Shown here piece after piece: positions 1 through 64,000 of a DNA stretch of 64,000 bases (its first letter is position 1; every line of letters starts with the position of its first letter). The notes beneath the pieces are model-generated. The model made no database searches. It had not been told where the DNA came from and worked only from the letters and a program-made list of their open reading frames with translations. The position numbers were made by a program, and so were the translations under genes. Source of the DNA: a virus; the IMG/VR virus record IMGVR_UViG_3300009184_000033, positions 1 through 64,000 of that record; one strand, given 5' to 3'.

Positions 1-1363
1 CCCTGATGTACTTCGACAGGTTGGCAAAGTTGCCGTCGATTACGAGCTTCTGGGAGCCCACCGACTTGTCGAAGTCGAAGTAGGTGTGGATATCACCAAT
101 CCTACGGGCGATGTAGTTGTTCGATCCTGGATTGAGATCCAGCCCGCGGAAGGCTTCCAGCACGACCGGCTTTGCGTCCGTGTCGTTGAAGTCTCTCACG
201 ATCACGTCAAATGATCCGTAGTCGCCATCGACCTTTGAGCTCTTGATGTTCTCGATCGAGATCTTGAAATCGAAGGTCGCTGAGGCGCCATCATCCAGCG
301 CGTGGAAGCGGAACAGGTTCTTGTTTCTGCTGCCGAACTTCTGCGAGATCACCTGCGGTGAGAACGCGGTCCTGAACCTGTCGGCAAAGCCTTCAAAGTT
401 CGGGATCGTAGCGCTTCCAACGTTCCTGGCGAGAGAGCTCGTGAGGATGAAGGCAGCGAGCTCAACATTACCTGTCTTCACTGGGACGCTGTAACCAGAT
501 GCCGTGACTGCCGCAAGCTGAGGATATACGTCGTAGTGAGCGTACAGGTAGTGGCCGGCCTGCTGGATGAGCGTCGGATCAGTATTGAACACGTTCGCAA
601 AGTAGTTAGGCGAGACAGGAGAGAGCGATGCGGTGATTATGTTCGGGTACTGTGACGTCGCAATGTGACCGTTAAGAACGACTGAGAAGCTCAGGTCAGA
701 AGAGTCGAGATTGACGTTTCCGATGTGTGAGCCCTGGTCAGAAGTTCCTGCAACAGTGGCAGGAATGTGACCATTTGCGCCGCTCGTGAGGGTGATGAGA
801 ACGCCTGACGGTGCCATCACCACGCCGCGGAGGATCGGCTGCGCAACATTCTGGCCTGCAGTCTGGATTCCTGCTGAGCTGAACGCCGTGCTTCCTGCGC
901 TTTCTGACATGAATGCGCCGAGGAAGTAAGTCCTTCCAGGAACACCCAGATTAGTGGCGTATGGATTCCTGCCGAGGAAACCATTTGTGCCGACCTGCTT
1001 GGAGCCTACGACGAATCCAGCATTCTTCACCGCGCCGGCGTAGATTGTGCTGCCATCTGCGGAGGTGGACGTCGAGGTGACCCTCTTGAGACCGTCTCCA
1101 ACGCCGAGGACTCGGACGTAGGTACCTGCCCTAGCGTTCTTGAACCACTCGTTCATGGCAAGCGGGCCAAACTTCTCCCCATCGGTCTCACCGAAGGTTG
1201 CCGTGAAGTCCTGGTACGTGGCCAGAGTCACGGGGACAAAGGCCGGACCAAAATTTGCAGTACCAATCACTCCCGCCGGAGTCCCCTGGGGAGCAATAGC
1301 GGTCGGACCGGTGAGGTCGATCTCTCTAGTGCTAACGCCTGGGCTCTTAAACTTTAGCTCCAT
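1..1363 (-). CDS. 18: Tail sheath protein, second copy (C-terminus outside window)
   Basis: Subunit of the contractile tail sheath, gp18 type. The reading frame is open from an ATG at 1363 to the window edge, giving the first 454 codons; the rest lies outside. It aligns along its whole visible length with the sheath protein encoded just upstream: both begin with a SPG...REIDL segment followed by GTPAG(V/I)IGTA and GPAFVPVT, and both carry a later block with LFxFxAL..G and DYG(S/T)F(D/E)V followed by FxDTD. The start is supported by AGGAG a short distance upstream. It is the last gene seen in the head-neck-tail series and lies only 34 bases after its paralogue. The C-terminal sheath domain, most diagnostic for the family, is not visible, so the call rests on homology to the neighbour. 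Confidence 0.85.
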   Translation of the reverse strand, partial: MELKFKSPGVSTREIDLTGPTAIAPQGTPAGVIGTANFGPAFVPVTLATYQDFTATFGETDGEKFGPLAMNEWFKNARAGTYVRVLGVGDGLKRVTSTSTSADGSTIYAGAVKNAGFVVGSKQVGTNGFLGRNPYATNLGVPGRTYFLGAFMSESAGSTAFSSAGIQTAGQNVAQPILRGVVMAPSGVLITLTSGANGHIPATVAGTSDQGSHIGNVNLDSSDLSFSVVLNGHIATSQYPNIITASLSPVSPNYFANVFNTDPTLIQQAGHYLYAHYDVYPQLAAVTASGYSVPVKTGNVELAAFILTSSLARNVGSATIPNFEGFADRFRTAFSPQVISQKFGSRNKNLFRFHALDDGASATFDFKISIENIKSSKVDGDYGSFDVIVRDFNDTDAKPVVLEAFRGLDLNPGSNNYIARRIGDIHTYFDFDKSVGSQKLVIDGNFANLSKYIR

Positions 1364-1387
1364 TTGCCTAACTCCTAATCTCTGATG

Positions 1388-1394
1388 TAACTAT
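1388..1394 (-). promoter_or_regulatory. Candidate late-promoter element ATAGTTA upstream of sheath copy 2
   Basis: On the minus strand the gap between the two sheath genes contains CATAGTTAC, about 24 bases before the ATG at 1363. Twelve bases here (1383-1394) match 11 of 12 bases upstream of the portal gene. It belongs to a set of ATA-N-TTA elements in intergenic gaps that resemble the T4 late promoter TATAAATA. The role is inferred. Confidence 0.35.
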
Positions 1395-1397
1395 GTC

Positions 1398-4300
1398 TCA
1401 AGCGAAGATTACACCACTGTTAGTGATGATGAAGTCGATCGAGATGAATTCTACTGCGCGGGTCGGAACGAGGACGATCCTACCGTTGAGCTTGTTCTGC
1501 TCGACGTCTGACTGGGTGTTGTTGGTGTCGTCCATGATGACCTTGAACTTCTCGATACCAGCCTGGGACTGGACGAGTGCGAGGATCGGGGTGACCTGTC
1601 CAATGAACCGCGCGCGGGTGGCGGCGTTGTTCGGCTCGAACAGGAGGTTGTTTGCAACCTGGACCACGAGGCGCTTGACCTCGAGAAGCATCCTGCGGAC
1701 GTTGACGCGATCGAGCGCGCTCTTTGTCATCTGGAGAGTCTTCTGTCCGAAGATCACATATCCACCGTTCGGGAAGTTTGCGATCGGGTTGATCCTTGCA
1801 TCGTAGAGGTTGTCCCTATCTGCAGAGGTGAGCCTGACCTCGCTGTTCCTGACAAAGTCCATCGCACCGCGGTTGAAGCCTGCTGGGGCGAACCACGGGT
1901 AGGAAACCTTGTCGCTGTAGCCGAGGGCACCGAGCGCCGCGACAGATGACGGAACCTTGACTGGACGATTGTTGACTTCGTCGTTGATGAACACGTCTGG
2001 GAAGTAGGTCGCCGTGTAGTTGTTGTCAACCTGGCGTCCCTCAAACTGCTCGACCGTGGACCTGACGTCCCTCTTCGCCGTTGAGTCGGTGTAGAGCCTG
2101 TTGCCATCCTCATCGTAGTGCTGGATGTCCATCAGGTACATCGCCATCGAGTAGTCACGGTTGCTTACCGCGGCGTAGTCGGTGATGTATGTGTCTCTGA
2201 TTCCAGGAATTGCGAGGAGGTTGGTGCTCACCGTCATCGGATCGGTCATGATGTCGATCGCCGCGCGGTACGAGTTGATGATATTGTTGAGCCTTCCAGC
2301 TCCAGACATCGCGCCGTTGTTGGTTCCAGTGAGTCCGAGACCACCCGTGTATGTCGATGCGGCCTTTCCACCAGCGTCAGTTGAGGAAGCCTTGTCAGTG
2401 AGAAGGAGGTTGTCCTTATCGAGGATATTGACTCCATCGAATCCACCATACATCGGCGCCGTGAACTTTGCGTAGTCAGTGAAGCGGTTGAACTTCACTG
2501 AGCTTGAGTGGACCAGCGTGGCCATCGTGATTCTGCCACTGAGAGTTCCGTCATTGACTGTGTAGTTCACTGCGTCCGGTGCGCCGTTCCTGATGTATGC
2601 CGCATCCTTCATGTGCTCAGCGGCAGAGCCGGTGAGTGTGGAGAGGTTGGTCTCTGTGTTGACGAAAGCGACCTTGGCGAGCGTGAACTTGTTATTGTTG
2701 AACGCATCGGCGCCAGAGCCCGTCACGAGGTTGTCGAGCTTGAAGATTCCCTGGAACTTGCTGTAAGCCGTCAGGAGCGGGTTGAGCATGTCTGAGGAGT
2801 TCGGGTTGTAGATCGCGTTCTCAGTAGAGGACGTGAGCGGGAGAGACTCGAACTTTGTTCCCCAGTAGAGCCTGGCATCGACCCTCTCGTTCTTGCCCGG
2901 CTGTCCAGCAAAGTACGGAGAGATGTTGGTCTCTCCACGCGTGACCTTGAATCGGAGCGGGAGAGGAGGAACGATGGAGCCCGTGAGGTTTGTCGCCGCG
3001 AGAGCCGAGGTCCTGACCACTGCTGGAAAGCCGAAGGTCGTGCCATCGAAGGCGAGGGCAGAGTGGCCGAGGTCCGTCATGCTGTTTGTGGTCTTGAGGA
3101 CTGGAATTCCACGGAATCCGAACGGAAGGGCATCGGCAGGAACCTCTCCCCTATCGATCGAAGAGTTGATCACCACTCTCACGAATGCCGAGCGGTTCGG
3201 GTACTTGCCAGATATAACGATTCGGCGCTCGTCTTCGTCAGTAGAGTCGAAGTTGAACCTTGCAGCGTAGTCTCCGATTATCCTGCCGATGTACTTCTCG
3301 CTGTTTGGATCGAGAGTGAGGGCAGGGAAGGCCTCGAGGATTGCAGGGTTGGTATCGGTGTCGTCGAAGCGGCGGACCTGGACTTCGAAGGTTCCGTAAT
3401 CGTAATTCGGATCAGTAGAGGCGCGGATGTTCGCTATCGAGATCTTCACCTTGTCGTTGGCGTAAACGCCATCGCTCAGCGCCTCGAAGTGGAAGAGGTC
3501 AAACTCCACCTTTCCGTAGGGCTGGGAGATGAACTCGGTCGTCTGTGGCGTCGTGAATCTCGTGTCAAAGCGTCCGAATGAGTTGGTCCAGGAGTCTGAG
3601 AGTCCAACGGGATTTGTCGAGCTAGAACCAGAGATCAGTGCGATGGAGTTTGCTCCGAGATCGACGCCAGCAAGCTCGTTCTCGACTGCAAAGTCGAGAT
3701 AGAGAAGGTGGTTGAGCTCCTGGAACTTCCTCGGATCGGTGTTGAGTATCTTTCCAACGTAGTTGTTGCTGTGCGGGTTCAGAGAAGCGCTGTAGACCCT
3801 TACGCCTGCCACACCGTCGTCGTTCGAGAACACAGAGCCCTCGCTTGAGGACACAATAAACTTGAAGTTTGTGAGGTCGCTGACGGTCGCCAGGTTGTCG
3901 CTGGCGTTGACGTTCGAGGCATTGACGGTCTGGTTGTGGTCCAGAACCACGCCGCGGGAGGCTGTGGTGAAGAACAGGACAGCCCTCACCAGATTCGGAG
4001 AGGTCGCAGTGTTGACGCTGGCGTTGTCTGAGAAGGCAGGGAAAGCGACCGCCTCAGAGGCAGAGACGTAGTGCTTTGCGCATAGGAAGGTGACAGTGCC
4101 TCGTGCAGAGGCGCCAGACACATCAGCCGCCACGCTGGCCACCTTGAATCCGGCATTCTTGACGATTCCGTAGGTGGAGGTGTTCGTCATGTCTGTCGTC
4201 GACTCGTTGGCGCCAGCTCCGAGAACTCGGAGATACGTGACTGCGTCCTTGTTCTTCAGGTATTCACGGGCAGCGTATGGTCCATGGCGATCCGGATCAA

Positions 4301-4478
4301 GGGTGCCGAACTTGGTCTCAAAGTCTGCGAAAGATCCGACAGTGACAGGCACGAATGCGGGACCCTTCTCTGCCGTTCCAATGATTCCGGCCGGGGTCCC
4401 AGTTGGGGCCTGCTGACGAGCAGAGAGGTCGATCTCTCTCTCGAAAAAGCCGGGAGAACGAAATGTTTGTTCAGCCAT
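1398..4478 (-). CDS. 18: Tail sheath protein, first copy (gp18 type)
   Basis: Contractile tail sheath subunit of 1026 residues, considerably longer than T4 gp18 (659 residues). The C-terminal 300 residues carry the conserved sheath features: a NPIANFPNGGYVIFGQKT segment, then RVNVRRMLLEVKR, then a long helix with LLFEPNN and a final strand pair ending in VEFI.IDF. The N-terminal part shares SPGFFEREIDL and GPAFVPVTV with the downstream paralogue. The extra length probably forms outward-facing insertion domains in the middle third. The start ATG follows an AAAGGAG ribosome site. The gene sits after the neck genes and before a second sheath gene, matching the T4 15-18 order once terminase is removed. 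Identity as sheath is firm; whether this or the shorter-spaced second copy is the major sheath is not visible. Confidence 0.95.
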   Translation of the reverse strand: MAEQTFRSPGFFEREIDLSARQQAPTGTPAGIIGTAEKGPAFVPVTVGSFADFETKFGTLDPDRHGPYAAREYLKNKDAVTYLRVLGAGANESTTDMTNTSTYGIVKNAGFKVASVAADVSGASARGTVTFLCAKHYVSASEAVAFPAFSDNASVNTATSPNLVRAVLFFTTASRGVVLDHNQTVNASNVNASDNLATVSDLTNFKFIVSSSEGSVFSNDDGVAGVRVYSASLNPHSNNYVGKILNTDPRKFQELNHLLYLDFAVENELAGVDLGANSIALISGSSSTNPVGLSDSWTNSFGRFDTRFTTPQTTEFISQPYGKVEFDLFHFEALSDGVYANDKVKISIANIRASTDPNYDYGTFEVQVRRFDDTDTNPAILEAFPALTLDPNSEKYIGRIIGDYAARFNFDSTDEDERRIVISGKYPNRSAFVRVVINSSIDRGEVPADALPFGFRGIPVLKTTNSMTDLGHSALAFDGTTFGFPAVVRTSALAATNLTGSIVPPLPLRFKVTRGETNISPYFAGQPGKNERVDARLYWGTKFESLPLTSSTENAIYNPNSSDMLNPLLTAYSKFQGIFKLDNLVTGSGADAFNNNKFTLAKVAFVNTETNLSTLTGSAAEHMKDAAYIRNGAPDAVNYTVNDGTLSGRITMATLVHSSSVKFNRFTDYAKFTAPMYGGFDGVNILDKDNLLLTDKASSTDAGGKAASTYTGGLGLTGTNNGAMSGAGRLNNIINSYRAAIDIMTDPMTVSTNLLAIPGIRDTYITDYAAVSNRDYSMAMYLMDIQHYDEDGNRLYTDSTAKRDVRSTVEQFEGRQVDNNYTATYFPDVFINDEVNNRPVKVPSSVAALGALGYSDKVSYPWFAPAGFNRGAMDFVRNSEVRLTSADRDNLYDARINPIANFPNGGYVIFGQKTLQMTKSALDRVNVRRMLLEVKRLVVQVANNLLFEPNNAATRARFIGQVTPILALVQSQAGIEKFKVIMDDTNNTQSDVEQNKLNGRIVLVPTRAVEFISIDFIITNSGVIFA

Positions 4479-4510
4479 CCTAATCTCCTTTTACGATTTG
4501 CGGTCTTTCA

Positions 4511-4517
4511 TAAGTAT
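4511..4517 (-). promoter_or_regulatory. Candidate late-promoter element ATACTTA upstream of sheath copy 1
   Basis: Minus strand GATACTTATG lies in the 50-base gap between the gp15-type gene and the first sheath gene, about 33 bases before the ATG at 4478 and upstream of the AAAGGAG ribosome site. It shares the seven bases ATACTTA exactly with sites upstream of the genes at 38564 and 50365. Spacing leaves room for a short leader carrying the ribosome site. Confidence 0.4.
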
Positions 4518-4528
4518 CAGGCCGAGCG

Positions 4529-5800
4529 TCAAGATTCCTCTCCCTGCTCCAAGACTAGGGATCCGAGATCTGTAAAAATCTGCTCCCTGTAAACCGTCTC
4601 TCCGACTCGCTTGTTTCTTCCAATTGGCTTGAGATTCTGGCGAACCAAGAGTCCCGTGGTTGGATCTACATATTCTCTTGCTATTGTGAGTGCATCTTTG
4701 CCCGCGCTAGTTCCACCAATGCTGGTCACATCATAGTATGGATCACCGCTCACGGTTCCGCGCTCTTGTATGAGTGTGGTCTGCGCTGGCTCGTCATCTG
4801 GCCTGACGTCTTCAAGGACAAACGACTGTACGTCTGTGCTTTTGACTCCACCTGACTTGATCTTTGAGATCTCGCCACTGGATTGAACGAAGTCAAAGCT
4901 CACAGTTGGCGCAGAGTAGTACTTCTTGACGGACTGTTTCGAGCCAGGATACTTGGGATTTATGATGTAACCCACGACGTCCATCGTGAAAGATGCACGG
5001 ACAATCCTCTCATCTTCTGAGAAGTTGTCAAAGTTGTTCCCAGAGCTGACGCCAGAGTTGAGATACGCCACGAAGTAGTATCCCTTCGGAGACTCGATCC
5101 TGAAGGTCTGCACCTGGTTGGTGTGACCAGAGCTCAGGAACACCGTGAGTAGGTCGTTCATCTGCTGCGTGTACTGGGTCCAGATGCTTATCTCGTAGGT
5201 CACGAGGAAGTACCTTGGCGCTGGAATCGTTATAATCTCATAGATTCCGCGCTCAGTGTTGTTGGTGATGCTGGGCGCTGTGGCGTTGGTGGGAATCCTG
5301 CGGCGAGTGGCCACTGTCCCTGGCAGAGCGCCGGCACCATCTGGTAAGCCGCTGATCTGCGAGATGTAGTTTGCGCTGGTGGCTCTCTCTGGCTCGTTCT
5401 GGATTCTTTCCTTGTTTATCAATCTCTGGTACTCAGGATCCTTCTCAGAGATTCGCCGTTTGATCACGATCTCATTTTGCTGATTTGTACCCATCCCGCG
5501 GGAGATGTCCTTCTCGATGCCACTGCGTGTTATAGAAATCACAGGAAGCACAAGGGTGCCAGACTTGTCTCTCAGGGGGAGTTTGCGCCGCAGCAAGGCA
5601 AATCTTTCTCCAGTGGCAAACACCACCGGGACTCTCTTTGTCTCTCCCTGCTTCTCGTACTGGAGCTCTAGGTCTCGGTCAAAGAGATTAAACATTGCTC
5701 TGTCAACATCTTCGACAGAGCATGAGGGTATGACAATCTCGCCATTGAGAGAGTTCTCTGGCGTGATCCTTTCTGCGCCCGTCTGGTGCTTAGTCGACAT
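4529..5800 (-). CDS. 15: Tail sheath stabilizer/completion protein (gp15-like)
   Basis: Probable tail completion protein that caps the sheath and tube and joins the tail to the head. The 423-residue product contains two blocks recognisable in T4 gp15: an early one with KRVPVVFATGERFALLRRK, comparable to the gp15 segment FIRVPITYASKEHF, and a later one with VTYEISIWTQYTQQMNDLL, comparable to MIYELSIFTRYEDDM. T4 gp15 has 272 residues, so this protein is longer, mainly in an insertion between the two blocks and a C-terminal extension. It lies directly after the gp14-like and gp13-like genes and before the sheath genes, the expected 13-14-15-18 order. The start ATG overlaps the upstream stop as TGATG. 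The match is from memory of the family and spans only the two blocks, so identity is probable rather than certain. Confidence 0.75.
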   Translation of the reverse strand: MSTKHQTGAERITPENSLNGEIVIPSCSVEDVDRAMFNLFDRDLELQYEKQGETKRVPVVFATGERFALLRRKLPLRDKSGTLVLPVISITRSGIEKDISRGMGTNQQNEIVIKRRISEKDPEYQRLINKERIQNEPERATSANYISQISGLPDGAGALPGTVATRRRIPTNATAPSITNNTERGIYEIITIPAPRYFLVTYEISIWTQYTQQMNDLLTVFLSSGHTNQVQTFRIESPKGYYFVAYLNSGVSSGNNFDNFSEDERIVRASFTMDVVGYIINPKYPGSKQSVKKYYSAPTVSFDFVQSSGEISKIKSGGVKSTDVQSFVLEDVRPDDEPAQTTLIQERGTVSGDPYYDVTSIGGTSAGKDALTIAREYVDPTTGLLVRQNLKPIGRNKRVGETVYREQIFTDLGSLVLEQGEES

Positions 5801-6471
5801 CAGTTAACCTCATCATCATAGAAGGACGATGAGAAACCACCGTCATCACCTCTCGGAGAGACTTCGCGTGGACCATCTTCTGGTAGGTCGAGCTTGCCCT
5901 GATCGATGAGCTTCCTCTTGTCAGCCGTCTTACCAAGCGAGTTCTCCTCGAAACCTCTCTGCTGTACGAATGTGTCCTGGACGGCATCCGGATCTGTGAA
6001 GATCTGTTCCGTTGGTCCTTTCGGCTTCCGATCGATAATTCCCTTACGGGCTTGCTTGAGCTCCAGCTTGAATCCGATAGGGTACTCAACCTGTCCAAAC
6101 GCAATCTGGTCGATGTTGATCTTCAGTATCTCGTAGAAGAACTGTCCGAAGCTCAGGAAGTCTCCCTCTTGCGGTTCGACCTCCTTATCGAGGAGGTCAG
6201 AGTACTGCATATATGCGGTCGCAGACCTGAACTGGTCAACACCGAAGTTTGTCGTTGAGGTCTCTGGGTCTTGCCACTCCACTCTGGCATCGAGCTCGAT
6301 GGGCTCGTTGAAGACCTTCTCGATCGCCTCTTCATACACGTCATGCACCTCAGAGACATCTTCCCGGACGTGGTAGTAGTAGACCTTCTGGCCAACCACG
6401 TCCTTGATGATTTCCTTGGTGATGTCCGAGATGAAATCAATCTCTCTCGGGGTGATGAAGAGTCTTGCCAT
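5800..6471 (-). CDS. 14: Neck protein, gp14-like
   Basis: Probable neck protein of the head-tail connector, which closes the filled head and forms the tail attachment site. The 223-residue product is soluble, without signal or membrane segment. It has a mixed central domain with a FLSFGQFFYEILKINID segment followed by VEYPIGFKLELKQAR, and an acidic, apparently flexible C-terminal tail of about 60 residues. Length is close to T4 gp14 (256 residues). The assignment rests mostly on position: it follows the gp13-like gene by three bases and overlaps the gp15-like gene at TGATG. Another connector or head-completion protein remains possible. Confidence 0.6.
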   Translation of the reverse strand: MARLFITPREIDFISDITKEIIKDVVGQKVYYYHVREDVSEVHDVYEEAIEKVFNEPIELDARVEWQDPETSTTNFGVDQFRSATAYMQYSDLLDKEVEPQEGDFLSFGQFFYEILKINIDQIAFGQVEYPIGFKLELKQARKGIIDRKPKGPTEQIFTDPDAVQDTFVQQRGFEENSLGKTADKRKLIDQGKLDLPEDGPREVSPRGDDGGFSSSFYDDEVN

Positions 6472-6474
6472 GGG

Positions 6475-7641
6475 TTATCCTATCACGATGCATTTGCCCA
6501 TCGGGACTGGCACAGATTTGAGAACCTTCATCAGGTTGTCAACCTTGCTAGCCTCGGTCTCAAGCATCTTGTCATACGTCATGGTGTCGAGAAGCTCCTT
6601 GAGCTGGGTGTACATCTTCTCCTTGTCTTCCCTGGCCTGACTGATCAGGTCAGTGCCGTTGAGCTGGAGATCTCCTCCAGGGATCGGCACAGTTCCGAAC
6701 TTGCTTCTGACAAGTCCGAGGATCTCTCTCGACAGAGCCAGTGTGTACTCTCTGATCCACTGTCTTCCGATGGAGTTGATGAATTTGTACTGTATGTTGC
6801 CAAACGAGACGGTGGCGAGGCTGTTAGTGCCATAGATTGTCGGGTCATTGAAGGCAGCCTCGTCTGGCTTGCTCTGGAATCCCACCCTGAACCAGAGCTT
6901 TGGTGGGATATCTTGCGTAGGTGTCGGGAAGATCCTGATCTGAGTTCCGCTGGTCCGATAAGAGTAGTTTGAGCGCCTGACCCTGTTGGAGAGACCGAGC
7001 TGGCCACCGCGCAGGACGTCCTCGAACGTCGGGAGGACGTAGAACACGGTCTCAGGGGTGAACGACTCAAAGCTGAACTCATTGTTCAGGTAGTTGATCG
7101 CTGATGTGGTGTCGAAGAATCGATACGCAGCCTGTGGAGAGAAGTGAAAGATCTCATAGATCTTCATCTTGCCACCCGGGTTCATGCTGGAGCTGAATAT
7201 CTTGTTTCCGTCTCCATCGACAAGATTCTCGTAGATGTCGTAATCCTGGATGTTCTTCGAAAGCTGTATTGATCCAGAGATTGTGTTGTGGACCCCGCCG
7301 CCGATTGCCGCCTCCTGGGCGTAAGGCTGAGAGAGGCGCAAGAAGAAGTCCAGGGACTGGTGGAGGTACTTGTGCTGGTGATTGCTTCCTGTCGGAGTTC
7401 CCATGAGCGTCGCCATCTGGGACTTGGCCTGGTACTCATTGATGATCTTACCATATTCCAGCGTGGCCTCTTCAAAGCAGGCCCAGATCTGCTTCTTGGT
7501 GAGCTCGACGCTGAGTATGTCATCTCCAAGCTTACGCTTAACAAACTTCACCAGGCCATCAGCCTCGCTCTGGAAATCTGCATCAGAGTCAAAGAAGCCG
7601 AACGGCGTAGGTGAGAGAGTCTGGTAGAACATTGATGACAT
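6475..7641 (-). CDS. 13: Neck protein, gp13-like
   Basis: Head-completion/neck protein of the gp13 family, acting at the portal vertex after packaging. The 388-residue product has the family's C-terminal signature: GRQWIREYTLALSREILG followed by a VRSKFGTVPIPGG stretch, LNG..LISQAREDKEKM and a helical end. An N-terminal helical segment includes KKQIWACFEEATLEYGKIINEY. T4 gp13 has 309 residues. The ATG at 7641 lies five bases after the 3' arm of a 14-base-pair inverted repeat, and the only purine-rich ribosome-site candidate (CGGGG) lies in that arm. Translation might therefore be sensitive to whether the hairpin forms. A second in-frame ATG follows three codons later without a better ribosome site. 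Confidence 0.85.
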   Translation of the reverse strand: MSSMFYQTLSPTPFGFFDSDADFQSEADGLVKFVKRKLGDDILSVELTKKQIWACFEEATLEYGKIINEYQAKSQMATLMGTPTGSNHQHKYLHQSLDFFLRLSQPYAQEAAIGGGVHNTISGSIQLSKNIQDYDIYENLVDGDGNKIFSSSMNPGGKMKIYEIFHFSPQAAYRFFDTTSAINYLNNEFSFESFTPETVFYVLPTFEDVLRGGQLGLSNRVRRSNYSYRTSGTQIRIFPTPTQDIPPKLWFRVGFQSKPDEAAFNDPTIYGTNSLATVSFGNIQYKFINSIGRQWIREYTLALSREILGLVRSKFGTVPIPGGDLQLNGTDLISQAREDKEKMYTQLKELLDTMTYDKMLETEASKVDNLMKVLKSVPVPMGKCIVIG

Positions 7642-7643
7642 GA

Positions 7644-7700
7644 AAGCCCCGTTAGCCTATAGTCTTATGTATGCACACGAGACGCTGGCTAACGGGGCTT
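7644..7700 (-). repeat. 14-bp perfect inverted repeat (hairpin) before the gp13-like gene
   Basis: Two perfect arms of 14 bases at 7644-7657 and 7687-7700 are separated by 29 bases. On the transcribed strand the stem is followed by CTTTCATG rather than a long T run, so it is not a classic terminator. The downstream arm contains the only ribosome-site-like bases of the gp13-like gene. It could be a weak terminator, an RNA-processing site or a translation control element. Confidence 0.8.
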
Positions 7701-7719
7701 GGGTTTGTTGATCGTTAGT

Positions 7720-7977
7720 TTATCGACCGCGACCGATGAAATTGCTTACGCGGGCTTCAAGCGCTGCTAGCGCACTTGCAAGTCCAGAGCTATCAGCTGG
7801 TGCGGCCACCTTGAGAGCATCGAGTGTCTTCGCCAGATCATCGAGCTTTGCCTCTACAAGGGCCAAACGCTTCTCGACAGCTCCGAGGTCAACGGTGGCA
7901 TCAGTTGCAGCCGTGGTGGCAACGGCGGTCTCAACAGGGCTCTCAGTGGCTGGGGTAGTAACAGTGTTCTTTGCCAT
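7720..7977 (-). CDS. Small coiled-coil protein, function unknown
   Basis: Product of 85 residues that I do not recognise. The first 30 residues are rich in alanine, threonine and valine and likely disordered. Residues from about 31 to 58 show a heptad-like pattern (LGAVEKRLALVEAKLDDLAKTLD), suggesting a short coiled coil, and the end is small and basic (FIGRGR). No cysteine is present, and there is no signal peptide or membrane helix. A very good ribosome site, AGGAGG, precedes the ATG. The gene lies between the capsid-protein region and the neck genes and is bounded on each side by a strong hairpin, so its mRNA level may be set separately from its neighbours. A virion decoration or assembly role is plausible from position only. 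Confidence 0.75.
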   Translation of the reverse strand: MAKNTVTTPATESPVETAVATTAATDATVDLGAVEKRLALVEAKLDDLAKTLDALKVAAPADSSGLASALAALEARVSNFIGRGR

Positions 7978-8001
7978 TTTTCCTCCTGGCAGATATTATC
8001 G

Positions 8002-8035
8002 AGGCTCCAGGAAACTTAAAGGATTCCTGGAGCCT
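8002..8035 (-). repeat. 12-bp perfect inverted repeat (hairpin)
   Basis: Arms at 8002-8013 and 8024-8035 pair perfectly over 12 bases around a 10-base loop. It lies between the stop of the decoration-like gene and the ribosome site of the 85-residue protein gene. No T run follows on the minus strand. It is the second of three stem-loops between the capsid gene and the neck genes. Confidence 0.8.
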
Positions 8036-8051
8036 GCGAAGATTTGATCTA

Positions 8052-8480
8052 TCAGGTGCCGCCGACGGTGAGGGAGCCGCTTGACGCCATGATGAGGTAG
8101 CTCTTGCCGTCTGAGACTAGCGCCACAGATGAGCCGAGAATGTTGTTGAGCGTGAGCTTGCTGCCGATCTTGCCGTCCGCTGCGTCTGTGAACACCTTGG
8201 TTCCGACAGCCTCAGCCGAGCCAGTCAGAGAGTAGGCGTGGGCAGAACCAGCCCTGATAATGAACATCGAGCCGGGATATGCTGACGCCAGAGGCATCGA
8301 GCCAGTTGCTGCTCCGCCAGCGTTGAACAGGTAGACACCTGGTGCTGAGACCGTGGCGTCACCGCCGTTCGAGGCTGTGCTGAGAGCCTGGACTGGAGAG
8401 AACGGCATCGTCTCAAACTGAATACCAGAACCGGACTCCTGGACGAGTCCCCTTGCTGCATCATAAGTTACTTTTGGCAT
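8052..8480 (-). CDS. Putative head-associated structural protein
   Basis: Product of 142 residues that I cannot assign to a named family. It is rich in glycine, serine and alanine with alternating hydrophobic residues, as in an all-beta fold, and has no signal peptide, membrane helix or cysteine. The start is taken as the ATG at 8480 because an exact AAAGGAGG lies five bases before it. An upstream in-frame ATG at 8510 lacks a ribosome site and would place AAAGGAGG inside the gene. It is the first gene after the capsid-protein terminator and so is probably transcribed separately or by read-through. Its place next to the major capsid gene suggests a capsid decoration or fibre-type protein; that is inference from position and composition. 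Confidence 0.75.
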   Translation of the reverse strand: MPKVTYDAARGLVQESGSGIQFETMPFSPVQALSTASNGGDATVSAPGVYLFNAGGAATGSMPLASAYPGSMFIIRAGSAHAYSLTGSAEAVGTKVFTDAADGKIGSKLTLNNILGSSVALVSDGKSYLIMASSGSLTVGGT

Positions 8481-8485
8481 GTGAT

Positions 8486-8493
8486 CCTCCTTT
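8486..8493 (-). promoter_or_regulatory. Strong ribosome binding site deciding the start at 8480
   Basis: AAAGGAGG on the minus strand ends five bases before the ATG at 8480. It rules in favour of that start over the upstream in-frame ATG at 8510. Confidence 0.85.
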
Positions 8494-8560
8494 GCTCCGA
8501 ATGCTTCCAATCCCCCGTCGGTGTCAGGTGATCACTGGATTGGGCTTGTCATTACATATA

Positions 8561-8598
8561 CCACAAAAACTGAATCGACCACCCGAAGGTGGCCGACC
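8561..8598 (-). terminator. Rho-independent terminator after the major capsid gene
   Basis: On the minus strand an eight-base-pair GC-rich stem (one G-T pair) closes on a TTCG tetraloop, with arms at 8588-8595 and 8576-8583. It is followed within seven bases by five consecutive T (8565-8569). It lies about 20 bases after the capsid-gene stop codon. It probably limits read-through from the abundant capsid mRNA into the small genes and neck genes. Confidence 0.85.
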
Positions 8599-8618
8599 AG
8601 TGCCTGGAGGCTAGAACA

Positions 8619-10517
8619 TCAGATGATGTTCATGTCTGTGCAGGTGACCGTGCCGTAGAAGTCGGAGCGGACCATCTTCTTGCCGTACCTGGTCATGACG
8701 CCCTTACGCGGGGTGAAGTCTTCCGGAGCAAAGATCGTCGGGGTGACGATGAGCGGGACGTACGGAGCGTAGACGTATCCAGTCTCCAGGTAGCTTCCGC
8801 CCTTGTAACCGACGAGGATCTTGTTACGCGGGAAGTACGGGTCCTTGTAGACCGTGAAGCGGTTCGAGAGGGTACCAACCTTCTCTGCGCCGATGGTGAA
8901 CGGAGCGCCGACCTGGCCGGAGCCGTCGATGCTGTAGTTCGGGCGGTAGAGGACGGAGGCCTCAAGAACCGTGGCGACCTCAGGGGAGACCACGATGAAG
9001 TTCGCCGAGCCGCGCAGGGTCAACCTGTGGATCTCGTTGGCGACGTCGATGATCGTCTCGGTGAGGGTCTCGTACCACTCGCGGACCGTACCGGTGAACG
9101 CCGGACCCGGATTGAGCGTGTTGCCACGGGCAATCTCAGCGCCGGTGCGCTTGTTGAGGAACTTGCCTGGGCTGCGCGACCAGAAGAAGTTCGTCTTGGC
9201 GCCGGTGACGAGGTCGTTGAGGACCTCGCGGTCAATCTCAAGCGCGATCTGCTCGGAGAGGATCTGGGTGAGCTCAACCTCAGCATCCAGCGAGTGGTAT
9301 GCATTGAGGTCCTGCGCCAGTTCCGGGGACCAACGAGCACGGAGCTTGCGGGTCTGAGCGGTGACTGCGATCGACTCGATCTTGATGTCGATTTCCGGGA
9401 TCGTGGGGTTGGCCGCGCCGGTGCTGAACGTCGATTCGAAGGCCGGGATCGTGATCGCGGAACCATCGGTCGAGTTAGCGCTGAACTGGTCACCGACAAC
9501 GAAGTCGACCTTGAAGTTCGAGCTCATGTCTACCTGGCTGAGCGCACCGGAAACAACCATCTTCACAACCGTGGTGGAAGCGGAGAGGGGTGCAAGGGGG
9601 TTCGCTGTGAAGACGCCACCCGAGTAGGTGCCGAGCTCGTTAAGGCGACGGACGTTGTAGACGCCGATGCCCTGCTGGAGGTCGCCGCTGATCGGCGCGA
9701 GGCCGATCTGGGCGCCAATCGTCGCAGTTGACGAGACGAGTGCCACGTCCTTGATCATCGTACCGTCGCAGTTGTTGAGACCAGCTGTCGGGTAGATCAC
9801 GAAGGAGTAGACGCCGTCACCAGTCGAAGCGCCTGCGCCAGCCGAGTTGTTCTCGATCGCGTTGGTGACCTGGGGATCGAATCCGAGGAGACGACCGTCA
9901 GTACCAGTGGCGAAGGCCACGGTGCCGGCAGTGATCGTGTTCGTACCACGGTATGCACCGCGAGCGCCGTTGGTGCCAACGTTGTTAACGCCAGTGACCG
10001 AGCTGCGGACCCTGGAGTAGCCAGAGCCGGCGAGGTCGTACTGACCACCGACCGCGAGAGATCCGCTCTGGATGCCCTTGCCTGTCGGTGAGGTGTAGAT
10101 CGATGAGCCAGTGGCGTAGACCGCTGAGCCGGCGTCCAGTCCACCCTGGTTGGTACCATAGGTGTAGTCCATGTAGAACAGGAGGCCTGACGGGAGGCTC
10201 ATCGGCTGGATCGAGACGAGCTCGTTGGCGATGAGTCCGCCGAACACCCTACGGACGATCGGGAACGCGACGTTCTGGAATCCACGGATATCACCGGAGT
10301 CAGAGGCGCTAGCGCCACCAGTTCCGAGTGAGTTCACCTCGCGGAGGACCTGGGCAGCCTGGTTCTCCAGGAGGGTTGCCATATTCTCGCGGCCAGTGCC
10401 CTCGAGACCACGGAGGAGGCCTGTGCGGCTCCACTTCTCTACCAGGTGACGGTTCTGGGAGCCAACGTGGCGCTGGCGAATCCCCTCAGTCAGCTGGTCT
10501 AATGAAAACTTAGACAT
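8619..10517 (-). CDS. 23: Major capsid protein (gp23 type)
   Basis: Main shell subunit of the capsid, HK97 fold. The 632-residue product matches T4 gp23 in several blocks: FPIVRRVFGGLIANELVSIQP near residue 85, a central RKLRARWSPELAQDLNAYH, then an LSEQIALEIDREVLNDL helix, FIVVSPEVATVLEAS, and a C-terminal block with KILVGYKGGS, YAPYVPL and TRYGKK. As in gp23, the N-terminus looks like a propeptide: an LRE site at residues 58-60 fits the gp21 protease consensus (L/I)-x-E and sits where T4 gp23 is cut. The ATG follows AGGAG. The gene follows the scaffold gene, as in T4 22-23, and is closed by a terminator. T4 gp23 has 521 residues, so this one carries roughly 100 extra residues, mostly in the first half. 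Confidence 0.97.
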   Translation of the reverse strand: MSKFSLDQLTEGIRQRHVGSQNRHLVEKWSRTGLLRGLEGTGRENMATLLENQAAQVLREVNSLGTGGASASDSGDIRGFQNVAFPIVRRVFGGLIANELVSIQPMSLPSGLLFYMDYTYGTNQGGLDAGSAVYATGSSIYTSPTGKGIQSGSLAVGGQYDLAGSGYSRVRSSVTGVNNVGTNGARGAYRGTNTITAGTVAFATGTDGRLLGFDPQVTNAIENNSAGAGASTGDGVYSFVIYPTAGLNNCDGTMIKDVALVSSTATIGAQIGLAPISGDLQQGIGVYNVRRLNELGTYSGGVFTANPLAPLSASTTVVKMVVSGALSQVDMSSNFKVDFVVGDQFSANSTDGSAITIPAFESTFSTGAANPTIPEIDIKIESIAVTAQTRKLRARWSPELAQDLNAYHSLDAEVELTQILSEQIALEIDREVLNDLVTGAKTNFFWSRSPGKFLNKRTGAEIARGNTLNPGPAFTGTVREWYETLTETIIDVANEIHRLTLRGSANFIVVSPEVATVLEASVLYRPNYSIDGSGQVGAPFTIGAEKVGTLSNRFTVYKDPYFPRNKILVGYKGGSYLETGYVYAPYVPLIVTPTIFAPEDFTPRKGVMTRYGKKMVRSDFYGTVTCTDMNII

Positions 10518-10553
10518 GATTTTTATTCTCCTGATTGGGTTATAGATTCGAGA

Positions 10554-12395
10554 TCACTCGCCGCCGTTTCTGATGCCGGCGAGGGTTGCCCAGCGGTCCA
10601 CCTCAACACCACTATTGGCCGGAGCACCGGACCGGGTTGATCTGGAAGAAGATGCGAGCAGTCTGTTGTTGCTCTCGGTTAGAGAGCCACTTGTTGACGA
10701 CTTACGGAGTGAGGAGCTGAGGCTCTCATAGAGAAGCTTCGCCTCACGGATTGTCTTGGCGCCGTCGAGCGCCTCGACCACAGCGCGCTGCTGGTTGTTC
10801 GAAAGCTCACGATTCTGCATGAGCTTATTTGCGAACAGCAACTTCGCGTTGAAAAGGTTCATTTCAGAGATCTGACGCTTGAGCTTGTCAGCCGCCGCCT
10901 CAGCAACCTGGGCGCGACGCTCAGCGGAGGCGGTACGACGGCGCGACTCAGAAGCCATCTTCTTCGGCACCGGTGCATCACCGATCTCATCGACTAGGGC
11001 GTTGAGTAGGGTGTCCTCGTCAACGTCCACAAACATCTCATCGCCGACCTCACCACCACCGAATGAACCGGCGGCGGCGACGGCCTCGCCCTCATAGAGG
11101 CGACGGCCACGGCGGGAAACTGGACGACGGCTCTCGCGAAGATTGCGGAGGCGACCGAGCTCACGGCGGATCATGGACTCGTCGATCTCGTAGACCTTCT
11201 CGTCCTCGGCTGCCTCATCCTCGGCCTCCATCATGTCACCGTCATCGCACTCATCAACCTCGTCCTCAGAGGCGCCTTCCATGAGGCCCATGGCGCGGAG
11301 AGCACGAGCGCGAGTCTCGTTCTTCTTCTTTGCCTCGTCCTTCTTCTTCTTGGCCTCATTCTTCTTCTTGTCGGCTTCCTTCTTCTTCTTGGTCTCAGCC
11401 TTCTTCTTGTCAGACTCGTTGGTCTTCTTCTTGCGGGCTTCGACAAGAGCGCGGGTGGCACGGCGGACAGCCTCCTCGACCGTCTCCTCCTCACCGCCTT
11501 CCTCTTCCTCTTCGCCACCCTCTTCATCAGAGGCCGAGACTTCCATTCCGACCGCGCCGGCAAGCTGCTCGATGGCGGACTTCACGGCGTCGACGTCGAC
11601 GTCACCGCCCTCGTCGCCCATGTCCTCATCGCCGCCCTCGTCGTCTCCGAGGTCGAGCTCGTCGCCGCCCTCTTCGTCGTCGGCCTCGTACATCTCGTCG
11701 TGCATTCCCTCGTCGTGCATTCCAGTCTCACCGACCATCTCCAAGAAAAGCTTCTTGAAGGCCGCTGTGTCTCTTCTGTTAGCCATGTTCTTAATCTCCA
11801 AAAGTGTTGCGTCCAAAAGTCTCTTGAGCCTAGAGCCTCTCGACTCTGTCATAACTATATTGCTGCCGAGCAAAGTTGCCGCCTCGTGCAACAGCCTCCC
11901 ATAGTATAGGATTGCCGTCTTGCGCTCAGTGGCTGATACATTCCGGAGGTCAACTCCCTTGAGTGCCTCCTGCAGGTTTATTGCCTTGCCCGCTAACTTG
12001 AGGATTCGAGACTTCGCCGCAGACCTGTTTAGGCTCTCCTTATTCAGGATCAGGTTCCTTCTGGACTTGTCACCCTCGAGATTGAGATTGAGATCACCCT
12101 GCACGGAGATCGAGAGCTTGGAGCTCGGATCTGACATTGCGGGTGTGGCTAGGCTGGAGAGGTCAATTGACTCTCCGCCAGTTGTGTCTGGCTCAGGCGA
12201 CGCCTCATCGGGCATCTCCATGTCCATGGAATCACTACCTTCTGAGTCCTCTTCCTCACCGACCAGCTCAGCCTCAATCAGGCGCTGGATCCTCGGCGTG
12301 ACGGCCTCAAGGATTTTGTTCTTTGCGTTATTCTCAGCGAGCTCTCTAAGCTGCCTGGCTTCGATAACTGCTTCCTGGAATATGTTGATGCTCAT
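10554..12395 (-). CDS. 22: Prohead scaffold core protein (gp22-like), unusually large
   Basis: Probable internal scaffold that shapes the prohead and is degraded by the protease before packaging. The 613-residue product is much larger than T4 gp22 (269 residues). It is almost wholly charged and helical: a first acidic stretch near residues 46-75, a very acidic Asp/Glu/Gly region near 240-320, a block of repeated KKK/EA units near 330-385, an Arg-rich segment, and a C-terminal helical part with FNAKLLFANKLMQN and RELSNNQQRAVVEALD. That C-terminal part is the section most like known scaffolds. Many (L/I)-x-E triplets offer protease sites. A GAGGAAGGA ribosome site precedes the ATG. Its place between prohead genes and the capsid gene matches T4 21-22-23. 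Identity is strong from position and character rather than from a close sequence match. Confidence 0.8.
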   Translation of the reverse strand: MSINIFQEAVIEARQLRELAENNAKNKILEAVTPRIQRLIEAELVGEEEDSEGSDSMDMEMPDEASPEPDTTGGESIDLSSLATPAMSDPSSKLSISVQGDLNLNLEGDKSRRNLILNKESLNRSAAKSRILKLAGKAINLQEALKGVDLRNVSATERKTAILYYGRLLHEAATLLGSNIVMTESRGSRLKRLLDATLLEIKNMANRRDTAAFKKLFLEMVGETGMHDEGMHDEMYEADDEEGGDELDLGDDEGGDEDMGDEGGDVDVDAVKSAIEQLAGAVGMEVSASDEEGGEEEEEGGEEETVEEAVRRATRALVEARKKKTNESDKKKAETKKKKEADKKKNEAKKKKDEAKKKNETRARALRAMGLMEGASEDEVDECDDGDMMEAEDEAAEDEKVYEIDESMIRRELGRLRNLRESRRPVSRRGRRLYEGEAVAAAGSFGGGEVGDEMFVDVDEDTLLNALVDEIGDAPVPKKMASESRRRTASAERRAQVAEAAADKLKRQISEMNLFNAKLLFANKLMQNRELSNNQQRAVVEALDGAKTIREAKLLYESLSSSLRKSSTSGSLTESNNRLLASSSRSTRSGAPANSGVEVDRWATLAGIRNGGE

Positions 12396-12453
12396 TCCTT
12401 CCTCAGATGATTGCTCAAGATTATCTATTACGATCCAGCAGAGACTTCCTACG

Positions 12454-13065
12454 CTATCTGCGATTCTGCGATGTCACCTTGCGGGTTTTGCGCAAAATGT
12501 CATTGAGGTGGTCTTCATCCAGATCTTTTTCCATTATGTCGCTGAGCGAGAGCGGATCATAGTCCTCTTCTTCGAACTGCGGATATGGTGGCTTGGAGAA
12601 ACCAAGCTTTGTTCCCGTTGGCCTTATCCTGGAGCTGAAGCCGTCAGTGGGTCCCTGAGGGTAGACTGGCGCTGTACCGCCGGCAACTGCTTGTCTTCCC
12701 TGGTACATCCTTGGAAACGGCACCATGCCTTTTGAGGTGGAGGTCTCAGAGAGCTTGGTTGCCGCGCCGGCGAACGTGAACGGATCGACCTTGTTCTTTG
12801 CATAGGGGTCGCCAGGATTGTACGTGGAGAGCCTGGAGAGCACCGCCTCGTAGGTCTCATCATCGATCTCATCGGCGGCTTCAGTATCTTCAGCCGGAGA
12901 CGCTTCGTAGTCGTACTGGTAATACGCGCGAGGGTTATGGAACTTTGCTTTGAGAGTCCCATAACCCAAGTCGGTTTTTGCATCCGCCGCATTGGGGATG
13001 TTGTTGATGTGTCCGCGTCCAGAGACAGTGTTGACGCCCTTACTGTCCCTGAAGTAGTGGTTCAC
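12454..13065 (-). CDS. Prohead-region protein of unknown function (GTG start)
   Basis: Product of 203 residues not recognised. It is hydrophilic, rich in Asp, Glu, Tyr and Pro, without membrane segments. It has an acidic middle (residues about 50-70) and an acidic C-terminal third with EEEDYDPLSLSDIMEKDLDEDHLN followed by a basic tail. The GTG at 13065 directly after the upstream TAA (TAACGTG) is chosen as start. A longer reading from 13167 would overlap the upstream gene by about 100 bases with an Arg/Leu-rich segment that reads like shadow coding. The gene lies in the portal-to-scaffold interval, where prohead core proteins are encoded in T4-like phages. An assembly role is inferred from location. 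Confidence 0.65.
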   Translation of the reverse strand: MNHYFRDSKGVNTVSGRGHINNIPNAADAKTDLGYGTLKAKFHNPRAYYQYDYEASPAEDTEAADEIDDETYEAVLSRLSTYNPGDPYAKNKVDPFTFAGAATKLSETSTSKGMVPFPRMYQGRQAVAGGTAPVYPQGPTDGFSSRIRPTGTKLGFSKPPYPQFEEEDYDPLSLSDIMEKDLDEDHLNDILRKTRKVTSQNRR

Positions 13066-13066
13066 G

Positions 13067-13576
13067 TTATCTTGACCCTGCGGACTTTCCTGACATGTAG
13101 TCACCAAGCTTAGACGTGGACTGCTTCTTAGAAGCCTCAGAGGGCGAAGCACCAACGCCAGTTGCAAAGACTCCGTAGGAAGAGTCGGTGGCTGTAGTGC
13201 CGTAATCGGCAGGTGCCGCCACCTTGTCTGCGGGGTTTATGCTTCCAGGCCCCGGGGAGACTGGATTCGGCGTCCAAGCAGAGGCTGGTAGGCCAGCGGC
13301 GCCTGTCGGGACATCGCCCCAGTCAGGGGCTCCATTCTTGGAGTAGTCCATGTGAACCGTGCTACCAAACAGGCCATTTTCGACGTCTCCGTCAAGAACA
13401 TTTGTCTGGTAGTACTGGTGCAACTTGCTTTCAAGCCTGTTGGCCGCGATGGTAAGAGGCTCCTCTACGCCAACGGGGCTAGCAGGAAAGCAGCTCTTGA
13501 GCACGGCAGTGTCTGATTTTGATAGTGACGTGTCCTTACGGACTACCTCAACTGTTCCCTGTGTTCCTGTTGGCAT
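13067..13576 (-). CDS. Prohead-region protein of unknown function
   Basis: Product of 169 residues that I do not recognise. The first 65 residues look structured (KSDTAVLKSCFPASPVGVEE then a helical segment with ANRLESKLHQYYQTNVLDG); the remainder is rich in Gly, Pro, Ala and Ser and is probably flexible. There is one cysteine and no signal or membrane helix. The ATG follows an AAGGAGA-type ribosome site, and the stop is separated from the next gene's GTG by one base. It belongs to the run of small genes between protease and scaffold, a region that in T4 encodes prohead core components and proteins processed with the core. Confidence 0.7.
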   Translation of the reverse strand: MPTGTQGTVEVVRKDTSLSKSDTAVLKSCFPASPVGVEEPLTIAANRLESKLHQYYQTNVLDGDVENGLFGSTVHMDYSKNGAPDWGDVPTGAAGLPASAWTPNPVSPGPGSINPADKVAAPADYGTTATDSSYGVFATGVGASPSEASKKQSTSKLGDYMSGKSAGSR

Positions 13577-13603
13577 CTCTTATCTCCTTGTCCTATTCAC
13601 TAA

Positions 13604-13879
13604 TTAGGCGTTTCTGCGGATCTTGCGACCGAGACGTACCTTGGACTCTGAGATCTTCCTGAGCTGATTGCGAAGGCGAGCTTCATGGATCTTCAGAGCC
13701 TTGTAGTGGTCGATGTCCTTCTCGAGCGTGTCGGCATAGCCGTCCGCGTCGGTCTCATCGGCGTCGACATCTTCAGGGTGCTCCTTTCCGGTCTCGAGGA
13801 CTTCCATGAGCTTTGCACGCTCTTCAAGAACGATCTTCCTGAGCAGTGCTGGGGTGAGTGATCTTACGTTACGTGACAT
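13604..13879 (-). CDS. Small charged prohead-region protein
   Basis: Product of 91 residues, helical and highly charged, beginning with a basic segment (SLTPALLRKIVLEERAKLMEVLE), then an acidic Asp/Glu cluster near residues 33-55, and ending strongly basic (KVRLGRKIRRNA). The alternation of acidic and basic stretches recalls small prohead core proteins such as T4 gp67 and gp68, but I see no decisive sequence match. Position in the protease-scaffold interval agrees with such a role. The ATG follows GGAGT. It is the first gene after a 61-base gap. Confidence 0.65.
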   Translation of the reverse strand: MSRNVRSLTPALLRKIVLEERAKLMEVLETGKEHPEDVDADETDADGYADTLEKDIDHYKALKIHEARLRNQLRKISESKVRLGRKIRRNA

Positions 13880-13940
13880 TTTTACTCCGTGCTAAGCAGC
13901 AAGATTACATATTCTGCTGGCGGTAAAACCAACTTCAATA

Positions 13941-14411
13941 CTAGATTGGACCGCCCCTCTTTGGCATAAACGCCAGATTTGCCCAATTGCCGGCGCCCTC
14001 AAAGAGGTCTGCAGGATCTGAGTTGGCTACCTTGAGCGTCGCTTGATCCACGCTTCCCTCTCTGAGACTAGCTAGCCCCGGATTCTTCTCAGCCTGGATC
14101 ATCTGCACCAGCGTGGTATTTGCTGTGTCCGCAAGAATATCGGCGAGTATTGGATCGCTGGTCACTCTTGCAATTGTCTGGGCATGCGTATTTACTTGTG
14201 ATGCTGGTCCGACCCTAGTGTTCTCAGCCAGCTTCCTGCGGAACTCAGCCTGGTCTGGCATCTTATTTGCCATTGCGGGTCTTGGAAGCGCCTGACGCAA
14301 AGACTTCGATTCAGCAATCTTGGAGCTTGAGCTCACAAGACCTTCGCTCAGGATCTCGACAAGGCACTCCTTGACAATCGACTTGAGCTCATCTCTGGAG
14401 AGCTTACTCAT
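13941..14411 (-). CDS. Prohead-region helical protein
   Basis: Product of 156 residues with a predicted N-terminal helix (SRDELKSIVKECLVEILSEGL), then a long alpha-helical, Ala-rich middle and a short C-terminus with WANLAFMPKRGG. Several (L/I)-x-E triplets could be cut by the prohead protease, including LSE near residue 21 and LFE near the end. The ATG at 14411 overlaps the upstream stop codon as TGATG, so translation is probably coupled. A reading from the TTG three bases earlier adds one residue and is less likely. No known family recognised; a core or internal head role is inferred from neighbours. Confidence 0.7.
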   Translation of the reverse strand: MSKLSRDELKSIVKECLVEILSEGLVSSSSKIAESKSLRQALPRPAMANKMPDQAEFRRKLAENTRVGPASQVNTHAQTIARVTSDPILADILADTANTTLVQMIQAEKNPGLASLREGSVDQATLKVANSDPADLFEGAGNWANLAFMPKRGGPI

Positions 14412-14815
14412 CAACCGACTCCGAGAACGCCATTGGAGGCGCTGATCGCAGGCAGAGAGCCTGCTGGGATATTTGTCAGTCCGGCAAGAATGCTAAACGG
14501 TACAGCCGATGAGGAGCCAGAGAAGAACAGCGTGGTGCACTTCACCTCTAGTCTCGGTGTGGTCTGACCAGCCTGGACAATGAACTTGTTTCCACCATTG
14601 GATCCCGTGAGGGAGAAACCGAAAGCAAGGTTATCTGATACCGCTCTTGTCGCGCTGGTGCCCTGGTTGCTGATCACGACCCAGCGAGCAACATATGGAA
14701 ATGTGACAGAGGTGATACCATTGGCTGTAGTAACAGATGAAGTCACGTATGGGATTACGGACTGCTGGTACTCAGGAACGTAATTGTGATTGAGATTTGG
14801 CCAATTGGTTGACAT
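14411..14815 (-). CDS. Small beta-rich structural protein, head region
   Basis: Product of 134 residues, predicted mainly beta strands, with an N-terminal motif NHNYVPEYQQSVIPYVTSS and a hydrophobic core (FPYVARWVVISNQGT, then LAFGFSLTGSNGGNKF). Small beta proteins of this type, with a W or F-V-x-I-x-N strand followed by a GF.L.G turn, are common in capsid regions of T4-like environmental phages and are usually taken as decoration or fibre proteins. I infer a virion role from that and from position between protease and prohead genes. The ATG overlaps the protease stop as TAATG. No enzymatic motif is present. Confidence 0.65.
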   Translation of the reverse strand: MSTNWPNLNHNYVPEYQQSVIPYVTSSVTTANGITSVTFPYVARWVVISNQGTSATRAVSDNLAFGFSLTGSNGGNKFIVQAGQTTPRLEVKCTTLFFSGSSSAVPFSILAGLTNIPAGSLPAISASNGVLGVG

Positions 14816-15426
14816 TACTTCTTCCAGTCCAAGATGTCGTTAAAGATTCGGTCGATCCTATCGGTCTTATTGAAGACTCTGTTCAGGTCTCGACGGGAGA
14901 CTTCGACTCCCTCTCTCATCATGAAGGCGCCTGGAGTGCTGGGCTCTGATACGAAGTCCCAGCAGATCAGCTGGAAGTCGTCCTGGACGACCTGATAGTC
15001 TCCCTCTCTCTTCGTTGATCCTACGCCGCGCGATGAAATACCCAGCGTTACGCCAGACTCAACGAGGCTCTGGAGAATCTTTCCTGACGGAGTGTCGAGG
15101 AGCTCTACGGTTCCGTAGCAGACGTCGCCTTCCATGTGGGCTTCCCTGACGATGTGAGAGACATTCTTCAGCTCAACGACAGAAGACTCAGGGTGATCGC
15201 ACTCTCCAAGTGCGCGGTTCTCCTTGATGAACTTCTGGTAATTTCTGACCTCTCTCTCCAGAATCACTCTCGGGTAGACTCTGCCATTCTGGTTGAGGGT
15301 GTCAGACTTCTGAAGGATGCCTCGCATGACGATCTTGCCGCCATTCTTGTCGCGAGATTCCTTGATCTGATTTACTGTGTACTCGAACGGAGCCCAGTCC
15401 GTGATGAGCTTTAGGTTATTCTGCAT
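14815..15426 (-). CDS. 21: Prohead core protease (gp21 type)
   Basis: Serine protease that matures the prohead by cutting capsid, scaffold and core proteins at (L/I)-x-E sites. The 203-residue product has the family motifs in order: LNQNGRVYPRVILEREV near residue 44, the histidine block ALGECDHPE with His78, an AHMEGDVCYGTVELLDT strand pair, and the nucleophile block LGISSRGVGS with Ser131/132. Asp149 or Asp157 may complete the triad. Length is close to T4 gp21 (212 residues). The gene lies between portal and scaffold as in T4. Its ATG overlaps the upstream gene's end by 11 bases. Confidence 0.95.
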   Translation of the reverse strand: MQNNLKLITDWAPFEYTVNQIKESRDKNGGKIVMRGILQKSDTLNQNGRVYPRVILEREVRNYQKFIKENRALGECDHPESSVVELKNVSHIVREAHMEGDVCYGTVELLDTPSGKILQSLVESGVTLGISSRGVGSTKREGDYQVVQDDFQLICWDFVSEPSTPGAFMMREGVEVSRRDLNRVFNKTDRIDRIFNDILDWKK

Positions 15427-16249
15427 CCTTCGACTCCATTATCTCGTCCTTGAGCTTCGACAGGAGCAGGAACCTAGAGACCTGATCGTCATCGAGAACA
15501 TTCTCGTTCAGGATCTTGACGCCTGATTCTACCCTGTCGATCTTCTCAAGCAAAACCTTGTTTCCGCACTCTCTCTTGTATTTGGAGAGGCTCTTCTCTG
15601 CTGATTCCTTGATCGACTTCATGACTTTCTTAGCCTTCGTGCCATCACCAAAGATGTATGATCGCATCAGCTCAGACTGTTCTTCATTGAGGAGAGCGCC
15701 ATACTTCTTGTTGAACTTCTCTTGCATGATTCTAAGAGTCAGTTTGTCAGCCTTCGGCTCCTTGCTCAGGTCAGCCACCGACTTCTCCTCCCTCAGCATG
15801 CCAAACACCTTGGATTCATACTCGGCAGAAATAGCAATGTCTGGACTTGCGCTTCTCCAAGTGTTTAAGAGGGTCTGGATGGTCGCATATGACTTGTAGG
15901 CGTTTACCTTCTGGTCGTAGAAGCTAGACTCATTGACGATGTAGTTCACGTCCTTGATGAGCAGGGATTTCTCCCTCTCTAGCTTCATTGGGTCATGATT
16001 GCGCGCCGCCTTCATGGACTCTTCCAAAATCCTCGTTGCCAGGGAATCAGAAGGCACTGTGGTTTTTATGAGAGCGTTGAAGAGTCGGAACTCTTTGTAC
16101 AGCTCAGTTCCCTGCTTGAAGTGCTTCTTTATGATGCCCTTGATCGACTCGACCTTGGCCATATCATTCTCAACGATCGCGTTGGACATCGACAGCAATA
16201 GCTGTTCATAGATTATGCCAACATTCCGCTTCTTGTTGTGCTTAGCCAT
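15416..16249 (-). CDS. Conserved helical protein between portal and protease
   Basis: Product of 277 residues, basic at the N-terminus (MAKHNKKRNVG) and alpha-helical throughout, with no membrane segment or enzyme motif. The start ATG at 16249 is preferred over an in-frame ATG at 16273, because it follows GAGAG at proper distance and overlaps the portal stop by only eight bases. The C-terminal helix carries a long run of charged residues ending in KLKDEIMESKDAE. Genes with a similar N-terminus and location occur beside the portal in other T4-like phages. The role may be a prohead core or portal-assembly factor, but this is inferred from order alone. Confidence 0.75.
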   Translation of the reverse strand: MAKHNKKRNVGIIYEQLLLSMSNAIVENDMAKVESIKGIIKKHFKQGTELYKEFRLFNALIKTTVPSDSLATRILEESMKAARNHDPMKLEREKSLLIKDVNYIVNESSFYDQKVNAYKSYATIQTLLNTWRSASPDIAISAEYESKVFGMLREEKSVADLSKEPKADKLTLRIMQEKFNKKYGALLNEEQSELMRSYIFGDGTKAKKVMKSIKESAEKSLSKYKRECGNKVLLEKIDRVESGVKILNENVLDDDQVSRFLLLSKLKDEIMESKDAE

Positions 16250-18287
16250 TGTCACTCTCTTTGTTTTCCTCAAAGTCTACTTCGAAATCGTTCTCTTCCC
16301 CTTCGGCAAGGACTCCTCTCGTTCTTATATCTATACTTCCCCTGAGCTGATTGAGCATCGTTAGGGCTGCGCGATCAAGTCTAGGCCTTTCTGTTGGGGC
16401 ATCTGCTTTCGCAAATTGCTTTGAGAGTTCGCCTTCAAGCGACTCAGAGAAGGGATTCTTCATAATGTCGTCGCCGAACGGCTTGTTGATTGAGTTTCTA
16501 CTGCGTGTGTTCCTACCTGCACCGGTCATACTGGCAAAATCTGGCATATGGGTCTTTGCGGGACCGCCACTCTTTTTCCTAGACTTAGCCATCGGCTCAT
16601 TCCAGATGTTCTTGACCATCCTGTCGACCTTCACCGGAGCATCAGCGTCCTTGATGGACATAGGGATCACGACATCGTCGTCATCTTCCTCATCAAGATT
16701 GTCCTCGTCGTTGTCGGCTTCCTTAAATCTCGACCTTCCAGAGGGCTTGATTGGTCCTCCAGATAGGACTGTGCCACGCTTTCTGTCGCCTGCAAAGAGT
16801 CCGCCAGCCGCCTCGCCACCGCCAGCATCTCCTCCGCCAGTATCGCCACCAGCCGGAGCGGCTCCGCCACCAGCATCGCCACCCGCGGTGCCGGCGCTCT
16901 CAACTCCAGCGTCGTTTACCTTGTCCTTCTTGCGACCATCTTCGATTTCGTTGATCTCATCATCGGTGAAGCCCATGATGTTCTTACGGATCCACTTCCT
17001 GTCGACCAAACCCTCAGGAGCCTTACCCGCGATGTCAAATCTGGTGCTGATGAGCTCAAGCTTTTGCTGCTGGGCAACAGAAGATGGGTTACTGAGCTTC
17101 AATTCAAAGTCTACAAGCTGCTCACCCTCAAATCCGTGCGCATAGAGGTGAACCATGGCAATCTTGTTGAGCTCTGCGATTATCGTCTTCTGGATTCTCG
17201 TGATCGTCCTTGAAAACCTGATGTCTTCCTGTGCCAGAGTTGCCTTCGAGCTCAACATTTCGTCGTAGCCGAGGTAAGCCTTCGGGACTTTTAGAGCCGA
17301 GAACAACTTCTTCTGGATGTACTCAACGTCTTCGATCGCTGTCGTGTTCTGACCGCCGGCAAGTGTGTCAATTTTTGTGCCCGAGTCACCACCGCGGACC
17401 GGAATGAAGTAGTCCTCGTCAACTGACATGGGATTGAAGCGGAGGTCGACCCTTCCGTCCTGCTTGTTTACCACTGGAGAGCGCTTCAGGGAGTTCTTTG
17501 CCTGCTCGAGGTACTCAGGAACGTTCTCTGGAGGCACATTTCCAACATCGATGTAGAATACTCGGCGCTCAGGAGACCTGATGACGCGGTACACAAGCAT
17601 CGCGTCCTCGATCAGGATCAGCTGGCGCCATATTCTCCTGGCAGACTCAAGGACTGATGAACCGTAGGGCAAAAATGCATCATTTCCAAGCAGTCTGAAG
17701 TGCGTGACCTGCCAGTTCTCAAGCGTCTGGTTGCCCTGCGTCATCCACTTGAACCTGACAGCCGTCGGATCCTTCGGATCGAACCCCTCTTCCCTCTCGA
17801 TCTCAGAAATTGGGATCGGGTAGGCTCCGATGACGCCGTACTCAGGCGAGACGTCATTAAACACGAAGAAGTCTCCGTACTTGCAGAGATTTCTGACCCA
17901 CATCGGGAGGTTGAAGTTGACGTTGAGTGTGTCTATGAACAGAGTGTCGAGGAGTTCCTTGACCTTCCTGTTGTCAGAGTGCACGTGGAGGATTGTTCCC
18001 CTCTCATCGCTGCTTGCGCTCTCTTCAGCGTAAATGTCAAGCGCGCTGGCTATCTCCGGAGTGGATTCCATCTCCGAGAAGTCAGAGTACCTCGACATGC
18101 GGTCGAATGAGCCATATGCGCTCATTGTGCTGGTGTAAACATCACTGTGAGCACGTCTAAATGCTTGTAGTGAGCTGGTACCAGGACCGGTCTTTGAGTT
18201 AAAGTCCTTGACGCGACGCTTGATAGTCGGTCCAGACCTGAATAGTTGTGTGAGCTTCCTAAAAAGCCCAGCTTGATTGTCTGCCAT
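16242..18287 (-). CDS. 20: Portal vertex protein (gp20 type)
   Basis: Forms the dodecameric portal through which DNA is packaged and to which neck and tail attach. The 681-residue product shows gp20 features: EIASALDIYAEES near residue 80, WVRNLCKYGDFF, the central LIEDAMLVYRVIRSPERRVFYIDVGN block near 230-255, and VPKAYLGYDEMLSSKATLAQEDIRFSRTI near 345. The C-terminal 200 residues are low-complexity: a Gly/Ala repeat region near 455-490, an acidic stretch, and a tail, extending the protein beyond T4 gp20 (524 residues). The start is the ATG at 18287; a TTG three bases earlier could add one residue. The gene follows terminase and precedes the protease, as in T4 17...20-21. Confidence 0.95.
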   Translation of the reverse strand: MADNQAGLFRKLTQLFRSGPTIKRRVKDFNSKTGPGTSSLQAFRRAHSDVYTSTMSAYGSFDRMSRYSDFSEMESTPEIASALDIYAEESASSDERGTILHVHSDNRKVKELLDTLFIDTLNVNFNLPMWVRNLCKYGDFFVFNDVSPEYGVIGAYPIPISEIEREEGFDPKDPTAVRFKWMTQGNQTLENWQVTHFRLLGNDAFLPYGSSVLESARRIWRQLILIEDAMLVYRVIRSPERRVFYIDVGNVPPENVPEYLEQAKNSLKRSPVVNKQDGRVDLRFNPMSVDEDYFIPVRGGDSGTKIDTLAGGQNTTAIEDVEYIQKKLFSALKVPKAYLGYDEMLSSKATLAQEDIRFSRTITRIQKTIIAELNKIAMVHLYAHGFEGEQLVDFELKLSNPSSVAQQQKLELISTRFDIAGKAPEGLVDRKWIRKNIMGFTDDEINEIEDGRKKDKVNDAGVESAGTAGGDAGGGAAPAGGDTGGGDAGGGEAAGGLFAGDRKRGTVLSGGPIKPSGRSRFKEADNDEDNLDEEDDDDVVIPMSIKDADAPVKVDRMVKNIWNEPMAKSRKKSGGPAKTHMPDFASMTGAGRNTRSRNSINKPFGDDIMKNPFSESLEGELSKQFAKADAPTERPRLDRAALTMLNQLRGSIDIRTRGVLAEGEENDFEVDFEENKESDNG

Positions 18288-18305
18288 CAACCCACTCTAA
18301 TGATG

Positions 18306-18312
18306 TAAATAT
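18306..18312 (-). promoter_or_regulatory. Candidate late-promoter element ATATTTA upstream of the portal gene
   Basis: Minus strand GATATTTACATCA lies in the 51-base gap between terminase and portal, about 18 bases before the ATG at 18287. Bases 18301-18312 differ at one of 12 positions from the site upstream of sheath copy 2. It fits the ATA-N-TTA set. The short distance to the start leaves only a small leader. Confidence 0.35.
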
Positions 18313-18338
18313 CACCACAGACGGCTAGACATAAACTA

Positions 18339-19949
18339 CTATGACCAAAGCCACCTGAAATCGACGGGGCCGACCGGTGCCCTCGTTCCGCTGTCTGGAC
18401 CTGGGACTCCTAGCTCACCAGACCATACAACGGGCTTTCCAGCCTTCGCAGCGTGCGAGAGGAATGGATCAAGAGCCTCACCTGTCCCGCCACGGTTGAC
18501 GGACATAGCTTTGAGAATCGCCATATTGATGTCGACAGCCTGCTTGTTGTGTGGAGTGACCTCAAACAGCCAGACTCCAATAGCAAGGGACATGACAAGG
18601 TCATCATTCTTGTCTTTCATGGCCTGAGCCTTGTTGTTCTTCCAGATGAAGGTCTTCATCTCGTCATAGAGCCTCGATGAGTAGCTCCTGATGTTCTTAT
18701 TTCTCACAATCTCTTCGAGTTTCGTGAGAATCTTTGCGCGAGATGGACCCTGAGTAGAGAATCCTGCCTTCGATATCGACCCGTCACCGTACATGAAGGC
18801 ATAGCGGTCACTCTGCTTCTCAAAGTACAGGTTAGGGTACCTGAGCTCTGACAATTTCATCAGCAGAGCATATCCGTATGTGTTGCTCTCTGGACAGAGA
18901 AGCGCCTTATTGTATCGCAGCGCAGCCTCATTTAGCACGATTGCGAACTGGTCAGGTGGAGACTTTCCCTTGAACTCTGCCACAATCTCAGACTCATTGG
19001 TGTCTATGACATGGAAAGTCGAGTAGTCAGCGCCATCTCCTCGAGCCACGTCGGCGGAAACTATGTAGGAGTGGCCAGGCATCGGGTATTTCCAGACCCA
19101 GACTCCCATCTCTGGACCCCACTTCTCTATCGGGTTCCTAATCAGAGATCTGAGATACTCGATATCATCGATCGTGAGGAAAGTGTCACCTGATGCGGAG
19201 AAGTCGCACAGGAGTTCCTGTGCGACCTGTTGCTGGGTCAGGTTCTTTGACTCTTTCTCAAACCAAGCCTCATCACGCTCAGGATGGACGTCCCATGGGA
19301 GCTTTATCGGGTGGAATTCGTTCTCACCGGACTCAGCCTTGACGTACAGGTCATAGTACTGGCCTCCGACACCGTTCGGAGTGGAGAGGATGATCGCACG
19401 ACCACCGGTAGATAGCGTGGGGTAGAGACCCATCCACAGAGTGTCGAAGTCTCTAACGAATGCAGCCTCGTCAACGATCAGGAGTGACAGTGCTTCAGAA
19501 CGACCTGCGTCTTCTGACGTCGGGATCGCCTTGATGGAGGAGCCATTCCCAAACTCTATCGCCTGCTTGTTGTCTCCAACCACGTCCGTCATGACAAGCC
19601 AGGGCGGAAGAGCCCTAATTGCCGTCTTGACCTTCTTGATGAAGTTCATTGCGACAGAGAGCTTGGTCGCAATGACCAGGATGTTCTTGTCCTTGTAGAA
19701 CAGCGCTTGCCACACGGCATAACCGGCGACAAGGGTCGATAGACCCAGCTGTCTGGACTTCAGAACAATGTTGAAGCGATGGTCAATGAAGTCCTTGACG
19801 CAATCATCCTGGAATGGGAACGTCTTGAACGGTATCGTTCCTTTCGTGGGGTGCTGGATCTTGACGTACTTGTTCAGAAAGTAGACTGGATCCTTGCCGC
19901 ACCTGATTATCTCTTCGATCTGCTTCTTTTTCTGAAGTGGGGTGGTCAA
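18339..19949 (-). CDS. terL: Terminase large subunit (packaging ATPase/nuclease, gp17 type)
   Basis: Motor that pumps DNA into the prohead and cuts concatemers. The 536-residue product has an N-terminal ATPase: a Walker A-type loop KSRQLGLST at residues 64-72, Walker B LLIVDE with Asp160-Glu161, and coupling motif LSTPNG at 189-193. The C-terminal RNase H-like nuclease shows Asp300 in the SADVARGDGAD block, Glu354 in LCPESN, and Asp449/450 in the KNDDLVMSL block. The loop lacks the usual GKT lysine; Lys64 at its start could substitute, as in lambda gpA type terminases. T4 gp17 has 610 residues. No small terminase subunit is recognisable nearby, though one of the two small genes just upstream might serve. 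Confidence 0.95.
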   Translation of the reverse strand: MTTPLQKKKQIEEIIRCGKDPVYFLNKYVKIQHPTKGTIPFKTFPFQDDCVKDFIDHRFNIVLKSRQLGLSTLVAGYAVWQALFYKDKNILVIATKLSVAMNFIKKVKTAIRALPPWLVMTDVVGDNKQAIEFGNGSSIKAIPTSEDAGRSEALSLLIVDEAAFVRDFDTLWMGLYPTLSTGGRAIILSTPNGVGGQYYDLYVKAESGENEFHPIKLPWDVHPERDEAWFEKESKNLTQQQVAQELLCDFSASGDTFLTIDDIEYLRSLIRNPIEKWGPEMGVWVWKYPMPGHSYIVSADVARGDGADYSTFHVIDTNESEIVAEFKGKSPPDQFAIVLNEAALRYNKALLCPESNTYGYALLMKLSELRYPNLYFEKQSDRYAFMYGDGSISKAGFSTQGPSRAKILTKLEEIVRNKNIRSYSSRLYDEMKTFIWKNNKAQAMKDKNDDLVMSLAIGVWLFEVTPHNKQAVDINMAILKAMSVNRGGTGEALDPFLSHAAKAGKPVVWSGELGVPGPDSGTRAPVGPVDFRWLWS

Positions 19950-19952
19950 GGA

Positions 19953-20330
19953 TCACCCCAGGTCGTAGACGAACTTTCTCTTGTAGAGGACCACCTTGCG
20001 CGGGCTGTTGTATGACGCCTGCACAAACTCTACGGCATCAGACATACCAGGATTTGCCAACTTGATGTTCTGCCCAGACCTTTCTTTGTACGCGAGCTTC
20101 ACCTCTGCGATCAGGGAATCCACTCTCTGGTTGGCCTGGTCAGCCAGCATCGGTATGTTCTGCTGGATCGACCTCTCGCCAGGGAGATACGCCATCGTAT
20201 TGTAGTTTATGATCAGCCTGTTTCCAGCAATGTGCGGCTTGATCCCATAGGTCCCGTCGTTTGACGAAGCCTTTCCAAAGTCAGAGTTGATTATCTCTCC
20301 GAGCAGATTTACCTGTTGCATGCTTAGCAT
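19953..20330 (-). CDS. Small protein upstream of terminase, function unknown
   Basis: Product of 125 residues not recognised. The N-terminal half has short strands (GIKPHIAGNRLIINYNTMAYL), the middle is helical and polar (QQNIPMLADQANQRVDSLIAEVKLAYKERSG), and the end is basic (SPRKVVLYKRKFVYDLG). No cysteine and no signal or membrane segment. The ATG follows GAGGA by seven bases and overlaps the stop of the upstream zinc-finger gene. It ends three bases before terminase starts, so it is probably translated with it. Small terminase subunits commonly sit here, but this sequence shows no clear helix-turn-helix or coiled-coil core, so I do not assign that role. Confidence 0.7.
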   Translation of the reverse strand: MLSMQQVNLLGEIINSDFGKASSNDGTYGIKPHIAGNRLIINYNTMAYLPGERSIQQNIPMLADQANQRVDSLIAEVKLAYKERSGQNIKLANPGMSDAVEFVQASYNSPRKVVLYKRKFVYDLG

Positions 20331-20617
20331 GGTGAAGTCCTCAGCAGATAACTAGGAACCTGCTTGCGTTTTTTCCTGATCCCCTCTAATTCATCTCCCG
20401 TTGGGCGCCAACCAGACATCCACTTGGATTTGTTGGGATATGCGACCTCGATCTCACACAGTCTGCAGCATCCATAAGAGCTCTGCGCGAGCATGTCATT
20501 CCTGTCGCGAAGAAGGATCTTGCACACGGGGCATGCAAGGGGATTCCTGTTCGAGAGCTTGTTCTCCACGACAATCTTGACGTTCCCAACTTCTACTATC
20601 TTTCTGCTTTCACTCAT
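20324..20617 (-). CDS. Small zinc-ribbon protein
   Basis: Product of 97 residues, beginning at the ATG at 20617. Two cysteine pairs, CPVC near residue 30 and CRLC about 21 residues later, form a likely zinc-binding site; another Cys immediately precedes the second pair. The rest is basic, ending KRKQVPSYLLRTSPC. A longer reading from 20692 is rejected because its first 25 residues lie entirely within the upstream nuclease-ATPase gene. The chosen start overlaps that gene's end by eight bases, so translation is likely coupled to it. A nucleic-acid-binding role is possible but the partner is unknown. Confidence 0.75.
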   Translation of the reverse strand: MSESRKIVEVGNVKIVVENKLSNRNPLACPVCKILLRDRNDMLAQSSYGCCRLCEIEVAYPNKSKWMSGWRPTGDELEGIRKKRKQVPSYLLRTSPC

Positions 20618-23600
20618 AGTGCACTCTGGAGTCCTTGCCGTTGCTGGTGATCTCCACAAAGTTGTCAACAGCATCCTTGACGGCATCGACATGGGAGATC
20701 ACGAATATCACTCGGAACCACCGCTTGAGGCTCTGGAGCATCCTGTTACAGGCCTCGACATTCATCTCATCAAGGGCACCGAAGCCCTCATCAATGATGA
20801 GCATGTCGCTCTTTGGCAGGGAGGAGACATTGATGAGCGCGACACGGATCGCAAGAGATGCCATCATCTTCTCCATGCCTGAAGCGCACTCGATGATCCG
20901 CCTGGAGTCGCCGTAGTTGATGAAGACATCCATGGAGTTGGACTGGTGGTCCGCCTCTAGCTCAACTGTGAAACCGACCACACCCTGGAGGATCTTTGAG
21001 ATCTCTGAGTTGATCTTGGGCAGCTCGCTTGACAGGACCTGGAGCGGGATTCCGCGCTTGTTGGTCGCAACGACAATGTTCTCAAACACTGTCCACTCAG
21101 AGATCAGGCGCTGGTACTCTTTCTGCTCCTTCTCAAGCTGAGCAATGTTCGAGGTGGTGAGGCCTATCTTCTCACTGAGGCTGACCCTCTGCTGGTCACC
21201 ATTGCGAAGGGCATCATCAAGGGATGCCAGCTCCTTCTTCAGAGAGCTTACCTCGCTGGTCTCACCGACGTCCACAACGGAGTTCTTGGCGACAAGTAGA
21301 TTGTCATCCAGGCGGGCCACTTCCTTCTTTGCGTCGTCAAGCTCCCTGGTGATCCGCACCTTTGCGCTCTCAAGGTTGGCGACAGAGACCTTTGTCGCAT
21401 TCTCCTGGTCGAGGACCTTCTGGTACTTCTCTATCTTCTCGCCATAGTTCTCTTCAGAGATCTTCTTCAGCGTCTTTCTGATCGCATTGAGACCATCCTT
21501 GAGCTGGTCGCACTTTGCTACCTGGTCGTCAAGCGTCAGCTTGTTCTTGTGCGAGTCCTTGATGAACTTGCATGTAGGAAAGCCATCTCCACAAGGCACT
21601 TGCTCAAGCAGCTTGACTGACTTCTGCTGGCTTGAGAGCTCAATCTTTTCTCTCTCAAGTTCGTGCTCAAGCTTCAGTATCGACCTCTCGAGGTCGTTCT
21701 GCTCTGCAAGCTTTGCCTTCAGCTCCTCGATGGGAAACTGGCTCTTGATCGCAGAGATCTTCGTGAGCCTTTCCTTGGCGGCGGATATGTCAGAATCACA
21801 CTTGGCAAGATTCTGTGTCAATTGGTCTTGAAGCGCCTTGGCGTTATCAAGAGCTCGCTGGATCCTCTCCACATCCTCTTTGGTAACAAGCTTGTCTGCT
21901 CCAAGATCAGCAGACTTCTTCTTCAAGACTTCAATTCTGGACTTTGTGCTCTCCAGCTGAGACTCTACGTCCGCGCGTTCGTTCTTGAGGGACGCCAGCT
22001 CAGACTTCTTCTCGGAGATTGTAACATTCCAGTCGCGCTGCGGCATTCTATCAATGAGCGCCTTTGTCGGCAGTGACTCATTCTTTGCCATGTCGCAGAT
22101 CTTGTCAAAGATGTCGAGGTCTAAGAAGTTTGCCAGAGTGCTCTTTCTGAACGTGGACTTCTGCTTAATGAAGTTGTTCATCTCGCCCTGGCTCGCGAAA
22201 GAAGTCAGCAGGAAATCTTCCTTTGTGCCGATGAGCTCCTGCATCAGGACATCGGTGTCTCGGCGCTGCTCACCACTCACGTCCTTGAGGCTTCCGTTTG
22301 GAAGGATCTGAAAGATGTTGGCGTGCGTCTTACCTGATACCTCTCCAGACTTATTCTGATTCTTGACGGTCTGGCGCTCAAGTCGGTACTGCTGGCCATT
22401 GACGGTGAAGTCCAGCTCCACTGAGCAGTGGCTCTTTCGAGTGTTGATCACGTGGAGGTTCTTGACGATGCCACGGTCATTGGAGTTGTAGAGACCGTAC
22501 ATCATTGTGCCAGGAATCGAGGACTTTCCAATCCTGTTCTTTCCAAAGAGGCCGATCACTCCGCTGAGACCATCAAAGTTGATGTAGTTCTCTTTGCCGT
22601 ATCCAAACGTGTTATCGAACTTCATGGAATTCACAGACCACTTGACGTTTCTGACCGGATCAGACTTTCCAATCTCGTCGCAGTACTTTGTGACCTTTCC
22701 AGAGATCTTCTCCCAGGTCTCTTCACTAATCTGCTTGTTGCTATAGAACTGCTTGATGAGCTCCAAGATGTTGGCAGGATTGTGATAGTTGTGATCTTCA
22801 GTCGATATCGTCTCAGTGTCAACTGATCCGGCCTGGAGATCGTTATCGAACTTAAACACGATCTCAGACGCGTTCTTCTGCTCCTTGAGTTCAGAGTAGA
22901 GCAGCTTGATCTCAGCCTGGGGAAGGGCATCGGTGTGCCGCACCCTGAACCTCGATCGGTTAGGGAACTGGAGGGCGTGGCGAGCTGTCTCCATGACAGA
23001 GCCCTGCCAGTCGATGGTGATGAACGGAGAGGGGTTCTTGACTGGAATGAACTTCGAGCTGTAGCTGTCCTTCGAGCTGATCTGCCAGTACAGGAATCCC
23101 TTCTCGAGGTCTTCACCATAGTTCTGCTGGAGCGTGGAGCCTGGGTAAGCGATCCTCTTTGCTGAATCAAGATACTGGAACTTGTGAATGTCCCCCAGGA
23201 AACCGAAGTCGAAACCTTCGAACAGGTTGTTCTCAACCTCGCCCTCGATTTCGTACTCGCTGTCGATCTGAGAACCTCGAACTGCGCCGTGGAAGAGCGC
23301 AATGTTGATCTCTCCCGGCACAGGCTTGACGTCTGCCCACCCTTCTTCATCAAAGCAAGAGAGGACGCACCAGTTGTAGCCTGGAACGCCAGTCGGGTAG
23401 ACTCCAGACTTCTTGTACAGCGTGAGCCGTGGATTGTTCAGAGCGTTGATCAGCGGACTGATCGCATCTTGGCGGTCCTTGTTGGTGATGAGACCGTCAT
23501 GGTTTCCCAAGATGATGTGCGTGGGTGCAATCTCTGAGAGCTTGGAGAACCACCAGACAAGAATATCGACAAGCTCTGGCGAGATTCCCTGCGTCTTAGA

Positions 23601-23750
23601 GTGGACAACGTCACCACCGACCATGATGACGTCAGGCTTGAGATCCTTCGCCTTCAGGAAGAAGTCCTCAAACGCCTCTCGGTACTCATCGTGCCTGGAC
23701 AGGCCTCGAAAGTGGATGTCAGAGAGGTGTACGCAGCTAAATGACTTCAT
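20610..23750 (-). CDS. Single-chain Mre11-Rad50 (SbcD-SbcC, gp47-gp46) recombination nuclease
   Basis: DNA end-processing machine for recombination and repair, normally two proteins (T4 gp47 and gp46). Here one 1046-residue chain holds both. Residues 1 to about 340 are a calcineurin-like phosphoesterase with all metal motifs: Asp11-x-His13, GD at 46-47, GNHD at 82-85, His154 in LFHGAV, and GDIH at 186-189. From about 375 on it is an SMC-type ATPase: P-loop GKNRIGKSS near 403, long coiled-coil arms (about 570-890) with a central turn holding Cys720 and Cys727 (C-x6-C rather than the usual C-x2-C hook), a signature-like ASGMEKM near 955 and Walker B MLIIDEGFGALDE near 980. A GGAG precedes the ATG. 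The reading frame is uninterrupted, so fusion is not an artefact of frameshift within this sequence. It lies between primase and terminase. Confidence 0.93.
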   Translation of the reverse strand: MKSFSCVHLSDIHFRGLSRHDEYREAFEDFFLKAKDLKPDVIMVGGDVVHSKTQGISPELVDILVWWFSKLSEIAPTHIILGNHDGLITNKDRQDAISPLINALNNPRLTLYKKSGVYPTGVPGYNWCVLSCFDEEGWADVKPVPGEINIALFHGAVRGSQIDSEYEIEGEVENNLFEGFDFGFLGDIHKFQYLDSAKRIAYPGSTLQQNYGEDLEKGFLYWQISSKDSYSSKFIPVKNPSPFITIDWQGSVMETARHALQFPNRSRFRVRHTDALPQAEIKLLYSELKEQKNASEIVFKFDNDLQAGSVDTETISTEDHNYHNPANILELIKQFYSNKQISEETWEKISGKVTKYCDEIGKSDPVRNVKWSVNSMKFDNTFGYGKENYINFDGLSGVIGLFGKNRIGKSSIPGTMMYGLYNSNDRGIVKNLHVINTRKSHCSVELDFTVNGQQYRLERQTVKNQNKSGEVSGKTHANIFQILPNGSLKDVSGEQRRDTDVLMQELIGTKEDFLLTSFASQGEMNNFIKQKSTFRKSTLANFLDLDIFDKICDMAKNESLPTKALIDRMPQRDWNVTISEKKSELASLKNERADVESQLESTKSRIEVLKKKSADLGADKLVTKEDVERIQRALDNAKALQDQLTQNLAKCDSDISAAKERLTKISAIKSQFPIEELKAKLAEQNDLERSILKLEHELEREKIELSSQQKSVKLLEQVPCGDGFPTCKFIKDSHKNKLTLDDQVAKCDQLKDGLNAIRKTLKKISEENYGEKIEKYQKVLDQENATKVSVANLESAKVRITRELDDAKKEVARLDDNLLVAKNSVVDVGETSEVSSLKKELASLDDALRNGDQQRVSLSEKIGLTTSNIAQLEKEQKEYQRLISEWTVFENIVVATNKRGIPLQVLSSELPKINSEISKILQGVVGFTVELEADHQSNSMDVFINYGDSRRIIECASGMEKMMASLAIRVALINVSSLPKSDMLIIDEGFGALDEMNVEACNRMLQSLKRWFRVIFVISHVDAVKDAVDNFVEITSNGKDSRVHYE

Positions 23751-23760
23751 GTTTCTCCGA

Positions 23761-24720
23761 TTAGATGAGCGAGCCGCTTCTTATCTTAGTGAAGAGGTGA
23801 TGGAGGCGATCTTCAGGGGACCAAATCTTGGCCGCCTCTTTCCTAGCAAGGAACTCCTGCTTGGACATCTCGCCGACATCCTTAAAGGGCTCCACGTTCA
23901 TAACTCTAACTCTAATTCCATATGAATACAGACGGGAGCAGACTTTTTCTGACTTGTCCCTTGCGTCAGGATCCAGTGCCAGGACGACTGGAGTCATGTT
24001 TGTTACTATCTTTCTAAAGAGCTCATAGCCCTCGTTGAGTCCAGATCCGAGAAGGGTCACTGCGTTCCTGTCGCACTTGACTAAGTCAAATGGCCCTTCG
24101 ACGATTGTGAGCTCTTTCTTCCAGTCGATGTTGATCTCGTTGAAGATGAGGCCCTTCTTCTCCGCCTTGGAGTTCATGTACTTGTACTTGCTTTCAGGAT
24201 CGATGGATCTGGCAGTGATGTAGTTGAGCTCTCCCTCAGAATCAAATGAGGGCATGATCACTCTACGTCGGTACTTTCCAGAAGAACAAGCGCCGAGCTT
24301 GAAGTACCAGATATCACGCTCTGTCAAGCCTCTTGACAGGCAATACTCTCTAGATGCCTGTATGTCTGGATCGAGGCTGTCGGCTGCCGGACCGAGCGGC
24401 ACAAAGTCGCTTGGCAGCTCAACCTTCTCCTTGACTTCTTCGGCTAGAACGCTGTCATAGTCTCCCGATTCGAATATCCGGAGGTACATGTCAAGCTTAT
24501 CTGGCGCATACTTCTTGACAGTATACGTAAGCGTCTTGCCCTTGAGTTCACAGACCCAACAGTGGTGAAGTCCATTCTCAAGCTGGATGATGAGCTTCTT
24601 CTTATCGGGATTGTCTTTCGAGCACTTTGGACAGGCGACGGCGACCGCGCCTTTGTTTACTACTCCTGGACCAAAAATGGAAGTGATGAAATGCAGTTTG
24701 GCTTCGAGATTTACTTCCAT
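23761..24720 (-). CDS. DnaG-type DNA primase (zinc-binding and TOPRIM domains)
   Basis: Probably synthesises RNA primers for lagging-strand replication. The 319-residue product has an N-terminal zinc site Cys30-x2-Cys33 and Cys54-x2-Cys57, then an RNA-polymerase-like core with RRVIMPSFDSEGELNYITARS, then a TOPRIM domain with EGPFD at 208-212 and the metal-binding Asp250-x-Asp252. T4 gp61 has 342 residues, so size fits. No helicase domain is attached. The ATG lies three bases after the stop of the RuvC-like gene and has no strong ribosome site, suggesting coupled translation. It lies just upstream of the Mre11-Rad50 fusion. Confidence 0.88.
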   Translation of the reverse strand: MEVNLEAKLHFITSIFGPGVVNKGAVAVACPKCSKDNPDKKKLIIQLENGLHHCWVCELKGKTLTYTVKKYAPDKLDMYLRIFESGDYDSVLAEEVKEKVELPSDFVPLGPAADSLDPDIQASREYCLSRGLTERDIWYFKLGACSSGKYRRRVIMPSFDSEGELNYITARSIDPESKYKYMNSKAEKKGLIFNEINIDWKKELTIVEGPFDLVKCDRNAVTLLGSGLNEGYELFRKIVTNMTPVVLALDPDARDKSEKVCSRLYSYGIRVRVMNVEPFKDVGEMSKQEFLARKEAAKIWSPEDRLHHLFTKIRSGSLI

Positions 24721-24723
24721 ACG

Positions 24724-25284
24724 CTAATTTACATCTACAGACTTCCGTTGTTCAAGCCCTGCGACCGCGATCACAATTGAGTCAGCAATGTCGAAGTGGT
24801 GGGTCTCGATTACCATCTGACCCTTCTTCTTGCCAGTCTTCACGGCTCTCGATGTAGGAGTGTAGCCAAACTTGGCGGTGGCCCACTCAAGCACCTGCTC
24901 CTTGGTGTCACGGGTCCTGTCTATCTTGAGGGAGACCAGCTTCCGCGCTGCCGTGACATTGATGTACTCTGGAACGATGCCCAGCTCCAGAAACACTATG
25001 TACGATGCCACGCCGTTGAATCTGGCCAGAGTGAGGAGCGTTCCAGCAGATGAGAGACCCGGCCTGAATCCCTGCAGGTTCTCCTCGATGTAGACAGCGC
25101 TTATGTGCTGTTTAGTGACCTTGCACTGGCGAAGCCACTGGCTGAGCTGTATCCTGAAGCTGTTCGCCTTCTGGAACATGTCGTCTCCACCAGGCTTTAT
25201 TGCCATCGTGTGGAGCAGTTCTCCATCGCTCGATATGATGGAAGCACCTGTGCAAGAAGTCGATATGTCTAGACCTAGAATCAT
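24724..25284 (-). CDS. RuvC-like Holliday junction resolvase
   Basis: Metal-dependent endonuclease of the RNase H fold, probably resolving branched DNA before or during packaging. The 186-residue product has the three acidic motifs of the family: LGLDIS with Asp6, the YIEEN block with Glu67/68, and the C-terminal HHFDIADSI with Asp165 and Asp168. Length is close to RuvC (about 170 residues). The ATG at 25284 is chosen; a TTG six bases upstream would add two residues. No good ribosome site is visible, so the start is less certain. T4 uses an unrelated endonuclease VII for this task. Confidence 0.85.
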   Translation of the reverse strand: MILGLDISTSCTGASIISSDGELLHTMAIKPGGDDMFQKANSFRIQLSQWLRQCKVTKQHISAVYIEENLQGFRPGLSSAGTLLTLARFNGVASYIVFLELGIVPEYINVTAARKLVSLKIDRTRDTKEQVLEWATAKFGYTPTSRAVKTGKKKGQMVIETHHFDIADSIVIAVAGLEQRKSVDVN

Positions 25285-25310
25285 GTTCAAAGGTATCTTG
25301 CAGGAACTGA

Positions 25311-27638
25311 TTAGAAATCGAACTTGAGCCTGAACATGTACTTGTCGTTCTGCTTCTTCACCGCTGGCTGAGCCAAGTTTGCTCTTGCGATGACGTTCAA
25401 GTTCTCATCGTGTATCAGAAGACCAGATATCACAGTGTAGTTCGTGTCCGTGTCGGAGGCGTTGGCTGATGGTGTGGCTGTCACAAATGAGGGATTCGAC
25501 GAGGAGTTTATCATGCCTGGCATCGAGAGAGCATTGAGCTCCAGTATGTGGAGGTTCTGAACTCCTTCGAACGATACCTCGAACTCGTCCTTCCCAAAGT
25601 GCAGTATGTTTGGTGACTTGACCACTATCAAGCCCTCATCATACAGCACGTTTCCTACCGAAGACCACTTGGCAGATTCCGTGTTGCTGTCAGCCCTGAA
25701 CAGGTTGCCGTACCCATCGTCCTTTAGAGTCATAGAAACCCTGGAGTTCGAGGCTGTAACTGAGGGGTCAGTTATAACAACTGTGCCAGGCCTGATGCTC
25801 TTGCCGTAGAACAAGTTTGAGCTGTCGAAGAACACAACTTCGTTAGAAGAGTTGTCTCTTGTGCGCTGGAGGATTGTGAAGCCACTGCCAGGACTTACCC
25901 CGGGATTCTCAGGAGAAGACCCCAGCATCTCCTGCATGATGCCGCTTGGATCCGAGCTGTCAGTGCCGTCCTGGTTAGACTGTAGCATTCCAGGATTTAT
26001 TGAAGAAGTCGAGATCAGGTTCAGAAGAGACACCATCGTGAGGTCTTGCGCTCCGGTGTCATTCACAAAGCGGTCATTGCTTCCTGAAGAGAGAAGCTTA
26101 AAGTTTGGAGCAAACTTTCCGTTATCGCACGGAAGTATCAGCAAATTTCTCGCTCTTGTCGATGGAGCTGACGGAGAGATGTCGTACAGAAACTGGTCTG
26201 CCGTGTAAGTCTGAGTCGTTGTGTCTATCACTGAAGAAGTGAGGAAGAACATTCTTGGGTATCTTCCCTGGACCATCTCGCGGAGGTAGTTCTCGGCGTT
26301 GATGTCCTTTCCGCGAACTCCAAACGCCAGCTCTTCGTTGAAGGGGACTTCTGTGGCGCGAGACTTTGATTGGAACGGCGTGACTAACACGTCTCTTGTC
26401 GGGCTCTCTTTGACGAACTGCACGGGCAAGTAGAAGAGCAGGTCGTTGTAGCTCTCGGGACCTTGCAGAGAGGCGCTCACAATTTCGCCCTTTGTGAGGG
26501 TCTTAGAGTAGATCCTGACATCGTGCAACTCGGCGTTGAGCGGGAGGTTTAGCCAACTGGTGGTCACGTCGCTGGCCACTCCAGCGTCGTATATTCCCTC
26601 GTCAGCGCTCACTCCAGTGTTGAAGAACCTGTTCTGGGCATCCAGAACTCCAGTGTTCAGATAGTTGCCGACTATCACTGGATTGAAGCCATAAGAGTCT
26701 ACAGAGGTGTTGATGTTGGACGTGCCAAGCGTGAATCTCGAGCTCACGTCTTCGACACCATCGATGAAGAAAGATCCAGTTCCAGCGTTGAAATCAGTTC
26801 CCCATCTAACTGCAACATGGTGCCAACTGTTCAAAGAAAGAGAATTGTCGCTAGTTGTGAACACCTGCGAGAGAGGTGTTAAGTCGGGATTGATAAGAGA
26901 AGGGCTTGTGTCAGCGCTAGATGAGAGCTGGAGCATGATCCTGAACTTATCAGGGCGTCCATCTTGTCCGATGTGAGATCCCGTGATCAGGGAGATCGCA
27001 TAGGCAGATGACATATGCAATATGCAGCCTGCGGTGTAACTGTCACCAACGTTGATGACCGTGCTTCTTGGATTGACGTAGAAGCTGAACGTGAAGCTGC
27101 CTGTGACATTGTAGTCGTTCCTGCTTCCGGCTGTCGGAGCTGGATATGCCAGGCACTTGTATGATGGAACATTCGACGACGTGAAGAAATTCAAGCACTG
27201 GTAGTTCGTGAAACCCCAGTGAGCCGTCGTGTAAGTCGGTCTGTAGAATGGAAATAACACATCCCGTGTCACAGACTTTCTCAGAGTGTTACTCGTGAAA
27301 TCGCTTGATGGTATGAAGCGTATGACTTCAACTTGCTTCGACTGCCGCGCGGTGACCTGAGTCTGATTGACTGAGTTCAAATAGCTAAGGGTTTCGACGT
27401 AGAGGTTCGAGCTTGTGCTCGAGAACAACAGCTCCCTAACAGACTCGAGGTTGTTATCGTCTGCCTTGCCATCATTGAAGGCGGCAAGACCCAACATCTC
27501 CTTGTTGTAGCTAGACCTCTCAGCAAGCACATACACAGAACCAGTCGTTCCGTGGGAAGAAGATGAGAACGACCGTTTCGGGTGTAACTCTAGGACAACT
27601 GTTTCAAAGTTGTCTTTAGTGAGCGGAAGTATGGCCAT
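25311..27638 (-). CDS. Large virion protein with LamG/concanavalin-like domain
   Basis: Predicted external virion protein of 775 residues, Ser- and Thr-rich. Residues about 175-400 match a LamG-like beta sandwich: SFTFSFYV near the start, LNSWHHVAVRW and GSFFIDG in the middle, AELHDVRIYSKTLT near the end. Such domains often bind carbohydrate. The last 60 residues form a short module (TVISGLLIHDENLNVIARANL... then FRLKFDF) that reappears at the end of the next gene's product. No signal peptide or transmembrane segment. It is the first gene after the baseplate-fibre block to precede the DNA-processing genes. The start has only a weak ribosome site. Tail-fibre or baseplate-attached role is inferred. 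Confidence 0.8.
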   Translation of the reverse strand: MAILPLTKDNFETVVLELHPKRSFSSSSHGTTGSVYVLAERSSYNKEMLGLAAFNDGKADDNNLESVRELLFSSTSSNLYVETLSYLNSVNQTQVTARQSKQVEVIRFIPSSDFTSNTLRKSVTRDVLFPFYRPTYTTAHWGFTNYQCLNFFTSSNVPSYKCLAYPAPTAGSRNDYNVTGSFTFSFYVNPRSTVINVGDSYTAGCILHMSSAYAISLITGSHIGQDGRPDKFRIMLQLSSSADTSPSLINPDLTPLSQVFTTSDNSLSLNSWHHVAVRWGTDFNAGTGSFFIDGVEDVSSRFTLGTSNINTSVDSYGFNPVIVGNYLNTGVLDAQNRFFNTGVSADEGIYDAGVASDVTTSWLNLPLNAELHDVRIYSKTLTKGEIVSASLQGPESYNDLLFYLPVQFVKESPTRDVLVTPFQSKSRATEVPFNEELAFGVRGKDINAENYLREMVQGRYPRMFFLTSSVIDTTTQTYTADQFLYDISPSAPSTRARNLLILPCDNGKFAPNFKLLSSGSNDRFVNDTGAQDLTMVSLLNLISTSSINPGMLQSNQDGTDSSDPSGIMQEMLGSSPENPGVSPGSGFTILQRTRDNSSNEVVFFDSSNLFYGKSIRPGTVVITDPSVTASNSRVSMTLKDDGYGNLFRADSNTESAKWSSVGNVLYDEGLIVVKSPNILHFGKDEFEVSFEGVQNLHILELNALSMPGMINSSSNPSFVTATPSANASDTDTNYTVISGLLIHDENLNVIARANLAQPAVKKQNDKYMFRLKFDF

Positions 27639-27650
27639 TGCATCGCCGCC

Positions 27651-28991
27651 TCAGAAGTCTAGCCTGACTCTTACAGATAGGTCCTTCTCATCGTTCTTCT
27701 CAACAGCCCTCGAGAGCTTTGCGACCGCAAGTAGCTCATTGTTGGAGTTGTAGAGACCGACTGTAGTCACAAAGGTAAATGATCTCTGTCCGGTGCTGTT
27801 ACCTGGATCAATGACCGTGATATTGCCGCTTGTGTCCCTAAAGGTGGGATTTGATGAGTAGTTGAACTCATCAGCTGTGGCACGGCAGAACAGCAATGTG
27901 GAGTTGATACCCGTGGTATTCTGGAATGTTGCAGCCGTCAGAGAACCTGAACCGAATCTTGTGGAAGCGATGTGGTCCACGATATTGTCTATGGAGGCTG
28001 AGACAACCAAATCTGGAATGAACTTCGCGTTAGGATTATCACCGCCCTTAGTGCCGTTGCCGAGCATCACTTGTCCAACGTTGGTCGAATTTCCGTATAC
28101 GGAAGAAGCCACCGTTGACATGGCGTCTATTGCGCCAGACATGTGCTGCTTTGCTGCAAAGACCCTCCCCATGTCGAGGACCATGATGCCGTGATCGTAC
28201 CAGACGAGGCCAACGTACTCACTGGTGTTTGCGGTGTTCTTGATGTAGCCGACATCACCACCAAAGTACTTTAGCTGTGCGGTCGAAGATCCAACATCAG
28301 CATAGATCGCAGAGCCAGACGGAGATGTCTTGTAGAGGTTTGATCCAGTATAGGCCTGGTTGATACCGCCCGCTGTGGTGAAATTTAGTCCAAGACCATT
28401 TGCGCTGCCATCAAGAGAGTTGCCATCTAGGGCTGCGCTCTGGAACAACCTAAGAGCAAAAGTCTCTTTCTTGATTTCATCCCTGGCAAATAGACGCTTG
28501 AAGCTCAGGAATAGAGCCTCCTCGATTCTATCTCCTGCAGAACCCGTCTGCATACCTGTGAACGAGGTGTTGACATCGAACGCATTTACACCTGGTGAGA
28601 AGAATGCGGCCTCAGAGTCTCCTAGCAGGAACTGCGAGTACTGCTTGTAGTTCTGGACCTTCTCTCTCATCATCAGGGACTGGGATGGGAACAGCAACTT
28701 TCCATTTGCATCAGTGCCCGTGGTGCAGTCCTGCACAGTATCTCCATCCTCAAACAATCCGACAGTCATGTCGAACACTGCGTTTGCGGTCTGGAGCGAG
28801 AAGTCCTGATCGTACACTGTCTGGAAGAGGGAAGACGTGACGCCTGGACCCACGCCGCCAGTCACGAATACCTGGTACTTCCTTCTAGAAGAGGAACCAG
28901 ATACGTCTTCCTGGATTACATCGACCAGCTGGTTCAGAACGCTGGTCGTTACCTGAATGTCTTCCGCTGTTATGGTCTTGAATGTGGACAT
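27651..28991 (-). CDS. Virion structural protein sharing a C-terminal module
   Basis: Product of 446 residues, unknown detailed role. The N-terminal part is helical and polar; a long middle segment is rich in small residues (Ser, Thr, Gly, Asn). The last 45 residues (TVGLYNSNNELLAVAKLSR... then VRVRLDF) match the end of the neighbouring LamG protein in pattern and in the final hydrophobic motif, so both may use it to join the same partner. No membrane segment. It starts one base after the upstream gene ends and is within a run of virion genes. A tail or baseplate role is inferred from neighbours. Confidence 0.75.
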   Translation of the reverse strand: MSTFKTITAEDIQVTTSVLNQLVDVIQEDVSGSSSRRKYQVFVTGGVGPGVTSSLFQTVYDQDFSLQTANAVFDMTVGLFEDGDTVQDCTTGTDANGKLLFPSQSLMMREKVQNYKQYSQFLLGDSEAAFFSPGVNAFDVNTSFTGMQTGSAGDRIEEALFLSFKRLFARDEIKKETFALRLFQSAALDGNSLDGSANGLGLNFTTAGGINQAYTGSNLYKTSPSGSAIYADVGSSTAQLKYFGGDVGYIKNTANTSEYVGLVWYDHGIMVLDMGRVFAAKQHMSGAIDAMSTVASSVYGNSTNVGQVMLGNGTKGGDNPNAKFIPDLVVSASIDNIVDHIASTRFGSGSLTAATFQNTTGINSTLLFCRATADEFNYSSNPTFRDTSGNITVIDPGNSTGQRSFTFVTTVGLYNSNNELLAVAKLSRAVEKNDEKDLSVRVRLDF

Positions 28992-28992
28992 G

Positions 28993-29715
28993 TTATACGC
29001 TACTGTTCTTGTTGATGTTGATCTGCTGAGTCACCACGGCGCCTGAAGCGGTGCCAGATATGTTGATGAAAGTGGTGATCACGCCAGAATTAGTTGCAGT
29101 AGCGTAGTAGTTGTAGTAGTCGTCATTGAATCCCTTCACGGAGACTCTAAACGTCGATATAGAACCTTCGCTACCGTCGGAATTTGTCGATGTCTGTCGA
29201 ACACGAACTGTGGAGATGTAGTTCTGGCCAGTAGTCGGCGTCGAAACGTTGTTCTCATAGCCAGTGACCGTGAGGAATCTTGAATCGTAGCTGACAATGA
29301 AGCTCGTGTCTCTCAGGTCGACTTCTATTGTGGAGTTGTTCTGAGAAGTCTGCTTGACCTGCAGGTCAACCTGCGTCGGTGTGCTACCTCTCACCAGAGT
29401 GGTTGCACCGTTGACGGTAGAGATAGACAGGAACGGAAGATTGTCGAGATAAGGATTTGCTACGCTGATCATCCTGTACTTGAGCGCGAGATCTGCGTTT
29501 GTCTGCGCTTCAAACACTGGCGTGTTCTTCTCTATCTTCTCCTTCCCGACAGTCCTGCCAAACTTCTTGATGATCGAGTAGTCTACCTCGTCATCGCCAA
29601 AAGAGAACCTGGTGATCTGGAAAGAGCCATCATTTCTCGCCAAGAGCTGGCGACCCCTGTCCGTCAAGACAGCGTCAATGATGATGTTGTTTGTCGAGTG
29701 GTCGAGAAATCCCAT
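28993..29715 (-). CDS. Virion structural protein with conserved N-terminal module
   Basis: Product of 240 residues. The first 60 residues (MGFLDHSTNNIIIDAVLTDRG, then RQLLARNDGSFQITRFSFGDDEVDY) form a conserved block; the gene starting at 38564 encodes a related N-terminus (LDNKSRVVDAIITREGRRQIASG). The rest is predicted beta-rich. GGAG precedes the ATG. A late-promoter-like ATAGTTA lies 18 bases upstream, making this a possible first gene of a transcript running toward the DNA-processing island. Function beyond virion component is unknown. Confidence 0.78.
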   Translation of the reverse strand: MGFLDHSTNNIIIDAVLTDRGRQLLARNDGSFQITRFSFGDDEVDYSIIKKFGRTVGKEKIEKNTPVFEAQTNADLALKYRMISVANPYLDNLPFLSISTVNGATTLVRGSTPTQVDLQVKQTSQNNSTIEVDLRDTSFIVSYDSRFLTVTGYENNVSTPTTGQNYISTVRVRQTSTNSDGSEGSISTFRVSVKGFNDDYYNYYATATNSGVITTFINISGTASGAVVTQQININKNSSV

Positions 29716-29733
29716 ACTTGAATCTCCACGCTA

Positions 29734-29740
29734 TAACTAT
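29734..29740 (-). promoter_or_regulatory. Candidate late-promoter element ATAGTTA upstream of the gene at 29715
   Basis: Minus strand GCTATAGTTATAGC lies in the 47-base gap, about 18 bases before the ATG. It also forms a short palindrome (six bases, two-base spacer). It matches the ATA-N-TTA set. The palindrome may be coincidental or an operator. Confidence 0.38.
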
Positions 29741-29762
29741 AGCACTAAGCAAAATGAAGTGG

Positions 29763-31496
29763 CTATCTCTTGTCCACTACTGAAAAGCTAACTTTCGAGT
29801 CCTGCTGTAAATCAACGTTGATCATTTGTACAGAGTAAGTTGGAGAATCTGGACTGGTGGCCAGATGACCGAGGTCCTTCTCCTTGATGTCCAGGACCTG
29901 CAAGTAGTCGGGGTCGAAGTAGACTTTGAGCTTGCTTGAGCCGCTCGTTTTTATAGAGTCGACCGTCAGAGGCCTGTCCAGCGTGAAGTTGGGGTATGGC
30001 TTTGGTGCTCCAGCCGAAGCGATTCTTTCGACCTTGAGCTTTGCGTACTCCCTCTGGAAGGTGACCCTAAACTGCTCAGAGTAGCCTGAGCTCAGGTCTC
30101 TTGCATCCACAGAGCAGACCGAGTAGATGTAATCAGAGTCTAACCCAAATGACTTGTCGTAGAAAGTCGCAGTTGGATACTGGTACGCAAGCTTCGACTG
30201 GTTCGGTATCTTTTCAGCTCTCGGGGTCTTCACAGCGCTGTCATCGAAATCCAGCTCTGCAATGAGCTGGAATGGCTCGGAGATGCTCCTCCTCCTGAAG
30301 ACCTGATAGCGCTTTACGTCCTCTTGCCTGTTGAACGGATGCTGCCACTCTATGTAGAACTTCTTCTCCTGGGTGAACCAGAACCGGAGATCCACGGGAT
30401 GGGGCGGCGGCTTGGCCTCTTCGCATAGGACTTCACTAAATGGAGATTGCCTCGAAGAAATCAGGTAGTCTGATGATATCAGATCAGATCCATCATAGGA
30501 CAGGATCCTGACCAAGTAAACGCTCTGGATTGAGTACCGGTACCTCTGCCCATAGATTATCGCAGTGTCGACAAAGCTCGCCTGGCTTGGGTTGGTCACC
30601 GTAAAGCTGGCAAGGTCCTGCACGGTGCCGTCCTGGTTTACGATCTGCTTCGTTATCAGGTACCCAAGAAGGGTGTTTCCGTACACTGACATTGTGTCAA
30701 CGTCTAGCACAGTGGTGGACACGGGCGTGGTAGAGGGTTCAAAGTCGTCGATCTCTATGACCGATGACTTATCGGAGCTGGCAGAAGACTGCGAGATCGA
30801 GTTGGCACTGCTCAAGATCGGCTCGATCGAGTCAAATATGGGGCTGAGCGCGGCTTTCTGCGAGCGGATCGCTACGTCTGAGATGAACTTGTTGTTGATT
30901 GTCAGGGAGAAAGCCAGCTTGCCAACGTCTCCCTCGCCGACCTTCGACACGACATCTCCCGTCACGGGATCAAAAGTCGAGTACTCATTGGTGGCATCGA
31001 CATCAGTGTAGTCTAGCAGGCTCTGGGTATCGACCTCAGTGGGAAGAGAGCCATACTTGAGCACCTTCTGGATCGGTGACAGCCCTGCAGATGGCTTCTT
31101 GTTGACCGCGAGAGAGTTCTCGATGGCGTATTGCAGCGCTGCATTTGCCGTGGGGTCCTGCACAATAACTGTCGTGTAAGCCCTGGATCCGACCGAGAGC
31201 TCATTTGAGATGGCCGATATGTTCTCGAGGAATATTTTGGTCTTTTCGGCAGAGGTGAACTGTAGCTCTTTCTGTCCAGTCCCGATTCCGATCTTCGAGG
31301 TCGCCGGCGAGAATTCGATCAAGATGTCCCTGGCGTAACTTTGACCGTGGCGCCTAAACTCAGAGTCGGCGCCCTTTGTGTTGTCACTGATCTTCTCATC
31401 GCGCTGGAAGTACCGGTACCTGAACTTAGCACTTATTCCAGAGGGCTCCGGAACATCAAAGATGAATGCCGCTTTCGACGGATAAGAAGAGTTCAT
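29763..31496 (-). CDS. Virion protein with fibronectin type III-like domain
   Basis: Product of 577 residues not assigned to a named family. Residues about 360-470 read as a fibronectin type III domain (PHPVDLRFWF, then FYIEWQHPF, then VKRYQVFRRR, then YSVCSVDARDLSSGYSE), a beta-sandwich fold common on phage surfaces. The N-terminal 200 residues are helical and polar; the final 90 are strand-rich. The ATG overlaps the upstream stop as ATGA. It follows the largest virion gene and precedes a smaller structural gene, so it probably belongs to the same tail or baseplate assembly. Confidence 0.75.
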   Translation of the reverse strand: MNSSYPSKAAFIFDVPEPSGISAKFRYRYFQRDEKISDNTKGADSEFRRHGQSYARDILIEFSPATSKIGIGTGQKELQFTSAEKTKIFLENISAISNELSVGSRAYTTVIVQDPTANAALQYAIENSLAVNKKPSAGLSPIQKVLKYGSLPTEVDTQSLLDYTDVDATNEYSTFDPVTGDVVSKVGEGDVGKLAFSLTINNKFISDVAIRSQKAALSPIFDSIEPILSSANSISQSSASSDKSSVIEIDDFEPSTTPVSTTVLDVDTMSVYGNTLLGYLITKQIVNQDGTVQDLASFTVTNPSQASFVDTAIIYGQRYRYSIQSVYLVRILSYDGSDLISSDYLISSRQSPFSEVLCEEAKPPPHPVDLRFWFTQEKKFYIEWQHPFNRQEDVKRYQVFRRRSISEPFQLIAELDFDDSAVKTPRAEKIPNQSKLAYQYPTATFYDKSFGLDSDYIYSVCSVDARDLSSGYSEQFRVTFQREYAKLKVERIASAGAPKPYPNFTLDRPLTVDSIKTSGSSKLKVYFDPDYLQVLDIKEKDLGHLATSPDSPTYSVQMINVDLQQDSKVSFSVVDKR

Positions 31497-34400
31497 TTTT
31501 CCACCAGTAGGCTTCCAGTGTTGCTTGGTGCTTCAAGAGATGCCATCATCTTCACGAATGCCATTCTTCCATCAGCAACTTTTCTCGGAGCAAGCTTGTA
31601 GTTTGTCGCGCCATTCTCTGTGAAAGCCAACAAGATTCCCTTCCTGATGTACTTATCAATCACGGGACCCGGCGTGAAAGAAGACTTGGAGTTTGCCTGG
31701 GTCGCTATGACGAACTCATCGGGATCGATTGGGAGATACAGCACCCTGTCAAAGATCTTAGCCTTGAGCACTGCGTCCTTCATGTCTTCTGCGCTGAGCA
31801 GCCTTGTCGTGAACGCATTCCTCATGCTCGCCACAAACTCCGCATCAAGCTCCGTGAATCCATCGATTGCAACTGCTCTCGAGGCATTCTTCTCTGAAGT
31901 TATGTCCGCAGCGGTCTTGTAGTACTCCGCAGCTTTCGAATTTGGTGGTGCCAGATCTGCCGAGAGAGACGCCAGCGCCGCGGTCAGGTTTCCAGCATAC
32001 TTGTTCAGCGGAATGCCTGAGGAGCCCTGTACGCTCGGGAATGTATCCTCATTGATCTCTATTCCGACCAGGGTCTTGTAGTAGAGCTCAAGGATGGAAG
32101 ACACCGCAGTGTTTGAGCAGATGTCGAACTTCTGCGTGTTCGATTTCACGTATCTTATGGTCTGCTTCTTGATGAGCTTTGGAGCCGTCCCAGGAACCTC
32201 TTGTACCTCAAAGTCGTTGTAGTAGAAGCTAGCCTGGTTGACAAGATCGTTAAAGTTGGAGAATGTGGTGACTCTGTCGAACGCCGATGGACCAGCGTAC
32301 AGCCTGTTGTCAAAGTTGAAGCTCTTTGGCAGGAAGGTGAGATCGCTGTACTCTAGGTCAGCTATCCTTACTGCGACAGAGTACTCATTCTCATAGCCTA
32401 TGTTTCCATTTGCGCCTGCGGGAATCCCGACTATCAGATTTCTAACGTTCAGACCCTCAGGAGATCTCATCCTCTGGGAAGCCGCAAGGCACTCTATCGC
32501 AAGCTTCTCTCTGGAGCTAACGATGGAAATTCCTGGCACGTACCCATTTGCACGATCTCCAGACTGCCTAGACAGCGAGATGTCACGGAGAGTTATCTGG
32601 GTCTGGTTGAGAGATTCAAGAATGTCAAGACCAGCATTTCCCTGCTTGACCAGACTTGTGGCTAGTTCATAGACAGCGTTTGTGTCGTCGCTTGATCCCG
32701 TGAACGTGTCAATTGCCTTCTCAGAGAAACTGGAAGACCTCTTTGCGAAGCCATCGAGGATCTGTATTGCAACCTTGAGTCTCAGGTCATCTTCCTTGAC
32801 CGATGTGATTGATGACTTAATCCGCTCTAGAGCTTTTAGGGTCGATGAGTTTGTAGACGCCACAGTGACATTTTTATACGAAGCTGGAGTGCTAGCAAGC
32901 ACTGCAATGAACGCGTTTGGCACTTCAGAGAAGTATTGCTTGTAGCGCGAATTACCAGGAGGTCTTCCACCAACAATTGATGCAGTAGAAGTAGCCTCAG
33001 GAACATCTACAGAGAGATAAGCAAACTCAAGCTTGGGCATGCCTGCGACAAGAATCTCAGGCTGTTCTGCCCTCTTGACTTTCAGCATCTCGTAGTTTGT
33101 GCTCATCAGATTGCTCTGAACTCTGTAGATTCCTGTGAGGACATTTGCTACTGACATGCCGCTGAGCCATGTCTTTCCAGTGGATCCGCGGAAGAATCTA
33201 GATGAAAACTCTCTCACTGTTGGAATCCAGAATCTCGAGCTCAGGGTGGCCACGGGAAGCTGGTTGTAGTAAGGAGCTGGAACTTGATTGGACGTCGGGA
33301 ATGATGGCTCAACCACAGTGTTTGTGGTGATCGACACGTACTTCCCAGGATTTGGCCAGACTGGATCATCTTCTTCCAGCTCATTGATTGTGGCAAATCG
33401 TGAGATCAAACCCTTGAGCACGTCGATTCCGTAATCGATAATCTCAAATATCGCAACGTCCTCAAATGAAGAAACCTTAGACTCGTTGCCAGAGACAGTC
33501 GAGCTGGTGAAGATCACTGTCTGGGATCTAAGGTCTCCATCGACGGTTATCAAGACCTCTGGATCAGTCTTCTTTGAGAGGAAGCTTGGACTTGACTTTG
33601 AGCTGGTCTTTGTGGCAGTGCCGAGGTTAGATACCAGCTCCCTGGATCTCAGCCAGTCCCTGAAGTACTTCTTTGCCGACTGCAAGTTCGAGGACTGTGG
33701 CACCAGAGAAACAGCCGTACCGATGGAAGCAACTGCAACTGAAGTCCCAATTGCGCTAGCGGTAGGTGATGTGTTCAGCTTTCCTGAGTTGTAGTCCTTG
33801 ATGAAGGCTTCGAGAATCTTTGCCGCGCCCGATGGATTGTCCCTAATGAATACGTGTGCGATGCTCTTTACGTACTGGATTTGCTCATTCCCAGAGGTCA
33901 TTTTACCAGAAGACGGATAGGCTGAGCTTGAGATCTTGGTCGCAAACCGGTCGCTGAATGTCTTGATCGACGCCTGGAGCATTGATGCCGCAGTTATTCT
34001 CTCACCGACGGCAAAAGATGTCTCGGTGGGCGTCTTTCCTCTGAACCTCGGAAAGTAGAGAGTCCTCAGAAGACTTGACGCGTTCTTGCATGACGTGTAG
34101 AATGCCCTAGAAGCGTTCGTATAATCAGTGAAGTTCAGGGGAGAGGATGGTTTAAACGCGCTGTTGACAAGAGCGTTCGATGGCGTGTATGTGATCCCGT
34201 TATAGCTCCTGCTCCCATTCTCAAGCAGTAAGATGTTCTTGTCTGGTATGTCTATCTGCCCTATGAGTCCAGAGAAGTTTAGGGCATCTGTGATTTTGAT
34301 TGGAGACCTCGACTTCAAGTCAAAGTCTAGCTCCACTGACAGGTCCTGCCACGGATCAATTCCAATAGAGCGCTCAAAGACGGACTGATCTGGTACGACC

Positions 34401-35299
34401 GTGAGGCTGAAGTAGTCGCTTCCGACCGTCGACTTGATGGTGGGGTGAAGTTCCTTCTCATCTCCGCTGCCAGACTGGACCTCGCCAAGCTTCAGAGATG
34501 CGGCCAGCTCCCTGGCTATCCTGATCGAAGCGAGTGTCGTGCTGGTCTTTTGGACAGTAGAGACTCCAGGGTCATTGATTATCGCGTCAATTAGTAGGCT
34601 TCTCTGCTTTGAACCTATTGCACCTGGGAATCCAACCCTCGAGAAGATCACGATATCTGAGAGAAACTGACCGAACATTACGCTGGCATTCTTGGCAAAG
34701 CTGGGACTTTTGGGGTCGATCAGCAGAGACACTGGGTAGAAGTCCAGTGCCAGAGATCCGATGTTGGCGCCGTCAGAATTCTGGAGGATAGTGTTGCTCA
34801 GGTGGGAGTTGTAGTCAAGAGCTCTGGCACCATACTCTTTCATGAGATATGCGGTCTTGAGAAGCTCAGTGTCAACTCTTGCGGACTCTAAGTTGGCGGT
34901 GTAGATGTCAAGAGCGTTCTGGAAAGCATCTGGATTCTTAGTCTTCAGGTCAGAGATGATCTTCTTTGTTGTGGCAAGATCGATGCTCCGGAGACCATAC
35001 CTGACATTCAGCAAGTTCCCAGCTAGAGACCTAGACTCGCCCTCAAATAGTGGCTGAAAGTCCATGAGCGCAAGGATCTCGAGCCTCGTGTTGGTGATGC
35101 CCTTTGCCTGAAGCATGCGAGTGTCAAACTTGCTGCCAACGTCGATAGAAGTGTCTGACGTGGGCTTTGTGACCTGATTGGACTCCTTGTTCTCAACAAT
35201 CCTGACCGCACCTGAGTTCTTAAACTTCAGGGAAGAGCTTGCCGTCGACTTGCTCTGGGGAACCGGAGGTGGACCAATCTTAGAGCTGGCTGCTGGCAT
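31493..35299 (-). CDS. Very large virion protein, function unknown
   Basis: Product of 1268 residues, the longest in the window, not recognised. The first 60 residues are polar with a proline-rich patch and probably flexible. The body alternates helices and strands without obvious repeats, signal peptide or membrane segment. It is not a tape measure by composition, because long uninterrupted helical or coiled-coil runs and hydrophobic helices are absent. It overlaps both neighbours (TAATG upstream, ATGA downstream) and lies between two genes with fibronectin-like domains. Together they probably build one baseplate-associated or fibre-network structure, but this is inference. Confidence 0.75.
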   Translation of the reverse strand: MPAASSKIGPPPVPQSKSTASSSLKFKNSGAVRIVENKESNQVTKPTSDTSIDVGSKFDTRMLQAKGITNTRLEILALMDFQPLFEGESRSLAGNLLNVRYGLRSIDLATTKKIISDLKTKNPDAFQNALDIYTANLESARVDTELLKTAYLMKEYGARALDYNSHLSNTILQNSDGANIGSLALDFYPVSLLIDPKSPSFAKNASVMFGQFLSDIVIFSRVGFPGAIGSKQRSLLIDAIINDPGVSTVQKTSTTLASIRIARELAASLKLGEVQSGSGDEKELHPTIKSTVGSDYFSLTVVPDQSVFERSIGIDPWQDLSVELDFDLKSRSPIKITDALNFSGLIGQIDIPDKNILLLENGSRSYNGITYTPSNALVNSAFKPSSPLNFTDYTNASRAFYTSCKNASSLLRTLYFPRFRGKTPTETSFAVGERITAASMLQASIKTFSDRFATKISSSAYPSSGKMTSGNEQIQYVKSIAHVFIRDNPSGAAKILEAFIKDYNSGKLNTSPTASAIGTSVAVASIGTAVSLVPQSSNLQSAKKYFRDWLRSRELVSNLGTATKTSSKSSPSFLSKKTDPEVLITVDGDLRSQTVIFTSSTVSGNESKVSSFEDVAIFEIIDYGIDVLKGLISRFATINELEEDDPVWPNPGKYVSITTNTVVEPSFPTSNQVPAPYYNQLPVATLSSRFWIPTVREFSSRFFRGSTGKTWLSGMSVANVLTGIYRVQSNLMSTNYEMLKVKRAEQPEILVAGMPKLEFAYLSVDVPEATSTASIVGGRPPGNSRYKQYFSEVPNAFIAVLASTPASYKNVTVASTNSSTLKALERIKSSITSVKEDDLRLKVAIQILDGFAKRSSSFSEKAIDTFTGSSDDTNAVYELATSLVKQGNAGLDILESLNQTQITLRDISLSRQSGDRANGYVPGISIVSSREKLAIECLAASQRMRSPEGLNVRNLIVGIPAGANGNIGYENEYSVAVRIADLEYSDLTFLPKSFNFDNRLYAGPSAFDRVTTFSNFNDLVNQASFYYNDFEVQEVPGTAPKLIKKQTIRYVKSNTQKFDICSNTAVSSILELYYKTLVGIEINEDTFPSVQGSSGIPLNKYAGNLTAALASLSADLAPPNSKAAEYYKTAADITSEKNASRAVAIDGFTELDAEFVASMRNAFTTRLLSAEDMKDAVLKAKIFDRVLYLPIDPDEFVIATQANSKSSFTPGPVIDKYIRKGILLAFTENGATNYKLAPRKVADGRMAFVKMMASLEAPSNTGSLLVEK

Positions 35300-37662
35300 T
35301 ATCTGTTGCTCCTCAAGAGTGTTCTCTCTGGTACGCTCTGGTCTATTGAGATAGACACAGGTCCGACTGGTTGCTTAAACTGCATGCCTCTCTCCACAAG
35401 AATTACCCTGTACTTCACTTCTCCAAGAAGATTTGCCAGCTTTCGATCTTCAAAAGCGAACGGAGAGCCAGAATCGAACTTGCTGCGCGAGGCTGTTCCA
35501 AGAACTCTCTCAGAACCCGAGTACTCTCCAAGAATCAAGAAGTGGTCGACTTCAGTGACGTCGCCGTTGACTGACCATGTCAGGTAGTTTACACGATTTG
35601 GTGCGTCTTGCTGGACCGCGAGGTCAGATACTTCTGGCCTCTTGATAGAGGGGCTGACCTCTATCGTCTTTTGCTCGCCCATGCCACCGATCTCCACGCC
35701 GTCTTCAAGTGAGTTCTTGACAATCTGTTGCTGGGACGGAAGCGACTCAATTCTCTTGATGCCAGAGCTTCTCCACTTTCTGTACCTGAACTTGTACCCG
35801 TTGCCAGTCTTAACGTCTTCTCTCTGCACCACCGTGAGATAGGAGACAGAAGCGGTGTTGACTGCAAGGAGCTTCACGATGTACTTGTACACGTGAGTTG
35901 GATCTCCATTGAATGACACCGTGATCGGACCAGGGCTATAGAGAGTCGGTATCGTCACCATGGCTCCGGTCTCAAGGTCCACCCTGGTGATCTTGTACCT
36001 GGAAGTGACAGAGAGCTGGGACTTGTTGTTCTCTCGCTCTTCATCGAACTTGTCACTGAGTCCTGACGAAACTATCTCACTCTGGAGAGATCCGGCCACC
36101 GTTGTGGTTCGAGTTTCATCTATCTGGATTACGTGGGTGATCAAGTTGCCGTTTGCCGAGCTGTTTGCGAGAGAGACGCTAAAGTCGATTTCAAGTATCT
36201 CCCTCTTTTTCTCCAGCACGGTTATGGGTATCGTGATCTTCTCGAGCACCTCACAGCCACCAGATATGAACCTGACACGGTAAACGTAGGGAGTGTACTC
36301 GATTATCTGCTGGTCAACGTACGGCGTGTTCGGCGGCACTGAGGTGAGGGTTTCGTATGAGTCTGAGTACTTGTCTTTCCTCTCAATCTTGACGGCGTCA
36401 ACAAAGTCGGGAACATTTTTGGTGTACACCGTCACTGTGTCACCACTCTGCTCTGCAAATGCTTCCAGCTTGATGGACTCATAGCTTATTTTTCTTGCCG
36501 CTGGAATCGAGACGCAATCCATGATCTTTGAACTTCCGTTCTTGACTGGCAGGTCCCTTATCCCAGACAGAGTGTATGACCTAGACTCAGACTTGTTGCC
36601 AAAGTCGACTTTTCCCGTGACTATCGTGGATGACTTCGGGAGTATCTTGCCCGAAGAAACTTTGGTGACCGTGAATGCCTGATTGACTATGGCATGCTGT
36701 TCAAGGTTGTAGAGCATGGGAAAAGGATTCGGGTTCGATATCCTGATCGAGTCTTTGCCAACCGTGAACTGGCCATTAGTGAGAGTCAGGCTCATGTCTT
36801 GAGCCCTGGTGCACAGGTTCTGAAACTCGGTCCTGTTCTGAAAACCAAACGAAGACTTGAGCTTGGGGACCTGGGATCGGTAGAACACGAGATCCAAGAA
36901 GTACTGCCTCTTTGCCGCGAGGCTCAGGAATTGCTGTTCGGTGAGAGAGTTTATGACCACGACTATTTCACAGGGCTTGTACTTCTGCTTTGCGCTCTCC
37001 GATGTTATCTTTGGGCTTGATGGTTGTGCTTCATCTAGAAGTTCAAACAGCTCAAGAGACGGAAGGAAATTGCTTGGAATTCTCCGAGAAAACATCTTGA
37101 CAATCTCGCTCGGATGAAGAGAGTACTCTTCAAAAGACTTCTTTGCGTTTCTAGACGCAGAGACTAAGTCGATATCTCTTGGCTTTGTTTCTGTCTCTAT
37201 CCATGAGTTCTTTGCGACATCCACACTCGGCAAGAACAGCTCATAGTTCTCTTCGTTGATTCTGCCGGAACCGATTCTCGCGACAGTCTGATCATCCAAG
37301 TAGGATGAGACTTTCACCCTTGTGCTGGCCAGCTCTGAGGTCTTTCTTGAGTCAGTAAGAGTCGTCCTGACTCTTGAGATGAAGCTGGTGACAGAGCTGG
37401 ATACTCCCTCTGGCGAAGTGTCTGATGTGAAGTAGCTGAGCTTCGGCTCTGTGTGATCTGTTATCCTGGCCTCTATCTCATCAAACTCCTTGATGAGAGC
37501 CAGATGCAGGTTCAGGTAGACACGCATGACGTACTTGACGTCGTAGAGCAGGCTGGCAGCCCCTTTGGAAGACCTCACGGTGCGCTGTGCCACGGTGACA
37601 TTCACGAAGTCAGGCTCGACAAACACAAAGTCCTTGTCTCTGAGCAGTTCTGGAGTGAGCAT
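35299..37662 (-). CDS. Large virion protein with fibronectin type III-like C-terminus
   Basis: Product of 787 residues. The last 110 residues (about 675-775: RPEVSDLAVQQ, then RVNYLTWSVNGDVTEVDHFLILGEY, then VKYRVILVERG) resemble a fibronectin type III domain. A further beta-sandwich-like stretch lies near residues 400-480 (VDAVKIERKDKYSDSYETL, then YVYRVRFISGG). The N-terminal 250 residues are helical and polar. It overlaps the neighbours on both sides by a few bases. Its relation to the gene at 31496 suggests reuse of the same domain type. Virion role inferred from the block. Confidence 0.75.
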   Translation of the reverse strand: MLTPELLRDKDFVFVEPDFVNVTVAQRTVRSSKGAASLLYDVKYVMRVYLNLHLALIKEFDEIEARITDHTEPKLSYFTSDTSPEGVSSSVTSFISRVRTTLTDSRKTSELASTRVKVSSYLDDQTVARIGSGRINEENYELFLPSVDVAKNSWIETETKPRDIDLVSASRNAKKSFEEYSLHPSEIVKMFSRRIPSNFLPSLELFELLDEAQPSSPKITSESAKQKYKPCEIVVVINSLTEQQFLSLAAKRQYFLDLVFYRSQVPKLKSSFGFQNRTEFQNLCTRAQDMSLTLTNGQFTVGKDSIRISNPNPFPMLYNLEQHAIVNQAFTVTKVSSGKILPKSSTIVTGKVDFGNKSESRSYTLSGIRDLPVKNGSSKIMDCVSIPAARKISYESIKLEAFAEQSGDTVTVYTKNVPDFVDAVKIERKDKYSDSYETLTSVPPNTPYVDQQIIEYTPYVYRVRFISGGCEVLEKITIPITVLEKKREILEIDFSVSLANSSANGNLITHVIQIDETRTTTVAGSLQSEIVSSGLSDKFDEERENNKSQLSVTSRYKITRVDLETGAMVTIPTLYSPGPITVSFNGDPTHVYKYIVKLLAVNTASVSYLTVVQREDVKTGNGYKFRYRKWRSSGIKRIESLPSQQQIVKNSLEDGVEIGGMGEQKTIEVSPSIKRPEVSDLAVQQDAPNRVNYLTWSVNGDVTEVDHFLILGEYSGSERVLGTASRSKFDSGSPFAFEDRKLANLLGEVKYRVILVERGMQFKQPVGPVSISIDQSVPERTLLRSNR

Positions 37663-38564
37663 TACTCAAACACCATGGTGAAAATGTTGACAAAGTTCAA
37701 GTTCTGAGCCGTGTCCCTGTATAGCTTTCCAGCGAAGAACACATGCTGGAACTTCCCATCTGAGCCTTCGAACTGGCCACCATCTACGACGGAAAGCTTC
37801 ATCACGCCGTTTGTCCCATGCTCAAACACCTGCGAGACCAAGTTGTTGCTGTCACTTGTGTTGGTGAATCTTATCTCTGAGATCTGCTTGCCAGCAAGGT
37901 ATTGCTGGAGCTCTTCCAAAGTGTCTAGTGGATTCTCGTTGATCTGTGTATAGGTTGCCATCTGCTTTGGGGCGATAGACTCATCGATGGGTCTATCGAG
38001 AGGCGGCATGAACTTATAGTTGTCAAAGTTCCCGAACCTGTAGTCTTGGAACACGCACTCGATATCATCGACGTAAGCTCGAGAAATTCCATTCGACTGT
38101 GAGACGAGGCTATCTGTGATGTAGAACTCCGTGTTGTCCACCCCCACTCGGAATCCGTAGTCCAGCTGGACCCTTAGCGTGTCTCGAGATCCAATGATCA
38201 TCTGCCTTCTGAAGCTGTCTATTGAAGAGCTTGATATGCTCTCGTACACTTGGACGCTTCCAGTTAGACTATGACCTGGAACTCTTCCGTTTGTCGTCTC
38301 AAAGTCATTGGTGCTGAACGGGAGCATGTCTCCATCAAAACTGGTCTCTGGAATGATCGAGTCGTCATTGTTGGACGAGGCTTCAAAGTAGATGCTCAAG
38401 CCCGGGTCCTCCAAGTACCCGTCTGAATCCTTGGAGTACACCACGTTTCGATCAGTGAAGCTTATGAAGTTCGCGCGCAGCATACCAGACGCAATCTGTC
38501 TTCTGCCCTCTCGGGTGATGATCGCGTCTACTACTCTTGACTTGTTGTCGAGGATGCCAGCCAA
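37662..38564 (-). CDS. Virion structural protein (TTG start), paralogous N-terminus
   Basis: Product of 300 residues. The N-terminus (AGILDNKSRVVDAIITREG, then RRQIASGMLRANFISFTDR) matches the N-terminal module of the protein starting at 29715, so the two probably share a binding site or fold. Start TTG at 38564 is well supported: an in-frame stop (38574) lies four codons upstream, no in-frame ATG or GTG intervenes, and GAGGG lies six bases before the TTG. A nearby ATG is out of frame. The remainder is mixed with several predicted strands. The upstream gap carries an ATACTTA late-promoter candidate. Confidence 0.8.
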   Translation of the reverse strand: MAGILDNKSRVVDAIITREGRRQIASGMLRANFISFTDRNVVYSKDSDGYLEDPGLSIYFEASSNNDDSIIPETSFDGDMLPFSTNDFETTNGRVPGHSLTGSVQVYESISSSSIDSFRRQMIIGSRDTLRVQLDYGFRVGVDNTEFYITDSLVSQSNGISRAYVDDIECVFQDYRFGNFDNYKFMPPLDRPIDESIAPKQMATYTQINENPLDTLEELQQYLAGKQISEIRFTNTSDSNNLVSQVFEHGTNGVMKLSVVDGGQFEGSDGKFQHVFFAGKLYRDTAQNLNFVNIFTMVFE

Positions 38565-38579
38565 TTCATTCCCTCACTC

Positions 38580-38586
38580 TAAGTAT
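38580..38586 (-). promoter_or_regulatory. Candidate late-promoter element ATACTTA upstream of the gene at 38564
   Basis: Minus strand CATACTTAGAG in a 38-base gap, 15 bases before the TTG start, ahead of the GAGGG ribosome site. The bases ATACTTAGA are identical to those upstream of the gp25-type gene. This is a good member of the ATA-N-TTA set. Confidence 0.42.
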
Positions 38587-38602
38587 GAGACACTCAAAGT
38601 TT

Positions 38603-38962
38603 TCAAGTGGCAGACTGTCCCTCAAACTTGCTTGCGATCTGCTCGAAATCCTTAGAGTCCTCAGACTCCAGGGACTCGAGGACCTCGTCATAGGCCAGAA
38701 CCTTTCCACGCTCTATGTCGCCAGCCGATCGGAGCTTCACTGGTATCTGGACAATCTGGTCCCGGATGACCTCAAACGACTTCAGTAGTATGGTGCAAGC
38801 CGCCTCATAGTCGGGCGCTCCATTCACTGTCTGCAGGCGTTCTTGCATCGTGAGGATGACTGACTCGAGGTGAGGCAGGGTGTGCTTCTCTGCGACCTCA
38901 AACTCTCCAGCCAACTTGCTGGAGGCTTCTCTCTTTGTCTCTAGAACAGATTGGGGTATCAT
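38603..38962 (-). CDS. Small helical protein in the virion block
   Basis: Product of 119 residues, acidic and predicted all-helical (ETKREASSKLAGEFEVAEKH, then ESVILTMQERL, then EAACTILLKSFEVIRDQIVQI). It lacks signal, membrane segment and known motif. Size and composition would suit an assembly chaperone for the very large proteins around it, as small helical chaperones are common beside phage fibre genes, but nothing in the sequence proves this. The ribosome site AGGAGA lies in the arm of a hairpin at 38967-38994, so translation may be restrained. Confidence 0.7.
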   Translation of the reverse strand: MIPQSVLETKREASSKLAGEFEVAEKHTLPHLESVILTMQERLQTVNGAPDYEAACTILLKSFEVIRDQIVQIPVKLRSAGDIERGKVLAYDEVLESLESEDSKDFEQIASKFEGQSAT

Positions 38963-38966
38963 GCTT

Positions 38967-38994
38967 TCTCCTGTGCAATCTTACACACGGGAGA
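38967..38994 (-). promoter_or_regulatory. Hairpin covering a ribosome binding site
   Basis: Arms of ten bases (38967-38976 and 38985-38994) pair with one mismatch and one G-T pair around an eight-base loop. The arm nearest the start holds AGGAGA, the ribosome site of the gene at 38962. Pairing would reduce its translation. Confidence 0.5.
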
Positions 38995-39008
38995 TCAGAT
39001 GATAGGCG

Positions 39009-42000
39009 CTAGATCGTGCCAGATGGATATGTCCTGTTCCTCACGACTTCATCATCAAAGTATGGGAGCGAAGACGTGGCATAGATGCTCAAGTTGCAGG
39101 ACTGGGTGGACATTGGATCTTTGCTGGAGCCAAGAAGGGTCGGATTCTCGTGCACTGGAGTCCTGAACTTGATCTCGATAGGGAACTTGGTTGGAGATTC
39201 AGTCTTTGGCCTGGTCGCCTTTTTGATCCTAGCAGATTTGCTGTTGGTGGCTGGAAAGATCTGAGACTTTTCTTGTATACTCTCCAGAGTTATCGCGGCG
39301 TACTGTCTCTGCTCAAGCATGTCTCTGAGATGTCCATAGTGGGTTGCTCTAAAGACAGCGCTGGTTGGCATCGGATTTGCGTTGATCAACCCGTACTTAA
39401 ATCCGACTGGCTTCTGGAGTGTGACGAGGGGAAGGGTCACATTTGCAAGAGTTGCCATAAATCTTGTTCTTTCTGCCGGAAGATGGATGCCATAGGGACC
39501 ATCTCCGATTCCAAACAGGATCCTGTTAGAAACTTCTGCGGGTAGTTGCTTAAGACCACCGACAATCGATGCATAAGCCGTAGAAGAAGTGTCTAGCGAA
39601 GTTCTTCTGATACCACTCAAGACATTTGAATTGCGCTGAGGATAAGAGAAATAGCTCAAGACGTCAGTGTACCCGCTTGAAGTCAAGAAACCGATATCTT
39701 GATTTACTAATCCCCTGTCTAGCTCATAGACAATAGAGTATGTCAGTTTTCTCTGCCTGCGCTGGAGGCCTGCAAACTCGCTTGAGAAGGGGTACTTGTG
39801 GAGCCAGCTGTCATTGATGTACTTTGTTCCTCCGGTCGCATTTCCAAAGAAAATCTCATATGTGCTACCTCCACCGCTGCCGTTTGTGCTAAATGGCGTG
39901 ATCTTGAGCAGATACAAGCCATCTTTTAGGCTCTGGCTGGTGCCAGATCCAACCAAGATCGGAGTGTAGCCAGTGGCTCTCCACATTTCCACGGGATCTG
40001 GAACAAAGCTGTCATAATAACGCTCTGCGGCATCAACGATCCTGATGTTTCTCTGCAAGCTAGCCATATCCCCTGCAGTTCCATCGATCACACTTCCAAA
40101 GACTTTTCTGATAGTGTTATCACCCTCAATCAGCTCAGAAGAACCAGATCTTGGCCAGCCAGTCCTTGGAACTGTCATGGATCCAGTGATCCAGCTAGAG
40201 CGGACCGATCCCGTGTACTCATTGATGCTAGCCACCTCGTGCTGATCTAGGACAGGGTTCAGATAGTGCAGAGACTCATGCACGGCTGGAGTATTAAGAG
40301 TCTGAGGGAGAGATGTGTGGTACTTTTCTCCGTCCTTGACATACCTTCCTTTTATGACCAGGCTCGTTATCTGCGGAGGCAAGCTCAGGTAAGATCCCGT
40401 TGAGAAAGAGTACTGCGGATATACTTCTGGGTCAGTGGTATAGAAGTCTGGCGCCGTATTGTTGACGTTGATTCCAAAGATCAGGTTATCTGTTGGCAGG
40501 AGCAAGTAAGACGTTTTGACAACTTCGGCGCTCTGGTTGTAGATTTGGAAGTCTCCAGGAGTCTTGACACTGAGCACTCCTGGCTTTCTACCGCTGAATG
40601 GAAATTTGGTTCTTGCGGATGGCCTGGCAGCCAGAGTGACAGTATCAAATGGGTTTCTTGCAGTGGTTGCAGTTACTTCCTGCGTCACCAGTGGTATCGA
40701 TTTTCCTGTCGGATCCACTCCCTCGCAGGAATAGTCATATGTGACTCCCGGAGTGGCTAACAAAACTGGCTGTGGGAGATTAGAAGATCCACCTCCCCAC
40801 CAACCACCTCTATCGAGATATCCAACTGATACCTGGTGGATATTTGCAGGTGCAATCTTTGGAGTCAGGTCTAAGGTACAGTCAAAACCTATCGAGCTAG
40901 TCCCTATTGCGGTCTGTCCATCTTGTCCCCACTCGTGCGAGAAAGCAAAATTGTCTTTGTTTATGAAGTAATCTAGACTTGCAGTGTAGCGTATCTTGAG
41001 ATTTCTTGTTCCTACTGAGTCTGCAAAGCTACCACTGAAGTAGTTGTTCTTGTTCCAGGCAAGCAGGGTGCTGTATGAGACCAGCTCCCTATAACTTGAT
41101 GAGACGTTCTTTGCGGTGGCGACATTGGCGTTGGGTCCGTCTTGGCGTATCAGGAAGAAAGTGTAAGCGTCGAATGGATAACCACCGGTGAACTGGCCAT
41201 CGAAAATCTTGTTCAGGCTTCCTGTAACTCGAATCTCTATGCTCTCCACCTCGAACGCAGCATTGATGTAGTCGCTCATCTTTATGAGGTTGCTAGAAGT
41301 AGCATAGAACCTAAAATTTGATGGACCACCGAAGACGTTAGAGGGCTGTCCCACTGAGGCGAACGAGCTTGTGAAGTAGGAATTGATCACATCATCTCCC
41401 CCAGTTCCAAGCTGTGACAGAAGAGACACTGCGTCCATCGACATCTCATGGAACATCGTGGCGCGAGTGGTGATTGGACTAGTCAGCCTCTGGTAGCCGT
41501 TCGGAGCCGTGTATGTGGCGTTGGTGTGATTTGCCGGCCTGTAGTAGCGAAATCCCGTGACCGGATCTCTTGGACCCACGATGTCAAACTCATAACCATT
41601 CTTGCTGTTGTAGTAGAAGACGCCATTTGAGGTCTCTCTTTTGTACCCTGGAACGCCAGTTGTCAGGGCTCTAGAGAACCGGTTTACACTACCTGAGAAT
41701 CTCATATCAATCTTGATGACGTCTTTCTCTCCAACACTGTCGATATTCTGCTCCGTGAATGGCGCCAGATTTGGAGATGGCCTGTTGGAGTCTTGGTACG
41801 GATCGAACTCCGCATACACAGAGCTACCAAAACCACCGTAGACCGTGATTGTAGAGCCTGAGTTTGGGGTCGTAACTGCGCTTTTTCGAAGCCCATATGG
41901 GCTCTCGGTGGGTATAGCCGATGGATAAGAGACAGTAAGTGGCCTGCTTCCAGTCTGGAAGACCCTGACGTTCGTGTCGTCGAAACACCACGTACGGGAA

Positions 42001-42134
42001 CCAAGGCGATTCTGGTCTCCTGGCAGCTGGATTACGGGGTACTCTGATCTGCTATCCCTGTCAGCCAAGATGTTCCTGGGGCTGGCAGAGATCACACCAC
42101 TTCCAGAGAAGTTAGTTCTTGAGTCTATCTTCAC
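39009..42134 (-). CDS. Very large virion protein, function unknown (GTG start)
   Basis: Product of 1041 residues, not recognised. Composition is rich in Ser, Thr, Gly, Tyr and Asn, with many short predicted strands and few helices, as in fibre or adhesin-like proteins. No clear repeat, signal peptide or membrane segment. The start is GTG at 42134, overlapping the upstream stop as GTGA, with GGAGGG nine bases before. It follows a baseplate-region gene and precedes the small helical gene, so a tail-surface role is likely. The last residues (FDDEVVRNRTYPSGTI) show no known motif. Confidence 0.75.
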   Translation of the reverse strand: MKIDSRTNFSGSGVISASPRNILADRDSRSEYPVIQLPGDQNRLGSRTWCFDDTNVRVFQTGSRPLTVSYPSAIPTESPYGLRKSAVTTPNSGSTITVYGGFGSSVYAEFDPYQDSNRPSPNLAPFTEQNIDSVGEKDVIKIDMRFSGSVNRFSRALTTGVPGYKRETSNGVFYYNSKNGYEFDIVGPRDPVTGFRYYRPANHTNATYTAPNGYQRLTSPITTRATMFHEMSMDAVSLLSQLGTGGDDVINSYFTSSFASVGQPSNVFGGPSNFRFYATSSNLIKMSDYINAAFEVESIEIRVTGSLNKIFDGQFTGGYPFDAYTFFLIRQDGPNANVATAKNVSSSYRELVSYSTLLAWNKNNYFSGSFADSVGTRNLKIRYTASLDYFINKDNFAFSHEWGQDGQTAIGTSSIGFDCTLDLTPKIAPANIHQVSVGYLDRGGWWGGGSSNLPQPVLLATPGVTYDYSCEGVDPTGKSIPLVTQEVTATTARNPFDTVTLAARPSARTKFPFSGRKPGVLSVKTPGDFQIYNQSAEVVKTSYLLLPTDNLIFGINVNNTAPDFYTTDPEVYPQYSFSTGSYLSLPPQITSLVIKGRYVKDGEKYHTSLPQTLNTPAVHESLHYLNPVLDQHEVASINEYTGSVRSSWITGSMTVPRTGWPRSGSSELIEGDNTIRKVFGSVIDGTAGDMASLQRNIRIVDAAERYYDSFVPDPVEMWRATGYTPILVGSGTSQSLKDGLYLLKITPFSTNGSGGGSTYEIFFGNATGGTKYINDSWLHKYPFSSEFAGLQRRQRKLTYSIVYELDRGLVNQDIGFLTSSGYTDVLSYFSYPQRNSNVLSGIRRTSLDTSSTAYASIVGGLKQLPAEVSNRILFGIGDGPYGIHLPAERTRFMATLANVTLPLVTLQKPVGFKYGLINANPMPTSAVFRATHYGHLRDMLEQRQYAAITLESIQEKSQIFPATNSKSARIKKATRPKTESPTKFPIEIKFRTPVHENPTLLGSSKDPMSTQSCNLSIYATSSLPYFDDEVVRNRTYPSGTI

Positions 42135-43042
42135 TTGAGCAGCCCTCCGAACGTGATGGAGTCAGTGCCGACCAGGCAATTGTCATAGACAAAACCGCAG
42201 CCAGTGGTCCGTGCCGTGAAGCTTGTCTGGGTGACATTGCTTCCTGACAGGCTAAGTGAAGTGATCTTGCTCTTCATCACAGAATCCTCAAGTGTGGCGA
42301 CCCTGGCTTCAGCATCATCAGAGTCTGTGAATGCGGGATTGCCAAAGTGTTCATCAGTAGTATACACAGGCTTTCCGTACAGTAACACCTCGTCGTCTGT
42401 GCCCATGCACTCTTTGAACGCCTCGAGGCTGGCGTCATTGCCTGGCTCATAGAAGCTCGACATCACATACGCCCTGCCGAGAGCCGACATTCCATAGGGT
42501 CCCGAGATCCCGCCGCGGGTCGCATGGGGCTCTGGATCCTGCTCATTTCCGAGGAACAGGGAACTCCTGATCGCGACGCTCCTGATGGTCAGCGGCTCGA
42601 TCACGCCATTCATGTCAAGGGGATCTATCGCGTTCGGATGGTCAAGGACTATCGGGTACTCGTAGGTTGGCCTCTTCTCAGTGATGTACTGCTTTGCGGA
42701 CAGGACACCCATCTCGAGGTATGGAGAGGTCGCCCTAAAATTGCGAGTGATTCCGTAAGTCGTGTCCTCGAGCTCGTAGTTCGGAGCCTTGATCACCTTG
42801 CTGGTGTCATCGCTTATCGTGCCGAGCTTCTCGATGGGGAATCGCAGGGAGTCATCAAAGAATCCCTTGGATGTGTCGTACTTGAGCACTCCATCTGAGC
42901 TCGAGACATATGTCACGTCCCTGTCAGAGCGCCCAATCAGCGGCAACAGGGACGAGCCGAAGGTGCGATAGTCCTTGACGTCAGTCCCCTGAAGGGTTGC
43001 TGATATGGATCCCGTGAATGATGGAGTCACCGTGGTTGACAT
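42131..43042 (-). CDS. Baseplate-region virion protein
   Basis: Product of 303 residues, unknown. The N-terminus (SFTGSISATLQGTDVKDYRTFG) is strand-rich and the middle has alternating loops; the last 60 residues (EARVATLEDSVMKSKI, then SLSLSGSNVTQ) include a short helix then strands. No catalytic motif. It overlaps the gpI/LamG gene upstream at TGATG and the GTG of the next gene downstream, so the three genes are probably translated together and their products probably meet in the baseplate. Confidence 0.72.
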   Translation of the reverse strand: MSTTVTPSFTGSISATLQGTDVKDYRTFGSSLLPLIGRSDRDVTYVSSSDGVLKYDTSKGFFDDSLRFPIEKLGTISDDTSKVIKAPNYELEDTTYGITRNFRATSPYLEMGVLSAKQYITEKRPTYEYPIVLDHPNAIDPLDMNGVIEPLTIRSVAIRSSLFLGNEQDPEPHATRGGISGPYGMSALGRAYVMSSFYEPGNDASLEAFKECMGTDDEVLLYGKPVYTTDEHFGNPAFTDSDDAEARVATLEDSVMKSKITSLSLSGSNVTQTSFTARTTGCGFVYDNCLVGTDSITFGGLLK

Positions 43043-46000
43043 CAGAACCTCTTGAGCGATCCTACGATCTGCTGTAGAAAGATGTTGGATCCAATCCCAC
43101 GCCGGTCATTCTCGCCCATGTAAATATCCTCCTGGGCGTAACGCAGCTTTGTGCGCTCCATCATGTGGGACTCGATAACGTAGTTGATCCCGAGGAACCT
43201 GGTGTTTCTCGGAAGGAGCGCCTCGATCATTCCAGCCAGTGAATCATCGAACCACTTGTAGAACTCCAGCAGGTTCTTGTAGTTGACCCTCCCAGTCAGG
43301 CGTTTGAAGTACACCTCCCTGAGTCTCTGGAGCTCAGGATATCCCAGCGAGAACTGTAGCTCAGGGGCACCAATCGCATTGTCGAAGTAGTCCAGCGCAG
43401 AGATGATGTTGATCATGTCCTCGTTCAGGGCCCGCACCGATGAGATCTCGATTGAGAACCTGTTGTCATCAGTGACCGGCTCGTAGATCGGAATCGAGCG
43501 GACTGGAGCCTTGAGGGCATTGAACTCATCTATGTTGACCTGCTCATCGAATCCACGCACTCGGATCTTGTTGTCAGCAGTCCTCTCGTCGAACTGTGGG
43601 TTCAGGATTGTGAAGTTGAACTGCGCAGGTACCACGACATTGGTGTTTCCACCCAGGCCTGATGCCGAGAGGTGCAGAGAGTTCTGAGAGAAGTCGAAGA
43701 TGTCAAGCTTTCCAAGGGAATCAGAGCCCGTGGTGAGCTGGTCAGTGCTGGCGTCTATCCTCAGGCGTTCAAATGATCCAGAGTCCTTTGTCCGGAAGTT
43801 GTAATTCAGCAGCGGGTCATCCGAACCGAGCGACTTGAAGTTCCTGGCGTGCTCCATCGACTCGGCGGTGGTGAGATCCCTTGACCAGAATCTTATGTGA
43901 CCGACCTTACCCGTGAATTTTGATGTCCTCGTAAGGCTTGAGGTCGCTACCGTGGTGTCATTCAAGAAGCCGCCAGATCCCGCAGAGGTGACTGTGGCAT
44001 TTCCGATCTCAAAGAACGAACCGCTCGAGTTCCGTGTCGAGCTCTTGTTGGAGAACACGTTCGATGTCGGAGAGTCGAAGAACAGCTGGCTCTCCTCCTT
44101 GAATACCGTGAGGTCGCCAAATTCCTGCTTGCCAACTCTCAGGAAGTAAGATGACGTCGGAAATGTCTCCGTCGCATCTCCGATGTTCCTGCCGAAGGAG
44201 ACGTACCACTTGTCATTGTCAAACAGATTGACATCATAGACCTTGATCTCTGTGAACTGGCCCGTGCTTGTTGGGGCGAGATAGAGCGACAGGGATGGGA
44301 GGTCATCTCTGGTCGAGCCCGTTCCAAATGCGACCAAGTTTGCGACCAGCGCCCTTGTGCTGGCAGGTGCAGAAGATCCCGTGGTGTAGATTCTGGCGAG
44401 GCTCATGGTCGCGGGTTGGACCGTCGATAGACCACTGAAGTGGTAGTGGGCCTCGTAGGTCCAGCTGGCGGAGGTGAATAATCCGTCCGAGCTGTTCCCT
44501 GCGACAAATGGATATCCAGGCTCTGTCCTCGAGCCGGACAGGAACGGTGAGATGACCACCGCAGCGCTCGAAGTGAGCGCCAGCATGGTGGAGACCTCTG
44601 AGACCTTTGAGCGCTGCGAGTCGGTGGTGAGCAGTCGACTGCCACCAAATTCCCTGAAGCTGAAGCTGTTGTCGGGATTTATGCCTGCCGCCCTCATGAT
44701 TGCCTTGATAGAGTGCACAGTTCCCTTCGAGCGGATGATTTCGCTCATGTTTGTAAGAATACGCCTCCAGATCGTAGATTGAATCTGAGTCAACGACAGG
44801 GTGGCTGACGAGGCATTGGTCGTGAGGTCTCGACCCTCAAGGAACTGTGAAATGCTGGCGGCTGAGAATGAGTTCGGAAGCTGGAATCCGTAGTACTTTG
44901 CGACGTACGGCAGCATCAGGTCCGAGATTCCGTCCTGTGAGTTGTAGTCCACGTGAACCAGCTTTCCGAACTGGTCAATGAACAGCTTGACCTCATCGAA
45001 GAACTTAGCCCACATGTAGAGGATGGACGCGATAATCTGCGGAGATGAGATCTTGCCACCGCCTGGGAAGTCAATGCTATAGCCGTAGTTTCCCTCGAGG
45101 ATGGTGCCGTCATCAGGAAGACCCTGAGCCGCGGCTGACTCTTCAAGATAGTGGGCTGGAACCAGCTTCGTGATCAAGTTCGGGTTGTTGCTGTCGTAAG
45201 ATGACGCAGAGGTGAGCAGCGTGGAGTTTAGCGTGACGAGGTCTGGATAGCTTGGAAATAGTACAGGACTGTAGAATGGATCTTCGGTCGCAACTGGAAC
45301 TGGAAGAGAAGACGTGGTCCTGAGGGAGGTCCTGTAGTTGCTGATCTGAGTGTGGAGAGAGTTGCCTGAGAAGTCGAGGACGACGCGGTTGTTGTCATAA
45401 GTTCCAGGACCCTCGTTGAACCTCATGTAGAGGCGGAGGTCTGCCGATGGCTCCACTGTTCCAGAAGCGCTGGTCACTATAGCGGTCTTGGACCTGTTCC
45501 CGTGATAGAACTTGAACTCGTCTATCGAGCCGCTCAGGGTCTGCTTTGGCGTGAAAGCTGGAACTCCCAGAGATGTCAGGGACTGTGTGCTTCCTGACCC
45601 GATAATCAGAGGCGCGCTTGAGAAGTCGAACTTTGAGAACTCCACGGCTGACTGAGAGTACCCCAAGAGCTCACCGTCAACATACAGCTTCAGCGCTGGA
45701 GTTGTGGCGTATTTTCTCTCCATCACCGCAGCAACGTGGCTGAATCTGCCTCTTGCTATACCACAGCTCGCTGACATTGCCAGCGTACCGCTGGTCACCA
45801 GGAAGACGAGACTTGTTCCGACCCCTGATGAGCTCGAGAGCGCCAGCGTAAACCCGTGATTGTTGGTCCCGAGCTTCTGGAGGATCACCTGGTTGTCATT
45901 GCTGGCCACGTTTGCCGGAGCAAGATACATCTCAGCTGAGAATGACTTCTCAAGTGGGTCGATAACTCTCTGGCCAGACCTGTTCTTCGAGAGGGTCGGG

Positions 46001-46476
46001 TAGAGAATTCCAGCCCTGTCCTCGATAGAGACATAGGTTCCGAGACCTGCTGAGTACCCACCGCCCGGATTCTCGTTCCCTAGTGTGCCCGAGAAGTTCA
46101 GGTACCCGATATTTTTGGGCCAGGAGTCGTAGACCCACTTCTCAAATCCCGTGAGCCCGTCGATGAACTTGTTTATCTCAGACTTCGTGGAGTCGAAAGG
46201 AAAGTAGTTGATTATCGAGTCGAACGCGACGTTAGTCTTGCTCTCTGCGGAGTCAAAGAACGTGTGGTTTGCAAAGTTGGACCAGTCAACCGGCAGTTGC
46301 TGCGTGGATCTGAAGCCGTCTTCAAAGACCGTGAAGTCCACGCCGTTGCCGCCTCCGGACGACATCTCTGGAACCTGGGACATTGTCACGCCTTCCACGG
46401 CGCTGTTTCCATTCTGGAGCTTCTTGATGAAGCTTGGCGTGAAGATCTTCTGAGTGCTGTATGGATCTGTCGACAT
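43042..46476 (-). CDS. Baseplate protein with gpI-like region and two LamG domains
   Basis: Product of 1144 residues. Two LamG-like beta sandwiches are visible, about residues 180-330 (SFSAEMYLAP, then GRFSHVAAVMER, then LKLYVDG, then GSIDEFKFYHG) and about 665-880 (SWTYEAHYHFSG, then KWYVSFGRN, then GHIRFWSRDLT). Between them, about 440-620, a helical region (LYMWAKFFDEVKLFIDQFGK, then STIWRRILTNMSEIIRSKGT, then HSIKAIMRAAGI) resembles tail protein I of P2 and the matching part of baseplate wedge proteins. The C-terminus (GLLEFYKW-like helix and MMERTKLRYAQED) is helical. It lies two genes after gp6/J, where P2 has gpI. Probably a wedge protein enlarged with carbohydrate-binding domains. Confidence 0.78.
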   Translation of the reverse strand: MSTDPYSTQKIFTPSFIKKLQNGNSAVEGVTMSQVPEMSSGGGNGVDFTVFEDGFRSTQQLPVDWSNFANHTFFDSAESKTNVAFDSIINYFPFDSTKSEINKFIDGLTGFEKWVYDSWPKNIGYLNFSGTLGNENPGGGYSAGLGTYVSIEDRAGILYPTLSKNRSGQRVIDPLEKSFSAEMYLAPANVASNDNQVILQKLGTNNHGFTLALSSSSGVGTSLVFLVTSGTLAMSASCGIARGRFSHVAAVMERKYATTPALKLYVDGELLGYSQSAVEFSKFDFSSAPLIIGSGSTQSLTSLGVPAFTPKQTLSGSIDEFKFYHGNRSKTAIVTSASGTVEPSADLRLYMRFNEGPGTYDNNRVVLDFSGNSLHTQISNYRTSLRTTSSLPVPVATEDPFYSPVLFPSYPDLVTLNSTLLTSASSYDSNNPNLITKLVPAHYLEESAAAQGLPDDGTILEGNYGYSIDFPGGGKISSPQIIASILYMWAKFFDEVKLFIDQFGKLVHVDYNSQDGISDLMLPYVAKYYGFQLPNSFSAASISQFLEGRDLTTNASSATLSLTQIQSTIWRRILTNMSEIIRSKGTVHSIKAIMRAAGINPDNSFSFREFGGSRLLTTDSQRSKVSEVSTMLALTSSAAVVISPFLSGSRTEPGYPFVAGNSSDGLFTSASWTYEAHYHFSGLSTVQPATMSLARIYTTGSSAPASTRALVANLVAFGTGSTRDDLPSLSLYLAPTSTGQFTEIKVYDVNLFDNDKWYVSFGRNIGDATETFPTSSYFLRVGKQEFGDLTVFKEESQLFFDSPTSNVFSNKSSTRNSSGSFFEIGNATVTSAGSGGFLNDTTVATSSLTRTSKFTGKVGHIRFWSRDLTTAESMEHARNFKSLGSDDPLLNYNFRTKDSGSFERLRIDASTDQLTTGSDSLGKLDIFDFSQNSLHLSASGLGGNTNVVVPAQFNFTILNPQFDERTADNKIRVRGFDEQVNIDEFNALKAPVRSIPIYEPVTDDNRFSIEISSVRALNEDMINIISALDYFDNAIGAPELQFSLGYPELQRLREVYFKRLTGRVNYKNLLEFYKWFDDSLAGMIEALLPRNTRFLGINYVIESHMMERTKLRYAQEDIYMGENDRRGIGSNIFLQQIVGSLKRF

Positions 46477-48020
46477 CAGTTACCAACCCTGAACCTTCCA
46501 CTTACGCTCTTGTGAACAGTGCTCATACCGAAGTCATCGCATAAAAACTCTACTTCGTAGGTGTAGCCCTCCTGTAGAGATTTCATGAGAATGTTGAAGT
46601 ACATTCCATCTGAGTCGCTTGAGAGCCTGGTGCTATTGTTGAGCTTGTCAAAGGGAATCACTATCGTGTTGGAGTCAGCAAGCCTGATTTGGTAGTATAC
46701 GCTCGACAAGATGATTCCCTTTCTGACATACGGGGTGCGGAACACTGCGTCTTCTCGGACTTTGTCAAAGACAAAGACTTGAAGCTTCACGTCATCGGTC
46801 TTTGAGTAGCTCTGCCGGAGATTTGTTATCTTGAACTGCAGGTCTGCGGGGTCTCCAATCTGAGATGTCGCCATCGGCTTGTTGACTCTGAGAGTCTCTT
46901 TCTTGAAGGTGAAAGAGTCGTCCAGGGAGTTCCAGTATGCGTCGAACTCGATGAAGTCGCTGCCTGAGGCATTCATGATGTCTATAATTCTGTTAGAGCC
47001 TTGGACTCGGCTCCTGCTGAACATGTCTACAGCAAACGAAGCAGAGTAGAATCCTGTCACCCTGGTGTCATTTGTGCCCTGCTTGTGTTGCGAACCCGTG
47101 AAGTACAGCGTAAGGTCGTTCTTCACCATCTTCAGTAGCAGGCAGTTGTCTCCTGTGACGGGTGAGTTGCTGGATCCAGAAGTTAGATTTGAGGGAGCGC
47201 CGCGGACAAAATTGCGGAAGAAGATTGACCCAGACTGGTTGAACACCAGATCGTTCCTGTGGTCTTGCGCTGAGTCGTCCCACGAGACGGATACGATTGG
47301 AGACTTGAACTTGTTGGCAGAGTTTCTTGAGGCGAACCTCTTGACAAATCTCGTCTTGTTGTCGGTCTCCTGAGAGCCAGAGAAGGAGACCCTAAATCCG
47401 CAGTCTGGTATCAGACCTGCTAGGGTGGCTGAAACGACTGTCGTGATGTCTATGTCTAGATTCTCGTTGCCGTTCACGAAAGTCTGATAAGATCCGAGAT
47501 GAATTACTCCCGCTCCAAGATTTCCCGAAGCAATGACGTCGATGTTATTCGATCCAAGAAGACCCAGGGCGTTTGCGCCAGTGGCGTGCCATAGCACGCT
47601 GGCACCGTCGACATAGGAGCGTGTAACAAAGTTGCATGCATCGAGGTCGCTGAAGGCTGATATGTCCCTGCCGATTCCTTCGTCAAATGAGTTTGAGAGA
47701 GGGAAGACGGATACCGTGAAGTTCGATGGAGTCGCCTGGCCTGCAATGACGTCAAAAAGCTTTAAGCTGGCTTTAAAGTTTGAAGCGTTCAAGTCTATCG
47801 AGGAGCCTGTCAGATCTCTGACGGAACTTAGATCAAACTTCAGGAGTATCCTGGAGAGCTCGATGGGGTTCTCTTCGCTCGATAGCTCCGACTCGTTGTA
47901 GAGCTTGAACAGGTCGAGAGTGCCAGCCTTGCCAACATTAGCATCGGTAGCCCTGAAGCTGTTGTTGATTATCTTGTTTGTGATGTAGGTGTCGGCGCTT
48001 GCCGTGAGCAACAACTGCAT
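46476..48020 (-). CDS. Baseplate-region protein with DNRLRE/CBM96-like N-terminus
   Basis: Product of 514 residues. The first 75 residues (ASADTYITNKIIN, then NVGKAGTLDLFKL, then SRILLKFDLSSV) follow the pattern of DNRLRE/CBM96-like domains: an ADTYI start, an NVG turn, and a R.LLKFDL strand. These are beta sandwiches sometimes involved in carbohydrate binding. The C-terminal 120 residues contain another strand-rich segment. No membrane or signal segment. It overlaps gp6/J upstream (TAATG) and the gpI/LamG gene downstream (TGATG). A wedge or peripheral baseplate role is inferred from this position. Confidence 0.7.
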   Translation of the reverse strand: MQLLLTASADTYITNKIINNSFRATDANVGKAGTLDLFKLYNESELSSEENPIELSRILLKFDLSSVRDLTGSSIDLNASNFKASLKLFDVIAGQATPSNFTVSVFPLSNSFDEGIGRDISAFSDLDACNFVTRSYVDGASVLWHATGANALGLLGSNNIDVIASGNLGAGVIHLGSYQTFVNGNENLDIDITTVVSATLAGLIPDCGFRVSFSGSQETDNKTRFVKRFASRNSANKFKSPIVSVSWDDSAQDHRNDLVFNQSGSIFFRNFVRGAPSNLTSGSSNSPVTGDNCLLLKMVKNDLTLYFTGSQHKQGTNDTRVTGFYSASFAVDMFSRSRVQGSNRIIDIMNASGSDFIEFDAYWNSLDDSFTFKKETLRVNKPMATSQIGDPADLQFKITNLRQSYSKTDDVKLQVFVFDKVREDAVFRTPYVRKGIILSSVYYQIRLADSNTIVIPFDKLNNSTRLSSDSDGMYFNILMKSLQEGYTYEVEFLCDDFGMSTVHKSVSGRFRVGN

Positions 48021-49870
48021 TACTGGGCCGCTCCTATGATGTCACTATCCGGATACTTGAGCTCAAATATGGAACCCTGAGGGCCAAGATACAAGCCATT
48101 CAGCTTGGACTTCTGGAAGTCAAGAGAGAAATCGCTGTATGTGCGCTCAAGAATGACTCCCGTGAGGCCAGTAAGCGTGAGGCTGACAAGAGATAGCACT
48201 CCGGACACATTGATTATCGAGTTGATGAGGTCAGCTTCGATTATCGGCTGGTCAATCTGGTAATACTTCCTGTCGAGCTTTTCCTTGAGTGCGTTGATCA
48301 CATTTGCGACCACAACATTCTTGTTGGAGTTTGGCGTGCAGATGATCGAGAAGTTCACCTTGTAGTTGATGACGGTCGCGTCCAAGATGTCGACCGCATC
48401 TGAGACAAGTCTGAAGTCGTTCAGGTACGTGGCAAGGTTCTTCTTTAGGGTGTCTGATGTGTGAGTGAGCTCATCTGAGGAGTTCTTTCCAATCAGGTAC
48501 AGCCTGGATGCCAGAGGATTGTCTGTGCTCTTTGCCACACTGGCTCGGTATACCCTACCAAAGTTTGACGGCAGTGTGTAGACTCTGGATATCAAGTCTT
48601 CCTGCGTCACAATTCTCGACTGCTGGTTCCTGGCCGCAAATATCATAGAGCGCAGGTCCTCGAGGCTCATTGCAGAAGCGCCGCCTCTGGCCTCCTCTTC
48701 GTTCCTCACATCGATGCTTGTAACCACCGCATTTGACACTGCAAGCGTTGGGCTCCTTGGGAAGTCTATTATCAGGTTCGATATTGTCCTGATTGTATTT
48801 GCGCCCACGTTGTGGTTCAGTCCACCACCATAGCGGTACGTGACTCTGAGTGTTGTGTTTCTCGGGGCTGTGCCAAGCGTCTTGGTCTGCAATAGGGAAG
48901 TTGGATCAATCGAGAACCTGCTGAGCGTCCTCTTTCCGTAAAGCGGGAGGGCTAGCTCTGACGGGTCTGGCAGAATATCATCGTCCAGAGAGGTCGCATC
49001 ACCAGATCCAAACTGGAGCGTGGTGAGTCGATTCGTTATGTTCATGGTCGCAGTGAATCTTCTCGGAGCGGGTATGATCTGTAGCGACTCTGAGACGAGG
49101 TCGTCGTCATATCCGTAATTCTTGATCCTCTTGTAGACCACGTCCTGAGACAGAGATTCGACCTCATAGTAGTCTTCATCGTCTGAGTCCTTGACTTCAA
49201 TGATCTGCGTGACGTCGGGATTTGCAAGGTTTATCGTCCTGAACGGGACAAAGCTGTCAGAGATTAGGAAAGACTCGACTTTAGTCTCTCCAGAGACAGC
49301 CTCTATCGACCTGCTTACGATGAACGTCGATGGATTTCCATCATCACCGAGCTCTCCAACAACGTACTTGGCGTAGAGAGTTCCATAGCTGTCAGTTTCA
49401 CCAAAGTCAAGCTCGGAGTCGATCCTGAACTTGACGCCGGCTCCGCTTGACATTGTCGTGCCAGACCCTATGATGGGCAGCGCAGAACTGTCTGGCAGAT
49501 ATTCTCCATCCTCAGAGAGGAGAGCTGGCACCTCGATGTAGAAAGTCACGTTTGCAACGGCAGGAGCCGCGCCGATGGCTTTTACTCCAGCGTTTCTAGC
49601 ATGCGCCTGAATGTTGACTGACTCTACAGCCGTTCCAGGATCAAGCTCATTGAACTGGTGGTCCAGGTAGAACGACATGGAGTCGCCGACGTAGGCAGCC
49701 AGCTCAAGGAACATTCCACCGAGAGAAGCCTCGTTGAAGTCCTGGATCTGCTCGCCAAAATAGTTCCTCGCATAGGTGAGGAGATCTGCTCTGAATCCGG
49801 CAAAATCCTTTGCGAGGTAGGTCTTCTGGCTGAACCGACTGTTCAGTGATGTGGTCTTTAGTGTCGCCAT
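48020..49870 (-). CDS. 6: Baseplate wedge protein (gp6 / J type)
   Basis: Central wedge component whose homologues form the ring that triggers sheath contraction. The 616-residue product begins with the family hallmark: DFAGFRADLLTYARNYFGEQI, then DFNEASLGGMFLELAAYVGDSMSFY within residues 22-70, comparable to T4 gp6. A second conserved region near 400-440 (RSMIFAARNQQSRIVTQEDL, then YTLPSNFGRVYRASV) is typical of baseplate J proteins. T4 gp6 has 660 residues. The gene follows gp25 directly, the usual 25-6 (P2 W-J) arrangement, and overlaps the next gene by TAATG. Confidence 0.9.
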   Translation of the reverse strand: MATLKTTSLNSRFSQKTYLAKDFAGFRADLLTYARNYFGEQIQDFNEASLGGMFLELAAYVGDSMSFYLDHQFNELDPGTAVESVNIQAHARNAGVKAIGAAPAVANVTFYIEVPALLSEDGEYLPDSSALPIIGSGTTMSSGAGVKFRIDSELDFGETDSYGTLYAKYVVGELGDDGNPSTFIVSRSIEAVSGETKVESFLISDSFVPFRTINLANPDVTQIIEVKDSDDEDYYEVESLSQDVVYKRIKNYGYDDDLVSESLQIIPAPRRFTATMNITNRLTTLQFGSGDATSLDDDILPDPSELALPLYGKRTLSRFSIDPTSLLQTKTLGTAPRNTTLRVTYRYGGGLNHNVGANTIRTISNLIIDFPRSPTLAVSNAVVTSIDVRNEEEARGGASAMSLEDLRSMIFAARNQQSRIVTQEDLISRVYTLPSNFGRVYRASVAKSTDNPLASRLYLIGKNSSDELTHTSDTLKKNLATYLNDFRLVSDAVDILDATVINYKVNFSIICTPNSNKNVVVANVINALKEKLDRKYYQIDQPIIEADLINSIINVSGVLSLVSLTLTGLTGVILERTYSDFSLDFQKSKLNGLYLGPQGSIFELKYPDSDIIGAAQ

Positions 49871-50365
49871 TTATGCCGCCATGTACATGATAACTTCTAG
49901 ACCCTGATTCGTAACTCTCAAGTTCGGAATAGAGTATGTGATCTTGATGGATATTGCCGTAAGATCTTGTGTGGTAAGCAGCGCCAGCCTCCCTGTCTCA
50001 AATGTCTGGGGCTCGACAAATGGCATGTACCTCTTGATTGCAGCCTTGATCCTAGAGATTGCTTCTATGTCACCGTCTTCAGAGCCAAGCTCAGTGAGCA
50101 GCTCTTTAAGGTTTGCGCCAAAGTAATAGTTTCCAAGCCTCTCACCGTGATTTGTCAAGATCAGGTTCTTGAGATTGTCCTGGATGGTATCTTTTAGATT
50201 GTAATGCATGGCGAGAAATCCCTCTTTCTCGCCGCCGAGCTGGACTGGCGTCTTGATGCCAATTGGATTGATGACCTCGTCGTCCAACCGGTTGTTCTGC
50301 CGGTAGGGCGAGACTCTCTCTCCAACTGACTTGAAGTCATAGACTGTGCGGTTCTGCTGTGGCAT
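49871..50365 (-). CDS. 25: Baseplate wedge protein (gp25 / W type)
   Basis: Small wedge protein with a lysozyme-like fold but no enzyme activity; homologues join the baseplate to the first sheath ring. The 164-residue product has the family blocks: a helical segment with DTIQDNLKNLILTNHGERLGNYYFG near residues 58-80 and an EAISRIKAAIKRYMPFVEP region near 100-118, with the usual conserved Glu and Arg pattern. T4 gp25 has 132 residues; the extra length is N-terminal. It sits between the spike region and gp6/J. The upstream gap has ATACTTAGAAGG, part of which is the ribosome site. Confidence 0.9.
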   Translation of the reverse strand: MPQQNRTVYDFKSVGERVSPYRQNNRLDDEVINPIGIKTPVQLGGEKEGFLAMHYNLKDTIQDNLKNLILTNHGERLGNYYFGANLKELLTELGSEDGDIEAISRIKAAIKRYMPFVEPQTFETGRLALLTTQDLTAISIKITYSIPNLRVTNQGLEVIMYMAA

Positions 50366-50379
50366 GGTATCTTACCTTC

Positions 50380-50386
50380 TAAGTAT
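50380..50386 (-). promoter_or_regulatory. ATACTTA element upstream of the gp25-type gene
   Basis: Minus strand AATACTTAGAAGG, 14 bases before the ATG at 50365. It shares ATACTTAGA with the site at 38580, but the ribosome site AGAAGG overlaps its end. A transcript starting just downstream would lose that site, so a promoter role is doubtful here. Confidence 0.25.
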
Positions 50387-50414
50387 TGTCGAACCGCTTT
50401 TTCAGTGTGCTTGC

Positions 50415-50681
50415 TTACGAAACTCCGACTCCAGGTCCTGTGGTAGCTCCCACTTGAGCCGACGGAGATCCAGCAGTTGTCACGGGTATTCCCGGTGACA
50501 CATTGACTGTCACTACAATTGTGGTGACGTAAGCATCTACCGCAGCGGCAATATCTGAGGCAAGCTCTGCAGTAATCTGGTCAGGATCAGCACCGTCCTG
50601 GGCACCAGCATCTTTGGCCTTCACAAAGGCAGCCCTTATCGACTGCTGCATAATGGATTTGCCCGGCGCGGCTATTGGCAT
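50415..50681 (-). CDS. Small protein between spike and gp25 genes
   Basis: Product of 88 residues: an N-terminal helix (KSIMQQSIRAAFVKAKDAG), an Ala/Asp-rich stretch, and a C-terminal strand-and-turn part with VTVNVSPGIPVTTAGSPSAQ and GATTGPG. No cysteine or histidine is present, so it cannot carry the metal site of a PAAR tip protein, although it lies where spike-tip genes may be found. No signal or membrane helix. It starts directly before the spike gene's stop in reading order. A small baseplate component is the best guess from position. Confidence 0.7.
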   Translation of the reverse strand: MPIAAPGKSIMQQSIRAAFVKAKDAGAQDGADPDQITAELASDIAAAVDAYVTTIVVTVNVSPGIPVTTAGSPSAQVGATTGPGVGVS

Positions 50682-52229
50682 CTACTCTCCAAATATCCTT
50701 TCAGATTTGATGTTTGCTATCTCGCTCTCTCGAGTTGCCATGGCAGCCTTGAGCGCTGCTTGGGCTGACAGAATTTGAGGAGATGGCGCGCCGTACCCTG
50801 GCGTAGTGTGGGTGCTCAGCGTATCGCAGAAAGTCTTGATGTCTGCGATAATTGCCTTGAGCAGGTCTTCAAGCTGCTGGTACTTGACATATGGCTGACC
50901 CTCTCCTGGTCCGGGTCCACCGCCAGCTCCACCATCGTCTTTTGTGCGTCCCAAGAAGATCTTGCTTCCGCTTACCTGGACGGTACCGTCTGGCAGAAGA
51001 GCAATAACTGCAAGATCTTCTGATGGAGTTCCCTCTTTGACGATTCTAATTCCGCCATTTATGGTCTGCTCTTCATTCTTTCTTGCGATGATTCGAACTT
51101 GATCAGACTTGATCACTGCAAACGGAGAGTCAGCGATGTCCTCAATTGGGGACTCGAAGGGCTTTGCCATCCTCTCGTTGGCAGTGTCAATTCCGAACTG
51201 CAAGTCTCCTGAAGACCGCATAGAGAGGTACACCCTAGAAGAATCGTTGACTAGATCTGGATCTCCCTCAGAGGCTAGCCCTGGCTTTATCTTGTTGATT
51301 CCGGGATTCTTATCGAGCTCGTTAAATTTCCTAGAGTTTGCTATGACCCTTGGCGCGGTGAGCTTAGGGTCCTCTCCAGCTGCGCTCTCACTCGTTGGAC
51401 TTGCCGGTAAGAACCTGCCGCGGCCAACGACTATGTCAATTGCGCCCGCTTGCAAGATCTTTCTCTGGTCTTCTGTTTTTATCGCGTTGCTCGTCTTTGA
51501 CTTGTCAGGCTCTGAGTCTGCTCCCCAGCCGCGCTCCTCACCAAGGCATATGAGCGTGTTGTTAGAGCCCTGGATAGTCATGTCACCTGGTCTCTTTGTG
51601 AAGCGAGGCACAGGCTCTAGTGCGAGGTCCTTGTACGACTCAGAGCCTGCGATCAGGTCATCATATGGGTTCTTCTTTACGTCATCTAACCTAAGAGTAG
51701 CGCGAGCAATCGTTCCATCGCCATTTTCGAAGCTGGGTATTTTATTCCCGCCAGAAGATGCAGACTTGTCAGATTTCTCTGCGGTCGAGAGAGAAGTTGA
51801 GAGAGCTAGCTTCCTGTCACCATGGGTGAAGTTCAGGTCATCGATGGCTGAATTCTCTGGAATTCTTGAAATCCAGTAGGGTAGAGGTCCGACCCCGTCT
51901 GATCCTTCAGATATGAGCCAGACCTGCTCTCCAGGCTTGATTGGCATGCAGATATGCGGAGGAAACAGCGGGTAGGCAATCATTGCCTTTCCCTGCTTAT
52001 CAAAGTTGTCCGTCACAATCCTGACTATGCAGGAATTTCTAGGACAGGTGAGAAGATAGTTCTCATTTCCAATCGTAGGCTTGAGGAGTGCCAGCTTCTC
52101 TGCCGTGAATACCGATGGGTCACCTATGAATTCTGAGACCACAGCGCGGTACAGTATCTTTCCGCCTCCCGCGCCGGCAGTAGACGGAGAGGCTGGACCT
52201 GGAGCAGACTTATTGCGTACGTCAGACAT
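50682..52229 (-). CDS. Baseplate central spike/hub protein (gp5 / V-like)
   Basis: Probable spike at the tail tip that pierces the outer envelope. The 515-residue product has an N-terminal OB-like region (residues about 25-115: VVSEFIGDPS, then CPRNSCIVRIVTDN, then CMPIKPGEQVWLIS), long polar linkers, and a C-terminal part with short strands (VIALLPDGTVQVSGSKIFLG near 415-435), a Gly/Pro linker and a helical end. T4 gp5 contains a lysozyme domain between these parts; here I see no lysozyme catalytic Glu-Asp-Thr pattern, so any cell-wall cutting must come from another protein. The gene leads the spike-gp25-gp6 series. Match to gp5/V is by arrangement and fold pattern, not by close sequence. 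Confidence 0.7.
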   Translation of the reverse strand: MSDVRNKSAPGPASPSTAGAGGGKILYRAVVSEFIGDPSVFTAEKLALLKPTIGNENYLLTCPRNSCIVRIVTDNFDKQGKAMIAYPLFPPHICMPIKPGEQVWLISEGSDGVGPLPYWISRIPENSAIDDLNFTHGDRKLALSTSLSTAEKSDKSASSGGNKIPSFENGDGTIARATLRLDDVKKNPYDDLIAGSESYKDLALEPVPRFTKRPGDMTIQGSNNTLICLGEERGWGADSEPDKSKTSNAIKTEDQRKILQAGAIDIVVGRGRFLPASPTSESAAGEDPKLTAPRVIANSRKFNELDKNPGINKIKPGLASEGDPDLVNDSSRVYLSMRSSGDLQFGIDTANERMAKPFESPIEDIADSPFAVIKSDQVRIIARKNEEQTINGGIRIVKEGTPSEDLAVIALLPDGTVQVSGSKIFLGRTKDDGGAGGGPGPGEGQPYVKYQQLEDLLKAIIADIKTFCDTLSTHTTPGYGAPSPQILSAQAALKAAMATRESEIANIKSERIFGE

Positions 52230-52588
52230 CAGTCCTTGATCTTGCTGAAGACGTCGTCGGGGTCTATCTTTGCGTTCTGAGCCTCAGCTTCAGAGACTAG
52301 CTCAGCAAGCTTGATGAGCTGTTCATTGCTCTTTGCCATTCTCTCGATGTACTTGTTCAGGATCGGTCCAACAGCAATGTGCTCAGCAACTGAATTCTGC
52401 ATGTTTCCATAAGCTTCGTGGAATAGCAGGAAGGCGTTCTGTCGGTCAGAGATCGCATTCTCGTAGATCTCCTTCCAAAGCGCCTTTTTCTTGTCCTCGG
52501 TGGTCGTGATGGTGTCAAGCAGCTCAGAAAATTGCTTGATCTTATTGAGCTTAACCTCTTGGAGATCTGCAACGTCAACGTGATTCAT
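52229..52588 (-). CDS. Small helical protein between sigma and spike genes
   Basis: Product of 119 residues, predicted all-helical and charged (LQEVKLNKIKQFSELLDTI, then DRQNAFLLFHEAYGNMQNSV, then NKYIERMAKSNEQLIKLAELV). No signal, membrane segment or known motif. The ATG lies within the last bases of the sigma-factor gene (14-base overlap), and the stop overlaps the spike gene start. It may be an assembly chaperone for the spike or baseplate, but nothing in the sequence proves it. Confidence 0.7.
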   Translation of the reverse strand: MNHVDVADLQEVKLNKIKQFSELLDTITTTEDKKKALWKEIYENAISDRQNAFLLFHEAYGNMQNSVAEHIAVGPILNKYIERMAKSNEQLIKLAELVSEAEAQNAKIDPDDVFSKIKD

Positions 52589-53324
52589 CTTTTCTCCCTG
52601 AGTCCTCGAGGTAAATTTCTCTCTGAACGTCCTTGTACAGCCGCCTTATCATCGACATTGATGACGAAAGCTGTTTGGAATTCAGGCCAGAAATGTCTCT
52701 CACATAGACATAAATAGCCCTCTTGTTCAAAAAGTCTAGATTGTCTAGGTTCTCGTGGACAGTTATGACGGCGTTAATGCAGGACACATCATTTTCGCTC
52801 TCGACACGGCTCTTGATACCGTGGAGGATACGCATGATCTCACCTCGCTTCTCGCGGTCGATCATGACATCATCAGGCGACGGTGAGATCTGACTGCTGG
52901 CTATCAGGTACTCATCTCTCTTCGAGAGCCTATCGGTGTCGTTGATGCTGACGTGATTATCGCGGTTCTTTTTCTTCCGGCGAGAGTTCAAGATCAGCCA
53001 GTTCTTTGCCACAACGTTGAAGTATGAGAAGGCCTTGGTGCCTCTTGAGCTGTCGAACTTGTGAAGTGTCTCATACAGGAATGAGACGCAGTCGTTCTTG
53101 AGCACTGAAAAGCTGTCATCTCTGGAGAATCCATAGATGAGGATCAGGTTCTCAACCAGCGTATTGAACGCTGGCATGATCTGCTGTTCGTAAACAACTG
53201 CCCTTGCGAGGTGGTCTGGAGTATTTTGGAACTCCACTATCCCCTGCTGGGTCTTGCTGTCAAAGTAGAAATTAGGACCGTCTGTCCCTGACTTCTTGGA
53301 GCGCCTAGTTCTTTTCTTCAGCAT
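52575..53324 (-). CDS. 55: Late-transcription sigma factor (gp55-like)
   Basis: Directs host RNA polymerase to phage late promoters. The 249-residue product has a sigma region 2-like core: FLYETLHKFDSSRGTKAFSY followed by FNVVAKNWLI, then a basic segment (NSRRKKKNRDN). A second helical portion near the C-terminus (IYVYVRDISGLNSKQLSSSM then SMIRRLYKDV) reads like a helix-turn-helix resembling region 4. T4 gp55 has 185 residues. GGAGGG precedes the ATG. It lies at the junction between carbohydrate genes and baseplate genes and could act on the ATA-N-TTA elements seen elsewhere in this window. Confidence 0.8.
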   Translation of the reverse strand: MLKKRTRRSKKSGTDGPNFYFDSKTQQGIVEFQNTPDHLARAVVYEQQIMPAFNTLVENLILIYGFSRDDSFSVLKNDCVSFLYETLHKFDSSRGTKAFSYFNVVAKNWLILNSRRKKKNRDNHVSINDTDRLSKRDEYLIASSQISPSPDDVMIDREKRGEIMRILHGIKSRVESENDVSCINAVITVHENLDNLDFLNKRAIYVYVRDISGLNSKQLSSSMSMIRRLYKDVQREIYLEDSGRKDESR

Positions 53325-53631
53325 TTGAACCCTCCTCTAGTTGCACTTCCTCTACTTTGCCGATGAGGTTGGCGACCTTCAGAATGGCATCTCTACAGAT
53401 TCTGATGTCCTCAAGCACGGCTCGTACCTGCGGGCTATCGAAGAACAGTGGGATTTGCAGTATCTCAGAAATCGAAGCATATCTCTCATCTAAGATGTCA
53501 AGAGAAGATTCGATCCTGTCAACTATCTTGAGAATCATCAGGCCATGCTTATAGTTGAAGTACAGAGAAACTATCAGCAAAACCAGCAAAACGATACATA
53601 TCACGCTAAGAGATACAACAGTGCCCATCAT
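53305..53631 (-). CDS. Small membrane-anchored protein
   Basis: Product of 108 residues. Residues about 4-27 are a strong hydrophobic helix (VVSLSVICIVLLVLLIVSLYF), probably a membrane anchor; the rest is helical and mixed charge, ending acidic (EEVQLEEGSNAEEKN). Topology with the bulk in the cytoplasm is plausible because Lys and His follow the helix. It overlaps the sigma-factor gene by 20 bases and the glycosyltransferase gene by four. Single-helix proteins of this kind can be holins or inner-membrane helpers, but no partner lysis gene is here, so function is open. Confidence 0.75.
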   Translation of the reverse strand: MMGTVVSLSVICIVLLVLLIVSLYFNYKHGLMILKIVDRIESSLDILDERYASISEILQIPLFFDSPQVRAVLEDIRICRDAILKVANLIGKVEEVQLEEGSNAEEKN

Positions 53632-54782
53632 CTGAAGTACCGTCCTATCTCCCTGTCGTAGCTCTCAGAAATTGCGGCGTGAGAGAAATTTTTCCGGACC
53701 TTGTCACCGAGATCAATGGCCCATTCCTTCGGCACCGCGCTTGATTCTCTGAACTTAGTGACCTTCTTCTTGAACTCTTGTTCAGATACTGATGCCCACT
53801 TCATTCCAGGAACAAATATCGTTCCATCAATTTTGCTCTGGTGCACATCAGTCAGCTGGTTCTCAAGCTTCACAAACTTCCCAAGGTTCATGAAGTCAAG
53901 GTGTCCAGACCAGTTTGTGGCAATCACAGGAACATCGCTTGCAGCCGCTTCCAAGATGGGAAGACCAAATCCCTCGCCTCTTGTCGCTGTAATGAGGGCC
54001 TTGATCTTCTCATTCTTGTACAGAGATGCAACTTCAGAAGTAGTCATCTCGCCGTGAAGAAGGTGGAATCTAGGGAATGGACCCTGTCGAACTTCCTTAA
54101 GAAGCTGGCGTAACATGTTCTCAGTGTGCTTTCTATCAAGAGTGCAGTTGCTGCCATGGTTGGTCTTGATGATGATGCCAACCTTGGGATCATTTCTAAA
54201 CAGCTCGCAAAGCCACTTGATGGTGTAGAACGTGTTCTTTCGGTCGTTCTCAGGGTTGTTCCCAGTGATCTGTCCGAACATGAGAAAGTTGAAGTCAGTC
54301 TGGACATCGATATCAAGAGGATCTGGACTCTTGAGAATATCTTCTGGAAAGCACTCGTGGACCACGGAAATCGGAGTGTTGACCCTTCCAGTCCTCTCGA
54401 TTGTCGATTTGACGAACGTAGAGGGAACTACAACGTGGCTCATGTTGTTGCATGCTTCAAGCCACTGTGGGTTGCACTTATCAGTCTCAACAAAGGCTGA
54501 GAGTCCAATGTTTACCTTTGCGAGGCTTGGATCCCACTCATTTGGAAGCTGGAGCTGAACAGAGACGTCGAACTTTTCATTTATCGGCGCAGTCCTCTTC
54601 ATGATCTCGCCGATGAGTCCATCTTCCATGTCGGGGTTTATCATCCAGGGTGTGATTCCCCAGTTCAAGACCTGACAGCGGAGGTCAATTCCCTTTTGGT
54701 CAAGAAGCCAGCGGAAGACTTGCCTCGAGTGATTTCCGTAACCAGATAAGGTGAGCAGCGGTGCTCGGCACAGTACTTTCAC
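53628..54782 (-). CDS. Glycosyltransferase, GT4-like (GTG start)
   Basis: Transfers a sugar from a nucleotide-sugar to an unknown acceptor. The 384-residue product has the GT-B fold signature of family GT4: a central GNNPENDRKNTFY region and the C-terminal donor-binding motif GEGFGLPILEAA with the E-x7-E pair near residue 275. It is soluble. The start is GTG at 54782, supported by AAGGAGGTCAA just upstream, and overlaps the other GT4 gene's stop (GTGA). Together with that gene it forms a pair, likely acting in sequence on one glycan. Confidence 0.88.
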   Translation of the reverse strand: MKVLCRAPLLTLSGYGNHSRQVFRWLLDQKGIDLRCQVLNWGITPWMINPDMEDGLIGEIMKRTAPINEKFDVSVQLQLPNEWDPSLAKVNIGLSAFVETDKCNPQWLEACNNMSHVVVPSTFVKSTIERTGRVNTPISVVHECFPEDILKSPDPLDIDVQTDFNFLMFGQITGNNPENDRKNTFYTIKWLCELFRNDPKVGIIIKTNHGSNCTLDRKHTENMLRQLLKEVRQGPFPRFHLLHGEMTTSEVASLYKNEKIKALITATRGEGFGLPILEAAASDVPVIATNWSGHLDFMNLGKFVKLENQLTDVHQSKIDGTIFVPGMKWASVSEQEFKKKVTKFRESSAVPKEWAIDLGDKVRKNFSHAAISESYDREIGRYFR

Positions 54783-56032
54783 TTGACCTCCTTGAGATTC
54801 CAGCGGCTCTTCTTAGTAGTCTTCCAGTCTTCTACAGTCTTCTTTAGGGTCTCATGCCAAAGATCGACTGTCTTCTGGTAAGAGAATTCGCTCTTGACAT
54901 AGCTCTTGGCCTTTGTGCCGAGCTCACGCCTCTTGTCAAATCCCATGTCGTACATCTTCACAAGGGCTTGCGCGGTCTCATCGATATCGCAAAAGTCTTC
55001 ATAGATGTAGGGAACGTGCTGAGATCCTACAAGCGTCTTCTGCCGGATCTCTAGAGCGATTCCATTCTCAGATCCATCTCTGTGGTCTACAACTTGCCTT
55101 GTCAGGCCTCCAGTCTTTGCAGCAATGATTGGCCTGCCGCACTGCATGGCCTCTAACGTTGCTAGACCAAATCCCTCTGCGTAAGATATGTTGAGACAAC
55201 AGTCCGAAACATTGTGGAGGATGTTGATCTGCTCAAACCCGACGCGATCTGGAGAGAAGACTACGGTGTCTCTAAGCTCCAACTGCTCGGCGACCGAGTA
55301 GAGATTCGGGCCTTCCATGTCTTTTGGATCCGTGTGCATCACGAGAGTCGCTTTCGGATTTGCGTCTCCACGAGACTTGAGAATATCAAGCATCTTTTTC
55401 CAGGCCCAAAGCACGTCAGAAGGGCGCTTGCGCCTAGCATTCCTGTTCATCCAGAAAGTAACAAAGTGATCTTCTCTGGCAGGTCCAAGAATGTTTCTCT
55501 TGTGGATCTTGACCTGATCTTCTGGCATCTGATAGTAGACGGAATCAGGAAGAGCGTGGGGAATGAAGTTCGTCTTCTCAGGGAACTTTTCCCTGATGAG
55601 CTCATAAGTCATGTGAGAGTGGCAATTGATCAGATCAGTCGCCTCATAGAACGGCGAGTTGAACTCTGGATACGGGTGATTGTCCCATACATGCCACCAA
55701 ACGATCGGACAGACCTGGTGTACTTCATCTTCCATCTCAAAAAGCCAATAGAAGAACCTGGGGTCCGTGAACAGGAAGATGACATCTGGCTTTTCGGCAG
55801 CCAAAGTCTTCCTGATCAAATCTCTATCCCCAAATCCGTCTATTGGCTTTATGATGAAGTCTGGGTTGACCTGTATCGCGTCGTAGTTATCGTGCTTGAC
55901 CGCAGCGCCGAACTGTCTAACAGTCCACTCGCCCTTTGCAATCAGGCCGTTCACCAGGTGGCGGCTCTGAGTTCCCACGCCAGAAGTGCTCAGTGCGTGA
56001 TCAGACAAAAGTAGTATTTTCTTCTTGCTCAT
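54779..56032 (-). CDS. Glycosyltransferase, GT4-like
   Basis: Second GT-B glycosyltransferase, 417 residues, with an N-terminal Rossmann domain starting KKKILLLSDHALSTSGVGTQ (a glycine-containing loop) and the GT4 donor motif YAEGFGLATLEAMQCGRPII near residue 280. A helical C-terminus ends basic (KSRWNLKEVK). Sugar and acceptor unknown. GAGGAA precedes the ATG and overlaps a hairpin at 56038-56072. Its downstream neighbour is a second GT4 enzyme with start and stop overlapping. Confidence 0.88.
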   Translation of the reverse strand: MSKKKILLLSDHALSTSGVGTQSRHLVNGLIAKGEWTVRQFGAAVKHDNYDAIQVNPDFIIKPIDGFGDRDLIRKTLAAEKPDVIFLFTDPRFFYWLFEMEDEVHQVCPIVWWHVWDNHPYPEFNSPFYEATDLINCHSHMTYELIREKFPEKTNFIPHALPDSVYYQMPEDQVKIHKRNILGPAREDHFVTFWMNRNARRKRPSDVLWAWKKMLDILKSRGDANPKATLVMHTDPKDMEGPNLYSVAEQLELRDTVVFSPDRVGFEQINILHNVSDCCLNISYAEGFGLATLEAMQCGRPIIAAKTGGLTRQVVDHRDGSENGIALEIRQKTLVGSQHVPYIYEDFCDIDETAQALVKMYDMGFDKRRELGTKAKSYVKSEFSYQKTVDLWHETLKKTVEDWKTTKKSRWNLKEVK

Positions 56033-56037
56033 ATTCC

Positions 56038-56072
56038 TCTAGAACCTTTGCAAAACTATCAATGGCTCTAGA
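56038..56072 (-). promoter_or_regulatory. Hairpin at the ribosome site of the GT4 gene pair
   Basis: Nine-base arms at 56038-56046 and 56064-56072 pair with one G-T pair around a 17-base loop. The inner arm touches AGAGGAA, the ribosome site of the gene at 56032. The loop holds GATAGTTTTG, one base off the ATA-N-TTA pattern. Confidence 0.4.
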
Positions 56073-56086
56073 TGGTTTAAAGGAGA

Positions 56087-56884
56087 TCAAGTGCAATACT
56101 TAGTCTGATGGTAGTCACAGTACTTACAGGACTCTCGATTCTTCATGAAGAGTCCGCGCTTCACTGAGGCGATCATGTTGGCAACCATCTTCCTCGCCTT
56201 CTCTTCAACGGTTGGCCCGACCGAGACTGTGAACAGCTCACAGGAGCGTCCAGGCTTCACGCCCTTCTTGAGAAGAACATAGCCGCACTTCACGTCCTTT
56301 GACGGCAAAGACTTCTTGGCTCGCCAGAAAGACTTGTAGAGAGCGATCTGTGCCAGGACATTGAAGTCTCGGCGTTTGTCTGTGCTCCATCCACGGGCAC
56401 TGGAAGTCTTCCAGTCGATCACCCAGTAGACCCGACCCCGCTTGCCATCGCACTCAATGAGACCGTCGATGAATCCCTTGAACTTGATCTCCTGCCCAGG
56501 GATATCCTCATAGAGTGCATGCTCAGCCTCTATTGCGACCCAATTAGGAAAATTCTGATCAAGGAAAGCTGGAACTTCATCAAGGATCTGACGAGCCCAC
56601 TTGACCCAGCTGTCGACAAGTCCATTCTTCTTGGCGTCAGGAAGCTCATCAAACTTCTTCTCCGCCCACACGCGGCGAATCTCAGCCTCGACATTGTCAG
56701 GATTCATGGTCCTGGTTGTCAGGAAGTTCTCGAGCTCGGCGTGGACTATGGTTCCAAAGTCAAGATTGGGAGATGGCTTCGAAAGATCGACCTTGTCGAT
56801 CTGAGCCAGCTTGTGACGCCATGGACACTCCTTCCAGGTCTTGATTTCAGAGTAAGATACGTGTGGCTTTTGGGTTGGGAACAT
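56087..56884 (-). CDS. PD-(D/E)XK nuclease with likely iron-sulfur cysteines (RecB/Cas4 family)
   Basis: Metal-dependent exonuclease of 265 residues. The PDDEXK motifs are His48 in GTIVHAE, Asp140 in GFIDG, and Asp157-x-Lys159 in VIDWKTSS, followed by a C-terminal QxxxY-type helix region (AQIALYKSFW). Cys20 in KECPWR and three C-terminal cysteines (253, 256, 264) give the Cas4/AddB layout of one N-terminal and three C-terminal cysteines that bind a 4Fe-4S cluster. Here the last spacing is seven rather than the more common five. The gene lies between sugar genes, not with the other DNA-processing genes. It may assist recombination or degrade host DNA. Confidence 0.85.
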   Translation of the reverse strand: MFPTQKPHVSYSEIKTWKECPWRHKLAQIDKVDLSKPSPNLDFGTIVHAELENFLTTRTMNPDNVEAEIRRVWAEKKFDELPDAKKNGLVDSWVKWARQILDEVPAFLDQNFPNWVAIEAEHALYEDIPGQEIKFKGFIDGLIECDGKRGRVYWVIDWKTSSARGWSTDKRRDFNVLAQIALYKSFWRAKKSLPSKDVKCGYVLLKKGVKPGRSCELFTVSVGPTVEEKARKMVANMIASVKRGLFMKNRESCKYCDYHQTKYCT

Positions 56885-56920
56885 GCAAAATCATATACCA
56901 ACGCAATCTCAATTTCACAT

Positions 56921-57892
56921 TTACAGAGACTTTTTTGTGAGTTCAAGATCCGCTTCGTACATCAGCTTTGCCAGACTCTTGAACGTAGTCTTAGGAGTCC
57001 ATCCAAGCTTTTCCTTCGCCTTTGAGTAGTCGCCCTCAAGCCACGGAACCTCGTGTGGCCTCTTCAACCTGTCGTCAATCACAAGGTGCTCGTCCACATT
57101 GAGACCCGCAATATCAAACACTTCGTTCAGGAATTCTCTGACCGTGTGGGTCTCACCAGTTGCGACAACGTAGTCATCAGGCTTGTCCTGTTGGAGCATA
57201 AGCCACATCGCCTCAACGTAGTCCTTGGCATAGCCCCAGTCTCGTAGAGCGTCGAGGTTCCCAAGAGAGATCTTGTCCTGTAGGCCAAGCTTGATCCGCG
57301 CCGCCGCCAAGGTGATCTTGCGAGTCACAAAAGTCTCGCCACGCCGCGGACTCTCATGATTGAACAGAATACCAGAAGATGCGTGGATTCCGTAACCCTC
57401 ACGGTAGTTGCGAGTGAGACCATGCGCGAAGACCTTGGCGCAAGCATATGGTGAGGCTGGCATCAGACGAGTCTCCTCACTCTGAGGGTGCTCGGGATTA
57501 TCTCCGTACATCTCAGAAGAAGATGCCTGGTAAAATCTGCAGCTCGGCTGCATGGTCCTGATACATTCTAGCAGTCTCAAAGGACCAACAGCGACGGCAT
57601 CCACAGTCTCTTCTGGAACGTCAAAAGAAACTCGGACGTGAGACTGCGCAGCAAGATTGTAGACTTCATCGAACTTTTGATTCGAAAAGAGCCTGTAGAA
57701 AGATCCTGCATCATTCATGGAGCCATAGACAAGCTGAAAGTTCGGGTGCTTAAGCAGGTGATCAATTCGATCAGTCGCAAGAAGAGAAGTTCTCCTCTTC
57801 ATTCCAATAACTCTGTAGTCTTTCTCTAGAAGGAGCTCGGCGAGATAGCTCCCATCTTGCCCAGTGACTCCAGTGACTAGTGCAGTCTTCAC
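56921..57892 (-). CDS. gmd: GDP-mannose 4,6-dehydratase
   Basis: Converts GDP-D-mannose to GDP-4-keto-6-deoxymannose, first step to GDP-L-fucose and related sugars. The 323-residue short-chain dehydrogenase has the NADP loop GVTGQDG at 8-14, the family catalytic triad with SSSE at 124-127, Tyr149 and Lys153 (YACAK), and the [14 protein letters not shown] substrate-binding stretch near 205. Length fits (about 340-370 in bacteria). The start is GTG at 57892, overlapping the upstream stop as GTGA. The partner GDP-fucose synthase is one gene upstream, so both steps are present. Confidence 0.94.
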
Positions 57893-58602
57893 GTTGAGTC
57901 CTTTGTGCGGTTAAAGATTTCTTGCTTGACAAACACTGTGTTTACTTGATCTCTATAGACTTCACTATAACCAGAATTCAAGATGAAGTTTCTTACTCTC
58001 TGCTCTCTTTCTACAATTTCACTGTATCTGGCAAAGTCTTTGTGCCCATCTTGAATCTCGCAAATCAGCATCTTGGGGTCTAGCTGCTTGAGATCGAAAG
58101 ATCTCAATACGCTTTCTTCGTAGCCTTCAACGTCGATCACGAGTAGATCAGCATTCTTCAAGCCAACGGCGTCTAAGATAGTTTCCAACCTATAGACTTG
58201 AACCTCTCTTACTCCAGAGAAATTCTGTTCCAAAGCTTCTTTAGCCCACGAGATCTCTTTGTAAGCTTCAAGATGGTCCTTGTCAAGTGTCGTGATGCTG
58301 GCTGCGACAGCAATTCTTGCTTTTGATTCGACTTCTCCAACAGCGCAACAAACTACTTTTATCTCAGGATTGTGAGAGTGATTCAAAGAGCAGGCACGAG
58401 CGTACTCAGAGACAGGCTCAACATATAGCCCTTTCCAGCCAAGCTTAGATAAGGCGTAAGTGTTGCTCCAGCTTATTCCATCATAAGCGCCGACCTCTAC
58501 AAAAACTGGGTCCTCACCAGCGTTTGGCAAGAGCCACTTATTGTATATCTGCTCCAAAGATTCAATCTGGCAATCATGAGGAACCTCAAGCTTAGTGTAC
58601 AT
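57889..58602 (-). CDS. FkbM-family methyltransferase
   Basis: SAM-dependent O-methyltransferase of 237 residues, probably methylating a sugar hydroxyl. The SAM-binding loop is [18 protein letters not shown] near residue 34, followed by [11 protein letters not shown] (acidic ribose-binding end) and the FkbM hallmark [18 protein letters not shown] near 150. Length and motif order fit the family. It lies between fcl and gmd, overlapping both, so it is probably made together with them and may act on the product of the pathway, for example a methylated deoxysugar. Confidence 0.87.
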
Positions 58603-59524
58603 GGAATCCTCTTACGTTTGGATATCGATCTTGGAATTTTCTAATAGTCTCTTGAAGGCCTTCTCGAAGTGGTGTATACTCTGCTGACCAGCCAAGAGAC
58701 CTCAGCTTATCATTTGAAGACGGCTTCTCGTACTGTCCGTCAGGCTTTGAAGAGTCAAACTTGATGTGTCCCTCAAATCCGATTTCCTCTCCGATCATCA
58801 GAGAAAGATTTTCGATAGAGACCCAATCAGGGTTACCGATGTTGATAGGCTCCTCGCCATCATAGTTTTCCGCAAGCCACAGAATGATCTTGGCTGCGTC
58901 CCTGGCAAAAGTGAACTCACGGATTGGACGTCCAGATCCCCAGACAACGACTTCATTCCTGCCTGCCTGCATTGCCTCATGGAACTTCCGGATGAGAGCT
59001 GGAATGACATGACCACTGTTGAGATCGTAGTTGTCATTGATACCGTAGAGATTGTTTGGAATGACCGAGATGAAGTTGCACCCAAACTGCTGGCGATAAG
59101 CCCTGCTCTGGACCTCAAGCATCCTCTTTGCGTACGCATATCCAAAGTTCGATAGATGCGGAGGACCCATGTGAAGCTGATCCTCTGTGAGCGGGTACTT
59201 CACATAAGGCGCGTCTGGGTAGATGCAGGTCGAGAGCACAGAGACAAGCTTCAGCTTATTCACTCTGCAGGCATTCAGCACATTCATGTTCATCTTGACA
59301 TTGTCATCAAAGAAGTCAGCGACATAGTCAGTGTTAGCCTTCACACCTCCGACCCTTGCGGCACAGTGAATGACCGTGTCTACTCGTCCATCTTCCAGAG
59401 TGAGGATAGCATGATTCGAATCCGTGAGATCACATTCTCTCGAGCTGAGTCCAACGGAACCAGGAGACAGAGCAAGAATCTCGCTGCCAAGAAGTCCAGT
59501 TGCTCCTGTGACTAAATTTTTCAT
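58592..59524 (-). CDS. fcl: GDP-L-fucose synthase (epimerase/reductase)
   Basis: Converts GDP-4-keto-6-deoxymannose to GDP-L-fucose. The 310-residue product has the NADPH loop GATGLLG at 7-13, catalytic Ser98 (VLSTCIYP), Tyr129 and Lys133 (YAYAK), and the family block NNLYGINDNYDLNSGHVIPALI near 155-175. Length equals bacterial Fcl (about 320). The start is ATG at 59524, overlapping the upstream stop as ATGA. A longer reading from 59581 is rejected because its 19 extra residues are inside the upstream gene. It pairs with gmd one gene downstream. Confidence 0.93.
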   Translation of the reverse strand: MKNLVTGATGLLGSEILALSPGSVGLSSRECDLTDSNHAILTLEDGRVDTVIHCAARVGGVKANTDYVADFFDDNVKMNMNVLNACRVNKLKLVSVLSTCIYPDAPYVKYPLTEDQLHMGPPHLSNFGYAYAKRMLEVQSRAYRQQFGCNFISVIPNNLYGINDNYDLNSGHVIPALIRKFHEAMQAGRNEVVVWGSGRPIREFTFARDAAKIILWLAENYDGEEPINIGNPDWVSIENLSLMIGEEIGFEGHIKFDSSKPDGQYEKPSSNDKLRSLGWSAEYTPLREGLQETIRKFQDRYPNVRGFHVH

Positions 59525-59751
59525 TTGATAAGGACCTCGTCGCCTGTCCAGACAGCGACTCCAAGACAAGCTAAGTTCCACTTTTTCACGTCACCCTCAA
59601 GCGAAGATTCACTCCAGGATGGGACTTTAATGTTGACTCCAGAAGCGCATCTCTCGACTCCGTCTTGGAAGATACGCCACACAAGATTGCTATTGCCATG
59701 CTTTGTGTTAAATCTGATCAAGAACTTGCTGGTAGCTATGTCATCTTTCAT
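59521..59751 (-). CDS. Small protein of the carbohydrate cluster
   Basis: Product of 76 residues, strand-rich, with a FLIRFNTKHGNSNLVWRIFQ segment and a VPSWSESSLEGDVKKWNLAC segment. Small proteins with a comparable pattern occur in sugar-modification regions of aquatic T4-like phages; function unknown. Two cysteines, no membrane segment. It overlaps both neighbours by ATGA-type junctions, so it is expressed with fcl and the upstream FkbM-type methyltransferase. Confidence 0.75.
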   Translation of the reverse strand: MKDDIATSKFLIRFNTKHGNSNLVWRIFQDGVERCASGVNIKVPSWSESSLEGDVKKWNLACLGVAVWTGDEVLIK

Positions 59752-60395
59752 GGCGCAATCTCAAAGAGGTAATCTGCCCACCATCTGTCATCAGAGAAAT
59801 CATGAAACTCTCCTCTAGTCACTATGCCGTGGCTAGAACCAACTAAAATGTAACCAAACTGTTTGAGATATTCAGCTGCTGATTGTACTGTGTTGTCTGG
59901 AAGATCAGGGTAGATTTTCCCCTTCCTTGCGTCTTCTAGCTCTAGGGTTATCGATCCAATCTTCTGCGACCTGAGATAAGCCTCAAAGGTCTTCAATATT
60001 GTGAGATCTGCACCCTGGGCGTCTGTTATCAGAGTGTCTATCTGTTCGATTCCCTTAGACTGCAAATAAGCAGGATAGTTCACGCTTCTGACCTTCACAA
60101 CTTTGCCATTATGAAGATTTTCATGTGAACGATAGGGAAAATCTAAACTATTTCCCTTTGATATAGAGCTTGTGCCAAGGTCTGATCCACCTGAAAGCGT
60201 AAACTCAATCTCGCCATCATGAGTCCATGCTGCGGCAGTCATGACCTCGACATTTGGAATCTCATTAAGTCGCTTGTGAAGATCCGCATACTTCTCAAGA
60301 GGGTCAATCCCATAGTGCCTATCGAATCTTCCTGAGTTCACTAGCTCTATGAATGTAGAGCAATAAGATAGACCGATGTATACCAGATTCTTCAC
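59748..60395 (-). CDS. FkbM-like methyltransferase (divergent, GTG start)
   Basis: SAM-dependent methyltransferase-like product of 215 residues. The second FkbM motif is clear (IDTLITDAQGADLTILKTF near residue 120), followed by SITLELEDARKG. The first glycine loop is unusual (VYIGLSYCSTFIELVN), without the G-x-N-x-G pattern of the other FkbM enzyme here, so activity is less certain. The start is GTG at 60395 with GGAA upstream. It is one of three methyltransferases in the cluster. Confidence 0.8.
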   Translation of the reverse strand: MKNLVYIGLSYCSTFIELVNSGRFDRHYGIDPLEKYADLHKRLNEIPNVEVMTAAAWTHDGEIEFTLSGGSDLGTSSISKGNSLDFPYRSHENLHNGKVVKVRSVNYPAYLQSKGIEQIDTLITDAQGADLTILKTFEAYLRSQKIGSITLELEDARKGKIYPDLPDNTVQSAAEYLKQFGYILVGSSHGIVTRGEFHDFSDDRWWADYLFEIAP

Positions 60396-60410
60396 GGCTA
60401 ATTCCTTTGT

Positions 60411-61091
60411 CTAGGCTTCAAAGAGAGGGCTAGTAATGTTCTCACTGGTGATCATGCACCACGAAGAACAGCTGGGGTTGGGGTCAAAATCTAATCTTCC
60501 GCCTTGAAATCGATGGGTAGCGCTGTACTTTGGCCAAACTGCGCCGGCAGAATTTAGAGTGTCAATTATGGAAGCAGACCTAATCTGTGCATTGCAGCCT
60601 TCGACTCTAGGATTCTTGAGGTCGTCAATCAGTATGACGTAATTCTTGTACTTTTGAGTTATTAGCTCAACTTCTCTTAGGACGGTTGGATCATCATCTT
60701 CATCAGAATGAGCGTCTAGCCAAAATACAGGAATAGCATCGCGGGGCACGGCCTTATCGATCTGCCCAAGAAAGCTCAAAGAGTCCGAGTGAGTTATCGA
60801 GACATTTTTGCGGACGGAACATTGCAAAGTTGCTGCTTCGTAGTTGCTCCTTGAGAGCTCGCAGCTATGTAAAATTGTCCCTGGAGAATTCAAAGAAACG
60901 TAGTCGCAGGTGATGCCTAAGTACGTTCCTGTCTCTACAAAGATGTCATAATGCCTCAAGAGCTTGATCATAAAATCACAGAGAATCGCGTCTCTATGAA
61001 ATCCAGAGATCCTCTCGTTACGAAACTCGATGCAAGAGTTTGTTCTCAGGAACTCTTGCGCGTCAAACGCCGCAATTGAAACAGAAGACAT
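60411..61091 (-). CDS. Class I SAM-dependent methyltransferase
   Basis: Product of 226 residues with a Rossmann-type SAM site: motif I FVETGTYLGITCDYV near residue 51, acidic strand end ILHSCELSRSNYE, motif with SDSLSFL and a catalytic-like FWLDAHSDEDDD stretch near 125. The end has a Cys pair (CSSWC). It ends at TAG and begins at ATG, one base after the stop of the DegT-type gene. Substrate unknown; sugar methylation is inferred from the cluster. Confidence 0.8.
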   Translation of the reverse strand: MSSVSIAAFDAQEFLRTNSCIEFRNERISGFHRDAILCDFMIKLLRHYDIFVETGTYLGITCDYVSLNSPGTILHSCELSRSNYEAATLQCSVRKNVSITHSDSLSFLGQIDKAVPRDAIPVFWLDAHSDEDDDPTVLREVELITQKYKNYVILIDDLKNPRVEGCNAQIRSASIIDTLNSAGAVWPKYSATHRFQGGRLDFDPNPSCSSWCMITSENITSPLFEA

Positions 61092-61757
61092 TCACTTACC
61101 GGTGCTTTGAAAGATTTCTAGTCCTGAGACGTCGTGGTACTTCCAAGAACCGCCACAGTCTTTGTTGTCGTCAGAGACCTCAAGGAACAGTTGAATTCCT
61201 CTAGCGGCCTGCTCGGGTGGCATGTACATGTTCCATCCCATCATCTGGATCTTGTCCTGATCGTAGGGCACAGTAATATCGCGCCCCTCGTACCGAGCAA
61301 GCTTGAACCAGTCATATGCTGCCTTGTCATTTGTCAGGATCATGCCGCCCTTTCCAATCGGCACTGTCTTCTTGATGTGGAAGGAAAGACAGTGGAATGT
61401 ATCCTGCACATACATCCCCTTGGTGAATCTCGTAGCTCCATCGACAATGTTGTATGGATCTAGCTTGTAGCACCCAGACCAATCGAAGTCGACAAAATCT
61501 GGAGTACAGCCAGCGTGTATGATAGTCTGTGGAACTGAGACATACGTGCGGGATGGAATTTTTATCTTGCCGCTAGCGTTGTTGTACCTGAGACAGAGAA
61601 ACAACGCGTCGGTGCAATTATCGACGCTTACAGCGTACTTGCTACCTGCGTAGTTAGCGACCATCTTCTCAAACGCATCAACAACGTCCCAGGGGTCATT
61701 GATGACAAACCCAAGACCCTCTAGCTTTGGCTTAATTTCCTCAATACTAGCGAACAT
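61092..61757 (-). CDS. Short DegT/DnrJ/EryC1-type PLP enzyme
   Basis: Resembles sugar aminotransferases that convert keto-sugars to amino sugars with PLP. The 221-residue product has the N-terminal SVDNCTDALFLCLRY substrate/PLP region, an IVDGATRF segment in place of the usual Asp-containing EDAA block, and the Schiff-base Lys region SFHIKKTVPIGKGGMI. The family is usually about 370 residues; the C-terminal subdomain is missing. The next gene begins at once with an unrelated methyltransferase, so this is a short form, not a frameshift. Whether it is an active aminotransferase alone is unclear. Confidence 0.8.
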   Translation of the reverse strand: MFASIEEIKPKLEGLGFVINDPWDVVDAFEKMVANYAGSKYAVSVDNCTDALFLCLRYNNASGKIKIPSRTYVSVPQTIIHAGCTPDFVDFDWSGCYKLDPYNIVDGATRFTKGMYVQDTFHCLSFHIKKTVPIGKGGMILTNDKAAYDWFKLARYEGRDITVPYDQDKIQMMGWNMYMPPEQAARGIQLFLEVSDDNKDCGGSWKYHDVSGLEIFQSTGK

Positions 61758-62643
61758 TCTCCTCCCACCAAAGCAACAGGTTCAAATACTGCAGCTCATG
61801 TTCCTTTAGTTTATCTCGAGAGATCAGAAGTTTAGCAAGCTGCTTAGATCTCACGGGAGATCTTGACTTCCAAACTTCTGACTGATCATCTATGGCGCCT
61901 GCAACGTGGTCTTTGGTCAGCGTGAAGCTCTCAGCAGATGGACTCAAGCCGTACGTCAAAGCACAATTTTGAGCGTCTCTAAACTTGTGCGGGAAATCCT
62001 TGTGGTGAGTCATCTGATTGAAGACTTTCCAGACTAGATCGACAACTGATTCGCTTCTAGCGACTCTCTCAGGGTGCGCAAAAGTATCGTGCTCGTGTCT
62101 GGTGTTCCTTACTCTTATGCTGTCAAAGCATACCTGCTTGTTCGGCGCAATCTTGTTGCCCAAATACTGGCAGAATAAGCTGACTCCGCCGCTTGCGTGG
62201 CAAACAAATGGAAAGACATTCTCCATGAACGACCGGTGATAGACATTAGTCTGTTGGTCGTAGTCGGTGATGCAGAACGCCTCTTTGCCTTCTGGATTTT
62301 CATAAACAATTTTTCCGCTACTGACTTCTTGGAAAGTAGCGCAAAGTGGCTTCCACTTCTCGAGGCAACGAAGAATCTCGCTGGCAGGATCTTCAGTGAT
62401 GAATTCCGTGTCATCATCTATGAAGATGTAGTACTCGTAGTTCTTCTGGACCACATCGTACAAGAATGTCCGACCCTCAGAAAATAGAAGCTTAGACTGG
62501 TAGAAGTCCGACGCAGGATCTTCAGGGGTGCTCCAGTTCAGTCTATAGAAGTCGCAAAAGTCACGCGTGAATAGCTCGCGCTTTTGGACTGACAGAGGGT
62601 CATTGACGTACCTTCCCTGCTCGAGTATGCAGAACTTTTTCAT
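61747..62643 (-). CDS. Glycosyltransferase-like protein (GT-A type)
   Basis: Product of 298 residues. A YYIFIDDDTEF segment with Asp76-78 fits the DxD metal and sugar-nucleotide site of GT-A glycosyltransferases, followed by a RCLEKWKPLCATFQ region and a conserved-looking NTRHEHDTFAHPERV stretch near 185. No membrane segment. It overlaps the next gene by 11 bases and the upstream 2-oxoglutarate oxygenase gene by four. Exact family not recognised. Confidence 0.72.
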   Translation of the reverse strand: MKKFCILEQGRYVNDPLSVQKRELFTRDFCDFYRLNWSTPEDPASDFYQSKLLFSEGRTFLYDVVQKNYEYYIFIDDDTEFITEDPASEILRCLEKWKPLCATFQEVSSGKIVYENPEGKEAFCITDYDQQTNVYHRSFMENVFPFVCHASGGVSLFCQYLGNKIAPNKQVCFDSIRVRNTRHEHDTFAHPERVARSESVVDLVWKVFNQMTHHKDFPHKFRDAQNCALTYGLSPSAESFTLTKDHVAGAIDDQSEVWKSRSPVRSKQLAKLLISRDKLKEHELQYLNLLLWWEENVR

Positions 62644-63311
62644 CGAGAAAACTCAGAGTAGTAGCCTCCAACCTTGAAATCTGTTCCCTTGGTGACTGAG
62701 GTGAGGTTTCTCTCTGGAAAGTATTTGTCTCTTGGCAGGATTCTAAAGTCCAAGCTCACGCGAGTGAGACCAGTCTCATTGATCTTGTTTCCGTGCGTGA
62801 GCTTGTTTCCATTGAAGCAGACCAGTTGGCCAGGATGACAGTTCATGGGCTTATAGTCTCCGAGTCCTGGTACGCTCTCGCACCAAGTAGCGCTGGTCCC
62901 ATACATCACTGTGAGAGGGATCTGGAAATTGATTTCTCCATCAGGGTGCCTGTGGTCTATATCGCTATCATAGTGCCACTTGTAAGTGGCCTTGTAGTTT
63001 GGAACATGGACTCTGAACGAAGGAAATGTCTGATAGATAAATTCCTTGTTGACGAGGGGAGAAACGACTTCACGCAAGATGCCGTGATAAGCATCGATGA
63101 TTTCAGTCCAAGAGAATGGACCATCATGGTTCAGCCTCTTATAGAAAGCAGAGTGATACTCAGTCTTGCTCTCATTGCTACTGTCAAGGTTATCGAACAT
63201 GAGGTCGCTTCTCTGGACATGCAGAAGCTCTAAAGCAGTCACGCCGAACAGATCTTGCACGTGGCTTCTGATCGGAAATTTGGTCTCATCGTAGTCAAGA
63301 ATTACCGGCAT
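62640..63311 (-). CDS. 2-oxoglutarate/Fe(II) oxygenase-like protein (StrG type)
   Basis: Probable double-stranded beta-helix oxygenase of 223 residues. The metal triad is readable: His113-x-Asp115 in KWHYDSD and His173 in LTHGN, with Arg184 as likely 2-oxoglutarate ligand in TRVSLDFR; spacing of about 60 residues between the H-x-D and the distal His fits. The sequence is of the type annotated as StrG-like in aquatic T4-like phages. Substrate is unknown; placement in the carbohydrate cluster suggests a sugar or glycan. It overlaps the GT-A gene by ATGA. Confidence 0.82.
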   Translation of the reverse strand: MPVILDYDETKFPIRSHVQDLFGVTALELLHVQRSDLMFDNLDSSNESKTEYHSAFYKRLNHDGPFSWTEIIDAYHGILREVVSPLVNKEFIYQTFPSFRVHVPNYKATYKWHYDSDIDHRHPDGEINFQIPLTVMYGTSATWCESVPGLGDYKPMNCHPGQLVCFNGNKLTHGNKINETGLTRVSLDFRILPRDKYFPERNLTSVTKGTDFKVGGYYSEFSR

Positions 63312-63319
63312 GGAGTCTC

Positions 63320-64000
63320 CTATCTTAGTCCCGCAAATTGCTCTCTGATGATTGAATCGTAAGCGACCCTGAACCTCTCTCTGGTGTTCTCATAGACTTC
63401 GGGGGCTTGGACGGCTTCAGCACTTAACGCGGCTGGATCATGAGGAGTCACAGACTTAGTGAGGCTCTTGTTGCACTTCTCATATACGGCAAGAATTTTG
63501 GTGGTATCTACTTCCCTACCGAGGAATCTAAGAACGTGGGCCATGGATTCGACTGGATTTGACTTGAGCTCTTCATAAGAGAGGCTGATCATCGACTCAA
63601 TGTCAGAATTATCCCTAGTCCACCTGGAGAGGTGCGCTCTGTATTCTTCAACTAGAGACTGAACCTGATCGTCAAGCCACTGATTCCTCTCGCCGTTCCA
63701 GTTGCTGGCAATAGTGTGATCGTAGCGTAACTGGGAATAAATCGTGTCTACTGGGTCTCTGTGGAGGTAGATCACCTTCTTGAGGCCAGCGGTGAGACCC
63801 TCAGAGGGTTCGTAATTTCCCACGCGCCGATCATGAATGTGGAATCCCCAGAACGACTTTGGATTAGGGTCAAAGAAGCTCTGGACATAAGACGGCTCTC
63901 CGAGATATGACTCGAGCAGAATTCTGAGCCAGTGAGAACCAGTCCTCGGATAAGAGACTAGCCGTGGAAATTCCGGATTGTTCTTGACTCCATCCCTATC
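63320..64000 (-). CDS. Sulfotransferase (N-terminus outside window)
   Basis: Transfers sulfate from PAPS to a hydroxyl or amine, probably on a glycan. The reading frame is open from the window edge to TAG at 63320, giving 226 codons. The PAPS 5'-phosphosulfate loop is SYPRTGSHWLR near the edge, and the 3'-phosphate motif is LHRDPVDTIYSQ with Arg-Asp-Pro. A DNSDIESMISLSYEELKSNP stretch follows, as in many bacterial sulfotransferases. A start at 63823 would lose the PAPS loop, so the true start lies upstream. It is followed by the oxygenase gene nine bases later. Confidence 0.9.
   Translation of the reverse strand, partial: DRDGVKNNPEFPRLVSYPRTGSHWLRILLESYLGEPSYVQSFFDPNPKSFWGFHIHDRRVGNYEPSEGLTAGLKKVIYLHRDPVDTIYSQLRYDHTIASNWNGERNQWLDDQVQSLVEEYRAHLSRWTRDNSDIESMISLSYEELKSNPVESMAHVLRFLGREVDTTKILAVYEKCNKSLTKSVTPHDPAALSAEAVQAPEVYENTRERFRVAYDSIIREQFAGLR

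Follow-up and report, generated by a model that had tools for sequence, protein, structure and literature searches.

Does a single viral reading frame encode both the Mre11 nuclease and the Rad50 ATPase, and if so, what kind of protein is it and what would it do for its phage? The question was raised by a 64,000-base window, a portion of a 132,044-base virus record, in which the initial annotation had proposed fused Mre11 and Rad50 homologues. The frame (20610-23750, minus strand) proved uninterrupted as claimed, with 1046 codons running from ATG to TGA and zero internal stops, and a Shine-Dalgarno-like TCGGAG precedes its ATG. Profile searches of the two halves, the check suggested with that annotation, bore it out. 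The first third was assigned to SbcD/Mre11 and the remainder to SbcC/Rad50 by Pfam, PHROG, NCBIfam and PDB searches. Pfam Metallophos matched residues 7-162 over its cut-off (E 2e-10) and PHROG 77 'SbcC-like' matched residues 372-1045 (E 2e-49); the Pfam SbcC_Walker_B and SMC_N matches fell under cut-off. A 64-member family profile matched solved E. coli SbcC/Rad50 (E 2e-30) and SbcD/Mre11 structures (down to 2.7e-15). It aligned E. coli SbcD 210-400 to residues 173-364 of the fused protein, which shows that the protein has both the capping domain and the helix-loop-helix. The Mre11 domain comes first and the Rad50 domain after it in one polypeptide, the arrangement that Yoshida and co-workers called a fusion in 2011. 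The gene and its parts are as follows.

20610..23750, minus strand: fused Mre11-Rad50 gene, 1046 aa (one open frame; family matches; 91 full-length single frames).
22971..23750, minus strand: Mre11/SbcD nuclease core and first half of the capping domain, residues 1-260 (Metallophos 7-162; conserved ligands; pLDDT mostly 85-96).
22668..22970, minus strand: second half of the capping domain and Rad50-binding helix-loop-helix, residues 261-361 (SbcD alignment; model helices; homologous stretch on split-phage Rad50).
22644..22667, minus strand: linker of ~8 residues, 362-369 (no secondary structure in the model; invariant W371 follows).
22110..22643, minus strand: Rad50 lobe I, residues 370-547, with P-loop GKNRIGKSS at 403-411 (invariant N405, G408 and K409; PDB Rad50 matches; model).
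21597..22109, minus strand: ascending Rad50 coiled-coil arm, residues 548-718 (model helices 546-568, 574-615, 624-671 and 674-717).
21570..21593, minus strand: hook CGDGFPTC, residues 720-727, with C720 and C727 (Cx6C in 72/76 rows).
21063..21560, minus strand: descending Rad50 coiled-coil arm, residues 731-896 (model helices 731-765, 769-823 and 832-896).
20613..21062, minus strand: Rad50 lobe II, residues 897-1046, with signature ASGMEK at 956-961, Walker B at 983-989 and H1020 (motif survey; signature comparison; model).

An AlphaFold monomer was predicted with a mean pLDDT of 85.6 and a pTM of 0.55, the latter attributed to the long arms. It contains the nuclease fold, helices at 325-335 and 343-361, an unstructured stretch at 362-369 and the first Rad50 strand at 370-379; two arms of ~170 residues each (546-717 and 731-896) border a loop at 718-730. 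Foldseek matched the model to the Rad50 heads of Mre11-Rad50 complexes (7zr1, 7yzp) and to the SbcD nuclease-capping structure 7dog (TMt 0.69). With the helix-loop-helix ending at about residue 361 and Rad50 starting at 370, sequence, conservation and model together support the proposal in the initial annotation of a single-chain Mre11-Rad50 with a probably fixed 1:1 stoichiometry. It is also plausible, and seems reasonable, that two fused chains would form the whole machine as a homodimer.

Full-length single frames numbered 91, corresponding to 89 different loci of 22-100% identity, and came from IMG/VR, GTDB genome contigs and phage records. Two contigs had been fetched twice (L022 is L005 and L023 is L008), and the 91 include Listeria phage LMTA-57, a likely artefact. 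The LMTA-57 frame differs by one base from ~50 near-identical two-gene phages and was rejected as an independent fusion; its locus (L110, 2907-5936) bears a single 'recombination exonuclease' annotation and likely reflects a sequencing error in the record. This precedent lends some colour to the reading that the window's fusion is likewise a sequencing or assembly artefact, or that an internal start yields two proteins, which we nevertheless consider scarcely credible. Against it stand the single frames at 89 loci, the residue conservation to either side of the linker, and the 100% identical copies of the gene in other contigs. A stop, frameshift or internal start at the junction had been named in the initial annotation as grounds for abandoning the fusion; no stop occurs there, and among the start codons inspected at residues 300-400 none is preceded by a clear Shine-Dalgarno sequence. 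The fusion was confirmed as genuine, with assembly error excluded.

Nine records were searched with the profile (the window's and eight others), and each held one high-scoring copy, fused. In the window's 132-kb record no second SbcC or separate SbcD-like nuclease was found; a second metallophosphoesterase (105271-105816, outside the window) was rejected as a separate SbcD, being a short calcineurin-type protein (256-aa frame) that by eye is without the SbcD C-terminal domains. The plasmid search gave no fusion at >80% coverage and only partial SbcC matches, and Rfam at its gathering threshold gave no match in the window, L003 or L004. Ten relatives of the protein from a 735-kb phage and 20 of that from a Microcystis phage made up further samples; all were fused except L160 (3304-6544), where the gene lies in two overlapping frames. 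Microcystis phage Mel-JY01 has the fused gene under the sole annotation 'AAA domain containing protein'. A large group of aquatic phages normally has Mre11-Rad50 in this single-chain form.

The novelty implied by the initial annotation did not survive comparison with the literature. In the passages used here, Yoshida, Claverie and Ogata (2011) describe Mre11/Rad50 fusions in Mimivirus (R555), bacteria, plasmids, eukaryotes and a Bacillus phage, a wider cellular and viral set that does not form one group (PMC3175470). They report that Asp replaces P. furiosus Mre11 His206 in R555, argue that a 9-12 residue linker suits the cis geometry of the Thermotoga complex, and infer that abundant aquatic homologues beside SPO1-related primases are viral, probably from phages (PMC3175470). 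By that published description, the window's protein shares with R555 and the aquatic fusions the Mre11-to-Rad50 order, the capping and helix-loop-helix domains, a short linker and Asp for the first His of the last metal motif, together with an aquatic phage setting and adjoining SPO1-like primases (PMC3175470). The fit is close, and this kind of protein was therefore already known. The window's chain is shorter (1046 aa against 1351 aa for R555), and the genes collected here are full-length phage genes, unlike the short metagenome pieces of 2011; the same passages contain no mention of a Cx6C hook or SGMEK signature (PMC3175470). What is less ordinary is that the ATP, metal and hook motifs are altered and that some relatives appear to have the gene re-split at a new place.

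The calcineurin-like phosphoesterase fold and four metal motifs conform to the Mre11 nuclease. Of the full motif set originally claimed, D11, H13, D47, N83-H84 and H154 stand, whereas the last motif (D187-x-H189) is GDIH and not GHxH. Among 76 aligned rows this motif is GDIH in 72 and ADIH in three, the exception being LMTA-57. GHxH is found in cellular, SPO1-type and T4-type nucleases, as in most of the unfused phage ones. Unfused T5-type D12 has GDLH, so Asp at this position is not unique to fusions, and DxH was discarded as a mark of fusion alone.

In the Rad50 half, the annotated P-loop, coiled-coil arms and Walker B were recovered; Walker A (403-411), Q-loop, Walker B, D-loop and H-switch are all present around a long antiparallel coiled coil, and a motif survey of the window's clade found four of them (Walker A, Q-loop, Walker B and H-switch) intact. 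The ABC signature was correctly placed, but reads SGMEK rather than SGGE (S-x-G-E), the second glycine having gone. Fused proteins have S-G-M-E (M also K or A) and re-split ones S-G-F/W-E; that glycine is kept in the unfused and cellular proteins compared, also in the otherwise deviant T5-like STGQQ. Homology to Rad50 over the whole domain is clear, and the change is therefore read as a within-family variant. At the apex, the hook of the window's group is Cx6C instead of CxxC (Cx6C in 72/76 rows), in our reading a variation of the hook; CxxC occurs in other fused lineages and in the unfused proteins. Rad50 reviews describe the signature motif and CxxC as conserved and essential.

Known two-gene systems compare as follows. 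T4 gp47/gp46 and SPO1 gp21.3/gp21.9 belong to the same two enzyme families and probably share the replication and recombination role, but have GHFH, CxxC and S-x-GEK and fall outside the fused clade. E. coli SbcCD has the same domain content, and its solved heads align to both halves of the fused protein; it differs in its two genes, longer SbcC (1048 aa alone), GHIH, CxxC and SGGES. The T5-type D12/D13 proteins (Demerecviridae, e.g. JSF10 and DaisyDussoix) share the Asp (GDLH), yet are unfused, carry a CxxC hook and are distant in the tree.

Trees were built from nuclease and ATPase-lobe alignments of rows found with the fused profile, the Mimivirus, plasmid and cellular fusions of the 2011 study being left aside; the trees contain long branches, and a root was not inferred. 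A fusion has been published for Bacillus phage 0305phi8-36. In these trees 25 fused proteins formed one group against seven unfused phage and six cellular pairs (support 100/99). A larger tree with distant fused proteins and five split pairs placed fused and split sequences in one group (100/100). On the question whether single-chain forms make up one clade, the sampled phage fusions did so together with the re-split lineage; the fused proteins alone were weakly supported (68/37), so the exact place of the split lineage is not fixed by the tree.

This lineage came to light among the relatives of an Mre11-like frame of 284 aa, which lies in a Bacteroidales-binned contig (L107). Five of its phage contigs (127-245 kb) carry both genes, with Mre11 and Rad50 separate and several kilobases apart. 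The split Mre11 matches the profile only up to about residue 240-257, and the split Rad50 frames have ~118 additional N-terminal residues. A profile of these extensions aligned to fused residues 281-357 (P 2.5e-5) and not to the Rad50 part; against the 735-kb-phage type it gave P 1e-5. These alignments are most simply explained by a split of a fused gene within the capping domain that left Rad50 carrying the helix-loop-helix; alternatively, the helix-loop-helix may already have been on Rad50 before fusion. Preferring a split of the fused gene, we put at about an even chance the larger proposal of a phage-wide single-chain clade with changed GDIH and SGxE (and Cx6C in the window's group), one large-phage lineage of which was re-split in the capping domain. 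If it is true, the fusion would be oldest, the changes in chemistry and hooking would follow, and the fission at a new boundary would be the latest step. In the large phages of L161-L169 and L170-L180, with separate Mre11 (GHIH) and Rad50 genes, the start of Rad50 is homologous to the Mre11 helix-loop-helix, an apparent fission of a fused gene.

The neighbourhood of the window's gene is conserved in part across 149 related loci, many of which are truncated and which are not independent.

23761..24720, minus strand: DnaG-type primase, immediately upstream and co-directional (PHROG 47 DNA primase, E 1.8e-39; homologue in 116/149 related loci).
24724..25290, minus strand: RuvC-like Holliday-junction resolvase, upstream of the primase (PHROG 159, E 1.7e-11; homologue in 86/149 related loci).
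20324..20611, minus strand: small conserved gene downstream that overlaps the fused gene's end (homologues in 86/149 loci).

The small gene had no Pfam or PHROG family match. Terminase and portal genes lie downstream of the fused gene, with a terminase homologue in 90/149 related loci. In SPO1, too, a primase adjoins the SbcC gene. A RecA-type recombinase was found in 8/8 other large records with the fused gene but not in the 132 kb of the record that contains the window. The other eight are longer (167-289 kb), and the window's record may therefore be incomplete.

T4 gp46/gp47 act in recombination-dependent replication, according to the passages used here (PMC3175470). From that role, the gene neighbours and the RecA-type survey, we infer that the most likely function is resection and tethering of DNA ends for recombination-dependent replication, and the gene is probably a single-chain Mre11-Rad50 (SbcDC) that serves its phage as gp47 and gp46 together serve T4. 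Two copies would dimerise via their nuclease domains and ATP-bound heads. Owing to the short linker, the helix-loop-helix of each chain would bind the Rad50 coil of that same chain (in cis), which would fix the 1:1 stoichiometry. ATP hydrolysis would give DNA ends access to the nuclease, the resected and tethered ends would allow a recombinase to begin recombination-dependent replication, and the RuvC-like enzyme would resolve branches ahead of packaging. The metal-site Asp and lost signature glycine could mean that activity is changed or weakened; host repair and host DNA degradation are alternative uses.

Because of those two substitutions, the protein might instead be mainly a tether for DNA ends or hairpins and a structural clamp, with nuclease activity or ATPase turnover lost or weakened. 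GDIH or ADIH in 75/76 aligned rows, and SG-M/K/A-E in fused proteins where unfused ones have S-x-G-E, are in keeping with such a clamp. We think it unlikely, as Asp is itself a possible metal ligand, the remaining nuclease ligands are conserved, T5-type D12 nucleases also have GDLH, and the window's clade retains intact Walker A and Walker B motifs as well as an intact Q-loop and H-switch. A main role outside phage replication, in degrading the host chromosome or in counter-defence (processing the ends that host defence nucleases leave), appears less likely again. T4 gp46 is annotated as required for both recombination and host-DNA degradation, but the window's gene sits in a block of replication, recombination and packaging genes (primase, RuvC-like, terminase, portal) and not in a variable accessory region.

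Mre11-Rad50 is an obligate 2:2 complex, and single-chain forms should ease its expression, mutation and study. The clade offers natural variants of Rad50 motifs thought essential (the second signature glycine and the CxxC hook) and a natural experiment on the fusion and fission of an enzyme pair. Tests are possible, since Mel-JY01, a sequenced phage with a named host, carries the fused gene.

In a 484-kb phage (LR756508; L003, 4656-5573), a 305-aa frame interrupts the Mre11 domain of the fused gene just past GDIH. It contains Cys-rich repeats and a TnsA-like endonuclease domain (PF08722, E 5.8e-06) and is probably a homing-type element; the part of the fused gene downstream of it has its own start codon. 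The break in L160, which may be a true split or a frameshift, falls at about the same Mre11 position, without an insert, and L015 (1414-4623) has a ~35-residue in-frame insert at that site, which may be a repeated mobile-element target. In L104 (3-110), the frame before the Mre11 remainder resembles by eye the C-terminal end of an intein (YCLSVLNENLLIRYNGKISISGN, then C), directly past the catalytic GNHD.
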